A DNA stretch of 64,000 bases from an uncultured Pelagimonas sp. (GTDB lineage Bacteria; Pseudomonadota; Alphaproteobacteria; Rhodobacterales; Rhodobacteraceae), in assembly GCF_947498515.1 (NCBI RefSeq), contig NZ_CANMKO010000001.1, positions 496,001 through 560,000 on the forward strand, in the 5' to 3' direction. Below, one piece after another: positions 1 through 64,000 of the stretch. The first letter of the stretch is position 1. Every line of letters starts with the position of its first letter. Made by a program: the position numbers and the translations under genes. Below the pieces are notes generated by a model. It had not been told where the DNA came from. It worked only from the letters and a program-made list of their open reading frames with translations, and did not search any database.

Positions 1-789
1 GGATCAAATGGGATGGTCTATGTCTCGAACCAACCCGATGATGGCTACACCTTGGTTGGTCTGTCGGAATCCAACGTCACCGCCGCCGTTCAGGGCGGGT
101 GGGACAAGAAATTTGACTATTGGTACCCGTTCATTGTGGGTGGCTCGCCCGACCTGATCTCGGTTCCGGCCAATTCGCCTTACAATACGCTTCAAGAGTT
201 GGTTGACGCGGCCAAAGCCGCGCCGGGCACCATTCCCGCCGCCGCCTCTGGAGCCGGGTCGATCCACCATTTGAACCTCTTGGCCATTCAGCAAGGGGCC
301 GGTGCTGAATTCAAATTTGTGCCTTACAAAGGGTCTGCCCCCGGTCAAGAAGCCGCCATCGCGGGCGAAGTTGCCTTGGTTGTGACGTCTCTGGCGGAAC
401 AAGCTGCATTGATCGAAGGTGGCGAGCTCAAGCCATTGGCAATGCTGACCGCAGACGCCGCCACCATCGGTGGAGCCGAGGTTCCATCGGCCTTTAGCAT
501 CTATGATGGCCTCGACAAATATCTGCCGCTGAAACAGGCCATTGGCTTTGCAGTTCACAACTCGGCTGGTGATGACGTCAAAGCGGCGCTTGGCGCGGCG
601 TTCGAAAAGGCGATTGCCTCGGAGACTGTGGCGGAATGGGCGGCGGCCAACAATTATGACGTGGGCGGCCAATACGGCGCCGAGGCGCAAAAGCTCTTCA
701 ACACGCTCGAAGCCACCTTTGCCTACACGCTCAAAGATCTGGGCGCGGCCACGGTTGATCCCGAAAAACTGGGCATCATGAAACCCTAA
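1..789 (+). CDS. tctC: TctC-family tripartite tricarboxylate transporter substrate-binding protein (5' partial)
   Basis: Periplasmic binding protein that captures a carboxylate for the TctAB membrane pair. The reading frame is open to the left edge, so the signal peptide and N-terminal lobe are missing; the ATG at 13 is internal. What remains has typical TctC family features: a YNTLQELVDAAKAAPG segment, a GAGSIHHLNLL stretch, a VPYKGSAPG motif and a long C-terminal helix region. It is followed at once by a strong hairpin and then tctB and tctA, the usual order. The substrate cannot be told from sequence. Family assignment is secure. Confidence 0.93.
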   Translation, partial: GSNGMVYVSNQPDDGYTLVGLSESNVTAAVQGGWDKKFDYWYPFIVGGSPDLISVPANSPYNTLQELVDAAKAAPGTIPAAASGAGSIHHLNLLAIQQGAGAEFKFVPYKGSAPGQEAAIAGEVALVVTSLAEQAALIEGGELKPLAMLTADAATIGGAEVPSAFSIYDGLDKYLPLKQAIGFAVHNSAGDDVKAALGAAFEKAIASETVAEWAAANNYDVGGQYGAEAQKLFNTLEATFAYTLKDLGAATVDPEKLGIMKP

Positions 790-810
790 TCAACGGCAAT
801 TTGAACATGG

Positions 811-842
811 CAAAGGGCGCAAGGTTTGCTTTGCGCCCTTTG
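811..842 (+). terminator. Hairpin between tctC and tctB (attenuator-like)
   Basis: Perfect 12-bp inverted repeat, CAAAGGGCGCAA at 811-822 and its complement at 831-842, with an 8-nt loop. It lies 22 nt after the tctC stop and before the tctB ribosome-binding site. There is no long T tract, so it is more likely a partial terminator or an RNA 3'-end stabiliser that keeps the binding protein more abundant than the membrane subunits. It also contains the ATG at 826 that would otherwise look like a tctB start. Confidence 0.65.
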
Positions 843-864
843 TGGACGATGTGGGGAGGCGCGG

Positions 865-1626
865 GTGGACACTCGGCAAAACATAACGGACGAAAAAGCG
901 GTGCTGCGGGCGCGCGATTTCTGGACATCTATCGGGCTGTTTGCCCTGTCACTTTTCTTTCTCTGGCGGACGTCGTTTATCCCGCTGTGGGGCGAAAACC
1001 GCGCTGGAGTAAGTGGCGGTGATTGGTACAATTCGGCCGCGATTGTGCCGCTTGGTATTTTCACCGGGCTTTTGGTGCTTTCGGTGGTTTTGTTTGTGAT
1101 CGCGCTGCGTGAAGGCGGGGCCAAAACCGCGCTGGGACAGGTCGGCATTGGCTGGAACCGAGACGAGGCATGGCGCTTTTCAACCCTGGCCGTCATCTTG
1201 TTTTTCTACATTGCGGGCCTTGTGCCGCGCGTTGATTTCATCCTGTGCTCGGGCTTGCTGATCACGGCGTTGATCTATGGCTATCACGGCGGCTTTGCCC
1301 GGCGGATGGGTGTGGCGGCATCGGCGATTGCACTGCCCGGAGCCTATGCGATGGCTGTGCATCTGCCGCAATCGGAATGGGCCAAACATGATGATGATTG
1401 GCTAACCCTTTTGGTTTGGCTCGTCTTGACGGGTGTGGTCCTTGTCCAAGGCAAGGGGGATCGCGTAGCCCGCGCCACCCCAATCATTGCCGTACTAGCC
1501 CCCACCATTCTTGTCTGCGCCATGGCCTTTGGGTTTCGCCAGAACGTGCCGAACCGCGGCGGGCTGATCTTTAAACAGATCGAATACCACTACTACGTCA
1601 CTCTCAAACCGCTCTGGAGCCGCTGA
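865..1626 (+). CDS. tctB: TctB-family small membrane subunit
   Basis: Small transmembrane subunit of the tripartite tricarboxylate transporter. The protein has several hydrophobic segments: one near the N terminus (FWTSIGLFALSLFFL), one around the TGLLVLSVVLFVIAL stretch, and a cluster further on, which fits TctB. I chose the GTG at 865 because a GGGGAGG ribosome-binding site lies at 853-859; the upstream in-frame ATG at 826 lies inside the hairpin loop. This gives about 253 residues, longer than the usual 150-180 because of extra C-terminal hydrophobic segments. It is followed by tctA with one base between stop and start. Confidence 0.82.
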   Translation: MDTRQNITDEKAVLRARDFWTSIGLFALSLFFLWRTSFIPLWGENRAGVSGGDWYNSAAIVPLGIFTGLLVLSVVLFVIALREGGAKTALGQVGIGWNRDEAWRFSTLAVILFFYIAGLVPRVDFILCSGLLITALIYGYHGGFARRMGVAASAIALPGAYAMAVHLPQSEWAKHDDDWLTLLVWLVLTGVVLVQGKGDRVARATPIIAVLAPTILVCAMAFGFRQNVPNRGGLIFKQIEYHYYVTLKPLWSR

Positions 1627-1627
1627 T

Positions 1628-3139
1628 ATGGAGTTTGTTCTTTCCCAACTTGCCGGCTTTGGCGGGGCGTTTTACGCGCTGATCATTGATCCTCTGACCT
1701 ATGTCTATTTGGTCACGTCTGTGTTTCTTGGCATCACCTTTGGGGCTTTGCCGGGGTTAACCGCGACATTGGCGGTGACCATTTTGACCGGCTTTTTCGG
1801 CAATAAAATCCCACTAGATTATTCGCTAATCGCGTTGCTTGGGGCCTATGTTGGGGCAATCTATGGTGGGTCGTATCCGTCGATCTTGCTCAATATTCCC
1901 GGTACTGCGGCCTCGGCGGCGACGGCGATGGATGGCCATCCATTGGCCAAGCAGGGCAGGGGTGGCGAAGCCCTTGGCCTGACCACTACCGCCTCCTTCA
2001 TTGGCACCCTGATTGGCACAGCTGCCTTGTTGATCTTTGTTTGGGTGCTGTTGCTCATTTCCAAGAACATCGCCAGCCCAGAAAAGGCTTTGCTCGCTCT
2101 GTTCGGGATCCTCCTTTCCGGAACCTTGATGAGCGAAGACCTTGTGATCAAAGGCTGGATTGCCGGTTTGATCGGGTTAGCGATGGCCATGGTCGGCATG
2201 GACCCACTGTTGTCCGAGCCACGTTACACCTTTGGCTGGTCTTATATGTTGTCGGGGTTTCAGGTGGTGCCTGTGTTGATGGGGGCTTTTGCGGTGCCCC
2301 AAATCATCGACGGCTTGCGCCATATGGAGGTCGGTAAAATGGTCGCCCTTCAGGGCCGCATCCTCCCCAATTGGACCGCTGTCAAACGCCACATGCCAAC
2401 CATCGCACGGTCTGGTGTCATTGGTACCGGCGTTGGCGCGCTTCCCGGTGTTGGCGAAGACGTTGCCGGTTGGGTAAGCTATGGCGTCGGCAAAACCGTG
2501 TCGCCCGATGGCAAGAACTTTGGCAAAGGCTCACTTGAGGGGCTGCTAAGCTCTGAAACCGCCAACAATGCCTGTATCGGTGGGGCGCTGATCCCGCTTT
2601 TGGTGCTTGGCATTCCCGGCTCCCCCCCTGCCGCCGCGCTGATGGGGGCGTTCAAGATCAACAACGTCATCCCCGGTCCAACCATCGACCCCAATATCAT
2701 CCTGCGGGTTGTGGCGATCATGGTTCTGGCAAGCTTTACCATGTGGATTCTTGGCCTCTTTACCGCCAAGATTTTCATCAAGATTTTGCGCATTCCGCAA
2801 ACCGTATTCCTGCCGGTTGTTATGGTGCTGACTACCATCGGCTCCTTTAGTGTCGGCGGCGGGATCAATGACCTTTATCTCATGCTCGGCGTCGGATTCG
2901 TGGCCTATTTCATGAACATGATGAAATACCCCATCGCGCCTTTGGTGATTGGCGTTATCCTTGGCGGTCTCTTTGATGAAACCTTCCGCCGCTCCTTGTT
3001 CTTATCGGATGGTGATCTTGGCGTGTTTGTGTCGCGCCCCGGTGCCGCGATCCTTCTTGCCTTGAACGTGGCGCTGATCTGCGCTCAAATCCCGGCCATC
3101 AAACGCCTCTTTTCCCGTCTCAAAAGAAAGCCCGCCTAA
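1628..3139 (+). CDS. tctA: TctA-family large permease subunit
   Basis: Large membrane subunit of a tripartite tricarboxylate transporter, 503 residues, the standard length. It has the family's glycine/proline-rich stretches: GALPGLTATLAV near residues 40-52, GGSYPSILLNIPGTAAS near 80-95, and LGIPGSPPAAALMGAF in the second half, reflecting the internal two-fold repeat. Many membrane segments are visible. The stop codon overlaps the next start (TAATG), so the downstream monooxygenase-like gene is translationally coupled. The substrate is unknown. Confidence 0.95.
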   Translation: MEFVLSQLAGFGGAFYALIIDPLTYVYLVTSVFLGITFGALPGLTATLAVTILTGFFGNKIPLDYSLIALLGAYVGAIYGGSYPSILLNIPGTAASAATAMDGHPLAKQGRGGEALGLTTTASFIGTLIGTAALLIFVWVLLLISKNIASPEKALLALFGILLSGTLMSEDLVIKGWIAGLIGLAMAMVGMDPLLSEPRYTFGWSYMLSGFQVVPVLMGAFAVPQIIDGLRHMEVGKMVALQGRILPNWTAVKRHMPTIARSGVIGTGVGALPGVGEDVAGWVSYGVGKTVSPDGKNFGKGSLEGLLSSETANNACIGGALIPLLVLGIPGSPPAAALMGAFKINNVIPGPTIDPNIILRVVAIMVLASFTMWILGLFTAKIFIKILRIPQTVFLPVVMVLTTIGSFSVGGGINDLYLMLGVGFVAYFMNMMKYPIAPLVIGVILGGLFDETFRRSLFLSDGDLGVFVSRPGAAILLALNVALICAQIPAIKRLFSRLKRKPA

Positions 3140-3420
3140 TGTATGTTGTGACCGTGACGATCCAAGTGAAACCCGGCCAAATGGCGGCGTTCCTTCCAAA
3201 GATGACAGAAAATGCCCGCCTGTCGCGCGAAACCGAAGTGGGATGTCAGCAATTCGACATTTGCCGTGATGGCGATACGGTGTTTTTGTATGAGGTCTAT
3301 GACGACCGCGCCGCCTTTGATGCTCATCTCGCCACGACGCATTTCCAAACCTTCATGGGCCAAGTTGATGCGATGCTCGTTGACAAGGCGCTTGTCTGCT
3401 ACCCCGAGGTGATCCGATGA
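3139..3420 (+). CDS. Putative ABM-family (YgiN-like) monooxygenase
   Basis: 93-residue protein of the antibiotic biosynthesis monooxygenase (ABM) dimeric alpha/beta-barrel family. Visible family features are an N-terminal VTVTIQVKPGQMAAFLP strand-helix, ETEVGCQQFDI, FLYEVYDDRAAFDAHLATTHF, and a final strand. Relatives act as quinol monooxygenases or small aldolase-like enzymes, often with no cofactor. It overlaps the tctA stop by one base, and its own stop overlaps the start of the hydrolase gene, so the five genes from tctC form one operon. It probably acts on the imported carboxylate or a derivative; this is inference. Confidence 0.8.
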   Translation: MYVVTVTIQVKPGQMAAFLPKMTENARLSRETEVGCQQFDICRDGDTVFLYEVYDDRAAFDAHLATTHFQTFMGQVDAMLVDKALVCYPEVIR

Positions 3421-4226
3421 CCGCGCCGTCCGATTGCTGGGAGGTTTATGCGATCAAATACGCCGATCGCAATGCCCGCACCCGCGCCGACAGCTTCATC
3501 TTTGATGACAACCACGACGCCCCCCATGCCATGGACTATTTCATGTGGTTACTACGGCGCGGGGATCGGGTGATCCTTGTTGATACCGGATATGACGACG
3601 ACGAGGCCGCAAGTCGTGACCGCCCCATTCGTCTTAATCCGGCCGAGGCGCTGGCCCCGTTTGGCTTGAAACCGGATGATGTCACCGAAATCATCGTCAC
3701 CCATCTGCACTATGATCACGCGGGTGGCTTGGCCTTGTTTCCCAATGCGCACTTGCACCTGCAAACGGCGGAAATGGCCTATGCCACGGGCCCTTGCATG
3801 TGTCACGACACCCTGCGCATGCCTTTCACAGCCGGCCATGTCTGCGAAGCGATCACGCGCCTTTATCGCGGCAAGCTCACCTTCCATGACGGAGAGGTCG
3901 AAATCGCCGACGGGCTAAGCGTGCATTGCATTGGTGGCCATTCCCGTGGGTTGCAAGCAGTCCGCGTTCGCACCCAGGCCGGTTGGATGGTGTTGGCGTC
4001 GGACGCGGCGCATTACTATGAGAACTTTCAGGCCCGCAAACCCTTCCCCATTGTGGTGGATTTACAAAACATGCTCGACGGGTTCAACACGCTTTACAAG
4101 CTCGCTTCAAAACCCGACTTGATTATACCCGGCCATGATCCATTGGTGCGGGCATACTTTCATCAAGACAAAGCTGACCACATCACCCGTTTGGACAATG
4201 GCCCAAAATCGCCAATAGCACCCTAA
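3417..4226 (+). CDS. Metallo-beta-lactamase-fold hydrolase, N-acyl homoserine lactonase-like
   Basis: 269-residue MBL-fold enzyme with the zinc motif HLHYDHAGG (HxHxDH) near residues 98-106, a GGHSRG histidine near 175-180, a SDAAHYY aspartate near 195-201 and a GHD histidine near the C terminus. This set of ligands fits the AHL-lactonase-like family, which hydrolyses lactone rings. The start overlaps the previous stop (ATGA). As the last gene of a carboxylate-uptake operon it more likely opens a metabolic lactone than quenches quorum signals, but the sequence does not decide. No signal peptide, so cytoplasmic. Confidence 0.82.
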   Translation: MTAPSDCWEVYAIKYADRNARTRADSFIFDDNHDAPHAMDYFMWLLRRGDRVILVDTGYDDDEAASRDRPIRLNPAEALAPFGLKPDDVTEIIVTHLHYDHAGGLALFPNAHLHLQTAEMAYATGPCMCHDTLRMPFTAGHVCEAITRLYRGKLTFHDGEVEIADGLSVHCIGGHSRGLQAVRVRTQAGWMVLASDAAHYYENFQARKPFPIVVDLQNMLDGFNTLYKLASKPDLIIPGHDPLVRAYFHQDKADHITRLDNGPKSPIAP

Positions 4227-4265
4227 GTTTGGCTTCTTTCGTTCCAAAAATATTCCGGGGGTGAA

Positions 4266-4299
4266 TGGGCCCTTGGGCCCAGAGGGGGTTGGCCCCCTC
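4266..4299. terminator. Two GC-rich hairpins between convergent operons
   Basis: In the 96-nt gap between convergent genes there are two adjacent inverted repeats: TGGGCCC (4266-4272) with its complement at 4275-4281, and GAGGGGG (4282-4288) with its complement at 4293-4299. Neither is followed by a T run. They are placed as a bidirectional terminator for the operon ending at 4226 and for recR ending at 4323. Confidence 0.5.
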
Positions 4300-4322
4300 A
4301 ACCCGCCCGCTGCAAGCGCAAT

Positions 4323-4919
4323 CTACAGTTTCTTACGCGCATTCAAGGCGGCGGTGATGGTGCCGTCATCGAGGTAATCCAGCTCACCACCAATCGGCAC
4401 ACCCTGCGCAAGCGATGACATCTCGACCCGGCCTTCCAGCTGATCGGCGATGTAATGCACGGTGGTTTGCCCATCAATGGTGGCGTTCAGCGCAAGAATA
4501 ACCTCGTTCACTTGTTCGGCCTGGACGCGGTTGATCAATTGCGGAATGCGCAATTCGTCCGGGCCGACGCCATCCAAAGCCGACAATGTGCCGCCCAAAA
4601 CGTGATAGCGCCCTTTGAACACCCCGGCGCGTTCCATCGCCCATAGGTCCGCCACATCTTCGACAACGCATAAAATCCCGTTGGCGCGGCGCGTGTCTTC
4701 GCAAATCTCACAAATGTCCGAGGTGCCGACATTGCCGCAATTTAGGCATTCGCGGGCCGTGGCCGCAACCTCTTGCAACGTGTCCGCCAAAGGCGAGAGC
4801 AAGATGCCACGCTTTCGGATCAGATGGAGCACAGCCCGGCGCGCGGATCGCGGGCCAAGCCCAGGCAGGCGTGCCATAAGGGCGATCAGCTCTTCGATTT
4901 TATCGGTGGATTGGGTCAT
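4323..4919 (-). CDS. recR: Recombination mediator RecR
   Basis: 198-residue RecR of the RecFOR pathway, which loads RecA at single-strand gaps. The N terminus has the helix-hairpin-helix [16 protein letters not shown], then a four-cysteine zinc finger ([16 protein letters not shown], about residues 58-73), then the Toprim segment beginning [17 protein letters not shown]. The length is normal. The start overlaps the end of the TraB/GumN gene by four bases. It is the last gene of a dnaX-ybaB-TraB/GumN-recR run; dnaX-ybaB-recR linkage is widespread in bacteria. Confidence 0.97.
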
Positions 4920-5980
4920 TCAACACCTTCGCCGGGCAAGGGGACACGCTCCACTCTGTACCCCTGCGCGCGGAGCAGGTCCACAACCCCTTCCGCACCG
5001 GGCAGGTGGTAGGCCCCAACCCCAATGAAAGCGCCGCCTTGATCAAGCGCGTCGGTGGCAGCCTCAACAAACCCATAGTTGCGTTCAATCAAAAGATAAT
5101 CGTTGAGCTGCGCATATAGCGCCGATCCTTCATTGCCCAATGTCTGTTCAACAAAGGCCGCATCCGCGACCATCGACACCGCGATCCGGCCCTGACGATA
5201 GAGCGCCATATGCGACGCCATTGGTTTCCAGTCCGCGACCGGGGTCAAATACGCCCCGTAAACCGCAATCATCGCGCGGGCCAAACCTTGATTGTCAGGA
5301 TGGTTTAGGTGTCGGTGCAACCTGTCTGACGGCTCCAAGCCCAAAATGGGCACACCTGCAATCCGGGCGCGGGTCTGGATGTAGCTGTCCTGATCGGGAA
5401 TGATCCCGCCGTCAAAATCATCACATGGCGACCAGAGCAACAGTTCGGCCAAAGCCCCTAAGGTTAGGTAATCCGCGGAGGAAGCGCCCCAACCGATTGC
5501 ATCCATTCGGTCACGAACCCAAAGCTCGATTTGATCAGATAAACCCAAATCGGCGAATTGAAACGAGGTTCCGGCGGGGCGGTAACGACCTGTTTGTTGC
5601 GCGGTTTTGTAAACTTCAGCTCTGGTGCGGAACGTAGGGTCGATTTCCAGTGCCACAAGACGCGCCGCTTCGATCTGATCCAGCACCTGATCGGGCAGGT
5701 CGAGAATGTAGCGATTGGAACTATGAAAGGTGCCCCAAAGGTGGGACACAGCCCCGTTTGGGGCGGTGATTTGCCAAAAACGCCCGGTGCCATTTGGGAT
5801 GTCGTTGGCTTGGTGTTCTAGCGTTTCCAGAGGCAACGGCGACAAGGCCTCTGGAAAAACCGCCAGCTCTTGGATGTCACAAACATCCCGCGTCGCCCAG
5901 TCCTGAGCACCAGCAGGCAGCGCCAAAGACGCCGCCACAAAGGCGGGGGCCAGTTGTCGAAACAAGCCCCAACACATCAT
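4916..5980 (-). CDS. TraB/GumN-family exported protein
   Basis: 354 residues with an N-terminal signal-like segment ([16 protein letters not shown]) and the family's paired motifs: WGTFHSSN near the start of the mature domain, with the acidic VALEID after it, and GVGAYHLPG close to the C terminus. Members of this family (Pfam TraB_PrgY_gumN) are proposed metalloproteases or peptide-binding proteins, with little direct evidence. It starts at the ATG that overlaps the ybaB stop (TGATG), so it is coupled to ybaB, and it overlaps recR. Its place between two DNA-repair genes is probably transcriptional rather than functional. Confidence 0.82.
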
Positions 5981-6324
5981 CAGAAAGGCAGCTTCATATC
6001 TGCTGGAAGGCCAAGCTCTTCGGTGATCTTTTGCATTTCGGCCTGTTCGCGCTCTTTGGCTTTGGCCTGTGCATCCTTGATCGCCGCCAGGATAAGGTCT
6101 TCTGCGACTTCTTTTTCCGACGGCACAAAGATCGACGGATCGATGTCCAGACCGGTGAGCTCACCCTTGGCTGTGGCGCGGGCTTTGACCAAGCCGGCAC
6201 CGGATTCACCAACAACGATCGTGTTGGTCAGGTCTTCTTGCATCTGCACGACCTTGGCCTGCATTTCCTGCGCGGATTTCATCATCTTGGCCATATCGCC
6301 AAGCTGGCCCAGTCCTTTGAGCAT
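5980..6324 (-). CDS. ybaB: YbaB/EbfC nucleoid-associated protein
   Basis: Small DNA-binding protein of the YbaB/EbfC family, about 114 residues. It begins MLKGLGQLGDMAKMM, has the helical segment rich in M, Q and K, and the conserved GLVKARATAKGELTGLDIDPS strand region (residues about 40-60). I start it at 6324 because GGAG lies 7 nt upstream; the frame runs further upstream to 6405 without a ribosome-binding site or conserved sequence. It lies 155 nt downstream of dnaX, after a double palindrome, and is coupled to the TraB/GumN gene. Confidence 0.93.
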   Translation of the reverse strand: MLKGLGQLGDMAKMMKSAQEMQAKVVQMQEDLTNTIVVGESGAGLVKARATAKGELTGLDIDPSIFVPSEKEVAEDLILAAIKDAQAKAKEREQAEMQKITEELGLPADMKLPF

Positions 6325-6421
6325 GTCATGTCTCCTGTGTAATGGCACCGGATCGGGGCCTTTGAATGTCGGCGCGTTTATCGCAACGCCAGTCTTTGGA
6401 CACAAGTAGGCAGGGCTGCGC

Positions 6422-6465
6422 CAAATTTCATCAATGAAATTTGCAAATTCCGTGCACGGAATTTG
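6422..6465. repeat. Double palindrome downstream of dnaX
   Basis: Two abutting palindromes: CAAATTTCAT-CA-ATGAAATTTG at 6422-6443 and a perfect 22-bp one at 6444-6465 that begins CAAATTCCGTG. The same two-part layout recurs at 19007-19049, where the second unit differs only by compensating changes in its centre. It sits 14 nt after the dnaX stop and about 100 nt before ybaB. Confidence 0.75.
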
Positions 6466-6479
6466 GTTCCGCCCGCCTC

Positions 6480-8237
6480 TTAGTCTTCTTCAAACGGATC
6501 CCATTCGTCTTCGACTTCCGGTAGCGCCTCTTCCTGCGCTTCGGCGGCGATGTCTTCGGCTGTGCGAACATCCAGTATTTCGGCCTTGGGAAACGCCTCT
6601 AGTACCGCCTGAACCAATGGGTGTTGTTCGGCTTCGGCGTGCAAAGCCAATCGCGCCGCATCGCGCCGCTCAACAATCGTCGGTGCGTTGCAATCATTCA
6701 CAAGCGTCACAACCCAGCGGTTGCCCGTCCAGCGCTGCAAAGAACTCCCCAAGCGGGCCGCCAAATCTGGGGCGGCGGTTTCGGTTGGGGCGAATTCGAT
6801 GCGACCGGGTTGATAAGCGGCGAGGCGCAGGTTGCCTTCGATCTCGACCAAAAGCTTCACGTCGCGGTTGACGCGGACCAGCTCAAGAACATGCTCAAAG
6901 CTGGGATATTTCGCCAAAGCCTGATCGGTGGCCAGCGCCGTTGCCGCGCCGCCGCCATGTGCGACCGGGCCGCTTGGGCTCGGATGGGTTGGCATCACGC
7001 CGCCATGGGCCTGAACATGACCGCCGCCTTGGTTCATCATTCCGCCACCACCCTGTGGGCCGGGGCCAGACGGTTGCGGCGTGTCTTGTAACTTGCGGAT
7101 CAGCTCCTCGGGGGAGGGCAAGTCAGCAACATGGGTCAATCGAATGATCGCCATTTCCGCCGCCATCACCGACGATGGGGCGTTAGACACTTCTTCGATC
7201 GCTTTTAGCAGCATTTGCCAAGACCGGCTCAGCGTGCGCATGCCCAACCCGTCGGCAAAGGCCAAGCCGCGGGCGCGTTCATCTGGGGCGATGGTCGGGT
7301 CATCCGAGGCATCTGGGGTGATTTTCACCACCGAAATCCAATGGGTCAGCTCAGCCAGATCTCGTAAAACCGCCAAGGGGTCGGCCCCATCGGCATATTG
7401 GCTGGCCATCTCTTCCAAGGCTCCGGCGGCGTCTCCGCGCATGATGCGTTCAAACAGGTCCATCACCCGGCCGCGATCGGCAAGGCCCAACATGGCGCGC
7501 ACCTGATCGGCGGTGGTTTCACCGGCCCCATGCGAAATCGCCTGATCAAGGAGCGAGGTCGCATCGCGTGCCGAGCCTTCGGCGGCGCGGGTGATCAAGG
7601 CCAGCGCCTCGTCGGTTATCTCGGCCCCTTCGCCCGTCGCAATCTTGCGGAGCAGGGCGATCTGATCCTCGGGCTCAATCCGGCGTAGATCAAAACGTTG
7701 ACAACGCGACAGAACCGTCACCGGAACCTTGCGAATTTCGGTGGTCGCAAAGATGAATTTCACATGGGCTGGCGGCTCTTCGAGCGTTTTGAGCAAGGCG
7801 TTAAACGCACTGGTCGACAGCATGTGAACTTCGTCGATGATGTAAATTTTATAGCGCGCCGAGGCAGCCCGATAATGCACGGAATCAATGATTTCGCGGA
7901 TGTCGTTTACACCGGTGCGCGATGCGGCGTCCATTTCCATCACGTCAACATGACGGCCTTCCATGATCGCGACGCAATGTTCGCATGTCCCACAAGGGTC
8001 GGTTGTTGGCCCGCCCTCGCCATCCACTCCGATACAATTCATGCCCTTGGCAATGATCCGCGCCGTAGTGGTTTTCCCGGTGCCGCGAATACCCGTCATA
8101 ACAAAGGCTTGGGCGATGCGATCCGCCTTAAATGCATTGCGCAGCGTGCGCACCATCGCCTCTTGTCCGACAAGATCGGCAAAGGTCTCGGGGCGGTATT
8201 TGCGGGCAAGAACCTGATATTCGGGCGTGTCGGTCAT
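6480..8237 (-). CDS. dnaX: DNA polymerase III subunits gamma and tau
   Basis: 585-residue clamp-loader ATPase. Motifs seen are Walker A GIRGTGKTTTARII (near residue 50), the zinc-binding cysteines around CGTCEHC (near 82-88), Walker B YIIDEVHMLS, the sensor/arginine-finger segment SRCQRFDLRR, and the ATPase-lid region. After about residue 370 comes a G/P/H-rich low-complexity linker (PSGPGPQGGGG...), then the tau-specific domain and an acidic tail. The linker is typical of full-length tau. I did not find an obvious frameshift signal for a separate gamma product. ybaB lies downstream on the same strand. Confidence 0.97.
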   Translation of the reverse strand: MTDTPEYQVLARKYRPETFADLVGQEAMVRTLRNAFKADRIAQAFVMTGIRGTGKTTTARIIAKGMNCIGVDGEGGPTTDPCGTCEHCVAIMEGRHVDVMEMDAASRTGVNDIREIIDSVHYRAASARYKIYIIDEVHMLSTSAFNALLKTLEEPPAHVKFIFATTEIRKVPVTVLSRCQRFDLRRIEPEDQIALLRKIATGEGAEITDEALALITRAAEGSARDATSLLDQAISHGAGETTADQVRAMLGLADRGRVMDLFERIMRGDAAGALEEMASQYADGADPLAVLRDLAELTHWISVVKITPDASDDPTIAPDERARGLAFADGLGMRTLSRSWQMLLKAIEEVSNAPSSVMAAEMAIIRLTHVADLPSPEELIRKLQDTPQPSGPGPQGGGGMMNQGGGHVQAHGGVMPTHPSPSGPVAHGGGAATALATDQALAKYPSFEHVLELVRVNRDVKLLVEIEGNLRLAAYQPGRIEFAPTETAAPDLAARLGSSLQRWTGNRWVVTLVNDCNAPTIVERRDAARLALHAEAEQHPLVQAVLEAFPKAEILDVRTAEDIAAEAQEEALPEVEDEWDPFEED

Positions 8238-8425
8238 GTCGGTCCAGTCTCAAAGAGTCAGCGCACAAGCTACGCGTTGCGAGCGGGGGCGTCCACCGCT
8301 TGATTTTCCATTTCAGAGCGGGCAGTTTGCGACAAGGTCCATCGGCAGGGGGCCACCAGATCCGCGGAAAGCATGCGCACCTGCTTTGGCCCAGTGTCCG
8401 ACCAAATACCGGACCCTTGGCCAAA

Positions 8426-8446
8426 CGAATTTTCACTGAAAATTCG
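8426..8446. repeat. Perfect palindrome between dnaX and the ankyrin gene
   Basis: CGAATTTTCA (8426-8435), one central C, then the exact complement (8437-8446). It lies in the 260-nt gap between the divergent dnaX and ankyrin genes; I see no gene in the rest of that gap. It resembles in size and A+T-rich arms the palindromes at 6422, 19007 and 47552. Here it sits in a promoter gap, so an operator role is possible. Confidence 0.6.
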
Positions 8447-8497
8447 GTTTCTCTGCCCGATTAGCGGATCAGCGGGCACGAAGGGAGGAACCCGAAC

Positions 8498-10039
8498 ATG
8501 ACCATCCCCAAACCTGAGCTGCGCCTTGATGATTTGCGCTTTGCCGCCAAACGGTTGCAACACGACTATGCAGCCTCAGTCCCCCACGCGGTTGAACGGG
8601 TGAAACAACACCCGCCGCGCGCCGATCTCAGCATGCTGAAACGCGCCGATTTTCTACATATCATCGCGCAGGAAAACAGTTTTGCCAGTTGGCCACAGCT
8701 TAAACACGCAGCGCAAACCATTGGTCTTGATCGCGCCACCAAGGTGCAACGTCTCAAGCTGGCGCTCTATCATGGTCAAAACGCGCTGGTCTCGGCCTTG
8801 TTGCGGGACACGCCGGATTTGGCAGACGGTCATTTTGGCCTACAGGTGGCGTTATATGATGTCGACGCTGTACGCCGCGCCCTTGCCGATGACCCAAAAC
8901 GCGCCACAACCCCAATGGGTCCGCGCCGCCCGATCTTGCATTTGGCCTTTTCCAAATGGTTTCAAGCTTGGCCTGATCTAAAACCCGCCATGCTCGACAT
9001 CGCCGAAATGCTTGTGGCCTATGGTGCCGATGTGAATGACAGTTTCCCCCATCAACCCGGCTCGGATCATCGTCTTTCGGCGCTTTATGGCGCGATTGGC
9101 CATGCCAATAATATGGCGCTGGGTCAGTGGTTTTTGGATCATGGGGCTGATCCCAACGATGGCGAAAGCCTCTATCATGCAACGGAGCTTGGTCATCACG
9201 ACGGTCTGCGCATGTTGCTCACGGCGGGGGCGGAACCCACAGGCACCAATGCGCTTTTGCGGGCCATGGATTTTCACGATCACAAAGCGGTTGAAATGCT
9301 TTTGGAGCATGGCGCGCAAGCGGATGATTTCAACGCCGATGAGGTTGGGGGCGAAACACCTTGGGTTGTTCCGGCGCTGCATCAGGCGGCGCGGCGTGGG
9401 TCGGATGAACGGATGGTCGACCTGTTGCTACAAGCCGGTGCCGATCCGGCGCGGATTTACAAAGGCGCGAGCGCCTATGGCTATGCCAAGGTTCACGGCA
9501 ACCAAGCGGTCATAAACGCGATTGAGGCGCGGGGGGGCGAAACGCCGCTGTCGCGCGAAGAAACCCTCATGGCGCGCGCCGCCACTGGTCAAGACAGTCC
9601 GGGGGAGTTCATCAATCCGGCTTTGCTCCCCGAGGCTTATGCAGACCTTGTGCGCGAAATCTTGCACCTGCCCGGACGTTTGGATCAGGTCCAACGCCTG
9701 ATCGCGCTGGGCTTGCCATGGGACAAACCAGATGCCGAAGGTCTTACCCCGGTGCAAATCGCCGGGTGGGAAGGGTTGCCCGAGGTCATGGAATATTTCT
9801 TGCGGATGAAACCGGACCTCAGCCATGTCAACGGCTACGGGGGCACCTTGCTGTCGACGATTTTGCACGGCTCTGAAAACAATCCAGATCGGGAGGGCCG
9901 GGATTATCTCACCTGTCTGGAATTGGCATTGCGCGAAGGGGTGGCCCTGCCACGATCCGCAATTTCCCAGACCGGCCGCGAAGACCTTCGCGCCTTTCTC
10001 GAAGATTGGGGGGAGGCACATCCGGGGCAGCTTGTCTGA
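8498..10039 (+). CDS. Ankyrin-repeat protein
   Basis: 513 residues with no signal peptide. The first 70 residues (DLRFAAKRLQHDY..., ending ENSFASWPQLKHAAQ) match the helical domain that precedes ankyrin repeats in many bacterial proteins, with its F-x-SW-x-LK ending. Repeats follow, recognisable by phrases such as MLVAYGADVNDS, WFLDHGADPNDG, MLLTAGAEPTG, MLLEHGAQADD and LLLQAGADPARI, then a less regular second half with further repeat-like units near residues 390-440. A GGAGGAA ribosome-binding site precedes the ATG. Ankyrin repeats bind proteins; the partner is unknown. Confidence 0.88.
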   Translation: MTIPKPELRLDDLRFAAKRLQHDYAASVPHAVERVKQHPPRADLSMLKRADFLHIIAQENSFASWPQLKHAAQTIGLDRATKVQRLKLALYHGQNALVSALLRDTPDLADGHFGLQVALYDVDAVRRALADDPKRATTPMGPRRPILHLAFSKWFQAWPDLKPAMLDIAEMLVAYGADVNDSFPHQPGSDHRLSALYGAIGHANNMALGQWFLDHGADPNDGESLYHATELGHHDGLRMLLTAGAEPTGTNALLRAMDFHDHKAVEMLLEHGAQADDFNADEVGGETPWVVPALHQAARRGSDERMVDLLLQAGADPARIYKGASAYGYAKVHGNQAVINAIEARGGETPLSREETLMARAATGQDSPGEFINPALLPEAYADLVREILHLPGRLDQVQRLIALGLPWDKPDAEGLTPVQIAGWEGLPEVMEYFLRMKPDLSHVNGYGGTLLSTILHGSENNPDREGRDYLTCLELALREGVALPRSAISQTGREDLRAFLEDWGEAHPGQLV

Positions 10040-10146
10040 TCTAAACGCGGTTCACCCGCCCGTCAAAAGCCCCGCGTTAACGAATCGCTAGGCCAAACGC
10101 TTGTGATGTGTATCATCGCTTCGGTGTTTGCCTGGGGGAGATGAGT

Positions 10147-10992
10147 ATGAGACTGCGCGGGGTTCGTGGCAGCCGGAACATAGAAGACCGTCGTCGACAA
10201 CGGGGCGGCGGCGGAAAAGGCGGGGCCAAGATCGGCGGCGTCGGTTTGTTGATTATTCTCGCCGTAGGCTATTTCGCCGGGGTCGATGTGTCGGGTTTGC
10301 TGCAACAGCTTGACGCGCCCGCGCAATCCACGCCTCGGCAGGTCTCGGCGCAAGACGAACACGCGGCTCAATTCACCTCTCAGGTGCTTGCCACAACCGA
10401 AACTGTCTGGTCTCAGGTTTTTCCCGATCAACTGAGGCGCGAATACCAAGCCCCGGTGCTTGTCTTGTTTGCCGGGCAAACCTCGTCGCCCTGTGGTGGG
10501 GCCTCGGGTGCGACGGGGCCGTTTTACTGTCCGGCGGATGAAAAGGCTTACCTCGATACTGAGTTCTTTGACACGCTGGCGCGCAACCTTGGGGCCAAGG
10601 GTGATTTTGCCGCTGCCTATGTGATTGCCCATGAGGTCGCCCACCATGTGCAAAACGAGTTGGGCATTTTGGGTGAGGTCAACAAACGCCGCAAGACAGC
10701 GTCGGAGGCGCAGGCCAATGCGCTAACCGTTCGGCTAGAGCTACAGGCCGATTGCCTTTCGGGGGTTTGGGCGCGCTATTTGGATGGCATGCTAGAGCCC
10801 GGTGATTTGAACGAAGCCTTGAACGCAGCGCGCAAAATTGGCGATGATCATTTGCAACGTCGCGCCGGGCGGGTGCCCCAGCCGCACACCTTTATGCATG
10901 GGACATCCGAACAACGGGCGCGTTGGTTTGCGCGTGGATATGATGGGGGGCAGGTACGTGACTGTGACACCTTCGGCACCGAACAGCTCTGA
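10147..10992 (+). CDS. YpfJ-type neutral zinc metallopeptidase
   Basis: About 281 residues, family of putative neutral zinc metallopeptidases (YpfJ). It begins MRLRGVRGSRNIEDRR, the family's usual opening, then a Gly-rich patch and one membrane segment (GGVGLLIILAVGYFAG, about 30-45), then the catalytic domain with HEVAHHVQ (HExxH, His162-Glu163-His166). Later features are LELQADCLSGVWA and RARWFARGYDGG near the end. The frame opens at 10108, but the ATG at 10147 has GGGGGAG 7 nt upstream and the conserved start. Likely anchored in the inner membrane with the peptidase outside. The next gene overlaps its 3' end. Confidence 0.9.
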   Translation: MRLRGVRGSRNIEDRRRQRGGGGKGGAKIGGVGLLIILAVGYFAGVDVSGLLQQLDAPAQSTPRQVSAQDEHAAQFTSQVLATTETVWSQVFPDQLRREYQAPVLVLFAGQTSSPCGGASGATGPFYCPADEKAYLDTEFFDTLARNLGAKGDFAAAYVIAHEVAHHVQNELGILGEVNKRRKTASEAQANALTVRLELQADCLSGVWARYLDGMLEPGDLNEALNAARKIGDDHLQRRAGRVPQPHTFMHGTSEQRARWFARGYDGGQVRDCDTFGTEQL

Positions 10993-11524
10993 TACGACGC
11001 GTAAAATCGACCCGATTGTGATTCAGGCCCTGCCTGTTGGCGGTGGCATCTTGGCCTTGTCCAGCTTGCCGGGGGCAGGCGGGGATTACGCGGGTGATCT
11101 CGAACATCTCGCTAGTTGGATGCCCGCCATGGTCATCACACTGGCGACGCCTGAGGAAATCACGGCGGCCAATGCCGATGGTTTGGGCGCGGATGTCCAA
11201 GATCACGGCACACGTTGGGTTCATTTCCAAATCGCACCGGGCGACGTGCCCGAAGTTGCGAGTGGCGAAACCTGGGATCAGATAAGCGAACGGGCGCGCC
11301 GGGCTTTGCGCGGTGGTGGCCGCGTGGTGGTCTTGTGTGGCGATGGCGGAGCGCGCTCGGCGATGGTGGCGCTGCGTTTGATGATCGAAACCGGGGCTGC
11401 TCCGGGGGATACCAAGGATCGTCTCGCCACCGCCCAAGAGGCCGGAATCGGCAATGACAATCAGATAAACTGGGCCAGAGGTGCAGAGCAAAACATGCCG
11501 CTTTTCATGCGGCATTCGGAATAG
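10958..11524 (+). CDS. Cysteine-phosphatase-like protein (CX5R), probable
   Basis: About 188 residues. The segment VVVLCGDGGARSAMVALRL carries a CX5R phosphate loop (Cys127, Arg133), and the ordering (a strand MVITLATPEE, then WVHFQIAPGD with a candidate general-acid Asp, then the loop) fits small dual-specificity or KAP-like phosphatases. The usual His before Cys is Leu here. I prefer the GTG at 10958 (or 10964) after GGGGGGCAGG; the open frame begins at 10838 with poor-looking sequence. The gene overlaps the metallopeptidase by about 35 nt, so the pair is probably coupled. Function is inferred from the loop only. Confidence 0.62.
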   Translation: MTVTPSAPNSSDTTRKIDPIVIQALPVGGGILALSSLPGAGGDYAGDLEHLASWMPAMVITLATPEEITAANADGLGADVQDHGTRWVHFQIAPGDVPEVASGETWDQISERARRALRGGGRVVVLCGDGGARSAMVALRLMIETGAAPGDTKDRLATAQEAGIGNDNQINWARGAEQNMPLFMRHSE

Positions 11525-11593
11525 AGTTCATCCTAAGTCGGCCACATCTTGGGCCAACCCTGTCGCTCATATTGGTCGTTTGGGAAAGTAGGT

Positions 11594-11684
11594 GAGAGAT
11601 TGCATCGACCCAAACGGGACTCGTTGTGGCTGCTTCCTTCCGGATCTGACCAGGTTGGCGAGGCGTTCGCCCGCGCAACCTCTC
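11594..11684 (-). ncRNA. ffs: Signal recognition particle RNA (4.5S type)
   Basis: On the minus strand the conserved apical core is present: ACCTGGTCAGATCCGG followed by AAGGAAGCAGCC, the SRP RNA tetraloop and symmetric-loop region bound by Ffh. The ends GAGAGGTTGC and GCAATCTCTC pair with each other (one G-U), which fixes a small bacterial SRP RNA of about 90 nt; the exact ends may be a few bases wider. It fills the gap between a + strand phosphatase-like gene and a + strand methyltransferase, with no protein gene in 11525-11801. Confidence 0.93.
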
Positions 11685-11801
11685 AAGGCTTCATTTAATG
11701 TGGCCAAACGGGATTCGCAATGCTCTGTTTCAAATTCATGACATCCGTGGCGGGAACTGTTTTGGCTGGTCCCCTGCGGGATCACCCGCTACACGGGCCA
11801 C

Positions 11802-12908
11802 ATGACCACAGATTTCGAAATTTTTCTAGCGGCTCCTCCGGGGCTAGAAGCTGTTCTGGCTGATGAGGCACGCGAAGCGGGTTTTGCCAATCCGCAACCG
11901 GTGGCCGGTGGCGTGACCACAACGGGCGGTTGGCCAGAGGTCTGGCGCGCCAATCTGTGTTTGCGCGGGGCGGGGCGTGTTTTGGCGCGTGTCGGTTCGT
12001 TCCGGGCCTTCCATCTTGCACAGCTCGACAAACGTTCGCGCAAATTCGACTGGGCGGCTTTTTTGCGGCCCGACGTCCCGGTTCGGGTTGATGTGACGTG
12101 CCGAGAGTCGAAAATCTATCATGATCGCGCCGCCCGCCAGCGCGTCGAAACCGCGATCAAGGAAACCCTTGGCGCAGAAATATCGGCGGATGCCGCGTTA
12201 CGCGTGATGGTAAGGATCGAAGACGATCTGGTCACCATCAGTGTGGACACCTCGGGCGAACCATTGCACCGGCGCGGTCACAAAGAAGCCGTCGGCAAAG
12301 CCCCGATGCGCGAAACCCTTGCGGCGCTATTTTTGCGCCAATGTGGGTATAGCGGGACCGAGCCGGTGGTCGATCCTATGTGCGGGTCGGGCACGTTTGT
12401 TCTTGAGGCGTCGGAAATTGCCGCAGGCTTGATGCCCGGTCGGTCGCGCGCGTTTGCCTTTGAGAATTTGGAGAGTTTTGATGCCGGTCTTTGGGCCGAT
12501 ATGAAGTCTGCAACTCCGGCGCGAGTTGACGTAACGTCCGGTTTTTATGGCTCAGATCGTGACGACGGCGCGATCAGATCAAGCATTGCCAATGCAAATC
12601 GGGCCGGAATTTCCGAGCTGTGCCATTTCCATCGCGCGGCTGTGTCCGACTTGCAAAGACCAGAGGGACCCGCGGGATTGGTGATCGTCAATCCGCCATA
12701 TGGGGCCCGTATCGGAAATCGTAAGTTGCTGTTTTCATTGTACGGAAGTCTTGGGAAAACACTAAAAGAGCGTTTTGCAGGTTGGCGCGTGGGCATGGTG
12801 ACCAGCGACGCCGGCTTGGCAAAATCTGCTGGTTTGCCCTTCAAATCCGGCCCGCCAATTTCGTTCGGTGGACTTAAGGTCAAGCTTTATCAAACTGAGG
12901 CACTTTAG
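11802..12908 (+). CDS. THUMP-domain RNA (guanine-N2) methyltransferase, RlmL/Trm14 type
   Basis: 368 residues. The N terminus (FEIFLAAPPGLEAVLADEA) and the following THUMP region are typical of class I rRNA methyltransferases such as RlmL, and the C-terminal half is a Rossmann methyltransferase domain: DPMCGSGTFVLEA (SAM-binding motif I, near residue 192) and the catalytic NPPYG (near residue 296) that marks exocyclic-amino methylation. Only one methyltransferase domain is present, unlike the fused E. coli RlmKL. Likely modifies a guanine in 23S rRNA. The short upstream gap encodes the SRP RNA on the other strand. Confidence 0.9.
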   Translation: MTTDFEIFLAAPPGLEAVLADEAREAGFANPQPVAGGVTTTGGWPEVWRANLCLRGAGRVLARVGSFRAFHLAQLDKRSRKFDWAAFLRPDVPVRVDVTCRESKIYHDRAARQRVETAIKETLGAEISADAALRVMVRIEDDLVTISVDTSGEPLHRRGHKEAVGKAPMRETLAALFLRQCGYSGTEPVVDPMCGSGTFVLEASEIAAGLMPGRSRAFAFENLESFDAGLWADMKSATPARVDVTSGFYGSDRDDGAIRSSIANANRAGISELCHFHRAAVSDLQRPEGPAGLVIVNPPYGARIGNRKLLFSLYGSLGKTLKERFAGWRVGMVTSDAGLAKSAGLPFKSGPPISFGGLKVKLYQTEAL

Positions 12909-13020
12909 CCTCTGGCTTAACCAAAAATTAAACCTTAAGGTGTGTGGTGCGGTGAAAACCTATTCTTTAGGATGGGGTGTCACCGTTATTTCTAGCAATC
13001 CTTTTATTTCCGGTAGTCTT

Positions 13021-14154
13021 ATGTGCCACGATTTTCATTTTCCACGTCAATTCCAAGCTGAACTCATTGCAGACAAATTTGAAGACCAAGGGGATAGCGC
13101 AGACAAGGTCGCGCAATTTGTAACGGCCCCTCGACATACTGGAAAATCGGCCTTCCTGAAGCGCGATCTCGTGCCCTTGCTGAATCGTCGTGGGTTTCAC
13201 ACGATTTACTGCGATCTTTGGAATGCGCCGTCCTGCGATCCCGGCAAAAACATCGTTGATGTTCTGATTGCAGAGCTTGTCGCTGTCGCAAAACAGCGTG
13301 GCATTGGCCTTGATACTCTACCTATCTCCAAGGTGGGTGTTGGGTCCTACACCTGTCTCCTTCCCGCGACTAACGCGCGCCGCAAAGGCACGTTAAGCAC
13401 CATTATTGGTGAAATTATTGCCAGAACAGAGTGCCCGCTGGTTTTGATTGTTGATGAAGCACAGGAGGCTTGGGAAAGCCCGACCGGCCAAGCCGCGCTG
13501 ACCGCCCTTCGGCAGGCGCGGCTGGAGTTTGGGTCGTCCGGTACGGGCAGCAAACTGCATTTGCTCTTTGCAGGGTCGCATCGCGACAAGCTCAGTGCAT
13601 TGGTGCTTAAACGATCCGCGCCGTTTTTCGGTGCCCAGGTCCAAGAGTTTCCGCGCCTTGGGCGTGATTATATCGAAAGCTTGGTGTCGGTTGTGAACCC
13701 GCGTCTTGCCCCGGCCAATCAGCTGGATGCAGATGATGTCGAAGCGGCTTTTGAGCTTTTGGGGTATCAGCCGAAAACTCTGACCCATGTTGTGATGGAA
13801 CACGCCCTAAGCGCCTCCGGAAGCGAAGGCTTAAAACAAACCGTTCAGACGGCACCAAACTCCCTGCGCGCCCGTATCTGGCGACAGCACGAAGATGATT
13901 TTGGGACATTGAACCCTATGCAGCGTTCAGTTTTGCGGGTTCTCATCGAAGACGGGGCGTCGTTTTCTCCCTTTGCCGCCCGGACGTTAGAGCGGGTTGG
14001 ACAGCAACTTGATGATGTGCCGACGGCACCGAAGGTGCAAAAGGCATTGGATGCGCTGCGCGAAAAAGGGTTGGTCTGGCGTCCGGGCCGGGGGAGCTAT
14101 GCGCTTGAGGATCAAGACATGCGCGATTGGTTGTTAGACGCGTTGGCGGCCTGA
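13021..14154 (+). CDS. AAA-type ATPase with C-terminal winged-helix-like region
   Basis: About 377 residues. A nucleotide-binding loop APRHTGKSAF lies near residues 36-45; the usual first glycine of Walker A is alanine. Walker B is LVLIVDEAQE (about 141-149). Then come sensor-like FAGSHRDKLS and, at the C terminus, a helical region ending in a winged-helix-like VQKALDALREKGLVWRPGRGSYAL. This is the general layout of archaeal-type (MNS/STAND-like) ATPases. The frame is open from 12868, but the ATG at 13021 begins the conserved-looking protein; the ribosome-binding site is poor. Target unknown. Its A+T-rich 5' flank differs from its neighbours. Confidence 0.72.
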   Translation: MCHDFHFPRQFQAELIADKFEDQGDSADKVAQFVTAPRHTGKSAFLKRDLVPLLNRRGFHTIYCDLWNAPSCDPGKNIVDVLIAELVAVAKQRGIGLDTLPISKVGVGSYTCLLPATNARRKGTLSTIIGEIIARTECPLVLIVDEAQEAWESPTGQAALTALRQARLEFGSSGTGSKLHLLFAGSHRDKLSALVLKRSAPFFGAQVQEFPRLGRDYIESLVSVVNPRLAPANQLDADDVEAAFELLGYQPKTLTHVVMEHALSASGSEGLKQTVQTAPNSLRARIWRQHEDDFGTLNPMQRSVLRVLIEDGASFSPFAARTLERVGQQLDDVPTAPKVQKALDALREKGLVWRPGRGSYALEDQDMRDWLLDALAA

Positions 14155-14180
14155 AACGAGCAACCGTTTGCGAAAGGTGG

Positions 14181-14819
14181 CTACGTCAATTTGGCCATTG
14201 CCGCGCCTTGCAGCAGGTCCGTGGCTACATGATGAGCATAGGTGCCGGTGGTTTTGCCGATGTCGGGCACCAGCACCACAGTCATACCCGCGCCAAAGGC
14301 GGATTGCGCCCCGGTCTCACTGTCCTCAAAGGCAAGGCAGTTGTGCGCCGTAACGCCTAGCCGTTCAGCAGCTAGTAAATAGGGCGCGGGGGCGGGTTTG
14401 GGTTCGCTTACGCAATCGACTGAAATCACGGTATCAAATCGATCCGATAGGCCCGCCGCTGCAAGTTTTTGCGCAGCAGAATGGGCAAAAGACGATGTTG
14501 CGATGGCCTTGGGAAGGGCCAGTGTGTCGATCAGATCGAGCAAGTCCAAAGCGCCGGGTTTCAAGGGAATGCCGCGCGCGGCCATATCGCGCGCTTCTTT
14601 GGCCCAGATTTTATCAAGCGCAGCGGTATCGATATCGGGCCAACGTCGAACAATCTGGGCCATGCCGGTGTGAAAATCGACACCAACCATTTGATACAAG
14701 AACCCCTCAGGTATGGAAATCCCGAGCTGATCAAAAGCGCGCTGCCCGGCGGCAATGGCTTGGGCTTCGGTATCAAGCAATGTGCCGTCGAGATCGAAAA
14801 TTACCGCTTGGTAGGTCAC
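14181..14819 (-). CDS. HAD-superfamily phosphatase (beta-phosphoglucomutase/phosphoglycolate phosphatase-like)
   Basis: 212 residues with the HAD motifs in order: IFDLDGTLLDTE (nucleophile Asp9 and Asp11), IATSSFAHS (motif II Ser/Thr near residue 108), a lysine in SEPKPAPAPYLLA (motif III), and FEDSETGAQSA (motif IV acidic pair). The alpha-helical cap between residues 18 and 90 is of the subfamily I type. Such enzymes dephosphorylate small sugar or glycolate phosphates; the substrate cannot be told. Its start overlaps the stop of the small upstream gene, so the two are coupled. Confidence 0.88.
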   Translation of the reverse strand: MTYQAVIFDLDGTLLDTEAQAIAAGQRAFDQLGISIPEGFLYQMVGVDFHTGMAQIVRRWPDIDTAALDKIWAKEARDMAARGIPLKPGALDLLDLIDTLALPKAIATSSFAHSAAQKLAAAGLSDRFDTVISVDCVSEPKPAPAPYLLAAERLGVTAHNCLAFEDSETGAQSAFGAGMTVVLVPDIGKTTGTYAHHVATDLLQGAAMAKLT

Positions 14820-15154
14820 TGTTTGACCAACCCGTTAGGGCAATAGAACTTGGAAAACGCGCCATAGCATTTGGCTTCCATGCCAAACCCGTCAAGGTCA
14901 ATCTTTGCATAGAGAATGCGGTCTTCGTAGTTGAGATCCAGCCCGGACATCAGCAACTCGACGCAAGACTGCGGCGACAGTCGACACGCCAAGAGTGCCG
15001 CGGCGCGCACACCTTGGGCCTCGTGCAATTGTTGTTGCTCAAGGGTGGCGCGGGTCAGATGGGCGATTTCTTCATAGGCGTCGTCTTGGGTTGGTTTGCT
15101 GAGAAAAGCGCCAATTGCGGCCATGACAATCATGCCAGCGAGAAACTTGTACAT
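14816..15154 (-). CDS. Small exported protein of unknown function
   Basis: About 112 residues starting MYKFLAGMIVMAAIGAFLS, a single hydrophobic segment that is either a signal peptide or a membrane anchor. The mature part has a helical, Gln-rich stretch (LTRATLEQQQLHEAQG) and four cysteines (near LLACRL, QSCVELL, AKCYGAF and YCPNGL) that could form two disulfides. The ATG at 15154 has AGGA 6 nt upstream; the frame extends 10 codons further. I do not recognise the family. Coupled to the HAD gene by overlap. Confidence 0.7.
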   Translation of the reverse strand: MYKFLAGMIVMAAIGAFLSKPTQDDAYEEIAHLTRATLEQQQLHEAQGVRAAALLACRLSPQSCVELLMSGLDLNYEDRILYAKIDLDGFGMEAKCYGAFSKFYCPNGLVKQ

Positions 15155-15289
15155 GAGGGATCCTGTTTTGAAACTGCGCTTCACACATAGGCGGGCCTTT
15201 GCGGATTGTCACGGGGTGCGGCGCTGCGCCGCTTGTGCCCTTTGGGCACGTCGCCCCGCCCGCCGTCCCGCCGAGCTACCTACAACGAC

Positions 15290-15319
15290 AAACAGGCGCG
15301 AGAGGTGTCGCGCCTGTTT
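15290..15319 (-). terminator. Terminator hairpin after cpdB
   Basis: Perfect 12-bp stem: AAACAGGCGCGA at 15290-15301, a 6-nt loop, and its complement at 15308-15319. It begins 18 nt after the cpdB stop. T-rich sequence follows on the + strand (GGTTTTTTC) and TTT on the minus strand, so it may stop transcripts from both sides. Confidence 0.75.
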
Positions 15320-15336
15320 GGTTTTTTCAGCCTAGT

Positions 15337-17310
15337 TTACAGCTTGATCCGGAAGGCGGCAAAACCATCGGCTCCATCACCGGCATCTTCGATTGCCACC
15401 CCTTTGACGTCATCAATGTAATCGCGCGCCTTGGGGCCGGTTTCGAATAGAACCGTCGTGTCACCTAGCGGTGCAAACGACCAATTGGCGTCGGCTTTTG
15501 GATCGATTGTGCCCTGTTCGACGATATAGCGCACGATCACATCGCGGTTGGTGTCGGGGGCTTCGAACACGATGGTATCCATGGTGCCGGGGAACTTGCC
15601 GCCACCTGAGGCGCGGTAGTTGTTGGTGGCAATGATGAATTCCATGTCATCAGTCACCGGCGCACCATTGAATTGCAGATCGACAATGCGCGACGCGTTT
15701 TCATCCATCATCTCGCCTTTGGGGCCAAAGCGCGACGGTTGGCTAAGGTCGATCTGATAAGTCACCCCATCGATCACGTCAAAGTTGTAGGACGGGAAGG
15801 ACGGGTTCAGCAACAGCGCGTCCTTGGACCCTGCATCGATCTGGTTGAACATCCCGGCCGAGCGTTCCAGCCAGCCTTTGACCTGTGCCCCGGTGACCCG
15901 AACGGCGCGGACGGTGTTGGGATAAAGATAGAGGTCAGAGACATTCTTGATCGCCACATCGCCGACGGCAACATCGGTGTAATACTCTGGTCCACCGCGA
16001 CCACCGGCCTTGAACGGCGCCGCCGCAGACAGAACCGGAAGGCCTTCGTGTTCGGTGCCTTTGAGCATCTGCTCGACATACCATTTTTGCGCGATTGAAA
16101 CGATCTGAACCGATGGATCATCCGCAACCAGTGCGAAATAGCTATGCAGCGGGGCCGAGGTTTTGCCGACCGCACGGCGCACATAGGCCAGGGTTTCTTC
16201 GTGATCTTTTGCCGTGGCGGCCAAGACCGCCTGATCATCCTCAACCAAAGCCGTGATAGAGCGGTCTTCGTTGCGTTTGGAAATCGGGCGCGATTCCGAG
16301 GTGGTCGTGACCACCCGCCATTCATTACCCTCGCGTTCTAGCAACAGGTCAATCACCCCCAGATGCGAGCCCCAGAAGCCGCCCATCACAGCGGGTTTGC
16401 CGTGGATGGTGCCTTTTTCGGCGTCAACGGCGGCGTAATCCGCATATGTCGCCGAAGGGAAGACCAAATGCGAATGCCCGGTGACCAGCGCGTCGATCCC
16501 ATCAACCGCCGCCAAAGGTACAGAGGCATTTTCCATGCCGTCGCTATGATCGGCGGCCCCAATGCCCGAATGCGACAGGGCAATGATGATATCGGCCCCT
16601 TGTTCTTTCATTTCAGGGATATAGGCCTTGGCGGTTTCGACGATGTCGCGCGCCTCGACGTTGCCTTCCATATGACGGCGATCCCAGTTCATCACTTGCG
16701 GAGGCGTAAAGCCGATCACGCCAACTTTGATCGGATGGCTGTCGCCATTGCCGTCTGTTACGGTCCGTTCCAAGATCGAATAGGGCTTGAACAACGTCGT
16801 GTCATCACGCGCCGTTGCGCCCTTTTCTTTGGCTATATTAGCCAGAACAATCGGGAATTCGGCCCCAGCGGTGGATTTCATCAGGAAATCCAGGCCGTAG
16901 TTGAATTCGTGGTTGCCGATTGTCGCCGCATCATAGCCGAGCGTATTGAAGGCGGTGATGATTGGGTGCATGTCACCCTCTTTCATGCCGCGTTCATAGG
17001 CGATGTAATCGCCCATTGGGTTGCCCTGAAGGAAATCCCCGTTGTCGACCAACAACGAGTTGGTGGCTTCGGCGCGGATGTCGTTGATGATCGATGCCGC
17101 GCGCGACAAGCCAATCGTGTCGCGGGGCTTGTCAGCGTAGTAATCATAGGGGTGCACATGCACGTGGATGTCGGTTGTTTCCATGATGCGCAAATGCGCC
17201 TGATTGGTCGCCGCCGCCACTGAAAACGGGTGCAATGCGATCACTGCGGCCCCGGCTGAGGTGCTTGCCAGAAACTGACGACGGGATAGAGAATTCAATG
17301 GTTTGGACAT
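15337..17310 (-). CDS. cpdB: 2',3'-cyclic-nucleotide 2'-phosphodiesterase/3'-nucleotidase
   Basis: 657-residue periplasmic nucleotidase that converts 2',3'-cyclic nucleotides to nucleosides and phosphate. The N terminus has a twin-arginine signal (SRRQFLAST) followed by a hydrophobic stretch. The metallophosphatase domain shows [16 protein letters not shown], a [10 protein letters not shown] motif, [11 protein letters not shown] and a VTGHSH near residue 275; the C-terminal 5'-nucleotidase domain contains [12 protein letters not shown] and the substrate-binding [11 protein letters not shown] near residue 565. Length is normal. Export by Tat in folded form is expected from the leader. It likely supplies phosphate and nucleosides from RNA breakdown products. 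Confidence 0.95.
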
Positions 17311-17504
17311 GAGTCACCCTATTGGTTGTTATGATTGGTCCTGCGTGCTGCATGGCAGCGAATCTCAACAGTACTGTGACAGGCTATCACATCCCCACGT
17401 ATTTCAATCATGGATTGATCACATCTTGCTATGACGTCGCGCGATGGCGATTGCATCCGCTGGCACGGCGCGGCAAGGTCGCGGCAATTGAGGAAGGGCG
17501 CGAC

Positions 17505-18473
17505 ATGAAACATGCCGAAGAGGTCACATTTGGTGGCTCGGGGTTGGACCGGGCGGCGGAAGTGCGGGGCGATATTCCGGCCTTGGCCGGGTTGATGCAG
17601 GACGCGCGGGCGCGCTGTATTTTGATCTGGCGCGGCAAGCCTTTGGTGTCGGGTACCGGGGCGCTTGATCTGGTGCGGGTGCCGATGGACCATCCCATTT
17701 TGGCCGAGGCCCAAGATGCGCCGATCTTTATGGGGCGCGAAGACGGGGCGGCCGTGTTTGCCCACGACATTTCCGGATGGGAGCCACCCGAATTGGACGC
17801 CGAAGCGATGGCGCAGTTTTTGGACCCATCGGAACAACAACATCCCGCTTTTGGTGGGGACGAACGTTTTGCCGAGTTGCGCGCGATCATGGTGCGGCTG
17901 TCTGCGCGTGACGCCGAATTGGCGGCGACCATGCGGTCAATTTTCGCTTGGCATGCAAGCCATGGATTTTGCAGCAAATGCGGTACGAAATCCGAGCTGT
18001 TTCAGGCCGGGTGGCAACGGATTTGCCCCGATTGCGGCACGCCGCATTTCCCACGCACCGATCCGGTGGTGATCATGTTGATCACGCGCGGAAACAAAAC
18101 GCTTTTGGGGCGATCGCCGGGGTGGCCCGAGGGGATGTATTCCTGTCTCGCGGGGTTTCTGGAGCCGGGCGAAACCATCGAAGCGGCGGTGCGCCGTGAG
18201 GTATTCGAGGAGGCCGGGATCACCGTTGGCCCGGTGCGCTACCTCGCCAGTCAACCTTGGGCCTTTCCATCATCTTTGATGATCGGGTGCCATGGCGAAG
18301 CGACAAATGATGAGATCACGTTGGATCCAAATGAGCTTGAAGATGCCCGCTGGGTGACCCGCGAAGACATGATCGAGGCTTATGCCGGCTTGCGCAGTGA
18401 TATCTTGCCGGGCCGAAAAGGCGCAATTGCGCATTTTCTGATGCGAAATTGGCTGGCTGACCGATTGGATTAA
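17505..18473 (+). CDS. nudC: NADH pyrophosphatase / decapping Nudix enzyme
   Basis: About 322 residues. It contains the NudC zinc ribbon (CSKCG and CPDCG, near residues 160-185), the PHFPRTDPVVIMLI segment, the Nudix box GFLEPGETIEAAVRREVFEE followed by AGI, and the NADH-specific SQPWAFPSSLM motif. It hydrolyses NAD(H) and can remove NAD caps from RNA in studied relatives. The ATG at 17505 has AGGAAGGG 6 nt upstream; the frame is open from 17322 with no sign of use. It is divergent from cpdB. Confidence 0.95.
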   Translation: MKHAEEVTFGGSGLDRAAEVRGDIPALAGLMQDARARCILIWRGKPLVSGTGALDLVRVPMDHPILAEAQDAPIFMGREDGAAVFAHDISGWEPPELDAEAMAQFLDPSEQQHPAFGGDERFAELRAIMVRLSARDAELAATMRSIFAWHASHGFCSKCGTKSELFQAGWQRICPDCGTPHFPRTDPVVIMLITRGNKTLLGRSPGWPEGMYSCLAGFLEPGETIEAAVRREVFEEAGITVGPVRYLASQPWAFPSSLMIGCHGEATNDEITLDPNELEDARWVTREDMIEAYAGLRSDILPGRKGAIAHFLMRNWLADRLD

Positions 18474-18539
18474 CCATTTTTTTGCGCTATGCAGTGGTCA
18501 ATAAGCTGGACAAGCAATCGATAAGGGCAGGTGGGACTG

Positions 18540-19001
18540 ATGGAACTGACAGCACGCGAAGATATCGAAGCACCCCTTGACCGGGTTTTTGCGGAAATCA
18601 CCGATTTCGAAGGGATCGAACGGCAAGTTCTGCGCCGTGGGATTGACGTGCAGCGCACCAATGATCCGGGCGAAGTGGCCGAAGGGCTCAGCTGGGAAGC
18701 CGGTTTCAAGTTCCGCGGCAAGACCCGTACCGCCGCGATTGAACTGGCGCAATATAGCGCGCCGGAACAGATGGTTTTTGACAGCGTATCGGGCGGGCTT
18801 GAGGCGCGCACAACTGTTGATCTGGTAGCGCTGTCGAGGTCGCGTACGCGGATCGGTGTGACAACTGAATTTGTCCCTAAAACTTTGTCGGCGCGTTTGT
18901 TGGTTCAATCGCTGAAACTGGCCAAAGGTGGGCTGGACAAGCGCTTCAAAACCCGGATGGCGCATTTGGCCAAAGATTTGGAAAACCGTCTCAAAGGGTA
19001 A
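18540..19001 (+). CDS. SRPBCC-family protein
   Basis: About 153 residues with the layout of START/SRPBCC lipid- or cofactor-binding folds: an opening AREDIEAPLDRVFAEITDFEG, beta strands such as VVALSRSRTRIGVTTEF, and a long C-terminal helix ending LAKDLENRLKG. The start is uncertain: a GTG at 18531 and an ATG at 18540 both have purine-rich sequence upstream. No catalytic motif is evident, so no reaction can be named. It stands 66 nt after nudC and may be co-transcribed. A double palindrome follows its stop. Confidence 0.75.
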   Translation: MELTAREDIEAPLDRVFAEITDFEGIERQVLRRGIDVQRTNDPGEVAEGLSWEAGFKFRGKTRTAAIELAQYSAPEQMVFDSVSGGLEARTTVDLVALSRSRTRIGVTTEFVPKTLSARLLVQSLKLAKGGLDKRFKTRMAHLAKDLENRLKG

Positions 19002-19006
19002 CGCCA

Positions 19007-19049
19007 AAAAGTTTTGCAAAACTTTTGCAAATTCCATGCATGGAATTTG
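19007..19049. repeat. Double palindrome between convergent genes
   Basis: First a perfect 20-bp palindrome AAAAGTTTTGCAAAACTTTT (19007-19026), then a perfect 22-bp palindrome at 19028-19049 that begins CAAATTCCATG. The second unit is the same as at 6444-6465 except for paired changes in the centre. It sits 6 nt after the SRPBCC stop and 39 nt before the OmpA-like stop, as a bidirectional terminator would. Confidence 0.78.
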
Positions 19050-19087
19050 GGTGTGGGGCCCGCGATGTCATGGGCCCCAAGGCCGTT

Positions 19088-19897
19088 TTAATAGTGGCAC
19101 ACGGCGTTTGCGGTTTGCAACACCACACCGGGGTGATCGGGCAGGCGCAAAAACGTCACCCGCCGGTTTTCAGCCGCTTTGGGGTTGTACTCGTCCTTAA
19201 GCACATGCTCTCCAAACCCCACCGGGTATAGCGGCAATTGCACATAGCTTAGTTCGAGCGCTTCGGTCACGGAGGCGGCGCGGCGCAGGGACAAATCACA
19301 GTTATAGCCCGCCGATCCCACCGCATCCGTATGACCAATCACAGCATAGGGCGTGCCCGCTAGGGCCGGGTCCTGCAACGCCTGAACCAGTTGCGTCAGC
19401 TTGCCAAGTTGGTCGGCGCGGATGTGGTCGCTGTTATAATCAAACTCAATCGAAATCGCGACCGAAGGCAGCGCCACTTTGCCATCCGGATAGGCCGGAT
19501 CGGGGCTATGGGTTTTTGGCGCGGTATGGTCCGCCGCTTTGTACGGGTCTTTCACCGGTGGCGCATCATAGACCGGTGGTTTGGCCGGCGGCTCGGTACT
19601 AATCGCAACCTTGTGATCGTTCAAATCCAGAACCAACGTTTCATATTGCGGGGCAACGGCGCTTTCGAATTGAACACCGTCTTCGCTCCGCCCGACGTTC
19701 GAACAATTGGCGGCCGAGGCATCAAACATACAGCGCGCCAAGGGGTTGGTTGGTTTGGGTTTCATCATCGGAACGGCGTTATCCGCACCGGGTATGAAAA
19801 TCTCTCCGCTTTGGGCCTGTGCCGGTGTTGGGGCCACCAAAGGCAGCCCCACACCAAAACCAAGACACAGGGCGGAGGTTGTGAGGAACTTCAACAT
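19088..19897 (-). CDS. OmpA-family peptidoglycan-associated protein
   Basis: 269 residues with a signal peptide (LTTSALCLGFGVGLPLVAPT, cut near AQAQS). A proline-, histidine- and lysine-rich linker (about residues 104-135) precedes a C-terminal OmpA-like domain (about 147-251): IEFDYNSDHIRADQL, a VIGHTDAVGSAGYNCDLSL stretch and ENRRVTF. That domain normally grips peptidoglycan diaminopimelate. There is no N-terminal beta-barrel and no lipobox. It is the last of three secreted proteins in one operon, 14 nt after the cytochrome-like gene, whose linker has similar low-complexity words (APP, AADH). Confidence 0.88.
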   Translation of the reverse strand: MLKFLTTSALCLGFGVGLPLVAPTPAQAQSGEIFIPGADNAVPMMKPKPTNPLARCMFDASAANCSNVGRSEDGVQFESAVAPQYETLVLDLNDHKVAISTEPPAKPPVYDAPPVKDPYKAADHTAPKTHSPDPAYPDGKVALPSVAISIEFDYNSDHIRADQLGKLTQLVQALQDPALAGTPYAVIGHTDAVGSAGYNCDLSLRRAASVTEALELSYVQLPLYPVGFGEHVLKDEYNPKAAENRRVTFLRLPDHPGVVLQTANAVCHY

Positions 19898-19911
19898 CTC
19901 CGAACTCCTTG

Positions 19912-22335
19912 TTAATGGGCGGTCACAACAACCGAGATCTGTGATTTCACGATCTTGGGGTTGTGGTCGCTAACGCCGCGGTAATCGACACCGGCAACAT
20001 TGTGTTTGTCCTCGCTACCATCGTCACCAAGATCAAGCGCCAGAACTTCGTTCACCACGGTCGCGTATTGATCTTTGCTCAGCGGCTTGTGATCGGCGGC
20101 ACAGGACACTTTCGACGTGTCGCGGGTGTGCAGGTCAATCGCGTCATGCCCGCCGTTACAGATCGCGAGAATGGTTTCCAGCCCCTGATGCGTGGTTTTC
20201 AACGTGCCACGTGGTGGGAAGACATATTGCGAGCCACCCTTGATCACGATGTCATCCAATCCGGGGAAGGGGTACAAGACACAGCTCTGGTGACGATCAT
20301 CAATCGAGATGAGGGTCAGGCGGCAATCGTGACGCGGTTCGATAAAGACTTTCAAACCCTCACCCACGGTATATGTCGGCTTGTCGGTATAAACCGTCAG
20401 ATGTGACTGGCTTGGCACCGAATGGGCCACCGGATCATGCGGTTTGTGATCGGGCTTGGCCACATCTGCATAGGTGGTGATCGGCGTGTCTTTCTTGGCC
20501 GGAGGGGCCGCATAGACCGAGCCATGATCCGCCGCAGGTGGCGCGTATGGTGTGTCTTTGACCACGGCGGCAACCGAGGCGGTTAGGTTGGCCGGGGCCT
20601 TGTGATCGTTGATGATCGGGCGGTAATCCGTCAACTTCTCCATCAAGGCCGGATAGGCGGCGGTCCATTCGTCCCGCGCAATCGGTGATTGCTCAAGCCG
20701 GGTCATTAGACTGGCGAATTGATGTCCGACAAAGGGCATCCGCTTGCGCAACGCGTCTTCGGTCATGCCAAGTTCGTTGGCAGCCTGTTGGAGATCAACG
20801 AAATGATCAACGTGATAGACAAACAACCCGCGGATCGGCTCTAGCCCACCAGCAGTGGTTTCAGGGTCAATCCCGGCCGAGCGCAATGTCTCAAAAAACG
20901 CCTGCTCGTCCTTTTTGAACCACTCCTGAACAACGTCATTGCCCGGATAGATCGCGTCGATGGTTTGACGTGAACTAGGGGACAGGGACAAGTTGTTGAT
21001 CGCCACATCGCGAACCGAGTCATCGTTGTAGCGAATACCCTTGGAGTGGCAGGAAATGCAGCTGATGCCATTCACAACTTCGCCGGTGCCGTCGGAATAA
21101 TCATCATCGCGCACGATGCTGGTTGGGCCAACATCCAAGCGGACGCCTTTTTCGGTATTGAGATAATAGGCATGGAACCCATTGGGCAGGGTAAAGATCG
21201 ACTCGCCGCCATCATGGGTAAAGGCAAGCTCTTCGCCATAGACTTCCTTGGGACCAAGCGGGTATTCAAAGAAGCTTTGCCGCCCCTTTGAACCAGCAAA
21301 GTCATAGGACGTCCAAAAGAACCCGGTGCCAAGGGCATGGCGTTCGATCAGACGGTTGTTGGTGCTGACACCTGAATTCTGGAACCCGGCACGCACCACC
21401 TGTTCGTTGGCGATGTTCTTGACCATGCTGAGGCCCAATAGGCTTTCCAATCCCTGAACCGTGTCCGGCAGGCCAAGCAGGTCGTAGTAAAGCGGCGACA
21501 CTGAGGCGGTTGAGGCAAACCAATCGGCGCGAATGATCGGCACCTCGGTTTTGGCCATGTGCTTAAGCGGGTTGAGATAGGGGTCTGTTTCGCTTGTGTA
21601 CCCATAGGGATAGATGGTTTCGAGCCGGTGCCATTTGGCATGATCCCAATCGATCTCCGGCAGGTATATCCGCATCAACACGCCGTGCTCGTCCACCTTT
21701 TCCCAATTATAGGGTTCGGGGTTCCAGCTCAGTGCATTGATCAATTTGATCGTCGCCTGACGGTAGGCTTCGTAGTTCTCTGGGCTGACATCCTTGTCGT
21801 TATACAAGGGGCGGAGCGAGATATAGCGGATGCGGTCACGGCGATTTGTTGGCTGCTTTTGCAAATCATCATGGGCCAAGCGGTGCAGATCTTCGAGCGA
21901 CACAAACGCCTTTTCGGCAATATTGTCATCAAGCTCGTCGATCCAGAGTTTCAACACCTCAAGCTCTTCTTCCTTGGGGGTGCAATCGGGGGACCAACAA
22001 TTGTCGGGCATCGGAGGCGAGCCACCGGCAATCACCTGATAGAGCTTGGATTTTGTATGATCGCCAAGCGACACAAATTTCGGATCTTGGGCCAAACGGC
22101 GCATGTCCAAGACATGCCCAAACCCGGATTTTGACTTGGCTAAACCGTCGTTCAAAGCGCCATCCTGATGGCACCCGGCACAGTATTTATCCAACACCTG
22201 ATAGGCGGCTTCTTCGGCCGGGGTGGCATCCATAGGTAGGGCAGGAGCCCCGGTTTCATCTTGGGCCCAGGCGGGGGCGGCCAATAATGCCGCCGTTGCC
22301 AAGTAACTGGCCGTCAACAGAACATTGCGTTTCAT
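19912..22335 (-). CDS. Exported diheme-type (CXXCH) protein with DUF4384-like domain
   Basis: 807 residues. A signal peptide ends near AWAQ (residue 25). A first CAGCH heme motif lies at 52-56 in a cytochrome-c-like N-terminal domain, and a second, CISCH, at 426-430 (in a GISCISCHSKGI context) in the centre of a large unrecognised region. A proline/lysine/histidine-rich linker follows (about 580-640), then a DUF4384-like beta-rich domain starting near LTVYTDKPTYTVGEGLKVF (about 645-735), known from surface and signalling proteins. It lies 46 nt after the protease gene and 14 nt before the OmpA-like gene. An oxidoreductase role is inferred only from the heme motifs. Confidence 0.72.
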   Translation of the reverse strand: MKRNVLLTASYLATAALLAAPAWAQDETGAPALPMDATPAEEAAYQVLDKYCAGCHQDGALNDGLAKSKSGFGHVLDMRRLAQDPKFVSLGDHTKSKLYQVIAGGSPPMPDNCWSPDCTPKEEELEVLKLWIDELDDNIAEKAFVSLEDLHRLAHDDLQKQPTNRRDRIRYISLRPLYNDKDVSPENYEAYRQATIKLINALSWNPEPYNWEKVDEHGVLMRIYLPEIDWDHAKWHRLETIYPYGYTSETDPYLNPLKHMAKTEVPIIRADWFASTASVSPLYYDLLGLPDTVQGLESLLGLSMVKNIANEQVVRAGFQNSGVSTNNRLIERHALGTGFFWTSYDFAGSKGRQSFFEYPLGPKEVYGEELAFTHDGGESIFTLPNGFHAYYLNTEKGVRLDVGPTSIVRDDDYSDGTGEVVNGISCISCHSKGIRYNDDSVRDVAINNLSLSPSSRQTIDAIYPGNDVVQEWFKKDEQAFFETLRSAGIDPETTAGGLEPIRGLFVYHVDHFVDLQQAANELGMTEDALRKRMPFVGHQFASLMTRLEQSPIARDEWTAAYPALMEKLTDYRPIINDHKAPANLTASVAAVVKDTPYAPPAADHGSVYAAPPAKKDTPITTYADVAKPDHKPHDPVAHSVPSQSHLTVYTDKPTYTVGEGLKVFIEPRHDCRLTLISIDDRHQSCVLYPFPGLDDIVIKGGSQYVFPPRGTLKTTHQGLETILAICNGGHDAIDLHTRDTSKVSCAADHKPLSKDQYATVVNEVLALDLGDDGSEDKHNVAGVDYRGVSDHNPKIVKSQISVVVTAH

Positions 22336-22381
22336 ATCATTTCTCCTGCTACCGAAGCTGGTGGCTGATTAATGGGTCGAG

Positions 22382-24610
22382 TTAATTACAACTGATGGAA
22401 AGGTACTTTTTCGAGGACCAACCGCGCACACCGGCACGTCCGGCATAGGGAGAGCGGCATTGCCCCGAGATACATTGGATGCGGGCCCAATTGCCGCTTT
22501 GGGCAACCACGCGCACATTGTCCCCCAGATAGACCTCAGAGACTTTGCGCCCCTTGGTCGAGGGTTTGGAGCGCACGGCAAGAAAGCCCGCGCCGGTAGA
22601 GGCGTTATAGTTCGAGACCGGGCGCAAACCACGCACTGTGGCCCGACATTGACGCACATAGGGTTGGGTGGCCGTCAAAAGCGGGGTGTAAACCCAACCC
22701 TTTTGGCCACTCGGCAAAATCACGTTTGACCATTTGCCCGAGCTGCCAACAACCTGAAGGCGGGTGCCGGGATCAATCTCGGTGAAATAGGCATATTGCG
22801 TACCGGGACCGGGGCGCACATTTAGGCCGCCATCCTTGTTGTTGGCCACATACATGATGCGGTTGCTGGGTTTGGGCGTCTGGATCGGCGCTTGGGCACC
22901 GCCACCTTGCCAAAGAACTTCGGCGACATAGCGACGGCCCGAGGAACAATAGCTATCCCCGGGGATGGCCCCTTGGGATTTCAACTGATTGATTTCCCAG
23001 TCAGAACTGGATTTGGAGACCGTTTTGACGGTGATCCCGTAATAGCCGTTGGTGGATTGGAAAATCCGCACACCCGAGCGACCGGGGAACCATTGTTTGG
23101 CAAAGCTGACGGCTTCGGAGATCGAACTGCGCGACGCGGTGACGATGTAGCATTTGCTTGACGATAGGCGGTAGTTGCCGCGCACGGTGTTATAGCTGCC
23201 ACCCCCATTGGCGGGCGGTGGCGTAACAACCGGGGTTTCCAGATAGGTGATCCGGTCAAGCACCACTTGGCCAATACAGGATGTGTTGCTGCCACAGGCA
23301 TCGCGGGTCGAGGTGCGCCATGTCGCCTGCTGACGCGCAGTGCTGCGGCCCGATTGGGTGTTATAGGCGCGCGACAGGCGCTCATCCAAACCGGCCAGAT
23401 AAGCATCGCCACAAATGGCGGCTTCGGTCGGGGTTAGATGCGAGGCGCTGCACCATGGGCGCAAATAAGTGACGGGCACCGGATCAACCGGTTTGGGCTC
23501 AATCGGCGCTGGCGTGATGGGCGGTGTGACCTCGGCGCTTTTGCATTGGTGATTGATAAAGCTTTGGGCAAACGGCGCGAATTTATGCCCCTGACATTGT
23601 TCGACATAGGCGCGATAGGCAAAGCATTCGCCGTATCCCTTGGCCTCGGTATAAAGCGCATCACATAGCGCCCCGGCCTCATCCTGATCTGGGGTTGGCG
23701 GTGTCTCGTCTTTGGGCGGCGTGCCCGTTGGCGGCGTCACCTCAGGCGGGGTTGGATCAACCGGCGTGGCATCGTCTTGCGTGGTCAAAGCCGCCTCAAG
23801 TATTTGAGAGCGTTCAATGATCTCAGACATCGGAATGGCAAAGTTAACACTGTCGCGTTTTGATCCCGCATGATGAAGCCCGACAACCATCTGCAACGAC
23901 GCATCAATCACCGGTGAGCCGGAGTTGCCCGGCAGGGTATCGCAGGTATGCAGCAAGCGGTTGTTAGACAGGGCGGGGTTGTTGGCCTTGCATTTTTCAC
24001 GGCTGATGCGCTGGGCCTCACCCATCGGGTGGCCAATCACCCAATAAGGATCGCCATCATGGGGCGTGGCCGCGGCGAGTTTGAGCATGCCATACTCGGC
24101 GCTCGGGTCACCAAGAACCTCAAGTAACGCATAATCAAGGTCTTCATGCGCCTCAACTGGTGTTGGGCTGACGGTGAATTTCCGGGTGCCTTCTTCGACG
24201 CCTTGTTGGGTGTAGCCGGCCACAAATTGTACCGCGTCAATCCGGGTCGCCCCGGCGCGTTCATTGTCCAAAATACCGGGCACACAGTGGTAATTGGTGA
24301 GAATGTGTTTTTTGTCGACGATAAAGGCGGTGCAGGGAAAAATGCCCTTGTCGGTCAGAATATCCAACCGCCCCACCGAATGGCCGATCTTGGCAAAAAT
24401 ACTTGCCGGGGAATAGTTGCGGATGCTCTCGTTGTTGTAATCGCCAACCGACAATTCAAATTCGATGTCACCGGCGCTGGCGGATTGCTTGCGGTTCAGG
24501 ACGATATTGCCGAAATCGCCACGATCAAACCCAACGATGTCTTGCGCAAGGGCCGGGGCCTGTGGGCTAAGCCCAGCGATCAATGCAATGGCAGCGACAA
24601 AATTGCGCAC
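22382..24610 (-). CDS. Exported trypsin-like serine protease with LprI-like and SH3 domains
   Basis: 742 residues with a signal peptide ending near PALAQ. The trypsin-fold domain has the triad His108 (LTNYHCV), Asp159 (LDYALLE) and Ser230 (GNSGSPV). Then come a proline-threonine-rich linker (281-308), a short Cys-rich part, an LprI-like segment (about 387-457, LTPTEAAICGDAYLAGLDE with WRTSTRDAC), an unassigned domain (475-565, possibly SPOR-like) and two bacterial SH3 units (about 587-645 and 655-742, the first with GLNVRPGPGTQY). The triad is intact. First gene of the envelope operon; SH3 units suggest binding to cell-wall peptides. Confidence 0.8.
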   Translation of the reverse strand: MRNFVAAIALIAGLSPQAPALAQDIVGFDRGDFGNIVLNRKQSASAGDIEFELSVGDYNNESIRNYSPASIFAKIGHSVGRLDILTDKGIFPCTAFIVDKKHILTNYHCVPGILDNERAGATRIDAVQFVAGYTQQGVEEGTRKFTVSPTPVEAHEDLDYALLEVLGDPSAEYGMLKLAAATPHDGDPYWVIGHPMGEAQRISREKCKANNPALSNNRLLHTCDTLPGNSGSPVIDASLQMVVGLHHAGSKRDSVNFAIPMSEIIERSQILEAALTTQDDATPVDPTPPEVTPPTGTPPKDETPPTPDQDEAGALCDALYTEAKGYGECFAYRAYVEQCQGHKFAPFAQSFINHQCKSAEVTPPITPAPIEPKPVDPVPVTYLRPWCSASHLTPTEAAICGDAYLAGLDERLSRAYNTQSGRSTARQQATWRTSTRDACGSNTSCIGQVVLDRITYLETPVVTPPPANGGGSYNTVRGNYRLSSSKCYIVTASRSSISEAVSFAKQWFPGRSGVRIFQSTNGYYGITVKTVSKSSSDWEINQLKSQGAIPGDSYCSSGRRYVAEVLWQGGGAQAPIQTPKPSNRIMYVANNKDGGLNVRPGPGTQYAYFTEIDPGTRLQVVGSSGKWSNVILPSGQKGWVYTPLLTATQPYVRQCRATVRGLRPVSNYNASTGAGFLAVRSKPSTKGRKVSEVYLGDNVRVVAQSGNWARIQCISGQCRSPYAGRAGVRGWSSKKYLSISCN

Positions 24611-24780
24611 GGGAACATCCTCTCAAAAAAGCCTTTTCGGGCAAGTGCTTTGATGATTGGTCAGACGGGGCAAATGAGTCAACGAAGGAAAACCTGACCC
24701 TAGGGTACCTGTTTGTGACAAGACGCCGTTTTGAGGGTCAGGAATTCATGGCTTGGGCGCGGCTTGGGCGTGGTTTGGGT

Positions 24781-25179
24781 TTAGCTGGCTTGGTCTTTTT
24801 CAACCGGGCCACCCTGTGCTTCCCACGTGGAAAAACCCTCGCGTAGATGGGCAACCTCAAAGCCCATATCGTTCAAAGTCGCCGCGCTTAGCGCCGAGCG
24901 CCAACCAGAGGCACAATGCAAGACATAGGTTTTGTCCTGTCCAAAAACCTCTTTAAAATAGGGGCTATCCGGATCGACCCAGAATTCCAACATCCCGCGC
25001 GGCGCATGAAACGCACCGGGGATATAGCCGCTGCGCTGACGTTCACGCACATCACGAATATCAACAATGACGACGTTAGGATCATCGACCAACGCGATCA
25101 GATCGGGCGTTTCATATTCGGTGATCCGCGCCCGCGCGGCGGCAACCATATTGGCGGCGGTGGTTTTAAGTTTGCGCAT
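24781..25179 (-). CDS. Rhodanese-like sulfurtransferase domain protein
   Basis: 132-residue single rhodanese domain. The segment NVVIVDIRDVRERQRSGYIPGAFHAPRG is the characteristic entry to the fold, and the active-site cysteine lies in VLHCASGWRSA (near residue 97). It may move sulfane sulfur or act as a persulfide carrier. No signal peptide. It starts 29 nt after the ABC ATPase stop, on the same strand, so it may share that transcript, though no link to amino acid uptake is known. Confidence 0.9.
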   Translation of the reverse strand: MRKLKTTAANMVAAARARITEYETPDLIALVDDPNVVIVDIRDVRERQRSGYIPGAFHAPRGMLEFWVDPDSPYFKEVFGQDKTYVLHCASGWRSALSAATLNDMGFEVAHLREGFSTWEAQGGPVEKDQAS

Positions 25180-25208
25180 GGAATATTCCTTGTTTTTGGC
25201 CGCTTGGG

Positions 25209-25937
25209 CTATAGGACACGAGACAAAAACGCCTTGGTTCGTTCTTCTTGTGGGGATTCAAAGATCTGTTCCGGCGTCCCGTCTTCGAGAATGCGCCCCT
25301 GATCAAGAAAGCACACTTTGTCGGCCAACTCTCGGGCAAAGCCCATTTCATGGGTGGCCAAAACCATGGTCATGCCTTGGGCGCGCAGGTCGCGCAAAAC
25401 ATCGAGCACCTCGCCAACCAACTCCGGATCAAGCGCGGAGGTGATTTCGTCAAACAGCATGATTTCAGGCCGCATCGCTAAGGCTCGTATGATCGCGACA
25501 CGTTGCTGTTGACCGCCCGAGAGCTGATCAGGGTAGTGCAACATCCGATCGGCAAGGCCAAAGCGCGCGAACATCTCTTCGATTTCGGGGCGCAGTACGG
25601 ATTTGGATTTTCCGGTGATCCGGCGCGGCGCCAAAATCGCATTATCAAGTGCGGTCATATGCGGAAACAGGTTGTAGCTTTGAAAGACCATACCAATGCG
25701 TTGGCGCACCGGCTGTGGGTCTTTACCCGGTTCTGAAATGTCATCGCCGTCAAGCAAGATGCGCCCATCATCTATCGGTTCCAATAGGTTCATACAGCGC
25801 AGCAAGGTCGATTTTCCAGAACCCGACGCGCCGATCAAACAGACCATATCGCCCTGTGAAATGGTCAAATCAATGCCGCGAATAACCGGGTTGTCGCCAA
25901 AGGCTTTTTGCACGTTTTCAAGGACAAGATCGGCCAT
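25209..25937 (-). CDS. Polar amino acid ABC transporter, ATP-binding protein
   Basis: 242 residues: Walker [12 protein letters not shown] (near 33-43), Q-loop [11 protein letters not shown], signature LSGGQQQRV (near 140), Walker [14 protein letters not shown] and the switch His in ATHEMGFA. The sequence, including the [18 protein letters not shown] stretch, is of the GlnQ/HisP type. It overlaps the permease gene by one base. Substrate not determinable. Confidence 0.95.
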
Positions 25938-26755
25938 TAGCTACGCGCCTTGGATTGTTTGTTCATCAGGTAATCCGCATAGCGAGTAGCGGGGATGGTC
26001 AGCGCCAAAAAGATCAGCGCCGCCCCGACATAGGGGGTAAAATTAGCCATCAGGGATTTGTAGACCCCGGCTTGGCGGAAAATCTCAACCGGGCCGATAA
26101 AGCTAAGCAGTGCCACGTCTTTTTGCAGGGCGATGAATAGGTTCATATTGGCCGGAACCACTCGGCGCACGGCCTGGGGCAGGATGACAAAGCGCATCGC
26201 GTCGCCCCCCGATAGGCCAAGGGATAGGGCGGCGTTACGCTGGCTGTCGTGGATGGACTCAATGCCCGAGCGGATCACCTCGGCCACATAGGCGGAATAG
26301 ACGAGGACCAGCGCCAAAGACCCCCAGATATAAGGGGAATTCCAAGGGCGCGGCAGGCCGAGACCGGGAATACCAAAGCCAATTAGATAGATTACCAGTA
26401 TGACAGGCAGGCCACGGAAAATATCGGTATAGGCGATGGCGAAAAGCCGGAGCGGATAGAAGGCGGGATTGCGCAGGTCGCGAGCGATGGCCACGGCCAA
26501 GCCAAGCGCGGCAATCAGAGGCGCGCACCAAAGGAAAATTGCCACATCCATGACAAAGGCTTCGAGCAGGCCGGGAAAGGTTTTGGCAAACACCGCGCCG
26601 TTGAAAAAGCTGCGTTTGACGTTTTCCCAACCGGGGGTCAGCGGGATCAAAAGGATGATGGCGGCAAAAACGGCGATAGTCGAAATCGCGGCAATGGTAT
26701 TGGCGCGTTTGCGCTGTCGGGCCTCGAAAATCTGGCGACGGGTTTGTTGGGGCAT
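25937..26755 (-). CDS. Polar amino acid ABC transporter, permease
   Basis: 272 residues with an N-terminal cytoplasmic stretch rich in Arg/Lys, several membrane segments and the HisM/GlnP-type EAA-like loop ([20 protein letters not shown], near 160-180) followed by [12 protein letters not shown]. One permease gene is present, so the transporter would use a homodimer unless a second permease lies elsewhere. Two hairpins stand between this gene and the upstream binding-protein gene. Confidence 0.93.
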
Positions 26756-26774
26756 GCAAGTCCGGGAGTTGAGG

Positions 26775-26823
26775 AGCAGCGCCCAAAACGGACGCTGCTG
26801 AAAAAGTTGACAGCTGTCAACTT
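26775..26823 (-). terminator. Tandem hairpins between binding-protein and permease genes
   Basis: A perfect 20-bp palindrome (26804-26823, AAGTTGACAG and its complement), read on the minus strand, is followed by a run of T. It lies 33 nt after the binding-protein stop. A second inverted repeat, AGCAGCG (26775-26781) with its complement at 26793-26799, lies just before the permease start. This fits partial termination that makes the binding protein more abundant than the membrane parts. Confidence 0.65.
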
Positions 26824-26856
26824 CGTTAAGTTTCAGTAAGTTAGATTAACAATCCC

Positions 26857-27666
26857 TTACTTGATCAGAGGCACGCCGGTGGTGGCCTGCATCCATTCCG
26901 CCTCGATCTCAGCGAGCTTGCCGCTCTCGCTCAACGATGTAATGGCCGCGTCAACGCATTCCTTGAGGGCCGAGCCTTCTTCCATCAACATGCCGAACTG
27001 ATCGGGGTTCTCGCTGCGATCCGCAGGGAACTGCCCCAGCAATGCGCCGTCGTTCAAAACCACCGCCGACAGGTAAAGCGCCGTAGGCAAGTCAAACAGG
27101 GCGGCGTCGATCTGACCGGCCTGCATCGCGGCGGTGACGTCGGCGTTGTCATCATACAAAAGCGGGTCTTTTTCCGGCGCGATCAGGTCTTGGAGCATCG
27201 GGACCGCCGTGGTGTTGGCATCCGCGCCCCAGATCAGCGATTTGAGCGAGGAAACTTCGGCCATTGCGCCACCATCAACCACGGATTTGGTGGTCAGAAC
27301 CGCCATGGCGGAAGTGTAGTACGGCACGGAAAAATCGACCATTTCCTCACGCTCGGGTGTGATCGAAAACTGTTGCATGTTGATGTCGAAGTCTTTGGCA
27401 CCGGGTTGAATCGCCTGATCAAAGCTTGTGCGGACCCATGTGACGGCATCCGCGCCAAAGCCCATCTCGGCGGCAACGGCATAGGCCACAGCGGCTTCGA
27501 ACCCTTTGCCGCTTTCGGGGGCATCATCCATAACCCACGGGTAATAGGCCGGGTTGCCAGTGGCGACGGTCAACACCCCATCGGTCAGGGTTTTGCCAGT
27601 GGCGCAGGTATCGGCATAGGCGGTGGTGGCCAGCATCATTGCGGCGGCGGTTGTCCAGAATTTCAT
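26857..27666 (-). CDS. Polar amino acid ABC transporter, substrate-binding protein
   Basis: About 269 residues with a signal peptide (MKFWTTAAAMMLATTAYA). The mature protein has the SBP type 3 fold: GKGFEAAVAYAVAAEMGF, PEREEMVDFSVPYY (hinge region, near 110-123) and AGQIDAALFDLPTA. I use the ATG at 27666 because GAGGG lies 6 nt upstream; a second ATG two codons earlier directly abuts that sequence. First gene of the operon; permease and ATPase follow. Confidence 0.93.
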   Translation of the reverse strand: MKFWTTAAAMMLATTAYADTCATGKTLTDGVLTVATGNPAYYPWVMDDAPESGKGFEAAVAYAVAAEMGFGADAVTWVRTSFDQAIQPGAKDFDINMQQFSITPEREEMVDFSVPYYTSAMAVLTTKSVVDGGAMAEVSSLKSLIWGADANTTAVPMLQDLIAPEKDPLLYDDNADVTAAMQAGQIDAALFDLPTALYLSAVVLNDGALLGQFPADRSENPDQFGMLMEEGSALKECVDAAITSLSESGKLAEIEAEWMQATTGVPLIK

Positions 27667-27738
27667 GATCATCCCTCACTGTTGTGCTGGATGCAGTTGA
27701 CCGCTCCGCCCCGACAATGTCCAGAGTATAGGCACGGG

Positions 27739-27764
27739 AAAACACCCCCGCCGGGGGTGTTTTT
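27739..27764 (-). terminator. Terminator hairpin after the pca operon
   Basis: AAAACACCCCC (27739-27749), a 3-nt loop, and its complement (27753-27763) followed by T on the + strand; on the minus strand the stem is preceded by AAAAA and ends in TTTT. It sits between the pca operon end at 27802 and the promoter region of the amino acid binding-protein gene, so it probably ends the pca transcript. Confidence 0.78.
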
Positions 27765-27801
27765 GACCAATTGGTTAGAGCTTGTGCTGCCTTGGGGGCG
27801 C

Positions 27802-28647
27802 TTAGCTCGGCCGCAACCCAAGGATGTTGCGCGCTTGGCGCCACGTGGCAACGGGGCGCTCGTATTTTTCGCAAAGGTCGGCGGCGCGGGCCACAAGTGC
27901 GGCATTAGACGGGGCAAGCGTTTGGCCATCAAGGCGGATGTTGTCCTCAAGCCCGGTGCGGGTATGGCCGCCCGCGGCGATGGCCCATTCGTTGACCACA
28001 ATCTGACCGGCCCCAACCCCGGCGGCACACCATTGCGCGTCAGGCGCAAGGCGGTTCATGGTTTTGACGTAGTAATCAAACACATCGCGATCGACGGGCA
28101 TGGCGTTTTTCACACCCATGACAAATTGCACATACAGTTTGCCGGGGATGTCACCCTTTTGTTTGCGCGCCACGGCCTGATGGATATGGCTAAGGTCAAA
28201 GGCTTCGATTTCGGGCATGACCTCGTATTTGCGCATCTCGGACGCGAGCCAATCGACAAGATCGGGCGGGTTTTCATAAACGCGGGTCGGAAAGTTGTTG
28301 GACCCAACCGAGAGGGACGCCATGTCGGGGCGCAGGGGCAACATGCCGCCGCGTTCCGTCCCGGCGCCCGAGCGGCCACCGGTCGACAGTTGCACAATCA
28401 TGCCGGGGCAGTGTTTCTGGATGCCTTCCATCAGGAGACCAAAGCGGTCCGGGTCACTTGTCGGGGTGCCGTCATCTAGGCGTACATGGCAATGGGCGAT
28501 GCTGGCCCCGGCCTCAAACGCCGCTTGCGTGCTTTCGATCTGTTCCGGTATGGTAATCGGCACCGCCGGGTTGTTTTCCTTGCGCGGGACCGACCCGGTG
28601 ATCGCCACGCAGATGATACATGGCTGGGTCATGGGGGGCTGGGTCAT
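27802..28647 (-). CDS. Beta-keto acid cleavage enzyme (BKACE, DUF849)
   Basis: About 281 residues. The BKACE features are ASIAHCHVRLDDG (metal-binding HxH, near 40-52), a QLSTGGRSGAG stretch, PEIEAFDLSHI, VNEWAIAAGGHTRTGLEDN with the conserved His and Glu, and a C-terminal RNILGL. BKACEs transfer an acyl unit: beta-keto acid plus acetyl-CoA gives acetoacetate and a new acyl-CoA. As the last gene of the pca operon it is best explained as acting on beta-ketoadipate, giving succinyl-CoA and acetoacetate. I start it at 28647, 7 nt after the pcaG stop, where GAGG lies 5 nt upstream. Confidence 0.85.
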   Translation of the reverse strand: MTQPPMTQPCIICVAITGSVPRKENNPAVPITIPEQIESTQAAFEAGASIAHCHVRLDDGTPTSDPDRFGLLMEGIQKHCPGMIVQLSTGGRSGAGTERGGMLPLRPDMASLSVGSNNFPTRVYENPPDLVDWLASEMRKYEVMPEIEAFDLSHIHQAVARKQKGDIPGKLYVQFVMGVKNAMPVDRDVFDYYVKTMNRLAPDAQWCAAGVGAGQIVVNEWAIAAGGHTRTGLEDNIRLDGQTLAPSNAALVARAADLCEKYERPVATWRQARNILGLRPS

Positions 28648-28654
28648 GGGGGCC

Positions 28655-29275
28655 TCAGATGTCAAAAAACACGGTTTCGCCGTCACCTTGGACGCGAATG
28701 TCGAAACGGTAAATGATTTTGCCGTCCTGTACGGTCCGTTTGGCAATCAGCGTCGCACGGCGGTTTTCCCATTCGATGACATTAAGCACCGGATCGGCGG
28801 CATTCGCCTCAGCTTCGTCGTCGAAATAGAGCCGTGTGTTGAGGCCCAAATTGATGCCCCGCGCCACGACCCATAGATTGATATGGGGCGCTTGGGTGGT
28901 GCCATTGCGGCCCGGAACTGGGCCCGGTTTGACGGTGTCAAAGCTCCATTCTCCGGTCTCAAACTCTGTGATGACACGGCCAAACCCGCGAAACCCGTCC
29001 TCGACCTCTCCGTCGCTTTCGGGATGGGCATAGACGCCATCGGCGTTTGCCTGCCACGCTTCGAGCAACACGTCCTTGATCGGGGAACCAGTGCCGTCAA
29101 TCACGATGCCCTGAACCGTGATCCGTTCGCCCGCCGCCTTGGGACCGGCGATGTCTTTACCAAGTTCTTGGTCATAGATGTCAAAACCCGCCGCGCCGGG
29201 GGCGAGGCCAATATGCACGTAAGGACCGGCGGTTTGGGACGGGGTCTCTTTTAGATAGCTAAGGTCTTGGGCCAT
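28655..29275 (-). CDS. pcaG: Protocatechuate 3,4-dioxygenase alpha subunit
   Basis: 206 residues, intradiol ring-cleavage dioxygenase fold: TPSQTAGPYVHIGLAP near the N terminus, GERITVQGIVIDGTGSPI, and the strand-loop EWSFDTVKPGPVPG followed by APHINLWVVARG. As in other PcaG proteins the iron ligands of the beta subunit are absent, so this subunit shapes the active site. It starts 2 nt after the pcaH stop. Together with PcaH it opens protocatechuate to beta-carboxy-cis,cis-muconate. Confidence 0.96.
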   Translation of the reverse strand: MAQDLSYLKETPSQTAGPYVHIGLAPGAAGFDIYDQELGKDIAGPKAAGERITVQGIVIDGTGSPIKDVLLEAWQANADGVYAHPESDGEVEDGFRGFGRVITEFETGEWSFDTVKPGPVPGRNGTTQAPHINLWVVARGINLGLNTRLYFDDEAEANAADPVLNVIEWENRRATLIAKRTVQDGKIIYRFDIRVQGDGETVFFDI

Positions 29276-29277
29276 GA

Positions 29278-30003
29278 TCAGTTCCCCTCCAGACGGTTTT
29301 CAAACAGGGTGGAGCGGCGACCACGCAGCACGATGTCGAACTTGTAGGCGATTGAATCCAAAGGGATTGTCGCATTCATGTCAAGTGCGGCTGTCACAGC
29401 CTGGACCCCATCTGGATCGGGAATTGTTTGAACAATCGGGCATTTGGCAATCAGAGGATCGCCCTCAAAATAGCATTGGGTGATGAGGCGTTGGGTAAAG
29501 CCCGAGCCAAAGATCGAGACGTGGATATGCGCCGGGCGCCAGTCGTTCACCCAGTTGCGCCACGGATAGGCACCGGGTTTGACCGTGCGGAAAAAGTAGT
29601 AGCCGTTTTCATCGGTTAGCGTCCGCCCACAGCCGCCAAAATTGGGGTCAATCGGGGCAAGATAGGTGTCTTTCTTGTGGCGATACCGGCCACCGGCGTT
29701 GGCCTGCCAAATCTCAACCATGGTGTTTGGCACAGGACGGGCGTTTTCGTCCAAAACGCGGCCGTGCAAGATGATGCGTTCGCCAATCGGGCTTTGGCCA
29801 TCGGCGGCGTAGTTGCGGATCAGGTCGTTGTCGATGGGCGAAATATCGGAATGGCCAAAGCGCGGCCCGGTGATTTCGGACACGGTGTTTTCAAGGCTGA
29901 TCGCAGCGAAATTTGGTGACCGCGTGACGCTGGTTTTGTAATCCGGCGTCAGGGCAGGGGCATGGCGTTGGCGATCACGCTGGTAGTATTCTGCGGGTTT
30001 CAT
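29278..30003 (-). CDS. pcaH: Protocatechuate 3,4-dioxygenase beta subunit
   Basis: 241 residues. The non-heme Fe(III) ligands can be read: Tyr in [10 protein letters not shown], Tyr in [10 protein letters not shown], and the two His in [11 protein letters not shown]. The Pca beta N-terminal extension ([20 protein letters not shown]) is present. Overlaps pcaC by four bases. Catalytic subunit of the PcaGH oxygenase. Confidence 0.97.
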
Positions 30004-30383
30004 ACGGTGTCCCCTTGTTCCATTTCGGCATAGGTTGCTTTGGCCAGTTTCAACGCGTGATTGGCGCGCGGCACCCCGGCGTAGATTGCCACGTGTTGAA
30101 AGGCTTCTAACACATCAGTTTTGCTGGCCCCAGTGCGGGCGGTGGCGCGGATATGCATGGGGATTTCGTCGAAATTCCCCAAGGCCGCCAAAAGCGCCAA
30201 GGTGAGCATTGAGCGGTCGCGGTCGGAGATGCCATCGCTTGCCCATACTGTGCCCCAAGCACCTTTGGTGATCAGGTCCTGAAAGGGGGCATCAAAATCG
30301 GTTTTGGCGGCTTCGGCGCGATCAACATGGGCATCACCCAAAATTTTGCGACGCACCTGCATGCCGGTTTCGGTATCTGTCAT
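30000..30383 (-). CDS. pcaC: 4-carboxymuconolactone decarboxylase
   Basis: 127 residues of the CMD/AhpD-like family: [15 protein letters not shown] at the N terminus, [19 protein letters not shown] in the middle, then [19 protein letters not shown] and [17 protein letters not shown]. It decarboxylates 4-carboxymuconolactone to beta-ketoadipate enol-lactone. Its gene starts 11 nt after the pobA stop and overlaps pcaH. Note that pcaB (cycloisomerase) and pcaD (enol-lactone hydrolase) are not in this window. Confidence 0.93.
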
Positions 30384-30394
30384 GAGTAATTCCT

Positions 30395-32666
<2,272 letters not shown>

Positions 32667-32716
32667 ACCCCGTTTGCGTCGCGCAATGTCGTAAAGCTGT
32701 TAGAGCGCGCGTCTAA

Positions 32717-32740
32717 GGTTTGGCCGAAATGGGCCAAACC
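32717..32740 (+). other. Stem-loop before the metallophosphoesterase gene
   Basis: GGTTTGGCC (32717-32725), 6-nt loop, and exact complement (32732-32740). It ends 11 nt before the ATG at 32752, next to a GGGGG ribosome-binding stretch. No T tract. It could stop the upstream transcript or shade translation of the downstream gene. Confidence 0.5.
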
Positions 32741-32751
32741 ACGGGGGCGAC

Positions 32752-33561
32752 ATGAAATTTATCCACCTGTCTGATATCCATTTGGGGGCACCGGGCGCGT
32801 TGATTGAGGGGCTGGACCCCTATGAACGGTTGGCGCGCGCCTTTGGTCATATGGCGGAACATCACGCGGATGCGGCGCGTTTGGTGATCACCGGTGACTT
32901 GACCCATCATGCCAACCCGGACGCTTATGCGGCCCTGCGCGATGCGATCAAGATCTTGCCGATGCCCGTGCGCCTTATGGTCGGGAACCATGATGAGCGC
33001 GGGGCGTTTTTTAGCGCTTTTCCCGATCATCCGCGTGATGAAAACGGGTTTGTGAACTATGCCGAAGATGTGTTGGGAACGCGGTTTATCTATTGCGATA
33101 CGGCGCTGCCCCAATCCCATGCCGGGGCATTTTGCGAGCAAAGGCGCGCGTGGCTGGCGACACAATTGGCAATGTCGGAAACCGCCCTTTTGTTTTTCCA
33201 TCACAATATATTGGATGTGGGCGACCCTTGCACCGACGTGTTGTCCCTGAACAAGGAAGATCAGGCCGTGCTGCGCGCCCTTCTTACGGCGCACAAACAC
33301 AAAATCGGACATCTCTTTTTCGGACATGTGCATGCGTCGCTATGCGGGACGATGGCGGGCATTCCGTTCTCTGGCGTTGCATCAACCTTGCACCAGACCA
33401 TTCCTTCTTTGGCCCCGTCTATGGAGTCACCCTCGGGGCCGTTGGAGCCATCTTACCGGGTGGTGTTGGTGCGCGGAGAAGATGTTGTTATCCACCAAAT
33501 CCCCTTTGCTTATGACGGTGAGGTGACCTGGCATGGCAATGATTGGGAGGATTGGGCCTAG
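32752..33561 (+). CDS. Calcineurin-like metallophosphoesterase (CpdA-like)
   Basis: 269 residues with the metal ligands of the family in order: FIHLSDIHLG (D, H), VITGDLTHHA (D), VGNHDERG (N, H), FFHHNILD, and FFGHVHASLCG (HxH near residue 190). This is the set of 3',5'-cyclic AMP phosphodiesterases (CpdA/Icc) and related enzymes; the exact substrate is not fixed. No signal peptide, so cytoplasmic. Stands alone between an oxidoreductase and an ABC exporter operon. Confidence 0.88.
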   Translation: MKFIHLSDIHLGAPGALIEGLDPYERLARAFGHMAEHHADAARLVITGDLTHHANPDAYAALRDAIKILPMPVRLMVGNHDERGAFFSAFPDHPRDENGFVNYAEDVLGTRFIYCDTALPQSHAGAFCEQRRAWLATQLAMSETALLFFHHNILDVGDPCTDVLSLNKEDQAVLRALLTAHKHKIGHLFFGHVHASLCGTMAGIPFSGVASTLHQTIPSLAPSMESPSGPLEPSYRVVLVRGEDVVIHQIPFAYDGEVTWHGNDWEDWA

Positions 33562-33648
33562 CCCGCAAGCCGAGGGGGTTGATCCGGATCAACGCGGCAA
33601 GACGACAATGGTGCGACCCTATGCGCGTGACCTGTGCGGGGTGGTTCC

Positions 33649-34377
33649 ATGGCTGATGTTGCCGCAACCAGTGCCGAAGTGGTGTTTCAGACCGAGGCGC
33701 TGACCAAGATTTACAAAACCGGAGATGTCGAGGTTCGCGCTCTGGATGGGGTGGATTTGCAACTTTACGCTGCGGAATTGGCGGTGTTGCTTGGGCCGTC
33801 TGGCTCGGGGAAATCGACGCTTTTGAACATATTGGGCGGCTTGGATCACCCGTCGGGCGGACAATTCTGGTTTCGCGGGCGCGAGTTAACCGGGGCCAGC
33901 GACCGCCAACTAACACGCTATCGGCGCGAACACGTCGGCTTTGTGTTTCAGTTCTACAATCTGGTGCCGAGCCTGACAGCCCGCGAAAATGTCCAGCTTG
34001 TGACAGATGTGGCCAAATCCCCGATGACTCCGGCCGAGGCGCTTGATCTTGTGGGGTTGAGCCACCGGATGGACCATTTCCCGGCCCAGATGTCGGGCGG
34101 TGAACAACAACGCGTGGCGATTGCCCGCGCCATCGCAAAACGCCCCGAAGTCTTGTTGTGTGACGAACCCACCGGCGCGCTGGATAGCAAAACCGGCACG
34201 CAGGTTTTGGAAACGCTCCGACAGGTGAACGAAGAGTTTGGAACCACAACGGTGGTGATCACCCACAACGCCGCTATTCAACAAATGGCCCATCGGGTGA
34301 TCCGTTTTGCGGACGGCAATATCGCCAGTGTTGAGGTCAACGATACACGTATTTCCCCGGCGGAGATCGAGTGGTGA
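33649..34377 (+). CDS. ABC exporter ATP-binding protein (MacB/LolD type)
   Basis: About 242 residues: Walker [15 protein letters not shown]-loop [18 protein letters not shown] (typical of MacB/LolD), signature [14 protein letters not shown], Walker [16 protein letters not shown], switch His in VITHNAA. I start it at the ATG at 33649, 5 nt after GGGGTGG; a GTG at 33634 is also in frame. First gene of a three-gene export operon; 3 nt separate it from the permease. Confidence 0.93.
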
Positions 34378-34380
34378 TCT

Positions 34381-36741
34381 ATGCAAGCGCTTGATATCAA
34401 ATTGCTTCGGGATTTTCGCCGGCTTTGGCTTCAGGGGGCGGCGATTGCCTTGGTTTTGGCGGCAGGGGTGGCGGTTATTTTGATGTCGGTCGGGATGAGC
34501 CGGGCGCTAAACGACACCCGCACTGCCTATTACGATCAAAACCGATTTGCGCATGTGTTTGCCTCGGCGCGGCGTGCCCCAGAGAGTTTACTGAGTGAAC
34601 TCCGCGCCATTCCCGGTGTTGCCGAAATCGAAGCGCAGGTGCGCAACTATGCGGTTTTGGACATTCCGGGCCGGGCCAAACCGGCCACTGGATTGCTAAT
34701 TTCGCGGCCCGAAGACGGGATGCCCCGGCTCAACGTGCCGCTGTTGCGCAGCGGACGTTGGCCGTTGGCAGCAGGAGAGGTTGTCGTCAACGAACCGTTT
34801 GCCACGGCCAATGGTTTTGAACTGGGTGACCCGTTTTCCGTCAACCTGAACGGGCGCAAACAGGTCTTGACCATCACCGGCACGGCTCTGTCACCGGAAT
34901 TTATCTATACGATTGGCCCCGGCGCATTAATTCCGCAGAACGAAACCTTTGGGATTTTGTGGCTCCCGGCGGAGGTCATGGATGCTGCGTTTGGAATGAC
35001 CGGGGCGTTTAACACAGTGGCGTTGACCGTGTTGCCGCGCGTCTCGGTCGAACCGATCAAGGATCAGGTCAAGCTTTTGCTTGATCCCTATGGCGCGACA
35101 ACGCCACTTGGCCGTGATCTCCAACAATCCAACGCCTTTTTGGACGCTGAGATCACCCAGCTTGAAGTGCTGGCCTATGTATTGCCGCCCGTGTTCCTTG
35201 GGATCACCGTGTTTTTGGTCAACATGGTCATGGGCCGGATCGTGCAATTAGAACGCTCTGAGATCGGCCTGCTCAAGGCGGTGGGCTACACCGATTACGA
35301 GATTTGTTTGCATTATCTGATGTTGGCCGGGTTGATTGCTTTGATCGGGGTTGGTGTCGGATGGATTGCCGGGACGTGGTTGGCGCATAGCATGGCGCAA
35401 ATCTATGCAAAATATTACGACTTTCCGTTTCTGGTCTTTGGCGTGCCGTGGTCGGTCTATGCGTGGTCGGCGGTTTTGGGGTTGGCAGCGACGTCGGTTG
35501 GGGCGCTGCGCAGTGCGCTGGGCGCGGCGCGATTGGCCCCGGCGGTTGCCATGTCGCCCCCCGCGCCACCGCGATACAAACGCAATTTGATGGATCGGAT
35601 CGTCGCGTATTTGCGCCTGTCACAACCGAGCCGGATGATCCTGCGAAGCCTGATGCGATGGCCCCTGCGCGCCAGTATGACCATGTTCGGCATGTCCTTA
35701 GCGGTGTCGGTGCTTGTGGCGTCCAACTTCTTTCCCGACTCCATGGATGAGATCATCGATACCGGGTTTTACCAATCCAACCGTCAGGACGTGTTGTTGT
35801 TGTTTGACCCCGATGTGCCCTTGGCGGCGATGGAGGAGGTGGCGCGCCTTCCCGACGTGTTGCAGGTCGAGCCCCAACAATACCAGCCTGTAACGCTGTC
35901 CCGTGGCTCACATGAAAAACAGGTTAGCCTATCGTCGATGCCAAACGGGGCCGATCTGGCGCGGATCGTTGACGGAGACGGCAATATCATCACGCCTGAT
36001 CCCTTTGGAGTGCTTCTTTCGGATCGCTTGGCGAAATCCTTGCGGGCCGAGGTCGGCGATATGGTGCAGGTCCGATTTGAAAGCGGACGGCGCGAGGTCT
36101 TTGACCTTCCGGTGTCGGGGGTGATCACCCAGTATTTCGGCCTTGCCGCTTATGTTGATTTGAACGCGCTGAACCGGCTTTTACGTCAATCCGATCGCGC
36201 CACGAGCATCAACGTGACGCTGGCAAACCCCGATGCCGCCGATGAATTCGAAACCCGGATCAAGGATTTCCCACGCCTTGTTGGCACCATCAATATGACC
36301 GAAAACCGCAAAAGCTTTCTTGAAACGCTGTCGAGCAATATTTTGGTGATGACAACGGTTTACGCCATTCTGGGCACCATCATCACCGTCGGCGTTGCCT
36401 ATAATGCCACGCGGGTGCAATTGTCGGAACGGGCACGCGAATTGGCCAGCCTACGCATCCTTGGCTTTAGTCAGGGCGAGGTGGCCTATATTTTGGCGGG
36501 TGAGGTGCTTTTGCTGGCGTTGATCGCGCAACCGGTTGGGTGGATGATTGGGGCGCTGATTGCCCGCGCCATGACCGAGGGGTTTTCCTCTGATCTCTAC
36601 TCCATGCCTTTGGTTTTGACCGGGGCGACCTATGCCAAAGCCAGCCTGATAGTGTTGGCGGCGGCGTCGGGGTCGGTGGCGCTTGTGGCACTCCGTTTGA
36701 CCCGTCTTGATTTAATTTCTGTTATGAAAACAAGGGAATGA
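34381..36741 (+). CDS. ABC exporter permease, duplicated FtsX-type
   Basis: 786 residues with an N-terminal membrane segment (AAIALVLAAGVAVILMSVGM), a large periplasmic domain, three membrane segments near 265-370, a link (RYKRNLMDRIVAYLRLSQ), then a second copy of the same pattern ending with three segments near 655-775. Each half has an FtsX domain (VQLERSEIGLLKAVGYTDYE; VQLSERARELASLRILGFS). This is the mechanotransmission-type exporter family (MacB, LolCE). Substrate unknown. Confidence 0.9.
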   Translation: MQALDIKLLRDFRRLWLQGAAIALVLAAGVAVILMSVGMSRALNDTRTAYYDQNRFAHVFASARRAPESLLSELRAIPGVAEIEAQVRNYAVLDIPGRAKPATGLLISRPEDGMPRLNVPLLRSGRWPLAAGEVVVNEPFATANGFELGDPFSVNLNGRKQVLTITGTALSPEFIYTIGPGALIPQNETFGILWLPAEVMDAAFGMTGAFNTVALTVLPRVSVEPIKDQVKLLLDPYGATTPLGRDLQQSNAFLDAEITQLEVLAYVLPPVFLGITVFLVNMVMGRIVQLERSEIGLLKAVGYTDYEICLHYLMLAGLIALIGVGVGWIAGTWLAHSMAQIYAKYYDFPFLVFGVPWSVYAWSAVLGLAATSVGALRSALGAARLAPAVAMSPPAPPRYKRNLMDRIVAYLRLSQPSRMILRSLMRWPLRASMTMFGMSLAVSVLVASNFFPDSMDEIIDTGFYQSNRQDVLLLFDPDVPLAAMEEVARLPDVLQVEPQQYQPVTLSRGSHEKQVSLSSMPNGADLARIVDGDGNIITPDPFGVLLSDRLAKSLRAEVGDMVQVRFESGRREVFDLPVSGVITQYFGLAAYVDLNALNRLLRQSDRATSINVTLANPDAADEFETRIKDFPRLVGTINMTENRKSFLETLSSNILVMTTVYAILGTIITVGVAYNATRVQLSERARELASLRILGFSQGEVAYILAGEVLLLALIAQPVGWMIGALIARAMTEGFSSDLYSMPLVLTGATYAKASLIVLAAASGSVALVALRLTRLDLISVMKTRE

Positions 36742-36745
36742 CACG

Positions 36746-37951
36746 ATGACACTCTCCTTGCGAACTGTTGGCTTGTCGGCTTTGGGGCTGGCGATCGTGG
36801 CTGGGTTAATGTCGACGGCTTTTGGCACCGATCCGATTGCGGTTGATATGGCCCGGCTGGATCGAGGCGATCTAAGTGTGACGGTGAACGCCGAAGGCAA
36901 AACCCGGATACGCGACATTTACGAGGTCGCCGCCCCTATTGGCGGCACGGTGCAACGCTTGCCGGTCGAGATTGGCGATGCTGTGATCGCCGATGAAACC
37001 ATTGTTGCGCAAATCGTGCCTGCCGCGCCGCCTTTGTTGGATGCGCGCTCCCGTGCCCAGGCCGAAGCCGTCTTGCATGAGGCGCAAGCGTCGGTCGAAT
37101 TTGCCAGATCAGAGCAGGCCAGCACCAAGGCCGTCGAGGATTACGCGCAAACGCAAATGGAGCGAGCCGAGGCCTTGGTGAATAGCGGCACGGCCTCCCT
37201 GACCCATCTTGAGGACGCGGGGCAAAAACTGGCGGTGGCGCAGGCATTGCATGCCTCGGCCAAGGCGCGGTTGGAGATGTCGCTGGCGACGGTGGATCGC
37301 GCGCGGGCAGCGCTTGAAGAGCCGGATTTGGTGGAGGCAAACAGTGACTGCTGTCTGCCGATCCTGTCGCCCGCCGATGGGGTTGTGGTGGCGATCAACG
37401 GCAATAGCGAACGCCCCGTTCAGGCGGGCGCGCCATTGTTAAGCGTCGGCGATCCGCACGATTTGGAAATTGTCGTTGATCTGTTGTCCTCCGAAGCGAC
37501 CCGGCTTTCGGCTGGGGCTCCGGCACGGATCGAACGTTGGGGTGGGGCGGCGCTTGAGGCGCGGTTAAAACTGATCGAGCCTGCGGCGCGGACGGTAGTG
37601 TCGGCGCTGGGCATCGAAGAACAGCGGGTGGATGCAGTGTTGGATTTCACATCGCCATCGGCGGATTGGGCGGGTTTGGGCGAGGCATTTGCCGTGTTTG
37701 TACGTATCGTAGAATGGCACAGCGCCGATGTTCTGTTGATCCCGTTGTCAGCGGTTTTTCAACGGGATGGTCAATGGTTTACCTATCAAAACCAAGGCGG
37801 ATTCGCCCAAGAGGTTGCCATTGAGCTTGGCCGTCGTGATGGTCGCCACGCCGAGGTTTTGAGCGGAATTGACGTCGGGGATGAGGTGGTAATGCACCCA
37901 CCGGACTCGGTCATTGACGGTGCAGAGATCGTTCAGCGCCAGCAATCGTGA
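36746..37951 (+). CDS. Periplasmic adaptor (HlyD/RND membrane-fusion-type) for the ABC exporter
   Basis: 401 residues. One N-terminal membrane anchor (VGLSALGLAIVAGLMSTAF), then a lipoyl-like half (EVAAPIGGTVQRLPVEIGD near 50-70), a coiled-coil hairpin (about 90-190, rich in A, E, R and Q), the returning half (PILSPADGVVVAINGNSER, with NSDCC before it), a beta-barrel and a C-terminal membrane-proximal domain. Starts 4 nt after the permease. The trio resembles MacAB-like or DevBCA-like exporters; no outer-membrane channel gene is next to it. Confidence 0.9.
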   Translation: MTLSLRTVGLSALGLAIVAGLMSTAFGTDPIAVDMARLDRGDLSVTVNAEGKTRIRDIYEVAAPIGGTVQRLPVEIGDAVIADETIVAQIVPAAPPLLDARSRAQAEAVLHEAQASVEFARSEQASTKAVEDYAQTQMERAEALVNSGTASLTHLEDAGQKLAVAQALHASAKARLEMSLATVDRARAALEEPDLVEANSDCCLPILSPADGVVVAINGNSERPVQAGAPLLSVGDPHDLEIVVDLLSSEATRLSAGAPARIERWGGAALEARLKLIEPAARTVVSALGIEEQRVDAVLDFTSPSADWAGLGEAFAVFVRIVEWHSADVLLIPLSAVFQRDGQWFTYQNQGGFAQEVAIELGRRDGRHAEVLSGIDVGDEVVMHPPDSVIDGAEIVQRQQS

Positions 37952-37964
37952 AACGCGAATTGAT

Positions 37965-37976
37965 ACACCCGGGTGT
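37965..37976. promoter_or_regulatory. Palindrome ACACCCGGGTGT in the 293-nt gap before the sugar operon
   Basis: A perfect 12-bp palindrome 13 nt after the exporter adaptor stop. The gap 37952-38244 otherwise holds no gene that I can support. It probably contains the promoter of the sugar operon, which starts with a strong GGAGGAAA ribosome-binding site at 38231. The palindrome could be part of an operator, but it is far upstream; role unproven. Confidence 0.3.
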
Positions 37977-38244
37977 GACACTTTGTGCGACACTTGGGAC
38001 AGGCCATGATTCGATCCACGGAAGGGTGATTCGTGCCTCTGTTCGGCATTTTCCCGAATTTTCGCCTGTGTTCGCAGCGCGGCACAACGAACTTGGACCA
38101 AGCGCAGAGCCAAACGTGTAGCAATAATAGATCAATTTTCACCCACACCCGGCGGTGACCTGTTGACCGATAGGGTTTCGTTTCACACTATCGTCGTATC
38201 ACCGGCCTAAAAGGCGGGACGAGATAATAGGGAGGAAATTGAAA

Positions 38245-39540
38245 ATGATGCATGTCCAAGGGATGACTTTGCGTTCTGTTGCGGCGGGTTCTGTATCTGC
38301 TATGGCGATGCTGGTTGCGGGCGCTGTTTCTGCGGCTGAGATCGATCTGATGATTTCGGACGTTGATGGCAAAGCGGGTTTGGTCAAGGAATTGGCCGAG
38401 CGTTACCAAGCCGACAACCCCGATACCAAGATCACCATCAACGCGGTTGGCTACAACGTGATCCGCGAACAGCTTGCGGTTCAGCTCGAAGCAGGCAGCG
38501 GCCCTGATCTTGCTTTCGTCACCAATTTGGGTGGTCTGAACCCGTTCTATGTTGACCTGACCCCGCATGTTGATGCCGCCGAATGGGAAGCCAACTATGG
38601 CGCGGTTCTGCCGTGGTATCGCGCGGGCGCACCGGATGGTATCTTTGGGTTCCACACCGAAATGACCGTCACCGGCCCCTACGTCAACCTGACCATGTTC
38701 GAAGAAGCCGAGGTCGAGGTGCCGGCGGCGGGCGCAACTTGGGAAGAGTGGGCGGACGCCGCCCAACAGGTGATGGACAACACCGGGTCTTATGCCGGTA
38801 TGGTTATGGACCGCTCTGGCCACCGCATGGCCGGTCCGGCGATGTCCTATGGCGCGGCCTACTTTAGCGCAGATGGGAAATTGGTCGCCGATGACGGGTT
38901 CAAAGCCTTCTCGCAGCTGATGATCGATTGGCACAAATCCGGCCTGATGCCGCCTGATGTTTGGCCCGCTGTGTCCGGTGCGAAATACGCCAACGGCAAC
39001 GAAATGTTCTTCAACTCGGATGTGCCTTTCTACATGTCCGGCTCTTGGAACACCGGCAACGTGCAGTCCAACGTTGGTGACAAATTCGACTGGACCGTGG
39101 CCCCCGTGCCATGTGGCCCAGCGGGGTGTGGCGTGATGCCGGGTGGGTCCGGTCTTGTGGCGTTCAAATCGGGTGACGCAGCCCAAGAAGAAGCCGCCGC
39201 CAAGTTTGTCGCTTGGATGGGAAGCACCGACATTGCGCGCGAATGGTATTCCAAAACCTACGCAATCCCGGCGCATGCGGGGCTTCAGGCCGAAGGTCTT
39301 GACTACATCGGCAACGGTGCAAGCCAAGCCGTGTCTGATGGTCTCGCGGCCTTCACAGGTATGGCGGCCAAAGCCGCAGCCGAGACGCCGCAGGCCTATC
39401 AACTGCAGGGCAGCCCCAAAGGGTTCGTGATGTATAACGCCACGGTGCAATACATCGGTGCCGCGCTGAATGATGAGCTGTCACTGGATGAGGCTATGGC
39501 CAAAATTCAAGAAGAGCTTGACACCAACGCCAACCAGTAA
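38245..39540 (+). CDS. Sugar ABC transporter substrate-binding protein
   Basis: 431 residues with a signal peptide (VAAGSVSAMAMLVAGAVSAAE). The mature protein is an SBP type 1 sugar binder: DGKAGLVKELAERYQADNPDTK, a VQLEAGSGPDLAFV motif, FHTEMTVTGPYVNL, and FYMSGSWNTGNVQSN near residue 265. GGAGGAAA lies 6 nt before the ATG at 38245. A hairpin after its stop fits its need for excess expression. The order of the following genes (permease, permease, ATPase, oxidoreductases, esterase) suggests a carbohydrate with a uronic acid or ester group. Confidence 0.93.
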   Translation: MMHVQGMTLRSVAAGSVSAMAMLVAGAVSAAEIDLMISDVDGKAGLVKELAERYQADNPDTKITINAVGYNVIREQLAVQLEAGSGPDLAFVTNLGGLNPFYVDLTPHVDAAEWEANYGAVLPWYRAGAPDGIFGFHTEMTVTGPYVNLTMFEEAEVEVPAAGATWEEWADAAQQVMDNTGSYAGMVMDRSGHRMAGPAMSYGAAYFSADGKLVADDGFKAFSQLMIDWHKSGLMPPDVWPAVSGAKYANGNEMFFNSDVPFYMSGSWNTGNVQSNVGDKFDWTVAPVPCGPAGCGVMPGGSGLVAFKSGDAAQEEAAAKFVAWMGSTDIAREWYSKTYAIPAHAGLQAEGLDYIGNGASQAVSDGLAAFTGMAAKAAAETPQAYQLQGSPKGFVMYNATVQYIGAALNDELSLDEAMAKIQEELDTNANQ

Positions 39541-39554
39541 GGCGCAATGAAATG

Positions 39555-39585
39555 GGGCGGGTGCCTATGCGGTGCCCGCCCTTTT
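39555..39585 (+). terminator. Attenuator-like hairpin after the sugar binding-protein gene
   Basis: GGGCGGG (39555-39561) pairs with CCCGCCC (39575-39581), and the inner GCC/GGT bases extend the stem; TTTT follows directly. It lies 14 nt after the stop and before the first permease gene, where partial termination would lower expression of the membrane parts. Confidence 0.7.
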
Positions 39586-39620
39586 GCCCCCCACAAGGGG
39601 CGTTTTGATCGGGACGTTTC

Positions 39621-41045
39621 ATGACACCTGCAGGCTTCACAGTTGCCTTCGCCGCCCTATTCTGGGGGCTTGGCGGGGCAATCTGGCTCCTTATGCGGCG
39701 ACGCTATACGCATCGCCAGATACCGCAATTCTTTATGGATCTACTGGGCTTTCCGGTGGAATTGGCCCAAAGCCTGTTTGGACGAGCCGGGGTGCCTTAC
39801 GCCCTGTTGCTCCCAAACATGTTGATCTTTGGCTTTTTCACCTTCTTGCCGATGATCCTAAACTTTTACGTCTCGTTCACTGGCGGCGCGTCGATCTCGC
39901 TTTTTGATCGCCCTTGGGTTGGTTGGGAAAAATACGCAGACATCTTTAACTGCGAAAACTTCCTGTCGCCGAAATCCTGTTCGAACCCCGGCTATAACTT
40001 CTGGACCGGCATGTTCAACACCCTGTGGTTTGTGTTGATTCAAGTGCCAATTCTATGCGTTGCAGCACTGATCACCGCTTTGGTTGTGAACCAAAACATC
40101 AAAGGCCGCGGTTTTTGGCGGGCGATGTTCTTTTACCCCGTGATGCTTTCTCCGGTTGTGATTGCCAACATCTGGAACTGGGTTTTGCACCGCAAGGGGG
40201 CACTAAACGCCAGCATCGGCGAGGCGCGCGATGCCATGACCGGTCTAGCGGGGCTAAGCGGCTTTGACATGGTCGCCACGGTGATATTTGCGGTGATCCT
40301 GTTGATCGTCTCCGAACGGTCTTTGCGCTCAAACGATGGGCCATCGGCGTCTTGGACGGCGGTGTTTGGGGCACTGATCGCAATGCTTGTCTATTGGTCG
40401 CAACCCCTTAGCCTGCTTGGTTTGCCTGGCTCTGGCTGGCTTGGTCTCGTTATGGCTGCGGGGCTGTATTGGGCGGTGTCTACCGAACAAAGCTTTGCTC
40501 GCATGGCGATTATCGGGGCGGGTATCTTGGCCGTCATCATGTTGTTGATGATCCAATTTGATGCCGTCTTTAGCTTTGGCCGCTATCGTCCGATCAATTG
40601 GCTGGTGACGCCGAAAACCGGTTGGCCGTTCTTCTGGCTGGTGTTTGTTTTCTGTTGGAGCCACATGGGCTTTTATATGCTGATCCTTTTGGCGGGTCTT
40701 CAGGCCATTCCGCGTGATCTCTATGAGGCCGCCAAGATGGACGCGACCAAACCGTTCCGGGCGTTTTACCGCATCACCCTGCCATTGGTCATGCCAACCC
40801 TGACCGTGGTTTTGGTCCTGTCGCTGATCCGAAGCTTCCAAATCTTTGATGAGGTCTATCTGCTAACGGGCGGTGGTCCGGGTCGTGAAACATTCATGGT
40901 CGTGCAAAACATCTACGAAGTCGCATTTTCGAACGATCACCCCGACTATGGCCAAGCCGCTGCAGGCTCGATCCTGATGGCGATTGTCATCGCGGTCTTC
41001 ACCTTCTTCCAGCTCTGGCTAACCCGGAGGCAATCAGACCTATGA
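39621..41045 (+). CDS. Sugar ABC transporter permease 1 with an inserted membrane block
   Basis: 474 residues, whereas the family is usually about 290-330. The core is normal: PYALLLPNMLIFGFFTFLP (near 59-78), the region to NWVLHRKGALN (near 187-196), then WPFFWLVFVFCWSHMGFYML and the EAA loop YEAAKMDATKPFRAFYRITL (about 368-387). Between them, about residues 205-320, lies an insertion with about four hydrophobic stretches, inside the loop where relatives have a short extracytoplasmic turn. The N terminus also has one extra segment. Overlaps the next permease by four bases. Confidence 0.88.
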   Translation: MTPAGFTVAFAALFWGLGGAIWLLMRRRYTHRQIPQFFMDLLGFPVELAQSLFGRAGVPYALLLPNMLIFGFFTFLPMILNFYVSFTGGASISLFDRPWVGWEKYADIFNCENFLSPKSCSNPGYNFWTGMFNTLWFVLIQVPILCVAALITALVVNQNIKGRGFWRAMFFYPVMLSPVVIANIWNWVLHRKGALNASIGEARDAMTGLAGLSGFDMVATVIFAVILLIVSERSLRSNDGPSASWTAVFGALIAMLVYWSQPLSLLGLPGSGWLGLVMAAGLYWAVSTEQSFARMAIIGAGILAVIMLLMIQFDAVFSFGRYRPINWLVTPKTGWPFFWLVFVFCWSHMGFYMLILLAGLQAIPRDLYEAAKMDATKPFRAFYRITLPLVMPTLTVVLVLSLIRSFQIFDEVYLLTGGGPGRETFMVVQNIYEVAFSNDHPDYGQAAAGSILMAIVIAVFTFFQLWLTRRQSDL

Positions 41046-42124
41046 GCCGTTTAGCAACATTTCTGACTCGCACCGCCGGAACAAAAGATAAGGCCGATAG
41101 TTTCACGATCCAAGATTTCTTGGCCTATGCTTATCTGTTTGTCGGGGTTCTGGTGATCCTTGTTCCGGTGCTCTGGACTTTCTTCAGCTCAATCAAATCC
41201 GACACGGCGGTCGAAAGCTTTGACACCCGTCTGATGCCAATGGATCAGATCAGCCAAATGGTTGACGGCGTCGGCGAAAAAGACGTTTGGGTGTATACGG
41301 CCGAAGATGGCCGCACCCAGTTGGTCTTTAAGGCAGGCCCAACCCGCAAGCTAACCGATGTCGCGCCGGTGGATGACCCCGAGGCAGTGTTTCAAGTCCC
41401 ACGCAAAAGCCTAACCCCGCATGAGGATATTCGTGTTGCGGTGGAAAACTACCTTGATCCGATCCTGAAACGGAACGGACAGGATAATTTCCACTTTTTC
41501 ACCTATCTCTACAACTCGGTCTTTGTGACGGTGATTGCGACGCTGATCACGCTTTTGATCAACGCCATGGCGGCCTTTGCCCTGTCGAAATACCGGTTTC
41601 GGGGTCGTCTGACCTTTACGATCTTGATCGTCGCAACGCTCCTGATCCCAAGCTCAATCATCCTAGTATCGCTGTTCTTTGTGGTCTGGAGTTTCGGTAT
41701 TTTCGGCTCGCTTTGGGGGGTGATTATTCCCGCCGCCGCGACGCCAACCGGAGTGTTCTTGTTGCGGCAATACATGCTGACCATTCCCGACGAATTGCTC
41801 GAAGCGGCGCGTATGGATGCGGCTTCGGAATGGCGTATTTTCTGGCGGATCATCATTCCGCTCTCGCTCCCGGCATTGTCGGTTCTGGCGATCCTCTCGG
41901 TCATTTGGCGGTGGAATGATTTCCTCTGGCCGCTGATCGTGCTGATCTCGGACCCGGCCGCGCATACGTTGCAATTGGGGCTGACCCAATTCGCCGGCGA
42001 GTTTGACACCAACTTCCACTATATTCTCGCCATGACTGTGGTGACGCTGATCCCGATCACGCTTGTGTTCGTATGGCTTCAACGCTTCATCACCACCGGC
42101 ATTGCTACGACAGGTCTGAAATGA
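41042..42124 (+). CDS. Sugar ABC transporter permease 2 with an extended periplasmic loop
   Basis: 360 residues. The N-terminal membrane segment (FLAYAYLFVGVLVILVPVLW, about 28-47) is followed by a long soluble loop of about 85 residues (DTAVESFDT... to YLDPILKRNG) before the TM core at YNSVFVTVIATL. The EAA motif is LEAARMDAASEWRIFWRIII (about 255-275). Loops of this type occur in AglG-like alpha-glucoside permeases. Overlaps the ATPase gene by four bases (ATGA). Confidence 0.9.
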   Translation: MSRLATFLTRTAGTKDKADSFTIQDFLAYAYLFVGVLVILVPVLWTFFSSIKSDTAVESFDTRLMPMDQISQMVDGVGEKDVWVYTAEDGRTQLVFKAGPTRKLTDVAPVDDPEAVFQVPRKSLTPHEDIRVAVENYLDPILKRNGQDNFHFFTYLYNSVFVTVIATLITLLINAMAAFALSKYRFRGRLTFTILIVATLLIPSSIILVSLFFVVWSFGIFGSLWGVIIPAAATPTGVFLLRQYMLTIPDELLEAARMDAASEWRIFWRIIIPLSLPALSVLAILSVIWRWNDFLWPLIVLISDPAAHTLQLGLTQFAGEFDTNFHYILAMTVVTLIPITLVFVWLQRFITTGIATTGLK

Positions 42125-43215
42125 ACGACAAACCCAACTCAAACAAAACGAGGGCACTTCAGCTTTCAGACATCCGCAAAAGCTTTGGCGAAGTTGATGT
42201 CATTCACGGCATCGATCTGGAAATCGAAGAAGGTGAATTCATCGTCTTTGTTGGCCCGTCGGGTTGCGGTAAATCCACCTTGCTGCGTTTGATAGCGGGT
42301 CTTGATGATCCGACATCCGGCGACATCAATCTGAATGGCAAACGCGTCAACAACGTGCCCGCGTCTGAACGTGGGCTGAGCATGGTGTTCCAAAGCTACG
42401 CGCTTTATCCGCATATGACCGTGGGGCAAAACCTGTCATTTGGGTTGGAAAACCTGCGGATGGACCGCGCCGAGATCGACAAGCGCATCAATGATGCGGC
42501 CAAGCTTTTGCAGATCGATCATCTGCTCGGGCGTCGCCCCGGTCAGCTTTCGGGGGGCCAACGCCAGCGGGTTGCCATTGGCCGCGCCATTGTGCGCGAA
42601 CCGGTGATTTTCTTGTTTGACGAACCGCTCTCGAACCTTGATGCCGAGCTGCGCTTGCAAATGCGGGTCGAGATTTCGGACCTGCATGCCAAGCTCAAAA
42701 ACACCATGATCTATGTGACCCATGATCAGATTGAAGCCATGACAATGGCCGACCGCATTGTGGTGTTGCGCGGTGGCAATATCGAACAGGTTGGCCGCCC
42801 GCTGGATCTTTATAACCATCCCAAGAACAAGTTTGTGGCGGGTTTCCTTGGTGCGCCGCAGATGAACTTCCTCGAAGGAACATTGGACGGAAATGTCATG
42901 TCCTTGAATTGTGGCATGGTGCGTGATGTTCCATTGGCACAGCCGGGCAAAGGGGCCGTCACGCTGGGCATTCGCCCCGAAAACATTCATGTCGATTTGG
43001 GTGGTAAAGGCGATGAAACCGTGACGGTTCAGAACTTTGAACAGTTGGGCGCGGTGACCTATATCTATGCGACATTCGCCAATGGCGACACGCTAACGGT
43101 TCAGCATGCCCATCAAATTCCGCTACAAAAGGGCCAAGAGCTTGGGGTGAGTTTCCCAACCGAAAGCTTCCACTTGTTTGGCGAAGATGGCGCGTCGATG
43201 GAGCTTGCGCGATGA
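42121..43215 (+). CDS. Sugar ABC transporter ATP-binding protein (MalK/UgpC type)
   Basis: 364 residues: Walker A GPSGCGKSTLL, Q-loop FQSYALYPHMTV, signature LSGGQRQRVAIGR, Walker B FLFDEPLSNLDAEL, switch His in YVTHDQIEAMTMADRI. After about residue 240 comes the MalK-type regulatory (OB-fold TOBE) domain, including GIRPENIHV. I start it at the ATG at 42121, which overlaps the permease stop. Its 3' end overlaps the first oxidoreductase by four bases. Confidence 0.95.
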   Translation: MNDKPNSNKTRALQLSDIRKSFGEVDVIHGIDLEIEEGEFIVFVGPSGCGKSTLLRLIAGLDDPTSGDINLNGKRVNNVPASERGLSMVFQSYALYPHMTVGQNLSFGLENLRMDRAEIDKRINDAAKLLQIDHLLGRRPGQLSGGQRQRVAIGRAIVREPVIFLFDEPLSNLDAELRLQMRVEISDLHAKLKNTMIYVTHDQIEAMTMADRIVVLRGGNIEQVGRPLDLYNHPKNKFVAGFLGAPQMNFLEGTLDGNVMSLNCGMVRDVPLAQPGKGAVTLGIRPENIHVDLGGKGDETVTVQNFEQLGAVTYIYATFANGDTLTVQHAHQIPLQKGQELGVSFPTESFHLFGEDGASMELAR

Positions 43216-44225
43216 AGGCCGCTTTGATCGGCCTTGGGATGGTGACGCGCACCTTTGGAGACGCGATCCGCAACTCGGACGCCGTCGAATTATCTTATGT
43301 CTATGCGCGCTCGGCCGAAAGCCGGGCGCGTTTCCTTGCTGAATGGCCGGACTTGGGCGCGGTTGAGGCCACGTCGGTGGCCGAAATCGCCGCCTCGGAT
43401 GTGGATTTCGTTTTGCTCACCACACCTCCCAATGCACGCGCCGAGATTGTCAAAGAATTGGTGGCCGCGGGCAAACCTATCTTAATGGAAAAACCGGTGG
43501 AGCGCACGTTGGAAGGCGCGACAAAACTGGTCGAAATCTGCGAGGCGGCTGGCGTGCCATTGGGCATCATGCTGCAACATCGCGCCCGGCCCGTGGTGGA
43601 TGATTTGCGCAAATTGCTGCCTGAACTTGGTGCGCTGCGTATGGCCGAGGTCAACGTGCCGTGGTGGCGCCCGCAGGCCTATTACGACGAACCGGGGCGT
43701 GGGTCTTATGCGCGTGACGGCGGCGGGGTGATGATTTCGCAGGCGATCCACACGATGGATTTGATGCTGTCCCTCACCAGCCCGGTGACCGAGGTCACGG
43801 CGATGACAGCCACTACCGATTTCCACGATATGGAGTCCGAGGATTTCATCTGTGCCGGGATGCGGTTTGAAAATGGCGCGGTGGGGCAATTGTTTGCCAC
43901 GACCTCAAGCTTTCCGGGCAAGGGCGAAACGATCACGCTGCATTTTGCCGCCGGATCAGTGCACCTTGAGGCCGGGTTACTTGAGATCAACTGGCAAGAT
44001 GGCCGATCAGAAACCGTGGGGCAGGCGGCCTCGTCCGGGGCAGGGGCCGATCCGATGGCCTTTACCAGCGATTGGCACCGCTTTGTGATCGAGGATTTCG
44101 CCGAAAGCCTGACGCAAAAGCGCGCGCCATTGGTCCCGGGACGCACCGCGCTCGAGGTGCACCGTTTGATCACAGCGCTTGAAGCGTCGGGCAAATCGGG
44201 CACAACTGTTCAGGTGGAGCGATAA
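43212..44225 (+). CDS. Gfo/Idh/MocA oxidoreductase A of the sugar locus
   Basis: 337 residues. N-terminal Rossmann segment AALIGLGMVTRTFGDAI (near 3-19), EKPVERTLEGA (EKP motif near 94), then the C-terminal domain with VPWWRPQAYYDEPGRGSY and GGGVMISQAIHTMDLML (conserved His near 180). NAD(P)-dependent oxidation of a sugar or polyol is expected. It overlaps the transporter ATPase, so it belongs to the same transcript. Followed by a 205-nt gap with weak hairpins. Confidence 0.87.
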   Translation: MKAALIGLGMVTRTFGDAIRNSDAVELSYVYARSAESRARFLAEWPDLGAVEATSVAEIAASDVDFVLLTTPPNARAEIVKELVAAGKPILMEKPVERTLEGATKLVEICEAAGVPLGIMLQHRARPVVDDLRKLLPELGALRMAEVNVPWWRPQAYYDEPGRGSYARDGGGVMISQAIHTMDLMLSLTSPVTEVTAMTATTDFHDMESEDFICAGMRFENGAVGQLFATTSSFPGKGETITLHFAAGSVHLEAGLLEINWQDGRSETVGQAASSGAGADPMAFTSDWHRFVIEDFAESLTQKRAPLVPGRTALEVHRLITALEASGKSGTTVQVER

Positions 44226-44231
44226 GGAACG

Positions 44232-44366
44232 CGCCCGACCTGTAGGGCGTTTTCGACCCCAGAGACATGGATTGCGCGGGCCAACACCACAACGGTGCCG
44301 TCAGTCACTAGGTTGCAATCGCGCCCACCGGGGGGAGGTCGGGCGCGGCCCGGTCTAAGGCCGGGC
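44232..44366 (+). other. Gap with two weak hairpins between oxidoreductases A and B
   Basis: In 44226-44430 I see no gene. CGCCC (44232-44236) can pair with GGGCG (44245-44249), followed by TTTT, and GCCCGG (44348-44353) with CCGGGC (44361-44366). These stems are short. They may lower read-through into the second part of the operon or mark a second promoter; neither is shown. Confidence 0.35.
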
Positions 44367-44430
44367 GACAGTTGCACATTTCCCCAACGAATTTGAGGCC
44401 TGCATCTGCAGGTGGGAGAGGACAAAACAC

Positions 44431-45438
44431 ATGCCATTCAAACTCGGCGTATTGGGTATCGATCACGGCCATATTTTCGGGATGCTCAGCAATATGAAGG
44501 CGCAGGGCTGCACCTGTGATGCCTATTGGACAGACGGCCCCGCCGTTACCGAAGAGAAGTTTAACACCACATTTCCCGAAGTGACCAAAGTCGAAGATCG
44601 CCGCGCCATTCTTGAGGATGAAGCGATCTCGATGGTTTTGATCTCGGCAGTGCCAGCGGATCGCGCGGCATTGGCGATTGAGGCCATGGAAGCGGGCAAA
44701 GACGTGATGGTGGACAAACCGGGTTGCACCACATTGGAGCAGCTTGAGGCGATCAAGGAATGTCAGGCCCGCACCGGGCGCATTTGGTCGGTGAATTTCT
44801 CGGAACGCTTTGAGGTCCGCGCCACCACCAAAGCCAGCGAGCTGGTACAGCAAGGCGCGATTGGTCGGGTGATCCAAGTTGTGACCTTGGCCCCGCATAA
44901 ACAAAACCTCAAAACCCGTCCCGATTGGTATTTTGAGCGTGAGCGCTATGGCGGTATTCTGACCGACATCGGCAGCCATCAGGTTGATCAGTTCCTGCAT
45001 TTCACCGGGTCTACGGATGTCACGATTGCGGCGGCGCATGTGGAAAACACCACGCGGCCTGAATACCCTGGATTTCAGGATTACGGCGAAATGACCCTGC
45101 ATGGCGACGGCGGTCACGGCTATCTGCGCCTTGACTGGTTCACGCCAGATGGCTTGCCAACATGGGGCGATGGGCGGTTGTTCTTGCTTGGTACCGAGGG
45201 CACGATTGAATGCCGCAAATACACCGATATTGGGCAGCCCCATCGCACCGATAACCTTTACCTCGTGAATGGAACCGAGAACGCGCATATTGATTGCCGC
45301 GATGTCGATCTACCCTATTTCCCGTGCATTGCAGCGGATGTTCAGGACCGCACCGAAACCGCCTGCCCACAGGCGCATACGTTTTTGACGATGGAAACCT
45401 GTATCAAGGCGCAAATGAAGGCTGAAGCACATGCATAG
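44431..45438 (+). CDS. Gfo/Idh/MocA oxidoreductase B of the sugar locus
   Basis: 335 residues. LGVLGIDHGHIFGMLSNM is an unusual N-terminal loop: His-Gly-His replaces the common GxGxxG spacing. DKPGCTTLEQLEAI has DKP instead of EKP. The C-terminal domain has GGILTDIGSHQVDQFLHF, with an Asp and His in the catalytic region. So it is a family member with somewhat divergent motifs. It overlaps the next oxidoreductase by eight bases. Confidence 0.84.
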   Translation: MPFKLGVLGIDHGHIFGMLSNMKAQGCTCDAYWTDGPAVTEEKFNTTFPEVTKVEDRRAILEDEAISMVLISAVPADRAALAIEAMEAGKDVMVDKPGCTTLEQLEAIKECQARTGRIWSVNFSERFEVRATTKASELVQQGAIGRVIQVVTLAPHKQNLKTRPDWYFERERYGGILTDIGSHQVDQFLHFTGSTDVTIAAAHVENTTRPEYPGFQDYGEMTLHGDGGHGYLRLDWFTPDGLPTWGDGRLFLLGTEGTIECRKYTDIGQPHRTDNLYLVNGTENAHIDCRDVDLPYFPCIAADVQDRTETACPQAHTFLTMETCIKAQMKAEAHA

Positions 45439-46486
45439 GGTCGCAATCATCGGTGCCGGGATCGGCAAAGAGCATCTGGCAGGGTATCAGGCGCTGCCAG
45501 AGCGGTTTGAGGTTGCCTATATTTGCGACCTGAACGAAGAGCGCGGCAAGGCCTTGGCCAAGGCGGGTGGCGTTGGTTTTACGGCGGATTTCGCCGGGGT
45601 TCTGGCGGATGAGAGCATTGATATCGTTGATATTTGCCTGCCGCCGCATCTGCATTTCCCATGTTGTATTCAGGCGCTTGAGGCTGGCAAACATGTGGTT
45701 TGTGAAAAGCCGCTTGTTGCCTCCGTGCGTGATGCGGACCTTCTGTTGGACAAGGTCAAGGAGACCGGCAAAAGCGTGTTCCCGGTGTTTCAATATCGCT
45801 ATGGCATTGGCACAGCTCAGCTGCAGGCGCTGCAAGACGCGGGCCTTGCAGGCAAGCTTTATGCTGGTTCGATTGAAACCCATTGGAATCGCGACGCGGA
45901 TTATTACGCGGTGGATTGGCGCGGCACTTGGGCCGGGGAAAGTGGCGGTGCCATTTTGGGGCACGCCATTCACATCCACGATTTCTTACCGGCATTTTTG
46001 GGACCTGTGTCACAGGTCTTTGCCGATCTTGGCACGCGGGTGAATGACATCGAAGTCGAAGACAGCGCGGCGCTGTCAATTCGGTTGGAAAATGGCGCTT
46101 TGATCACGTCGTCGGTGACGTTGGGCTGTGCAACAGACTATAGCCACATGCGGTTGATGTTCGAAGGGTTCACCGTCGAAAGCGGCACGTCGCCTTATGC
46201 ACCCGCCGCCGACCCGTGGGTGTTTACGGCGCGCTCGCCAAGCACTCAGGCCCAGATTGACGCGGTTCTGGCCGATGTCGGCCCGGCCCCAACCGGCTTT
46301 CCTGGTCTGTTCAACGCCATGGCGGATGCGCTTGATGGCAAAGGCGGGCGCGAGGTCACCGCGCTTGATGGGCGTCGATCCTTGGAGTTTGTGACGGCGG
46401 TTTACGCGTCTTCGCGCGGCAACATGCCGGTGAAACTTCCACTTGGGTCCGATCATTCGCTTTATGGCGGGTGGCTGCCAGAGTGA
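45431..46486 (+). CDS. Gfo/Idh/MocA oxidoreductase C of the sugar locus
   Basis: 351 residues. RVAIIGAGIGKEHLAGYQAL is a classical dinucleotide-binding entry; CEKPLVASVRDADLLLDKV carries the EKP motif (Lys near 95); GGAILGHAIHIHDFLPAF has the conserved His residues near 180. Coupled by overlap to gene B. Three different Gfo/Idh enzymes in a row suggest successive oxidation/reduction steps, for example via 3-keto sugars, but no substrate is shown by sequence. Confidence 0.87.
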   Translation: MHRVAIIGAGIGKEHLAGYQALPERFEVAYICDLNEERGKALAKAGGVGFTADFAGVLADESIDIVDICLPPHLHFPCCIQALEAGKHVVCEKPLVASVRDADLLLDKVKETGKSVFPVFQYRYGIGTAQLQALQDAGLAGKLYAGSIETHWNRDADYYAVDWRGTWAGESGGAILGHAIHIHDFLPAFLGPVSQVFADLGTRVNDIEVEDSAALSIRLENGALITSSVTLGCATDYSHMRLMFEGFTVESGTSPYAPAADPWVFTARSPSTQAQIDAVLADVGPAPTGFPGLFNAMADALDGKGGREVTALDGRRSLEFVTAVYASSRGNMPVKLPLGSDHSLYGGWLPE

Positions 46487-46493
46487 GACCCTG

Positions 46494-47576
46494 ATGATGG
46501 GGCGCGGTCTGCCTGAGCTTTCGGAATTAGCGACCTCTGATCCGGAGTGGCGGACCCGCCTGCGTGCGACTTTTGCCAAAGAGCTTTACGGGCCAATTCC
46601 CGCCCCTCCGGACCGGGTTGAGCATAAAATCGAGGCGACAACGGACGGGCACCATAAGATCACTTTGTCGATCCACTGCGGTGATCGTCGGTTTGATGTT
46701 TCGGCGGCCCTATGGATGTCCCCAAAGACCACGGCACCGGTGCCGGTCATTGTTGCTTTGGACTTCCTTGGCCCTTTTGGAATTCTGCCTCCCGGCGGTT
46801 TTCCCGCAGACCCTGCGGCACGGGTCTATTCGGCCCCCGAATGGCAAGCGGAGGGGCGTTTGGTGCCGGGTCTTGCCGGGCAATCGCGCCCCCGGTGGCC
46901 ACTAGGCCTGATTGCCGAACATGGCTTCGCGGTCATGGTGAGCTGCTATGGCAGTTGGGTGCCGGATGATGCGGAAACGTGGCGCGACCATGGGGTGTCG
47001 CCGTTGCTCAATCATCCCAACACGGGTGCGATTTCGCTTTGGGCCTGGGCTTTGATGCGGATGGTAGACGTTGCCGTGGACACTCCGGTTATTGACCGGA
47101 ACAAGGTCATTCTGGCCGGGCATTCGCGTCTGGGCAAAGCGGCGCTTTGGGCCACGGCGCATGACAACCGGGTTGCAGGGCTGTGGGCCAACAATTCTGG
47201 CTGCGCCGGGACGGCTCTGTCACGGCATTTGGTTGGCGAAACATTGGCTCAGTTGACACAACGGTTCCCCCACTGGCTCCGGCACGGAGCGGTGACAAAT
47301 CCGGATGCTATGACGGTGGATCAACACCAACTGCTGGCGCTTTGTGCCCCGGCACGCGTTTATCTCAGTGAAGCGGAAGAGGACACTTGGGCGGACCCAG
47401 AGGGCAGTTGGGCCGCCTTGGCGCTTGCCGCCAAAGCCTACGGGCTAACCCCACCAAGCGTCATTCCCACCGCATGGAACAGTGGCGCTTTTGGCTTCCA
47501 CTTGCGGCCGGGGGGACATGATGTGCTTATGCAAGACTGGCGCGCGACGCTCAAATTTTTTGCAAAAAATTTGTAA
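46494..47576 (+). CDS. CE15 (glucuronoyl esterase)-like alpha/beta hydrolase
   Basis: About 360 residues. The family motifs are visible: GHSRLGKAALWA with nucleophile Ser211 (CE15: G-C-S-R-x-G-K), NNSGCAGTALSRHLVGE with an acidic residue near 249, DQHQLLALCAPARVY, and GGHDV with His342. Known CE15 enzymes split ester bonds between lignin and 4-O-methylglucuronic acid. This protein shows no signal peptide, so it would act on imported esters in the cytoplasm. The ATG at 46494 is 7 nt after the oxidoreductase C stop; the frame opens at 46443 with non-ATG codons. A palindrome covers its last codons. Confidence 0.82.
   Translation: MMGRGLPELSELATSDPEWRTRLRATFAKELYGPIPAPPDRVEHKIEATTDGHHKITLSIHCGDRRFDVSAALWMSPKTTAPVPVIVALDFLGPFGILPPGGFPADPAARVYSAPEWQAEGRLVPGLAGQSRPRWPLGLIAEHGFAVMVSCYGSWVPDDAETWRDHGVSPLLNHPNTGAISLWAWALMRMVDVAVDTPVIDRNKVILAGHSRLGKAALWATAHDNRVAGLWANNSGCAGTALSRHLVGETLAQLTQRFPHWLRHGAVTNPDAMTVDQHQLLALCAPARVYLSEAEEDTWADPEGSWAALALAAKAYGLTPPSVIPTAWNSGAFGFHLRPGGHDVLMQDWRATLKFFAKNL
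47552..47573. repeat. 22-bp palindrome over the end of the CE15-like gene
   Basis: Perfect palindrome with arms CAAATTTTTTG / CAAAAAATTTG. It covers the last codons (K-F-F-A-K-N-L) of the + strand esterase and ends just before its stop, 27 nt from the urtE stop on the other strand. It may end both transcripts. It belongs with the palindromes at 6422 and 19007 by size and CAAATT ends. Confidence 0.65.
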
Positions 47577-47599
47577 CCCGGCTCCTGCGCGGCACTCGG

Positions 47600-48298
47600 T
47601 CAGACGGAAACTTTCTGGAGCAGATCGTCGCGTTTCGTGTCGGGCGCTGAGGCATCATGGATCACCTTGCCGCGTTCCAGCGCAACAAAGTGATCGCCAA
47701 GATCATAAGCGAAATCAAAGAATTGCTCGACCAGAAGGATCGCCATGTCACCACGGTCGCGCAGGTATTTGATCACCTCTCCGATCTGTTTGATGATGTT
47801 GGGCTGAATGCCCTCGGTGGGTTCATCCAGCAACAAAAGCTTGGGTTTGGCGACAAGCGCGCGCGCGATTGCGAGCTGTTGTTGCTGACCGCCAGACAAA
47901 TCCCCGCCACGGCGGTTGATAAAATCCTTGAGGATCGGAAACAGTTCAAAAATCTCATCGGGGACAAAGTGCTCGGATTTTGGCAGGCAGGCAAAACCAG
48001 TTTCTAGGTTCTCGCGCACAGTCATCAACGGAAACACATCGCGCCCCTGTGGAACGTATCCAACGCCAATTTGCGCCAAAGCATGTGCCGGGGTGTTTTT
48101 GCCTAGGGTCTGGCCATCAATGGCCATCTCACCGCCGGATCGTTTGTGCGTTCCTGAAATTGCCTTGAGCAGCGAAGTTTTCCCAACCCCGTTTGTCCCC
48201 ATCAAACAGGTGATTTTGCCAAGCTCGGCCTGCATTGAAACGTCATACAGGATTTGAGAATGGCCGTAATGCAGGTCGAGGTTTTTGATATCAAGCAT
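47600..48298 (-). CDS. urtE: Urea ABC transporter ATP-binding protein UrtE
   Basis: 232 residues, LivF-like: LDLHYGHSQILYDVSMQAE, Walker A MGTNGVGKTSLL, Q-loop YVPQGRDVFPLMTV, signature LSGGQQQQLAIARALV, Walker B LLLDEPTEGIQPNI. The PTEGIQPNII phrase is typical of UrtE. Last gene of urtABCDE, 3 nt after urtD. Confidence 0.96.
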   Translation of the reverse strand: MLDIKNLDLHYGHSQILYDVSMQAELGKITCLMGTNGVGKTSLLKAISGTHKRSGGEMAIDGQTLGKNTPAHALAQIGVGYVPQGRDVFPLMTVRENLETGFACLPKSEHFVPDEIFELFPILKDFINRRGGDLSGGQQQQLAIARALVAKPKLLLLDEPTEGIQPNIIKQIGEVIKYLRDRGDMAILLVEQFFDFAYDLGDHFVALERGKVIHDASAPDTKRDDLLQKVSV

Positions 48299-48301
48299 GG
48301 T

Positions 48302-49042
48302 TCAGCGTCCCAGATAAACGTCAATGACGTCAGGGTTTTGGGTGACGTGGTCGAGGCTGCCTTCGGCAAGAACCGAGCCTTCGTTGAGCACCGTAACTTT
48401 GCAATTCAGACGGCGCACAAATTCCATATCATGTTCAACAACCACAACCGCATGGGTCTTGGCGGCGTTGACAAGAATGTCGGTGGTTTTTTCGCGCTCG
48501 GCCGGGGTCATCCCGGCGGCGGGTTCATCAACCAACAACAAGCGCGGGCTTTGCGCCAGCAACATGCCAATTTCAAGCCACTGTTTTTGACCATGCGACA
48601 ACTCTCCGGCAAGGCGCGGCAGCTCCTCGGTGAGGCCGACTTGTTCCGCCATCGCTTCGATCCGCTCAGCGCCGCGTTTGGACTTGCGGTGGCGCAGAAC
48701 CTCAAAAGGGCCACGCGGGTTTTTTAGAGCCAGTGCAAAGTTTTCGCGTACGGTTTGCGCCTCAAACACCGTGGGTTTTTGGAACTTGCGCCCCACACCC
48801 ACCTTGGCAATTTTGCTTTCACTCATCCCCAGAAGCGACACGGATTTTTCACCGAAAATCACGCGGCCTTCGTCGGGTTTGGTCTTGCCGGTGATGATGT
48901 CCATAAAGGTGGTTTTCCCGGCACCGTTGGGGCCAATGATGGCGCGCATTTCCGGTTCTGCGATTTGAAACGACAGATTGTTGATCGCCTTGAACCCGTC
49001 AAAAGAGACCGAGACCCCGGACATTTCGAGAAGCGTGCTCAT
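48302..49042 (-). CDS. urtD: Urea ABC transporter ATP-binding protein UrtD
   Basis: 246 residues, LivG-like: Walker A GPNGAGKTTFMDII, FGEKSVSLLGMSESKIAK, KFQKPTVFEAQTVREN, signature ELSHGQKQWLEIGMLLA (HGQKQWLEIG is the UrtD type), Walker B LLLVDEPAAGMTPAE, switch His in VVVEHDMEFV. Overlaps urtC by four bases. Confidence 0.96.
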   Translation of the reverse strand: MSTLLEMSGVSVSFDGFKAINNLSFQIAEPEMRAIIGPNGAGKTTFMDIITGKTKPDEGRVIFGEKSVSLLGMSESKIAKVGVGRKFQKPTVFEAQTVRENFALALKNPRGPFEVLRHRKSKRGAERIEAMAEQVGLTEELPRLAGELSHGQKQWLEIGMLLAQSPRLLLVDEPAAGMTPAEREKTTDILVNAAKTHAVVVVEHDMEFVRRLNCKVTVLNEGSVLAEGSLDHVTQNPDVIDVYLGR

Positions 49043-50202
49043 GATTTCCTCGTGAGTTTGTCAAACAGGCTGGCGATGCCGCCGGGGAAGAGAAGGGTGA
49101 CCGCGACAAAGGACAGGCCAAGCAGGACGAGCCACCAGTCAGTCCATTTGATGACGTAAAAGCCAAGGTTGATGTCCGGTGCGCTGCCGCCGGTGAAATA
49201 AGAGGAGAGCAGCGAGACAAAGACCGCGCCGATGACCGCGCCGTAAAGCTTGCCACGCCCACCGATGGCGACCCAGACCGCGAGGTAGATCGACGCGATA
49301 GGGGCGATTTCAGCCGGGTTGATAATGCCCGCTTGGGGGTAATAGAGCGCCCCAGCGATGCCGGAGACCACGGCCGTGAGGGTGAAGACAAAGAGTTTGT
49401 AGCTTTCGACGTGATAGCCAAGAAAACGCACCCGTGCCTCGTCATCGCGAATGGCGCGAATGACGCTGCCCATTTTGCCCGCGGTGACCCACGCAAAGAG
49501 CAGATAGCCAAGGGCAAGCGCAGCCGAGGAGGCCCAGAAGAAGGCGATGGAGATTTGCGCTTGTGAGGTCTCTTCGAAACCGGGGATGTTTTGCAGGCCA
49601 GACAGACCGTTGTTGCCACGCAAACCACTATCGTTTTGAAAGAGATAGAGGGCGAGGGCGAGGGTCATGGCTTGGGTCAAGATCGAGAGGTAAACTCCGG
49701 TGACGCGGCTGCGAAAGGCGAGCCAGCCAAAGACAAGGGCAAGCAATCCGGGGATCAGCAAGATCATCAGGAGCTGGAGCGGCAATGAATGGGCAAAGGC
49801 CCAGATCATCGGAAAGTCAGAGGAACCAACCACGCCAAAGATTTGATTGCCGATCGCATCTGTTATCTCGACTTCGGTGGGTGGGATCACACTTGCCGAG
49901 AGGCTATGGGTGACGATGGCCTCGGTGCGCGCATACATCAGCCACATGCCAATCGCATAGCCGCCAATGCCAAAGAAGGCGAAATGGCCGAGCGAGAGGA
50001 TGCCGCAATAGCCCCAGACCACGTCCATGGCGATGGCGATTAAGCAAAGGCAGAGGGTTTTGCCAAGCGTTTTGACAAAAGAGGTGGAGATCAGGCCAAC
50101 GCCGGAAGCTTCGGAAAAGACCGAGACCAGCAAGGTGAAGAGGCCAAGAAACGCAAGAACCCAAAGGGTTGAGGGATGACGGGTGATAAAGGTCTGGCTC
50201 AT
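49039..50202 (-). CDS. urtC: Urea ABC transporter permease UrtC
   Basis: About 387 residues, LivM-like with about ten membrane segments and the conserved YCGILSLGHFAFFGIGGYAIG stretch (shortened here), then AIRDDEARVRFLGYHVESYKL. The ATG at 50202 has CGGAG 7 nt upstream; the frame opens at 50370 with low-quality sequence. Between urtC and urtB lies a 136-nt gap with no gene. Confidence 0.95.
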   Translation of the reverse strand: MSQTFITRHPSTLWVLAFLGLFTLLVSVFSEASGVGLISTSFVKTLGKTLCLCLIAIAMDVVWGYCGILSLGHFAFFGIGGYAIGMWLMYARTEAIVTHSLSASVIPPTEVEITDAIGNQIFGVVGSSDFPMIWAFAHSLPLQLLMILLIPGLLALVFGWLAFRSRVTGVYLSILTQAMTLALALYLFQNDSGLRGNNGLSGLQNIPGFEETSQAQISIAFFWASSAALALGYLLFAWVTAGKMGSVIRAIRDDEARVRFLGYHVESYKLFVFTLTAVVSGIAGALYYPQAGIINPAEIAPIASIYLAVWVAIGGRGKLYGAVIGAVFVSLLSSYFTGGSAPDINLGFYVIKWTDWWLVLLGLSFVAVTLLFPGGIASLFDKLTRKS

Positions 50203-50338
50203 GTCGCGGCTCCGGTACGGGATGTGCGCTTGGATCGAATTTCGAAGGCAGAGAGGGGGCGCTGCCCCGGTGCCAAAGGCGCTCGCCCGGGATAATTGTG
50301 AAAAGAAGAAGACAAGGCGTATTGGATGATCATGTGAC

Positions 50339-52264
50339 TTAATCTCCTGCCGCGCGGCCTTTGAGGGCAACGATGCCTTTGGGGCGGAATTGGATGAACA
50401 GGATGATGAAGAGGATCATATAGGTCTGAGCGGCGAGCGTGTTGGACGGGTTAAGCCATTCAATGCCTTTTTGCAGGGTGCCGATCATCGTGGCCCCGGC
50501 CAAGGTGCCCCAGATATTGCCGACGCCGCCGACAACAACGGTCATGAAGCTTTGGACGATATAATCGGACCCCATTTCCGAGGTGACCTTGGCATAAAGA
50601 CCAATGGCGACGCCCGCGATTCCTGCGATGCCGGAGCCAAGCCCAAAGGTCAGCATTTTGATGCGTTCGGGGTTGATACCCATCGAGGCCGCCATGCGTG
50701 GGTTTTGGGTGACGGCGCGGGTTTCAAGGCCAAGGCGAGTGCGTTTCAGGATGAAGAGCAGCAAGCCGAGGAACAAGAGCGCAAGCACGAAGATGGCAAT
50801 GCGGATATAGCTGATCTGGATGACATCGTTGAAGACCAGAGCGCCATCGAGCCAAGCAGGCGAGGTCAGCGGACGCGCCTGAGTACCAAAGATGTTTTTG
50901 GCCAGCTGTTGCAGAGCGATCGAGACGCCAAAGGTGGCCAGAAGGGTTTCGAGCGGACGGTTATAGAGCCAGCGGATCACCAGACGTTCCATCGCCACAC
51001 CGGCGGCAAAGGTCACAGCAAAGGCCAGCGGCAGGGCGACAATCAGCGAGACGGTGTAATTGGGAATGAGCTGTTGCACTACATAGCCGGTATAGGCCCC
51101 CATCATGATGAATTCGCCATGCGCCATGTTGATGACACCCATGACGCCAAAGGTGATAGCAAGGCCAATGGCAGCAAGGAAGTATATCGAGGCAAGCGAG
51201 ACAGCGTCCAGCGCGAGGTCCGCGGATTGGCTGACATTGACGCGGGTGTTCACTTCGTCCTGCGCGGCTTTGGCGGCTGTTGTGATCTCGGGGTTGGGCT
51301 CATCGTAGATGTCGTAGATTTGCCACGTGGCCAGAGCGTTCGAAATATCGGCTTCGGAAACGCGGGCGGGGGCTTTGCCCTCCGAGACCAAAAGGTCATA
51401 GGCTTGGATCCGGGCGGCGTCAGTGTTCAAGCTGACGGTGGACACCGTGCCAACCTTGCCGCCCACAACATTGGCCTCAAGCGCCTTGCGGATATCGTCA
51501 GAAGAGACCGGCGCAGGGAGGCCTTGGGTCTCGACCAAAAAGGCATAGGCTTGGTCACGGGGCATGGGAAGAATGACCGCAACATTGGCGTCCGGCTCTG
51601 TTTTTGAGGCGACGGTTTTCGTGGTCAAAATCTGGGAGAGAACCGCACGGGTTTCAACGCTGATGTCACCGGCGAGACCATCGATGGCTTTGATCCGCGC
51701 CTCAGGCGTGTCACCAAACTTGGCGGCGAGGTAGGTGACAAGCTTTTGCTTGCGAATTTTCAAGGCTGGGTCGGTTTCCCCGTCGATAGACGCCTCAAGC
51801 GCTCCGAGTTGTGCCGGATCAAGCTTGCCCGCTAAGGCTGCGACGGCGTCTTGGCGGCGTTGGAGATCGGGGGAGGAGAGCTGAAATTGCACCAAGGCTT
51901 GGGCGATGGCTTTGCGCACGCCGCCGTTTGGTTTGATCTGTTTAAGGGTGGCTGCGTCCACGCCCTCCGTGATTTCGGCGCTGTCGATATCGGTGATATC
52001 CAGACCCGCGTCGGATTTGGCGGCGTAAAAGAAAAGCCCGTCTTCGGTGCGTTGATAGAGTTCTTTGTTTTGCCAACGCTCAAGGAACTCAGGCGCTTGC
52101 TGAAGGCCAGAGGCGGCCAAAGCCTCTAGCGCTGGGCCGATTTTCTTGCGCGATGGTTTGGCAATCTGAGCGGAATGCTCTTGCAGGATCGACTGAAGGT
52201 CTTGGGCGATGACCGCGGCGGGCAGGCACAGCAGGGTCAAAACCGTGAGAAGGGCACGGAGCAT
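50339..52264 (-). CDS. urtB: Urea ABC transporter permease UrtB
   Basis: 641 residues. A signal-like N terminus is followed by about 320 residues of soluble, helical sequence (QLSSPDLQRRQDAVAALAG..., typical of proteobacterial UrtB), then the LivH-like membrane part with INMAHGEFIMMGAYTGYV and RTRLGLETRAVTQNPRMAAS. Longer than cyanobacterial UrtB because of the N-terminal extension, but normal for this group. 71 nt from urtA. Confidence 0.94.
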   Translation of the reverse strand: MLRALLTVLTLLCLPAAVIAQDLQSILQEHSAQIAKPSRKKIGPALEALAASGLQQAPEFLERWQNKELYQRTEDGLFFYAAKSDAGLDITDIDSAEITEGVDAATLKQIKPNGGVRKAIAQALVQFQLSSPDLQRRQDAVAALAGKLDPAQLGALEASIDGETDPALKIRKQKLVTYLAAKFGDTPEARIKAIDGLAGDISVETRAVLSQILTTKTVASKTEPDANVAVILPMPRDQAYAFLVETQGLPAPVSSDDIRKALEANVVGGKVGTVSTVSLNTDAARIQAYDLLVSEGKAPARVSEADISNALATWQIYDIYDEPNPEITTAAKAAQDEVNTRVNVSQSADLALDAVSLASIYFLAAIGLAITFGVMGVINMAHGEFIMMGAYTGYVVQQLIPNYTVSLIVALPLAFAVTFAAGVAMERLVIRWLYNRPLETLLATFGVSIALQQLAKNIFGTQARPLTSPAWLDGALVFNDVIQISYIRIAIFVLALLFLGLLLFILKRTRLGLETRAVTQNPRMAASMGINPERIKMLTFGLGSGIAGIAGVAIGLYAKVTSEMGSDYIVQSFMTVVVGGVGNIWGTLAGATMIGTLQKGIEWLNPSNTLAAQTYMILFIILFIQFRPKGIVALKGRAAGD

Positions 52265-52335
52265 AGGAGATTACCTGTTGGGGAGGGGCGTCTTGGAAAA
52301 AGGGTGCGCGCCAAAACGCGCACCCAAAGTTTAGC

Positions 52336-53619
52336 TTAGTAGTTCGATTTGATCTGAACACAGGACCCGGTGTCGGTGTTGTACATACCGCATTCCAGGG
52401 TCTGCCAATCGGACTTCAATACAGCGGATTCTGGAAGGAAGTCGGTCCAAGCATCGCCGGGAACTTCGGTGGTTTGGCTGATGATGTCGAACTGACCATC
52501 GGCTTTGATTTCACCGATCAGAACCGGCTTGGCCAAGTGGTGGTTGGGCAACATCACGGCGGTACCGCCGGTCAGGTTTGGATATTCCTGGCCGTACATT
52601 GCTGTGCGAACCGCATCGACATCGGTGGTGCCGGCGGCGGTGGCGGCGTTCACCCACATGTTGAAACCGATAAAGTGGGCTTCCATTGGGTCGTTGGTCA
52701 CGCGCTCTTCGCCCATTTTGGCCTTCCACGCGTCTACCCATGCGGTGTTGGCTTCGCTTTCGGCGGATTGGAAGTAGTTCCAAGCGGCGAGGTGACCGGT
52801 CAGGTTGGCTGTGTCGAGGCCCGAAAGCTCTTCTTCGCCAACGGAGAACGCAACAACTGGGATGTCGTCAGCCGAGATACCAGCCGCGGCCAGTTCTTTA
52901 TAGAAACCGATGTTGGCGTCGCCGTTGATGGTTGAGATCACGCCAACCTGCTTGCCGTCTTCGCCCAGCTTCACAACGTCAGCAACGATTGTCGCCCAGT
53001 CAGAATGGCCGAATGGTGTGTAGTTGACAAAGATGTCTTCGGCCGGGATGCCCTTGGATTTCAGGTAGGATTCCAAGATGTTGTTGGTTGTCCGTGGGTA
53101 CACATAGTCGGTGCCCAGCAGTGCGAATTTCTCAACACCCAGTTCTTCAAGGAAATAGTCAGTGGCTGGGATCGCCTGTTGGTTGGGGGCGGCACCGGTG
53201 TAAAAGACGTTCTTGGAGCTTTCCTCGCCTTCATACTGAACAGGGTAGAACAGCAGGCCGTTCAGCTCTTCGATGACCGGCAGAACCGATTTACGCGATA
53301 CCGATGTCCAGTTGCCGAAAATGACGTCAACATCATGTACCGAGATCAGCTCGCGGGCTTTTTCAGCAAACAGTGGCCAATCCGATGCTGGGTCAACAAC
53401 AACCGCTTCGATCTCGCAGCCCAGCAGACCGCCTTTTTTGTTCTGCTCTTCAATAAGCAGCAACATGGTGTCTTTTAGTGTGGTTTCAGAAATCGCCATT
53501 GTGCCGGACAGCGAGTGCAGAACGCCAACTTTGACTGGGTCGGCGCATTCGGCAAAAGCCGGAGCCGAGAGGGCAGCAAGAGTGGCGGTGCTGGTGAGCA
53601 GTTTGGTGAAGCAGTTCAT
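52336..53619 (-). CDS. urtA: Urea ABC transporter substrate-binding protein UrtA
   Basis: 427 residues with a signal peptide (LLTSTATLAALSAPAFA). The mature part shows KVGVLHSLSGTMAISETTL, DPASDWPLFAEKARELI, NGLLFYPVQYEGEESSKNV and QAIPATDYFLEELGV, which mark the urea/short-chain amide binding family. I start it at the ATG at 53619, where AGGGAG lies 6 nt upstream. First gene of the operon, divergent from the urease genes. Confidence 0.96.
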   Translation of the reverse strand: MNCFTKLLTSTATLAALSAPAFAECADPVKVGVLHSLSGTMAISETTLKDTMLLLIEEQNKKGGLLGCEIEAVVVDPASDWPLFAEKARELISVHDVDVIFGNWTSVSRKSVLPVIEELNGLLFYPVQYEGEESSKNVFYTGAAPNQQAIPATDYFLEELGVEKFALLGTDYVYPRTTNNILESYLKSKGIPAEDIFVNYTPFGHSDWATIVADVVKLGEDGKQVGVISTINGDANIGFYKELAAAGISADDIPVVAFSVGEEELSGLDTANLTGHLAAWNYFQSAESEANTAWVDAWKAKMGEERVTNDPMEAHFIGFNMWVNAATAAGTTDVDAVRTAMYGQEYPNLTGGTAVMLPNHHLAKPVLIGEIKADGQFDIISQTTEVPGDAWTDFLPESAVLKSDWQTLECGMYNTDTGSCVQIKSNY

Positions 53620-53649
53620 CACATTCTCCCTGCGGGGTGCTTGGTGGCA

Positions 53650-53667
53650 TTGCGCAAACTTGCGCAA
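53650..53667 (-). promoter_or_regulatory. Paired TTGCGCAA sites upstream of urtA
   Basis: Two copies of the perfect octamer palindrome TTGCGCAA at 53650-53657 and 53660-53667, ten bases apart start to start (one helical turn). They lie 31-48 nt upstream of the urtA start codon. A separate inverted repeat, GCAACA-TT-TGTTGC, is at 53686-53699. Probably operator or promoter-proximal sites for urea uptake genes; the regulator is unknown. Confidence 0.45.
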
Positions 53668-53862
53668 ATGCGTAATTCAGTCCCCGCAACATTTGTTGCA
53701 TCTCGTGTGGCGGCCCTGCTGAGGTCCAATTCATATGGGTCGTCACACACCCGTTTTCCGAAATTGCGTTTCCTAGCGTCCCGGCGGGTGCCTTAGTCAT
53801 TCTGCGATGCGGCGCGAGGGTCAATTGTGCAGCGGAAAAGTGCGGCGACTCCCTCGAAAATG

Positions 53863-53909
53863 ATGAAAGTTTAATCACCTAAGCCCCCGTGTGGTGAAAA
53901 TTTAATCAC
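53863..53909. promoter_or_regulatory. Direct repeat (TGAAARTTTAATCAC) between urt and ure operons
   Basis: ATGAAAGTTTAATCAC at 53863-53878 and GTGAAAATTTAATCAC at 53894-53909: two 16-bp copies, 14 identical, with starts 31 bp apart (about three helical turns). They lie about 110-160 nt before the ureD start in a 400-nt A+T-richer gap (53620-54020) that holds no gene. A shared regulator of urea uptake and urease is a reasonable idea. Confidence 0.5.
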
Positions 53910-54020
53910 AAATGCCGGTCGTTCATTCTCTTTCTGCCGGAATCATTGCCGCTAACGGGGGCGCGTGCTGAACAAAGTGGCGAAACGAAATGATCCGAGG
54001 GCAATCCAATCAACGCCACG

Positions 54021-54836
54021 TTGAGACATACACCAGCCAAGACAGCAGCAGACCAGCCGCGCGCCATAGGGATGCTGAATGTTCAGGCAAAGGCCCGCGA
54101 CGGGCGCAGCGCAATTGGGCATCTGCGGTCTTCCGGCTGTATGAAGGCGCTTTTTCCGCGCAGCACAGATGCGCTTGAGGTTATCACTATTAATACGGCT
54201 GGCGGTTTGACCGGCGGTGACAAGGTGTCTTTGAACGCTGTGGCGGGGGTGGGATCGGAATTGACCCTCACAACCCAAGCGGCCGAACGTGCCTATCGGG
54301 CTGCAAGCGGCTTTGCGACGGCGGATACCACGCTAAAGGCCGAGGCCGGAGCGCGGGTCAACTGGCTCCCACAGGAGCTGATTTTGTTTGAAGGCGCGGC
54401 TTTGCGCCGGTCTTTGCGCATCGATCTGGCCGCCGATGCCGAGGCGTTGATGGTCGAACCGGTTGTCTTTGGTCGCGCGGCTATGGGTGAGACATTGCAG
54501 GATGTTTCGTTTCGTGACCGCATCGAAATTTATCGTGATGGGGCACCTATCTACATGGATGCGCTTTGTTTGGAAGGTGACCTGACACTGCAATTGGCTC
54601 GGTTGGCCCAAGGGGCCGGCGCGATGGCCAGCCTTGTTTTTGCTGCCCCCAACGCTGCGGCCCATCTTGATCCGGTGCGGGCGCTTTTACCGGTGACCGG
54701 TGGTGCCTCGCTCTTGCACCCTGATCTATTGGCGCTGCGCCTTGTGGCCGAAGACAGCTTTGAGCTGCGCCGCGCTTTGCTTCCTATTCTTGATCGTCTC
54801 AGCGGCGACAAGCTTCCGATTTCTTGGAGACTATGA
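54021..54836 (+). CDS. ureD: Urease accessory protein UreD
   Basis: Up to 271 residues. The characteristic [14 protein letters not shown] (near 59-73), [12 protein letters not shown] (near 41-52), [15 protein letters not shown] and [19 protein letters not shown] show UreD/UreH, scaffold for UreFG during nickel insertion. The start is uncertain: TTG at 54021 keeps a PRAIG-x-L-x-V-x-A-K pattern like UreD relatives; an ATG at 54072 is the next choice. The protein ends 1 nt before ureA. Confidence 0.92.
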
Positions 54837-54837
54837 C

Positions 54838-55140
54838 ATGCAACTCACCCCGCGTGAAAAAGACAAGCTGTTGGTGGCTATGGCCGCCGAAGTGGCGCGC
54901 AAACGTTTGGCGCGTGGCGTCAAACTCAACCACCCCGAAGCCATTGCCCTTATCACCGATGCGGTGGTCGAAGGGGCGCGGGATGGCCGGTCAGTTTCCG
55001 ACCTGATGCAGGCAGGGGCCGAAATTATCACCCGTGACGAGTGTATGGACGGCATCGCCGAGATGATCGTCGAAGTGCAGGTCGAAGCGACCTTTCCCGA
55101 CGGCACCAAGCTGGTGACCGTTCACAACCCCATCCGTTAA
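54838..55140 (+). CDS. ureA: Urease gamma subunit
   Basis: 100 residues, the standard length. It begins [12 protein letters not shown] and has [34 protein letters not shown] and [16 protein letters not shown], all typical of UreA. Separate gamma and beta genes, as in most bacteria. The start is one base after the ureD stop. Confidence 0.98.
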
Positions 55141-55160
55141 ATCCCCAAAAGGAGAGACCC

Positions 55161-55310
55161 ATGAAATTTCTTCCCATTGCTTTGTTAGCCGCCACGCCTG
55201 CCCTTGCCCATGAGGGCGCGCATCTGCACCCCCATGATGGCGGCATGTGGTTGGGTGTTGTGGCTGTTCTCGCAGGTCTGGCGCTGATCGTGGCCAAGGT
55301 ACGCCGATGA
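55161..55310 (+). CDS. Small His-rich exported protein between ureA and ureB
   Basis: 49 residues: a signal peptide ([14 protein letters not shown]), then [12 protein letters not shown] (five His, one Asp and one Glu within a few residues), then one membrane segment ([17 protein letters not shown]) and a basic end (KVRR). AGGAGA lies at 55150. Its stop overlaps the ureB start (ATGA). The His-rich piece recalls the N terminus of HupE/UreJ nickel transporters, but the rest of that family is absent. Likely metal-binding at the periplasmic face; this is inference. Confidence 0.78.
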
Positions 55311-55612
55311 TCCCCGGAGAACTGTTTCCAGCCGAGGGCACGCTCACCCTAAACGAGGGGGCCGAGGTGGTCACACTTATGGTTGCCAATACCGGAGATC
55401 GCCCGGTTCAGGTTGGGTCCCACTATCACTTTGCCGAGGCAAATCCGGGGTTGGTTTTTGATCGAGACGTCGCACGGGGGATGCGTTTGGACATCGCCGC
55501 AGGAACAGCCGTTCGGTTTGAACCGGGCCAACGTCGCGAAGTGAACCTGATCCCGATCTCAGGCGCGCGTCGCGTGTTTGGATTTAACGGAGCCGTCATG
55601 GGCGATCTGTGA
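55307..55612 (+). CDS. ureB: Urease beta subunit
   Basis: 101 residues: [33 protein letters not shown], and [16 protein letters not shown] near the middle with [11 protein letters not shown], typical of UreB. Overlaps the small His-rich gene by four bases. Confidence 0.98.
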
Positions 55613-55690
55613 TCCAGACCGATTGACTACCCGCCCTGCAATCAGCAGCGCACCAATTCTTCGCCCGCTCGGGCTATTCGGAGGCCACTT

Positions 55691-57403
55691 ATGCCAGCCA
55701 CAATCAAACGTTCCGACTATGCCGCGATGTTCGGCCCCACGACGGGCGACAAACTGCGCCTCGCCGATACGGATCTCATCATCGAGGTCGAGCGCGACCT
55801 AACCGGCCCTTACGGCGAAGAGGTTAAATTTGGCGGCGGCAAGGTCATCCGTGATGGCATGGGACAAGCCCAAACCACTCGCGCTGAGGGGGCGGTTGAT
55901 ACGGTTATCACCAACGCGCTGATCGTTGATCATACGGGTGTCTACAAGGCTGATGTCGGCCTCAAGTCGGGGCGCATCCACAAGATCGGCAAGGCGGGCA
56001 ACCCCGATACGCAACCGGGTGTCGACATCATCGTTGGCCCCGGCACCGAAGTCATTGCCGGCGAGGGGCGCATCCTCACCGCTGGCGGATTTGACAGCCA
56101 TATCCATTTTATTTGCCCGCAACAAATCGAAGACGCGCTTCATTCTGGCCTGACCACGATGCTGGGCGGCGGCACCGGCCCCGCGCATGGCACGCTGGCC
56201 ACCACCTGTACGCCCGGCCCTTGGCACATTGGGCGGATGATGCAGGCGGCGGATGCCTTTCCGATGAACCTTGCCTTTGCGGGCAAGGGCAATGCTTCGC
56301 TTCCTGCTGCGATTGAGGAACAGGTGCGCGCCGGGGCTTGTGCGTTGAAATTGCACGAGGATTGGGGGACAACGCCAGCGGCGATTGATTGCTGTCTCAC
56401 CGTGGCCGATGCCATGGATGTGCAGGTGATGATCCACACCGATACGCTCAACGAATCTGGTTTTGTTGAACACACTGTCGGGGCGATGAAGGGCCGGACA
56501 ATCCACGCCTTCCACACCGAAGGGGCCGGGGGTGGCCATGCGCCCGACATCATCAAGATTTGCGGTGAAGAGCATGTTTTGCCCAGTTCGACCAACCCAA
56601 CGCGGCCCTTTACCGTCAATACGGTTGAGGAACATCTTGATATGTTGATGGTCTGCCATCACCTCGACAAATCGATCCCCGAAGACGTGGCTTTTGCCGA
56701 AAGCCGCATCCGGCGCGAGACGATTGCCGCCGAAGATATTCTGCATGACATGGGCGCGTTTTCGATCATTGCCAGCGACAGTCAGGCCATGGGCCGCGTC
56801 GGCGAGGTGCTTATCCGCACCTGGCAAACCGCTGATAAGATGAAGAAACAGCGCGGGCGGTTGGCCGAAGAAACCGGCGAAAACGATAACTACCGCGTCC
56901 GTCGCTACATTGCCAAATATACCATCAACCCGGCCATTGCGCATGGTTTGGCACATGAAATCGGATCGATTGAAGAGGGCAAACGTGCCGATCTGGTGCT
57001 CTGGTCCCCTGCGTTTTTCGGCGTCAAACCCGAGATGGTTTTACTTGGCGGCATGATTGCCTGCGCGCAAATGGGCGATCCGAACGCCTCGATCCCGACA
57101 CCGCAGCCGGTCTATAGCCGTCCGATGTTTGGGGCCTTTGGGCGGGCGGTCGAAAACTCAGCGGTAACCTTTGTGTCCGAGGCGGCACAGGCCGATGGCA
57201 TAGGCGCACATCTTGGGTTGGCCAAGCAAACTCTGGCGGTGAAACAGACACGCGGGATTGGCAAAAAAGACCTCAAATTGAACAACGCCTTGCCAGAGGT
57301 TGAGGTTAATCCCGAAACCTACGAGGTGCGCGCCGACGGCGAGTTGCTTACCTGTGAGCCCGCCACCGAACTGCCGATGGCGCAACGCTACTTCATGTTC
57401 TGA
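55691..57403 (+). CDS. ureC: Urease alpha subunit
   Basis: 570 residues with all catalytic residues: His137 and His139 (SHIHF), carbamylated Lys220 ([11 protein letters not shown]), His249, His275, flap residues Cys322-His323-His324 (VCHHLDKS) and Asp363 (ASDSQAMGR). Numbering equals that of the Sporosarcina enzyme. Nickel-dependent hydrolysis of urea to ammonia and carbamate. 78 nt separate it from ureB. Confidence 0.99.
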
Positions 57404-57530
57404 CAAACGGGTTCAAGACCTATGCAGTCGGTGGGTAGCGGCAATGAAGAATGATCTATGGAAGCTAAAATGAGACAATATTATTCACCGAGTGAGAAAA
57501 CGCGCGCACTTCCATTGGGATTGAACAACT

Positions 57531-57737
57531 ATGGCCTATGTCTCCGATCTGCCCGTATCACGTGCTGTGACACATCTGTTCCAACCGTTCATGGCGTTCT
57601 ACGCGCGCACGGTCACCAACAGCAAGAACGCCCGTCATTCCGAGCTTTTGCAGCTCAGCGATGCGGAACTGGCCGAGCGTGGATTGCGTCGCTACGACGT
57701 GGTCGACCGGCACTACGGCGATCTGTTTTACAGCTAA
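57531..57737 (+). CDS. Small DUF1127-like protein between ureC and ureE
   Basis: 68 residues. The C-terminal half, RHSELLQLSDAELAERGLRR, matches the DUF1127 pattern (LSDAEL...GL.R.DI). Such proteins are small, basic and common in Rhodobacteraceae; some relatives in Agrobacterium and Rhodobacter bind RNA or help small-RNA turnover. It starts 127 nt after ureC in A+T-richer DNA, so it may have its own promoter. Any urease role is unknown. Confidence 0.72.
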   Translation: MAYVSDLPVSRAVTHLFQPFMAFYARTVTNSKNARHSELLQLSDAELAERGLRRYDVVDRHYGDLFYS

Positions 57738-57759
57738 GTCATAGCCAAGGGGCGGTGGC

Positions 57760-58296
57760 ATGAGCGGCGCGTCCCTTCCTATGGCCCAGATCCTTTTGCG
57801 CAAGGGCGGCTGGAGCGATGCGGTTGAAACGGTCACGCTTGACTACGATGCGCGGTTCTTGCGGCGCAAGAAACTGACCTGTGATGGCGGGTTGGCGTTT
57901 GTCGTTGATCTCGACAAGACCACTTCGTTGGATGCTGGGGATGCCTTGGAACTTGGCGATGGGCGGGTGATTGAGGTCCGTGCCGCAGATGAAAACGTCT
58001 TGGTGATCACCGGGAACCTGCCGCGTCTGGCTTGGCACATCGGCAATCGGCACACCCCGTGTCAGGTCGAAACCACGCGGTTGGTGATCCAGAATGATCC
58101 GGTCATCCGACATATGTTGGAACATCTGGACGCCGAAATTAGTGCGGCTGTTGAACCATTTACGCCCGAAGGCGGGGCCTATGGACACGGGCGGACCCAT
58201 AGTCATGAACATGGCAATAGCGCCCATGATCACGACCACGGCCATAGTCACGATCATAGCCATGATCATTCGCATGAGCACGAACATGGCCATTGA
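57760..58296 (+). CDS. ureE: Urease accessory protein UreE (nickel metallochaperone)
   Basis: 178 residues. The N-terminal peptide-binding domain (LLRKGGWSDAVETVTLDYD, RFLRRKKLTCDGG) and the C-terminal metal-binding domain (LAWHIGNRHTPCQVE, IQNDPVIRHMLEHL) are clear. The tail after residue 140 is extremely His-rich (alternating H, D, E, G, S), as in classical UreE nickel stores. Starts 22 nt after the DUF1127 gene; its last codons overlap ureF. Confidence 0.96.
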   Translation: MSGASLPMAQILLRKGGWSDAVETVTLDYDARFLRRKKLTCDGGLAFVVDLDKTTSLDAGDALELGDGRVIEVRAADENVLVITGNLPRLAWHIGNRHTPCQVETTRLVIQNDPVIRHMLEHLDAEISAAVEPFTPEGGAYGHGRTHSHEHGNSAHDHDHGHSHDHSHDHSHEHEHGH

Positions 58297-58927
58297 CGGA
58301 AACTTATTGACGCTGTCGCAATGGCTGTCACCGGCTTTTCCTTTGGGGGCGTTCACCTATTCCCATGGGTTGGAAACCGCGATTGATGAGGGGTGGATTC
58401 ATGATGCGGTGAGCCTGCAAGATTGGTTAGAGGATGTTCTTGAAAACGGGTCGGGGCGCAGCGATGCGATTTGGATTCGCGCGGCGATGAAGGACGGTGC
58501 CGATCTCGCCGGGTTAAACGCCATGGTGCGCGCCTATGCCCCGGCGATGGAACGCATGCGCGAGGCCGACAAGCAAGGCGCGGCCTTTGTCAAAACGGTG
58601 AATGCGGTGTGGGTGACATCACTGCCCGATCTGGTCTTGCCATTGGCCCTTGGGGCGGCAGCGCATACCCGGCGGATGGATCGCGACACGGTTGTCGGCC
58701 TCTATCTCAATGCCTTTGTTGGCAATCTGGTCTCGGCAGCGCAACGCCTTATGCCGCTTGGTCAAACCCCGGCGCAACAGGTGATGTCGGCCCTAACGCC
58801 GCTTTGCCTGCGCCTTACTGTGGCGACACGCAAATTGGGTCCGGACGATGTCTGGTCCAACGCATTCTTGTCGGACATCGCGGCGATGAAACACGAAACT
58901 TTGCAACATAGGTTGTTCCAATCATGA
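58286..58927 (+). CDS. ureF: Urease accessory protein UreF
   Basis: About 213 residues: [27 protein letters not shown] near the N terminus (shortened), [19 protein letters not shown] and the helical C terminus, typical of UreF, GTPase partner of UreG. I start it at 58286, 11 nt inside the end of ureE; the frame is open much further because the ureE His-rich codons read through in this frame. It overlaps ureG by four bases. Confidence 0.93.
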
Positions 58928-59535
58928 CCCAATTCAACGGCCCGCTTCGGATCGGTATCGGTGGCCCTGTCGGGGCTGGAAAAACCACGCTGACCGCCCG
59001 TTTGGCCGAAGCGCTCAAAGACAGTTATTCTATCGGTGTGATCACCAACGACATCTATACGCAAGAGGACGCCGAGGCCTTGATGCGGATGCAAATCCTG
59101 CCCTCTGATCGGGTGATTGGGGTCGAAACCGGTGGCTGTCCGCATACGGCGATCCGCGAAGATGCCTCGATCAACCTTGCCGCCGTCGCCCAGATGCAAG
59201 AGCGTCACCCCGAGGTCGAAATCGTGCTGATCGAAAGCGGTGGAGATAACTTAAGTGCAACGTTCAGCCCCGAATTGGCAGATGTTACGCTTTATGTGAT
59301 TGATGTGGCTGCGGGCGAGGAAATTCCGCGCAAGGGCGGCCCGGCGATCACCAAATCCGACCTGTTGATCATCAACAAAACCGATCTGGCACCGCATGTC
59401 GGCGCGTCTTTGGAGGTGATGCAGCGGGATGCAACGCGGATGCGCTCCGAGCGGCCCTTTGTCTTTGCGGCGCTGCGCCATGGCAAAGGCGTCGAGGAGA
59501 TCGTCACACAGATCAAGGATTTGGCCGGATTGTAA
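58924..59535 (+). CDS. ureG: Urease accessory GTPase UreG
   Basis: 203 residues: P-loop [14 protein letters not shown] (near 9-22), the metal-binding [15 protein letters not shown] (Cys-Pro-His, near 63-77), [16 protein letters not shown] and the NKTDL guanine-specificity motif. Provides nickel and GTP energy for urease maturation. Last urease gene. Confidence 0.98.
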
Positions 59536-59583
59536 ACGGCGGAAATTGCGGGCAGGTTGCGGGAAACCATTCCGGAGCCTGCC

Positions 59584-60600
59584 ATGCGCGCCTTTCTCGA
59601 CCCTCGCCAATCTCATCATGACCCGCAAAACTTCTTGGTAATGGGTCAAAAGCGGCCAAGCCCAGAACAGCCCGAGCGTATCGCGCGGCTTCAAGCCGGG
59701 GCCGAAGCGGCGGGTTGTGTTTTTGAGGCCCCCGAAGACGCAGGCATTGCGCAGATCGCAGCTATCCACACGCCGGAATACCTAAGCTTTTTGCAAACGA
59801 TCCATGGCCGATGGCAGGCGTTGGATGGGGCCAGCGATGAGGTGATCCCCAACATTCACACGCGCGCGCGAACTGATGCTTACCCATCGTCACCGGTGGG
59901 GCAGGCGGGCTATCATCAGGCCGATACCGCCTGTCCAATTGGCGCAAATACATGGGACGCGGCCTATTGGTCGGCACAAAGTGCCATCGCGGGTGCGCGG
60001 GCGCTGGGCGAGGATGATCATGCCTATGTCCTGTCCCGCCCGCCCGGCCATCACGCCTATCACGATCAAGCTGGCGGCTTTTGTTTTCTCAATAACGCCG
60101 CCATCGCTGCGCAGGATTTACAGGAACAGGGCGCGCGGGTGGCGATTTTGGATGTCGACGTGCATCACGGCAATGGCACCCAAGGAATATTTGAGGCGCG
60201 CAGCGATGTGTTGACCGTCTCGATCCACGCCGACCCGGACGGGTTTTACCCGTTCTTTTGGGGGCATGCCCATGAACGCGGCATTGGGGCCGGGCTAGGG
60301 GCGAACCTCAATATCCCATTGGCGCGCGGCACTGGCGATGACGCCTATCTTGTGGCGCTGACTCACGCGCTGGACCGTATCCGTGGGTTTGGCTGTGATG
60401 CCGTTGTTATCGCCCTCGGCTTGGATGCCTCGATCGACGATCCGTTTCAGGGGTTGGCGGTGAGTGGCGATGGGTTCGCCCGGATCGGCGCGGCCATTGC
60501 CGGGCTGTCTTTGCCAACGCTCTACGTTCAAGAAGGCGGGTATTTATCTGATGCCTTGGGCGTGAACTTAACCCGATTTTTGCAAGGGGTGCAGGGCTGA
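59584..60600 (+). CDS. Acetylpolyamine amidohydrolase / histone-deacetylase-family protein
   Basis: About 338 residues of the HDAC/AphA fold: RAFLDPRQSHHDP start, SRPPGHHAY (catalytic His pair), GFCFLNNAAIAAQ, ILDVDVHHGNGTQGIF (metal-binding Asp and His), HADPDGFYPFFWGHA and a final VQEGGY with the active-site Tyr segment. In bacteria such enzymes usually deacetylate acetylpolyamines or similar amides. The ATG at 59584 has CGGAG 6 nt upstream; the frame opens at 59557. It lies 48 nt after ureG and may be co-transcribed. Confidence 0.88.
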   Translation: MRAFLDPRQSHHDPQNFLVMGQKRPSPEQPERIARLQAGAEAAGCVFEAPEDAGIAQIAAIHTPEYLSFLQTIHGRWQALDGASDEVIPNIHTRARTDAYPSSPVGQAGYHQADTACPIGANTWDAAYWSAQSAIAGARALGEDDHAYVLSRPPGHHAYHDQAGGFCFLNNAAIAAQDLQEQGARVAILDVDVHHGNGTQGIFEARSDVLTVSIHADPDGFYPFFWGHAHERGIGAGLGANLNIPLARGTGDDAYLVALTHALDRIRGFGCDAVVIALGLDASIDDPFQGLAVSGDGFARIGAAIAGLSLPTLYVQEGGYLSDALGVNLTRFLQGVQG

Positions 60601-60682
60601 TGGCACGCCCAGCGGTATGACCGTCCGCTTGCAACGCGATCTGTGCTATCCTTTCGACAGGTGACTTGCTCAGGAGGATGTC

Positions 60683-61051
60683 ATGCAACTTGGTGCGTTT
60701 TCAGTGTCATTGGCGGTCAAGGATTTGGCCGCCTCCAAGGCGTTTTATCAGGCGTTGGGGTTTGAGGCGTTCGGGGGAACCGAAGAGCACAACTATTTGA
60801 TTATGAAGAACGGCGAGACGTTGATTGGTCTCTTTCAAGGCATGTTTGAAGGCACGATGCTTACCTTCAATCCGGGCTGGGATCAGTCCGCCGCAGAGGT
60901 AACACCCTTTGAGGATGTCCGCGACATCAAGACAAAGCTGATTGCGCAAGGGATTGAGGTATCACAGGAACAAGGCGGGGAAAGTGGCCCGGCGAGTTTT
61001 GTGGCCACAGACCCCGATGGCAATCCAGTGTTGATTGATCAACATCGCTAA
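60683..61051 (+). CDS. VOC-superfamily (glyoxalase-like) protein
   Basis: 122 residues with the two-beta-alpha-beta-beta-beta layout of VOC proteins: FSVSLAVKDLAASKAFYQAL, NYLIMKNGETLIGLFQGMF, and the second half ending VATDPDGNPVLID. AGGAGG lies 5 nt before the ATG. Metal ligands cannot be fixed from sequence alone; relatives range from isomerases to resistance proteins. Stands 82 nt after the deacetylase-like gene. Confidence 0.85.
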   Translation: MQLGAFSVSLAVKDLAASKAFYQALGFEAFGGTEEHNYLIMKNGETLIGLFQGMFEGTMLTFNPGWDQSAAEVTPFEDVRDIKTKLIAQGIEVSQEQGGESGPASFVATDPDGNPVLIDQHR

Positions 61052-61095
61052 ACAGCATGCTCAGCCGCACCAAGGATCGCGCGGCTGAACCTGTT
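61051..61095. terminator. Bidirectional stem-loop between the VOC gene and nasA
   Basis: TCAGCCGC (61061-61068) pairs with GCGGCTGA (61081-61088), extended by AACAG (61051-61055) with CTGTT (61091-61095) across bulges. It fills the 43-nt gap between the two convergent stop codons and so serves both. Confidence 0.6.
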
Positions 61096-63710
61096 TACTC
61101 GGCGGCTTCGAGCCGTTTGGTTTGAGCCAAAAGCGCCGCGATTTCTGGGCGGCAGGAGCCACAGTTGGTTCCGGCCTGAAGCGCCGCGCCGATGGCGTCG
61201 ACGCTCATCAAACCTTGGGTTTCAATCGCTGTTAGGATGGTGTTCACACCAACGTTGAAACAGGAACACAAGGTTGGGCCGGGGTTGGGCATATCGGCCG
61301 GGGCGCGACCGGTCAAAACATCGCCAGCCGCCTGTCCGGGGAGGGTTGCCGCATAGTCGCGCATCAAGGCGACCGGATCGGGGGCAACGAAAAGCGCGGC
61401 TTTTAGAATGCCGTCCTCATGAAGCGCTATGCGGGCAACGCCACGGTTTCGATCTTGGAGAATTTGCAGATCTGCCTTTGGCAGGTCAAACATCGCCCGC
61501 GCGGCCTTTTCCCAATCCTCGGGCGTTTCTGTTCCGGCCAATTCGACCCGGAACCCGGCCTGTGTTTTGGCCTTGGCCCAATAGTCGGCGGTTGGTGTCA
61601 CGTCCTGTGCCGTCACTGCAAACCCGTACCACGCAGCTTTGAACCGTGTGGCCGACACCACGGCGGCCTTGCTTTCGGGTTGGCCCGAGACCGGGTCATA
61701 TTCGCCGGCAACCGTATCACAGATACGTGCCGCTGGGGCGGTTTCACCGGTCCAATGGATGGGTGCAAAGAGCGTGCCGGTTTGCACTGCGTCGGTGATT
61801 TTTGCCCGCATCACGGCGCTGCCTTGTGGGCTACGGAGTTGCACCAGATCATTGGCCGCGATTTCGAGCTGCCGCGCGTCAGTGGGGTGAATTTCCACAA
61901 AAGGCTCGGCAAGATGGGCCGAGAGGCGTGGCGACAATGCGGTGCGTGTCATGGTGTGCCACTGGTCGCGCACCCGTCCGGTATTGAGCCGGAACGGGTA
62001 GCGCGCGCCGGTCCGCGCCACCGGTGGGCGATGCGCAACAGCCAGCATTTTGGCTTTGCCATCGCTATGAAAGAACTGTCCATCCGCAAAGAAGCGGCCA
62101 CCGTTTTTGTGATCACTAATTGGCCAACGGGTGGGCGTTAAGGCGTCAAATGCCTCATTGCTGATCGATGCGAGACCGGAGATATCAAAGTCACGGCCCA
62201 ACTCGCCCGCGATACCGGAAAGCGCCGCGTATTCACGAAACACATCGGCTTCGCTGTTATAGTCAAAGGCATCAGACCATCCCATACGACGGCCAACTTC
62301 GGCCAATTGCGCCCAATCGGGGCGGGTGTGGCCGGGGGCGGGCAAGGCAGCGCGTTGGCGCGAAATGGTGCGATCTGTGTTGGTCACCGTGCCGGATTTT
62401 TCGGCCCAGGCGGTGGCGGGGAGGACAACATCGGCCAATCGCGCCGTGTCGGTTAGACCGGTCACATCGGAAACCACGACAAAGTCACAGCCTTTAATTG
62501 CGGCGCGCACGGCGCTGGCGTCAGGCATGGAAACGGCGGGGTTGGTGTGGATAATCCACAGCGCCTTGATCCGACCGTCACCCACGGCGCGGAACATGTC
62601 GACGGCTTTCAACCCCGCCGTGTCCGGCATGCAAGGGGACTGCCAGAACCCTTGCACAGCGGCGCGGTGTTCCGCGCTTTCGATATCCAAATGGCAAGCC
62701 AGCATATTGGCCAAACCGCCAACTTCGCGCCCGCCCATAGCATTGGGTTGCCCAGTGACCGACAATGGCCCGCAACCCGGTTTGCCAATCCGCCCGGTGG
62801 CGAGGTGGCAATTCAAGATGGCATTGACCTTATCCGCACCTGCGCTGGATTGGTTCACGCCTTGGCTAAAGATCGTGACGGTCTTTTCGGTGCAAAGGAA
62901 GAGTTTGATGAACTCTTTGACCTTGATCGGATCAAGTCCGGTGACCGAAAGGTCGCTGTTGAACGCAGTGTTGAGCGCATCGTCAAAGCCATTCACATTG
63001 GCAAGAAATTCGGCGTCAAGCGCCCCTTGTTCGTAAAGCTGCGTCAGAAGGTAGTTGAACAGGGCGACGTCGCTTCCAGCATTCAGAGGCAGGTGCATAT
63101 CGGCCCCGTCACAGGTGGCGGTACGGCGCGGGTCGATCACCACAATCTTGGTGCCGCGCTCGGCTTTGGCGGCGATCAGACGTTGGTACAACACCGGATG
63201 ACACCACGCGAGGTTGGAACCAACCAGAACGACCAAATCGGCCTCTTCTATGTCTTCGTAGGTTTGTGGCACGGTGTCGGTGCCAAAGGCGCGCTTGTGC
63301 CCGGCCACGGTCGAGGCCATGCAAAGCCTTGAATTCGTGTCGACATTTGCGGTGCCCATATAGCCTTTGATCAGCTTGTTGGCGACGTAATAGTCTTCGG
63401 TCAGCAATTGGCCCGATAGGTAAAAGGCGACGCTGTCGGGCCCGTGGTCGCGGATACTGGCGGCGAATTTATCCGCCACCAACTGCAATGCATCATCCCA
63501 ATCGCTCTCCTGCCCATTGACCTGTGGGGCCATGAGGCGCCCGCCAAGACCAACAGTTTCGCCCAAGGCCGATCCTTTGGAGCAGAGCCGACCATAGTTG
63601 GCCGGATGATCCGGATCGCCTTTGACGTCTAGCCCGGTGTCCGTATGGGTCAGTAAGACCCCGCAACCGGTGCCACAATAGGGGCAGGTGGAGCGAATGG
63701 GTTTGGTCAT
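61095..63710 (-). CDS. nasA: Assimilatory nitrate reductase catalytic subunit with C-terminal BFD-type [2Fe-2S] domain
   Basis: 871 residues, molybdopterin-guanine-dinucleotide oxidoreductase. N-terminal [4Fe-4S] cysteines at 9, 12, 16 (CPYCGTGCG) and 43 (RLCSKG). The body has NSRLCMASTVAGHKRAFG, VIDPRRTATCDGADMHLPL, GCGPLSVTGQPNAMGGREVGG (shortened) and the molydopterin dinucleotide-binding domain NTGRVRDQWHTMTRT near 570. At the C terminus lies a BFD-like [2Fe-2S] domain (Cys815, Cys817, Cys850, Cys853; CSCFNVG and NCGSCR). This is the NasA type. Overlaps nirD by four bases. Confidence 0.94.
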   Translation of the reverse strand: MTKPIRSTCPYCGTGCGVLLTHTDTGLDVKGDPDHPANYGRLCSKGSALGETVGLGGRLMAPQVNGQESDWDDALQLVADKFAASIRDHGPDSVAFYLSGQLLTEDYYVANKLIKGYMGTANVDTNSRLCMASTVAGHKRAFGTDTVPQTYEDIEEADLVVLVGSNLAWCHPVLYQRLIAAKAERGTKIVVIDPRRTATCDGADMHLPLNAGSDVALFNYLLTQLYEQGALDAEFLANVNGFDDALNTAFNSDLSVTGLDPIKVKEFIKLFLCTEKTVTIFSQGVNQSSAGADKVNAILNCHLATGRIGKPGCGPLSVTGQPNAMGGREVGGLANMLACHLDIESAEHRAAVQGFWQSPCMPDTAGLKAVDMFRAVGDGRIKALWIIHTNPAVSMPDASAVRAAIKGCDFVVVSDVTGLTDTARLADVVLPATAWAEKSGTVTNTDRTISRQRAALPAPGHTRPDWAQLAEVGRRMGWSDAFDYNSEADVFREYAALSGIAGELGRDFDISGLASISNEAFDALTPTRWPISDHKNGGRFFADGQFFHSDGKAKMLAVAHRPPVARTGARYPFRLNTGRVRDQWHTMTRTALSPRLSAHLAEPFVEIHPTDARQLEIAANDLVQLRSPQGSAVMRAKITDAVQTGTLFAPIHWTGETAPAARICDTVAGEYDPVSGQPESKAAVVSATRFKAAWYGFAVTAQDVTPTADYWAKAKTQAGFRVELAGTETPEDWEKAARAMFDLPKADLQILQDRNRGVARIALHEDGILKAALFVAPDPVALMRDYAATLPGQAAGDVLTGRAPADMPNPGPTLCSCFNVGVNTILTAIETQGLMSVDAIGAALQAGTNCGSCRPEIAALLAQTKRLEAAE

Positions 63711-64000
63711 GCGGCGCTCCTGTTTCCGACGGCCGATCCATCAAGCAAGATGCGGCCCGCGTCGACTTTGACCGGGAAGGTGTCGACACGACCTTCGTCC
63801 GCGCCTTGGGCTTCTCCGGTGTTGAGGTCAAACACCCAGTTGTGCAGCGGGCAGGTGACCTTGTTGTCATGCACGATGCCCTCAGACAGGGGGCCGCCCT
63901 TGTGCGGGCAGCGGTCCGAAATGGCGCGCACTTCGGTGTCGTCAGTGCGGAATAACGCCACGCAGCCAACCGGGGTTTTCACCACGCGCGCGCCGCGCAG
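63707..64000 (-). CDS. nirD: NirD-type assimilatory nitrite reductase small subunit (5' end cut by the window)
   Basis: 98 codons are present and the frame is open to the right edge (LRGARVVKTPVG), so the first residues are missing; the GTG at 63985 is internal. The Rieske-like motif is CPHKGG followed by CPLHNW, the two Cys-His pairs that hold the [2Fe-2S] cluster in the Rieske/NirD fold. NirD is the small partner of NAD(P)H nitrite reductase NirB, expected just outside the window. Same operon as nasA. Confidence 0.88.
   Translation of the reverse strand: MRGARVVKTPVGCVALFRTDDTEVRAISDRCPHKGGPLSEGIVHDNKVTCPLHNWVFDLNTGEAQGADEGRVDTFPVKVDAGRILLDGSAVGNRSAA

Follow-up and report, generated by a model that had tools for sequence, protein, structure and literature searches.

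What might a trypsin-like protease, a protein with two CXXCH heme motifs and a peptidoglycan-binding OmpA protein do together when they are encoded in a single run of genes? In the stretch of DNA that we analyzed (64,000 nucleotides from an uncultured Pelagimonas sp., hereafter the window), the genes for these proteins, here called Prot, Cyt and OmpA, follow one another on the minus strand with intergenic gaps of 46 and 14 nucleotides (Table 1), and AGGAG-like sites, read from the sequence by eye, precede both Cyt and OmpA. A preliminary description of the locus had recognized three closely spaced genes for proteins with signal peptides, and the open reading frames, strand and coordinates agreed with it, as did the three N termini, all of which are signal-like in that they pass a simple signal-sequence rule. 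Comparing the trio with four relatives gave dN/dS values of 0.06–0.28 (11 of 12 pairs, where computable), and the Prot, Cyt and OmpA genes are therefore under purifying selection. Scans for promoter-like sites (3 versus 4.0 expected) and terminator-like sites (4 versus 8.3 expected) came out at or below chance and were therefore uninformative on the transcript.

Table 1. Positions of the three genes and their domains and motifs in the window (aa, amino acids of the encoded protein).
Feature	Position	Strand	Description
Prot	22382-24610	-	ORF, 742 aa, GTG start; secreted-type trypsin-like protease, variable C-terminal half
Trypsin-like domain, aa 93-245	23876-24334	-	Pfam PF13365 Trypsin_2, 72.7 bits, E 6.8e-20; His/Asp/Ser present
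LprI-like segment, ~aa 389-439	23294-23446	-	PF07007, 15.5 bits, E 0.022; below cut-off of 22
SPOR-like segment, ~aa 486-566	22913-23155	-	Putative; from secondary-structure order only
Two bacterial SH3 units, aa 594-643 and ~679-713	22472-22831	-	PF08239 SH3_3, two stretches, 68.5 bits, E 5.5e-19
Cyt	19912-22335	-	ORF, 807 aa; two CXXCH motifs and C-terminal DUF4384
Heme motif 1, CAGCH, aa 52-56	22168-22182	-	N-terminal class I-like cytochrome c domain; Met-Pro downstream, aa 109-110
Middle domain, ~aa 147-580	20596-21897	-	Conserved; carries heme motif 2
Heme motif 2, CISCH, aa 426-430	21046-21060	-	From sequence; within middle domain
DUF4384, aa 654-726	20158-20376	-	PF14326, 28.9 bits, cut-off 27
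OmpA	19088-19897	-	ORF, 269 aa, secreted-type; peptidoglycan-binding OmpA domain
OmpA domain	19166-19444	-	PF00691, 43.9 bits, E 3.1e-11, cut-off 27.2

Prot had been called an intact His-Asp-Ser protease, and this was borne out: H108, D159 and S230, which sequence context identifies as the probable catalytic triad, were invariant in 24 of 24 aligned proteases (the window's own plus 23 from 22 of the 23 trypsin loci of the survey described below, with L048 left out). In an AF2 model of the protein (pLDDT 75.9, pTM 0.38), the trypsin domain matched the fold of Esp/V8-type proteases (Z 23.6, rmsd 2.7, 201 aligned). As for the LprI and two SH3 units previously assigned to the same protein, the SH3 units stood, with PF18348 also matching their region below its cut-off (E 0.0014), whereas the LprI-like segment fell short of the family threshold, which is exceeded in caspases of the related loci L032 and L034. 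The putative SPOR-like segment has a strand-helix-strand-strand-helix-strand order in the model; a Pfam scan of this segment gave no SPOR match, and the protease of one relative (L028) has a Pfam SPOR domain (E 2.1e-5).

Cyt does combine CAGCH, CISCH and DUF4384 in one chain, as had been described. Both motifs were invariant across 17 aligned sequences, including that of the window, and in a larger alignment of 52 (51 sequences from the 80 surveyed loci plus the window) the two cysteines and the histidine of CISCH were again invariant (52 of 52), with C52, C55, H56, M109 and P110 each conserved to 90% or more. Conservation peaks in the middle domain, which holds most of the invariant columns; a Pfam scan of residues 140–580 returned nothing above cut-off. 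Searched with individual profiles, Cyt scored below the cut-offs of Cytochrome_CBB3 (23.8 bits, cut-off 27), CCP_MauG PF03150 (12.9 bits, cut-off 25.6) and the di-heme peroxidase/MauG model NF040606 (17.3 of 150 bits). A profile search against solved structures gave weak matches only, the best being cytochrome c (E 0.011), and Foldseek with the whole AF2 model (pLDDT 80.1, pTM 0.83) found no match below E 0.049. Residues 643–807 of the model, essentially the region that the VIA-align comparison spanned, resemble a macroglobulin-type beta-sandwich (complement C5; Z 8.8, rmsd 1.9, 91 aligned). Relatives of Cyt bear two or four CXXCH motifs. Phylum-wide, 6 of 398 genomes gave matches, two of them weak (E 2.4e-4 and 4.8e-4).

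The third protein matches the OmpA family and has the Asp/Arg context of wall binding, and the peptidoglycan-binding motif was present in 71 of the 72 OmpA domains of the surveyed set, which fits the role of wall anchor proposed for it earlier. The P/H/K-rich linkers said to be similar in Cyt and OmpA proved to be genuinely enriched (P+H+K of 0.27 and 0.24 versus 0.14 in the whole proteins, across the 23 trypsin loci), but their likeness to each other is ordinary; the P+H+K contents of the two linkers correlate with rho 0.42 (p 0.044, with kinship among loci ignored).

The preliminary description had let its proposal stand or fall with conserved linkage in other genomes, and the linkage is kept. 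Among 80 of the 204 Cyt relatives that we found, a sample in which many loci are congeneric and counts are non-independent, an OmpA gene lay within 3 kb of Cyt in 65 loci and a peptidase gene within 5 kb in 66. The 441 kb of sequence lying up to 3 kb from Cyt contained 86 proteases (0.195 per kb), compared with 3 in the 611 kb at least 5 kb away (0.005 per kb), a 40-fold enrichment, and OmpA genes numbered 65 versus 0 over the same distances. OmpA was missing within 3 kb in seven caspase (C14) loci and four subtilase (S8) loci. Eight of the 14 loci without a protease have a contig end within 2.5 kb of Cyt; the other six are L073, L101, L104, L108, L117 and L122, and five neighbors scanned in L104, L122, L117 and L073 included no trypsin, caspase or subtilase. 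Gene order varies with content kept, the protease lying on the opposite strand in L064 and after OmpA in L065, and a Neorhizobium plasmid carries, in NCBI's own annotation, a caspase, OmpA, a ferredoxin reductase and a cytochrome in that order. The two upstream ABC transporter genes, which we take to be of the amino-acid type, likewise have relatives close by in 17 of the 23 trypsin loci, and the linkage within Rhodobacterales may be partly shared synteny; beyond the trio and the two transporter genes, no gene of the tested stretch was near in more than half of these 23 loci.

Proteases of three different folds replace one another beside the constant Cyt–OmpA pair. The peptidase near Cyt was a trypsin (S1) in 23 loci, a caspase in 26, a subtilase in 16 and a caspase together with a subtilase in one (both within 5 kb), with none in 14; the window trio has no C14. 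Trypsin and caspase behaved as mutually exclusive partners, occurring together within 5 kb in 0 of the 80 Cyt loci, and both are present in a cytochrome-free cluster (L124). On the Cyt tree, a quick one that carries a long-branch warning, the trypsin loci form a single branch (24 of 24 rows, SH-aLRT 99), the subtilase loci are confined to one clade, and the three protease labels can be accounted for with two changes; caspases look ancestral, because they are found in both deep branches. By lineage, trypsins occur in Rhodobacterales and subtilases in the Afipia/Bradyrhizobium group. Genes of the partner's family are few in the genome as a whole: Afipia birgiae has one S8 gene, by its coordinates the Cyt-linked one; the window's genome has nine Trypsin_2 and four C14 genes. 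Up to three caspases lie in tandem within 5 kb, and 9 of 66 caspase ORFs, at least one of them a fragment, failed the His/Cys pattern. The C-terminal domains of the trypsins and caspases vary (SH3, LprI, SPOR, Sel1, WD40, PAN and others). Half of the caspase loci (13 of 26) have a NOX-like reductase gene no more than 3 kb from Cyt, as do 2 of the 14 protease-less loci and none of the 23 trypsin loci.

These results point to an undescribed envelope system in which a Cyt–OmpA pair stands beside different kinds of protease as its exchangeable cutting part, a novelty that we judge from gene content and a limited library search rather than from experiment; within that limited search, no description of a module of heme protein, anchor and exchangeable protease came up. 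Pairing of OmpA with a protease is itself on record for metacaspase operons: passages of Asplund-Samuelsson et al. (2012; PMC3501461) report OmpA domains in 14 of 217 such operons, and multi-metacaspase operons in Alphaproteobacteria. The window trio differs in its S1 protease, and 'cytochrome' does not occur in the main text of that paper, whose passages on these operons describe no protease exchange. According to passages of PMC6426788, which in its main text mentions neither OmpA nor cytochrome, Alphaproteobacteria also have trypsin–pseudo-orthocaspase–DUF4384 proteins with an intact trypsin in the same chain; a related architecture occurs in our locus L136, whereas the window has trypsin and DUF4384 on separate proteins. 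In the NTP-dependent conflict systems described in passages of PMC7159879, trypsin or caspase accompanies a constant core, with variable domains that in some subsystems include OmpA and Sel1; those systems use NTPases, unlike the trio with its secretion-type N termini, heme protein and OmpA. HtrA/Deg proteases share the periplasmic trypsin fold (DegP matched Prot with Z 22.9) but have PDZ domains, none of which was found in the trio by Pfam at E up to 1; Prot instead has SH3 units and an operon with a cytochrome and OmpA. Di-heme cytochrome c peroxidases and MauG resemble Cyt in that a single secreted chain bears two CXXCH motifs, but Cyt differs in its sub-threshold profile scores and in a middle domain that belongs to no Pfam family.

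How might such a system work? As a tentative reading, which we give a little less than an even chance of being right, the heme–DUF4384 protein and the wall-anchored OmpA protein would position or gate an exchangeable protease in the envelope. The trio would be one version of an extracytoplasmic module of Alphaproteobacteria, with a constant core (a secreted chain ending in DUF4384 and bearing either two or four heme motifs, joined in most loci by a peptidoglycan-holding OmpA protein) and, as its output, a replaceable secreted caspase, trypsin or subtilase. Loaded with heme, Cyt could read the periplasmic redox state or oxidant load, and in some caspase versions the NOX-like reductase could feed it. 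DUF4384 would dock on the OmpA anchor, and the protease would be held in place in a complex and licensed to act on its presumed substrate under envelope stress, with the variable C-terminal domains perhaps directing trypsins and caspases to the wall or to targets that are damaged or foreign. A bolder version, which we regard as decidedly improbable, is that a periplasmic pairing of c-type cytochrome and caspase is ancestral in Alphaproteobacteria, with a wall-anchored heme protein licensing death or defence proteolysis and a later swap to trypsin or subtilase. The periplasm corresponds to the mitochondrial intermembrane space, and this candidate bacterial switch would be analogous to the cytochrome c–caspase control of animals, with homology not claimed.

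Much of the same evidence could be read as envelope defence or self-killing, in which the protease would act as an effector, be it in suicide or against phages, predators or competitors, and the redox part would do no more than trigger it. In their trypsin/caspase exchange, tandem copies and varying C-terminal domains, the loci are reminiscent of conflict systems, in which, according to passages of PMC7159879, trypsin and caspase are mutually exclusive peptidases; Cyt is patchy, with 17 of 295 genomes in the family (its own included); and PADLOC-DB 2.0.0 (a 2023 library) gave generic protease-domain and MotB-like matches. However, that library returned none for Cyt, and Pfam found no NTPase core (MoxR/vWA, STAND or GTPase) above cut-off and no gasdermin family in the trio and three flanking genes, one of which (18531-19001) scored weakly for CbbQ_C (16.5 bits, cut-off 20.6); the scan of these genes and of selected neighbors in relatives turned up neither an NTPase nor a gasdermin nor any other pore family. 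Cyt was found in 1 of 72,556 plasmid records and, as one partial match, among 50,697 phage records, and mobility is therefore no theme in these collections. On balance, we think defence somewhat unlikely to be the role of the locus.

The remaining alternatives give the protease a subordinate part or none. It might process the cytochrome or OmpA during maturation of a respiratory or metabolic cytochrome system, as would suit the NOX-like reductase and the up to four CXXCH motifs, which suggest electron flow, and the sub-threshold match (76.2 versus 165 bits) of the S8 protein to the NCBIfam model QhpE, a subtilase partner of a heme enzyme that presumably belongs to the quinohemoprotein amine dehydrogenase pathway. 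The best NCBIfam match of that protein is nevertheless mycosin (188.7 bits, cut-off 278.75), the selected neighbors scanned included no quinohemoprotein dehydrogenase family, and a processing enzyme would hardly change fold, multiply or bear changing recognition domains, which makes maturation rather unlikely. We find it rather improbable, too, that Cyt is a substrate-specific extracytoplasmic enzyme with a catalytic middle domain, the protease doing no more than removing an inhibitor or recycling protein: the conservation of that domain, its lack of a Pfam family and the nearby transporter would be in keeping with such an enzyme, but apart from the two transporter genes no extra gene of the tested stretch recurs in more than half of the 23 trypsin loci. 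The transporter would also fit genes of independent function that lie together through ordinary synteny, a very improbable explanation in view of the 40-fold protease enrichment, the rearranged order with the same content and the DUF4384–protease fusions described below.

In passages of PMC7159879, the exchange of unrelated proteases around constant partners is a feature of cytosolic conflict systems; the Cyt loci show this logic for secretion-type proteins, outside the cytoplasm and in company with a wall anchor and a c-type cytochrome. If the heme protein and OmpA do position or gate the protease, this would assign bacterial caspases, most of them obscure in role, to a definite compartment with known partners and with redox as an input open to testing, and DUF4384 would gain a proposed job as the shared adaptor of envelope proteases.

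The window trio belongs to a wider set of DUF4384–OmpA–protease loci. The window's genome has three DUF4384 genes, each with OmpA and S1 or C14 genes no more than ~3 kb away, and a second cluster there combines DUF4384, OmpA, trypsin and caspases with no cytochrome. Across the class, DUF4384 occurs in 21 of 240 genomes, and among 20 DUF4384 loci from 19 of these genomes (G000 and G055 left out) we found OmpA within 5 kb in 10, a protease (by profiles) in 5 and both in 4; the association is thus frequent, not universal. Around a shorter cytochrome–DUF4384 protein in G649 (L150), profile searches out to 8 kb revealed neither OmpA nor a protease. Fusions of DUF4384 also occur: with caspases, above cut-off in L096 and L106 and, at 23.0 bits, below it in L071; with a trypsin, found by Pfam, in L144; with a trypsin–caspase chain in L136; and, in L145, with a kinase.

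The preliminary description implied that the linkage between the trypsin-like protease (Prot), the DUF4384 protein with two CXXCH motifs (Cyt) and the OmpA-domain protein would be conserved, and a survey of other genomes bore this out. In the window the intergenic gaps are 46 and 14 nt, and none of the three products fails a simple signal-sequence rule. A Cyt relative occurs in 17 of the 295 genomes of the window genome's family (its own included), and within 18–20-kb stretches around the 16 other loci an OmpA gene adjoins Cyt in 14, lies ~6 kb away in L033, and was not found in L035; the protease partner is not constant among these loci. A wider scan of 84,980 species genomes with two peptide patterns, which limited what could be detected, yielded 204 Cyt relatives, of which we retained the best 80 and left out the other 124. 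Of these best 80 of 204, 65 loci had an OmpA gene at most 3 kb from Cyt and 66 had a protease at most 5 kb away: a trypsin (S1) in 23, a caspase (C14) in 26, a subtilase (S8) in 16, and both caspase and subtilase in L088 alone. Fourteen of the 80 had no protease within 5 kb, including eight with Cyt <2.5 kb from a contig end and six with sufficient flank, and seven caspase and four subtilase loci had no OmpA gene within 3 kb; these last three groups of loci count against the linkage.

Coordinates of the gene trio and of a cytochrome-free cluster in the same genome
Feature	Location	Strand	Basis
Prot, 742-aa trypsin-like protease	22382-24610	-	open reading frame
Cyt, 807 aa, CAGCH and CISCH motifs and DUF4384	19912-22335	-	open reading frame
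OmpA-domain protein, 269 aa	19088-19897	-	open reading frame
Cytochrome-free DUF4384/OmpA/protease cluster	L124:5119-17489 (contig C3, about 173119-185489)		

Proximity to Cyt was pronounced, with a protease density of 0.195/kb at ≤3 kb (86 in 441 kb) versus 0.005/kb at ≥5 kb (3 in 611 kb), and 65 OmpA genes within 3 kb versus none at ≥5 kb. These counts do not represent independent events, many loci being congeneric (Afipia, Ensifer, Shinella, Mameliella, Pelagimonas). Relatives of the upstream genes at window positions 25209-26755, which we take to encode the ATPase and permease of an amino-acid-type ABC transporter, were also nearby in 17 of the 23 trypsin loci, and an inherited neighbourhood may therefore explain part of the linkage at those loci. 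Two further frames occupy window positions 28655-30003, the first presumably resembling a protocatechuate-type ring dioxygenase subunit.

The subtilase partner came to light because Afipia-type loci had neither trypsin nor caspase by profile. Four of five genes of like position matched Peptidase_S8 in Pfam, the fifth (in L101, from a different Cyt clade) being glutamate-synthase-like, and the only S8 gene of the Afipia birgiae genome is, by its coordinates, the one at the Cyt locus. A quick, unrooted tree was built from 87 Cyt middle domains. A single branch (SH-aLRT 99) set the trypsin loci (24 rows) apart from all others, subtilase loci were confined to one clade, and caspase loci fell within both deep branches; two changes suffice for the three labels. 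The simplest reading is that a caspase came first and was later swapped once for a trypsin and once for a subtilase, with L088 carrying both, a direction that we can only infer because the tree is unrooted.

Of 18 subtilase frames, 17 had intact catalytic patterns, the exception being a fragment. All 26 trypsin frames kept their His and Ser patterns, and 57 of the 66 caspase frames kept theirs for His and Cys. N termini were signal-like in 24/25 trypsins, 59/66 caspases, 15/18 subtilases, 65/71 OmpA proteins and 76/84 Cyt proteins; for several of those that failed, the frame had been called too long. For Prot itself, the catalytic His, Asp and Ser reported earlier were invariant in 24 aligned sequences. 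The LprI-like stretch reported with them fell below threshold. The C-terminal half of Prot was much more variable than the catalytic half in the same alignment. Most trypsin partners carry SH3 units there; Sel1 repeats occur in L030, a SPOR domain occurs in L028, and a second copy in L029 has WD40 repeats. The SPOR-like strand-helix order of Prot residues 486-566 in the predicted structure is suggestive only. On contig C3 of the window's genome, L123:6684-11070 holds two tandem trypsin-like paralogues of Prot, of 726 and 699 aa; in one of them the C-terminal half is a right-handed beta-helix.

By sequence, the N-terminal domain of Cyt resembles class I cytochromes c, with C52, C55, H56 and M109-P110 ≥90% conserved in 52 sequences; the second motif (C426, C429, H430) was invariant in all 52. 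Across 81 Cyt frames (the window and 80 loci), 57 had two CXXCH motifs, 21 had four and 3 had one, and the four-motif forms inspected were longer, with an extra two-motif region at the N terminus. In the predicted structure, the DUF4384 region at the C terminus is similar to macroglobulin-type beta-sandwich domains (complement C5, Z 8.8, rmsd 1.9, 91 residues), which is a hint and no more of a putative binding domain because that arrangement is common.

Of the 26 caspase loci, 13 encode a NOX-like flavocytochrome reductase at most 3 kb from Cyt, as do 2 of the 14 protease-less loci; none of the 23 trypsin loci and none of the 16 subtilase loci does. As independent support, the NCBI annotation of a Neorhizobium petrolearium plasmid lists caspase family, OmpA family, ferredoxin reductase family and c-type cytochrome genes, in a different order.

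These patterns suggest a Cyt–OmpA–protease module, with a putative complex, predicted heme and gating as its proposed parts. Its output would be cutting by the protease, which the remainder of the module would position or control, as suggested by the exchange of folds with intact catalytic patterns, the tandem copies and the changing recognition domains. The input may be redox, through the putative heme protein, given the heme motifs and the reductase in some loci. The OmpA protein, together with SH3 and SPOR domains, suggests the wall as the site of action; PG_binding_1 matches in L030, L031 and L067 were all under the cut-off. A literature search, mostly without subscription journals, found no published description of the cytochrome-OmpA-protease set; DUF4384 figures in 5 of the papers covered. 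Related papers report OmpA in 14 of 217 metacaspase operons (PMC3501461), one alphaproteobacterial protein group combining trypsin, pseudo-orthocaspase and DUF4384 (PMC6426788), trypsin and caspase as mutually exclusive in NTP-dependent systems (PMC7159879), and cyanobacterial orthocaspases with DUF4384 (PMC7475262).

The window's genome has three DUF4384 genes, and the two other than Cyt lie at the ends of L124, whose order is DUF4384 protein, WD40 plus caspase-like, OmpA, trypsin, caspase (with a long C-terminal part), unknown, OmpA, DUF4384 protein. The DUF4384, OmpA and protease theme therefore recurs without a cytochrome in this genome. Across the class the association is frequent, not universal: of 20 DUF4384 loci, 10 have an OmpA gene at most 5 kb away and 5 have a protease by profile search. 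Fusions of DUF4384 above the cut-off were to a caspase in L096 and L106, to a trypsin in L144, and to a trypsin-caspase chain in L136, where an OmpA gene is close by. The DUF4384 locus L142:1919-17110 contains one ten-CXXCH frame, two other multi-CXXCH frames and a reductase-like gene, with an OmpA gene ~7 kb away.

The record of L051, titled Enemella evansiae (a propionibacterium), carries a typical Rhodobacterales trypsin-type locus, and its assembly may be mislabelled or mixed. L153 (LR756511.1, 595 kb, unannotated and titled uncultured phage) contains a stretch that matches Cyt at 27% identity, covering 39% of the query sequence (Cyt residues 248-561), and could be either a huge phage or a mis-assigned bacterial contig.
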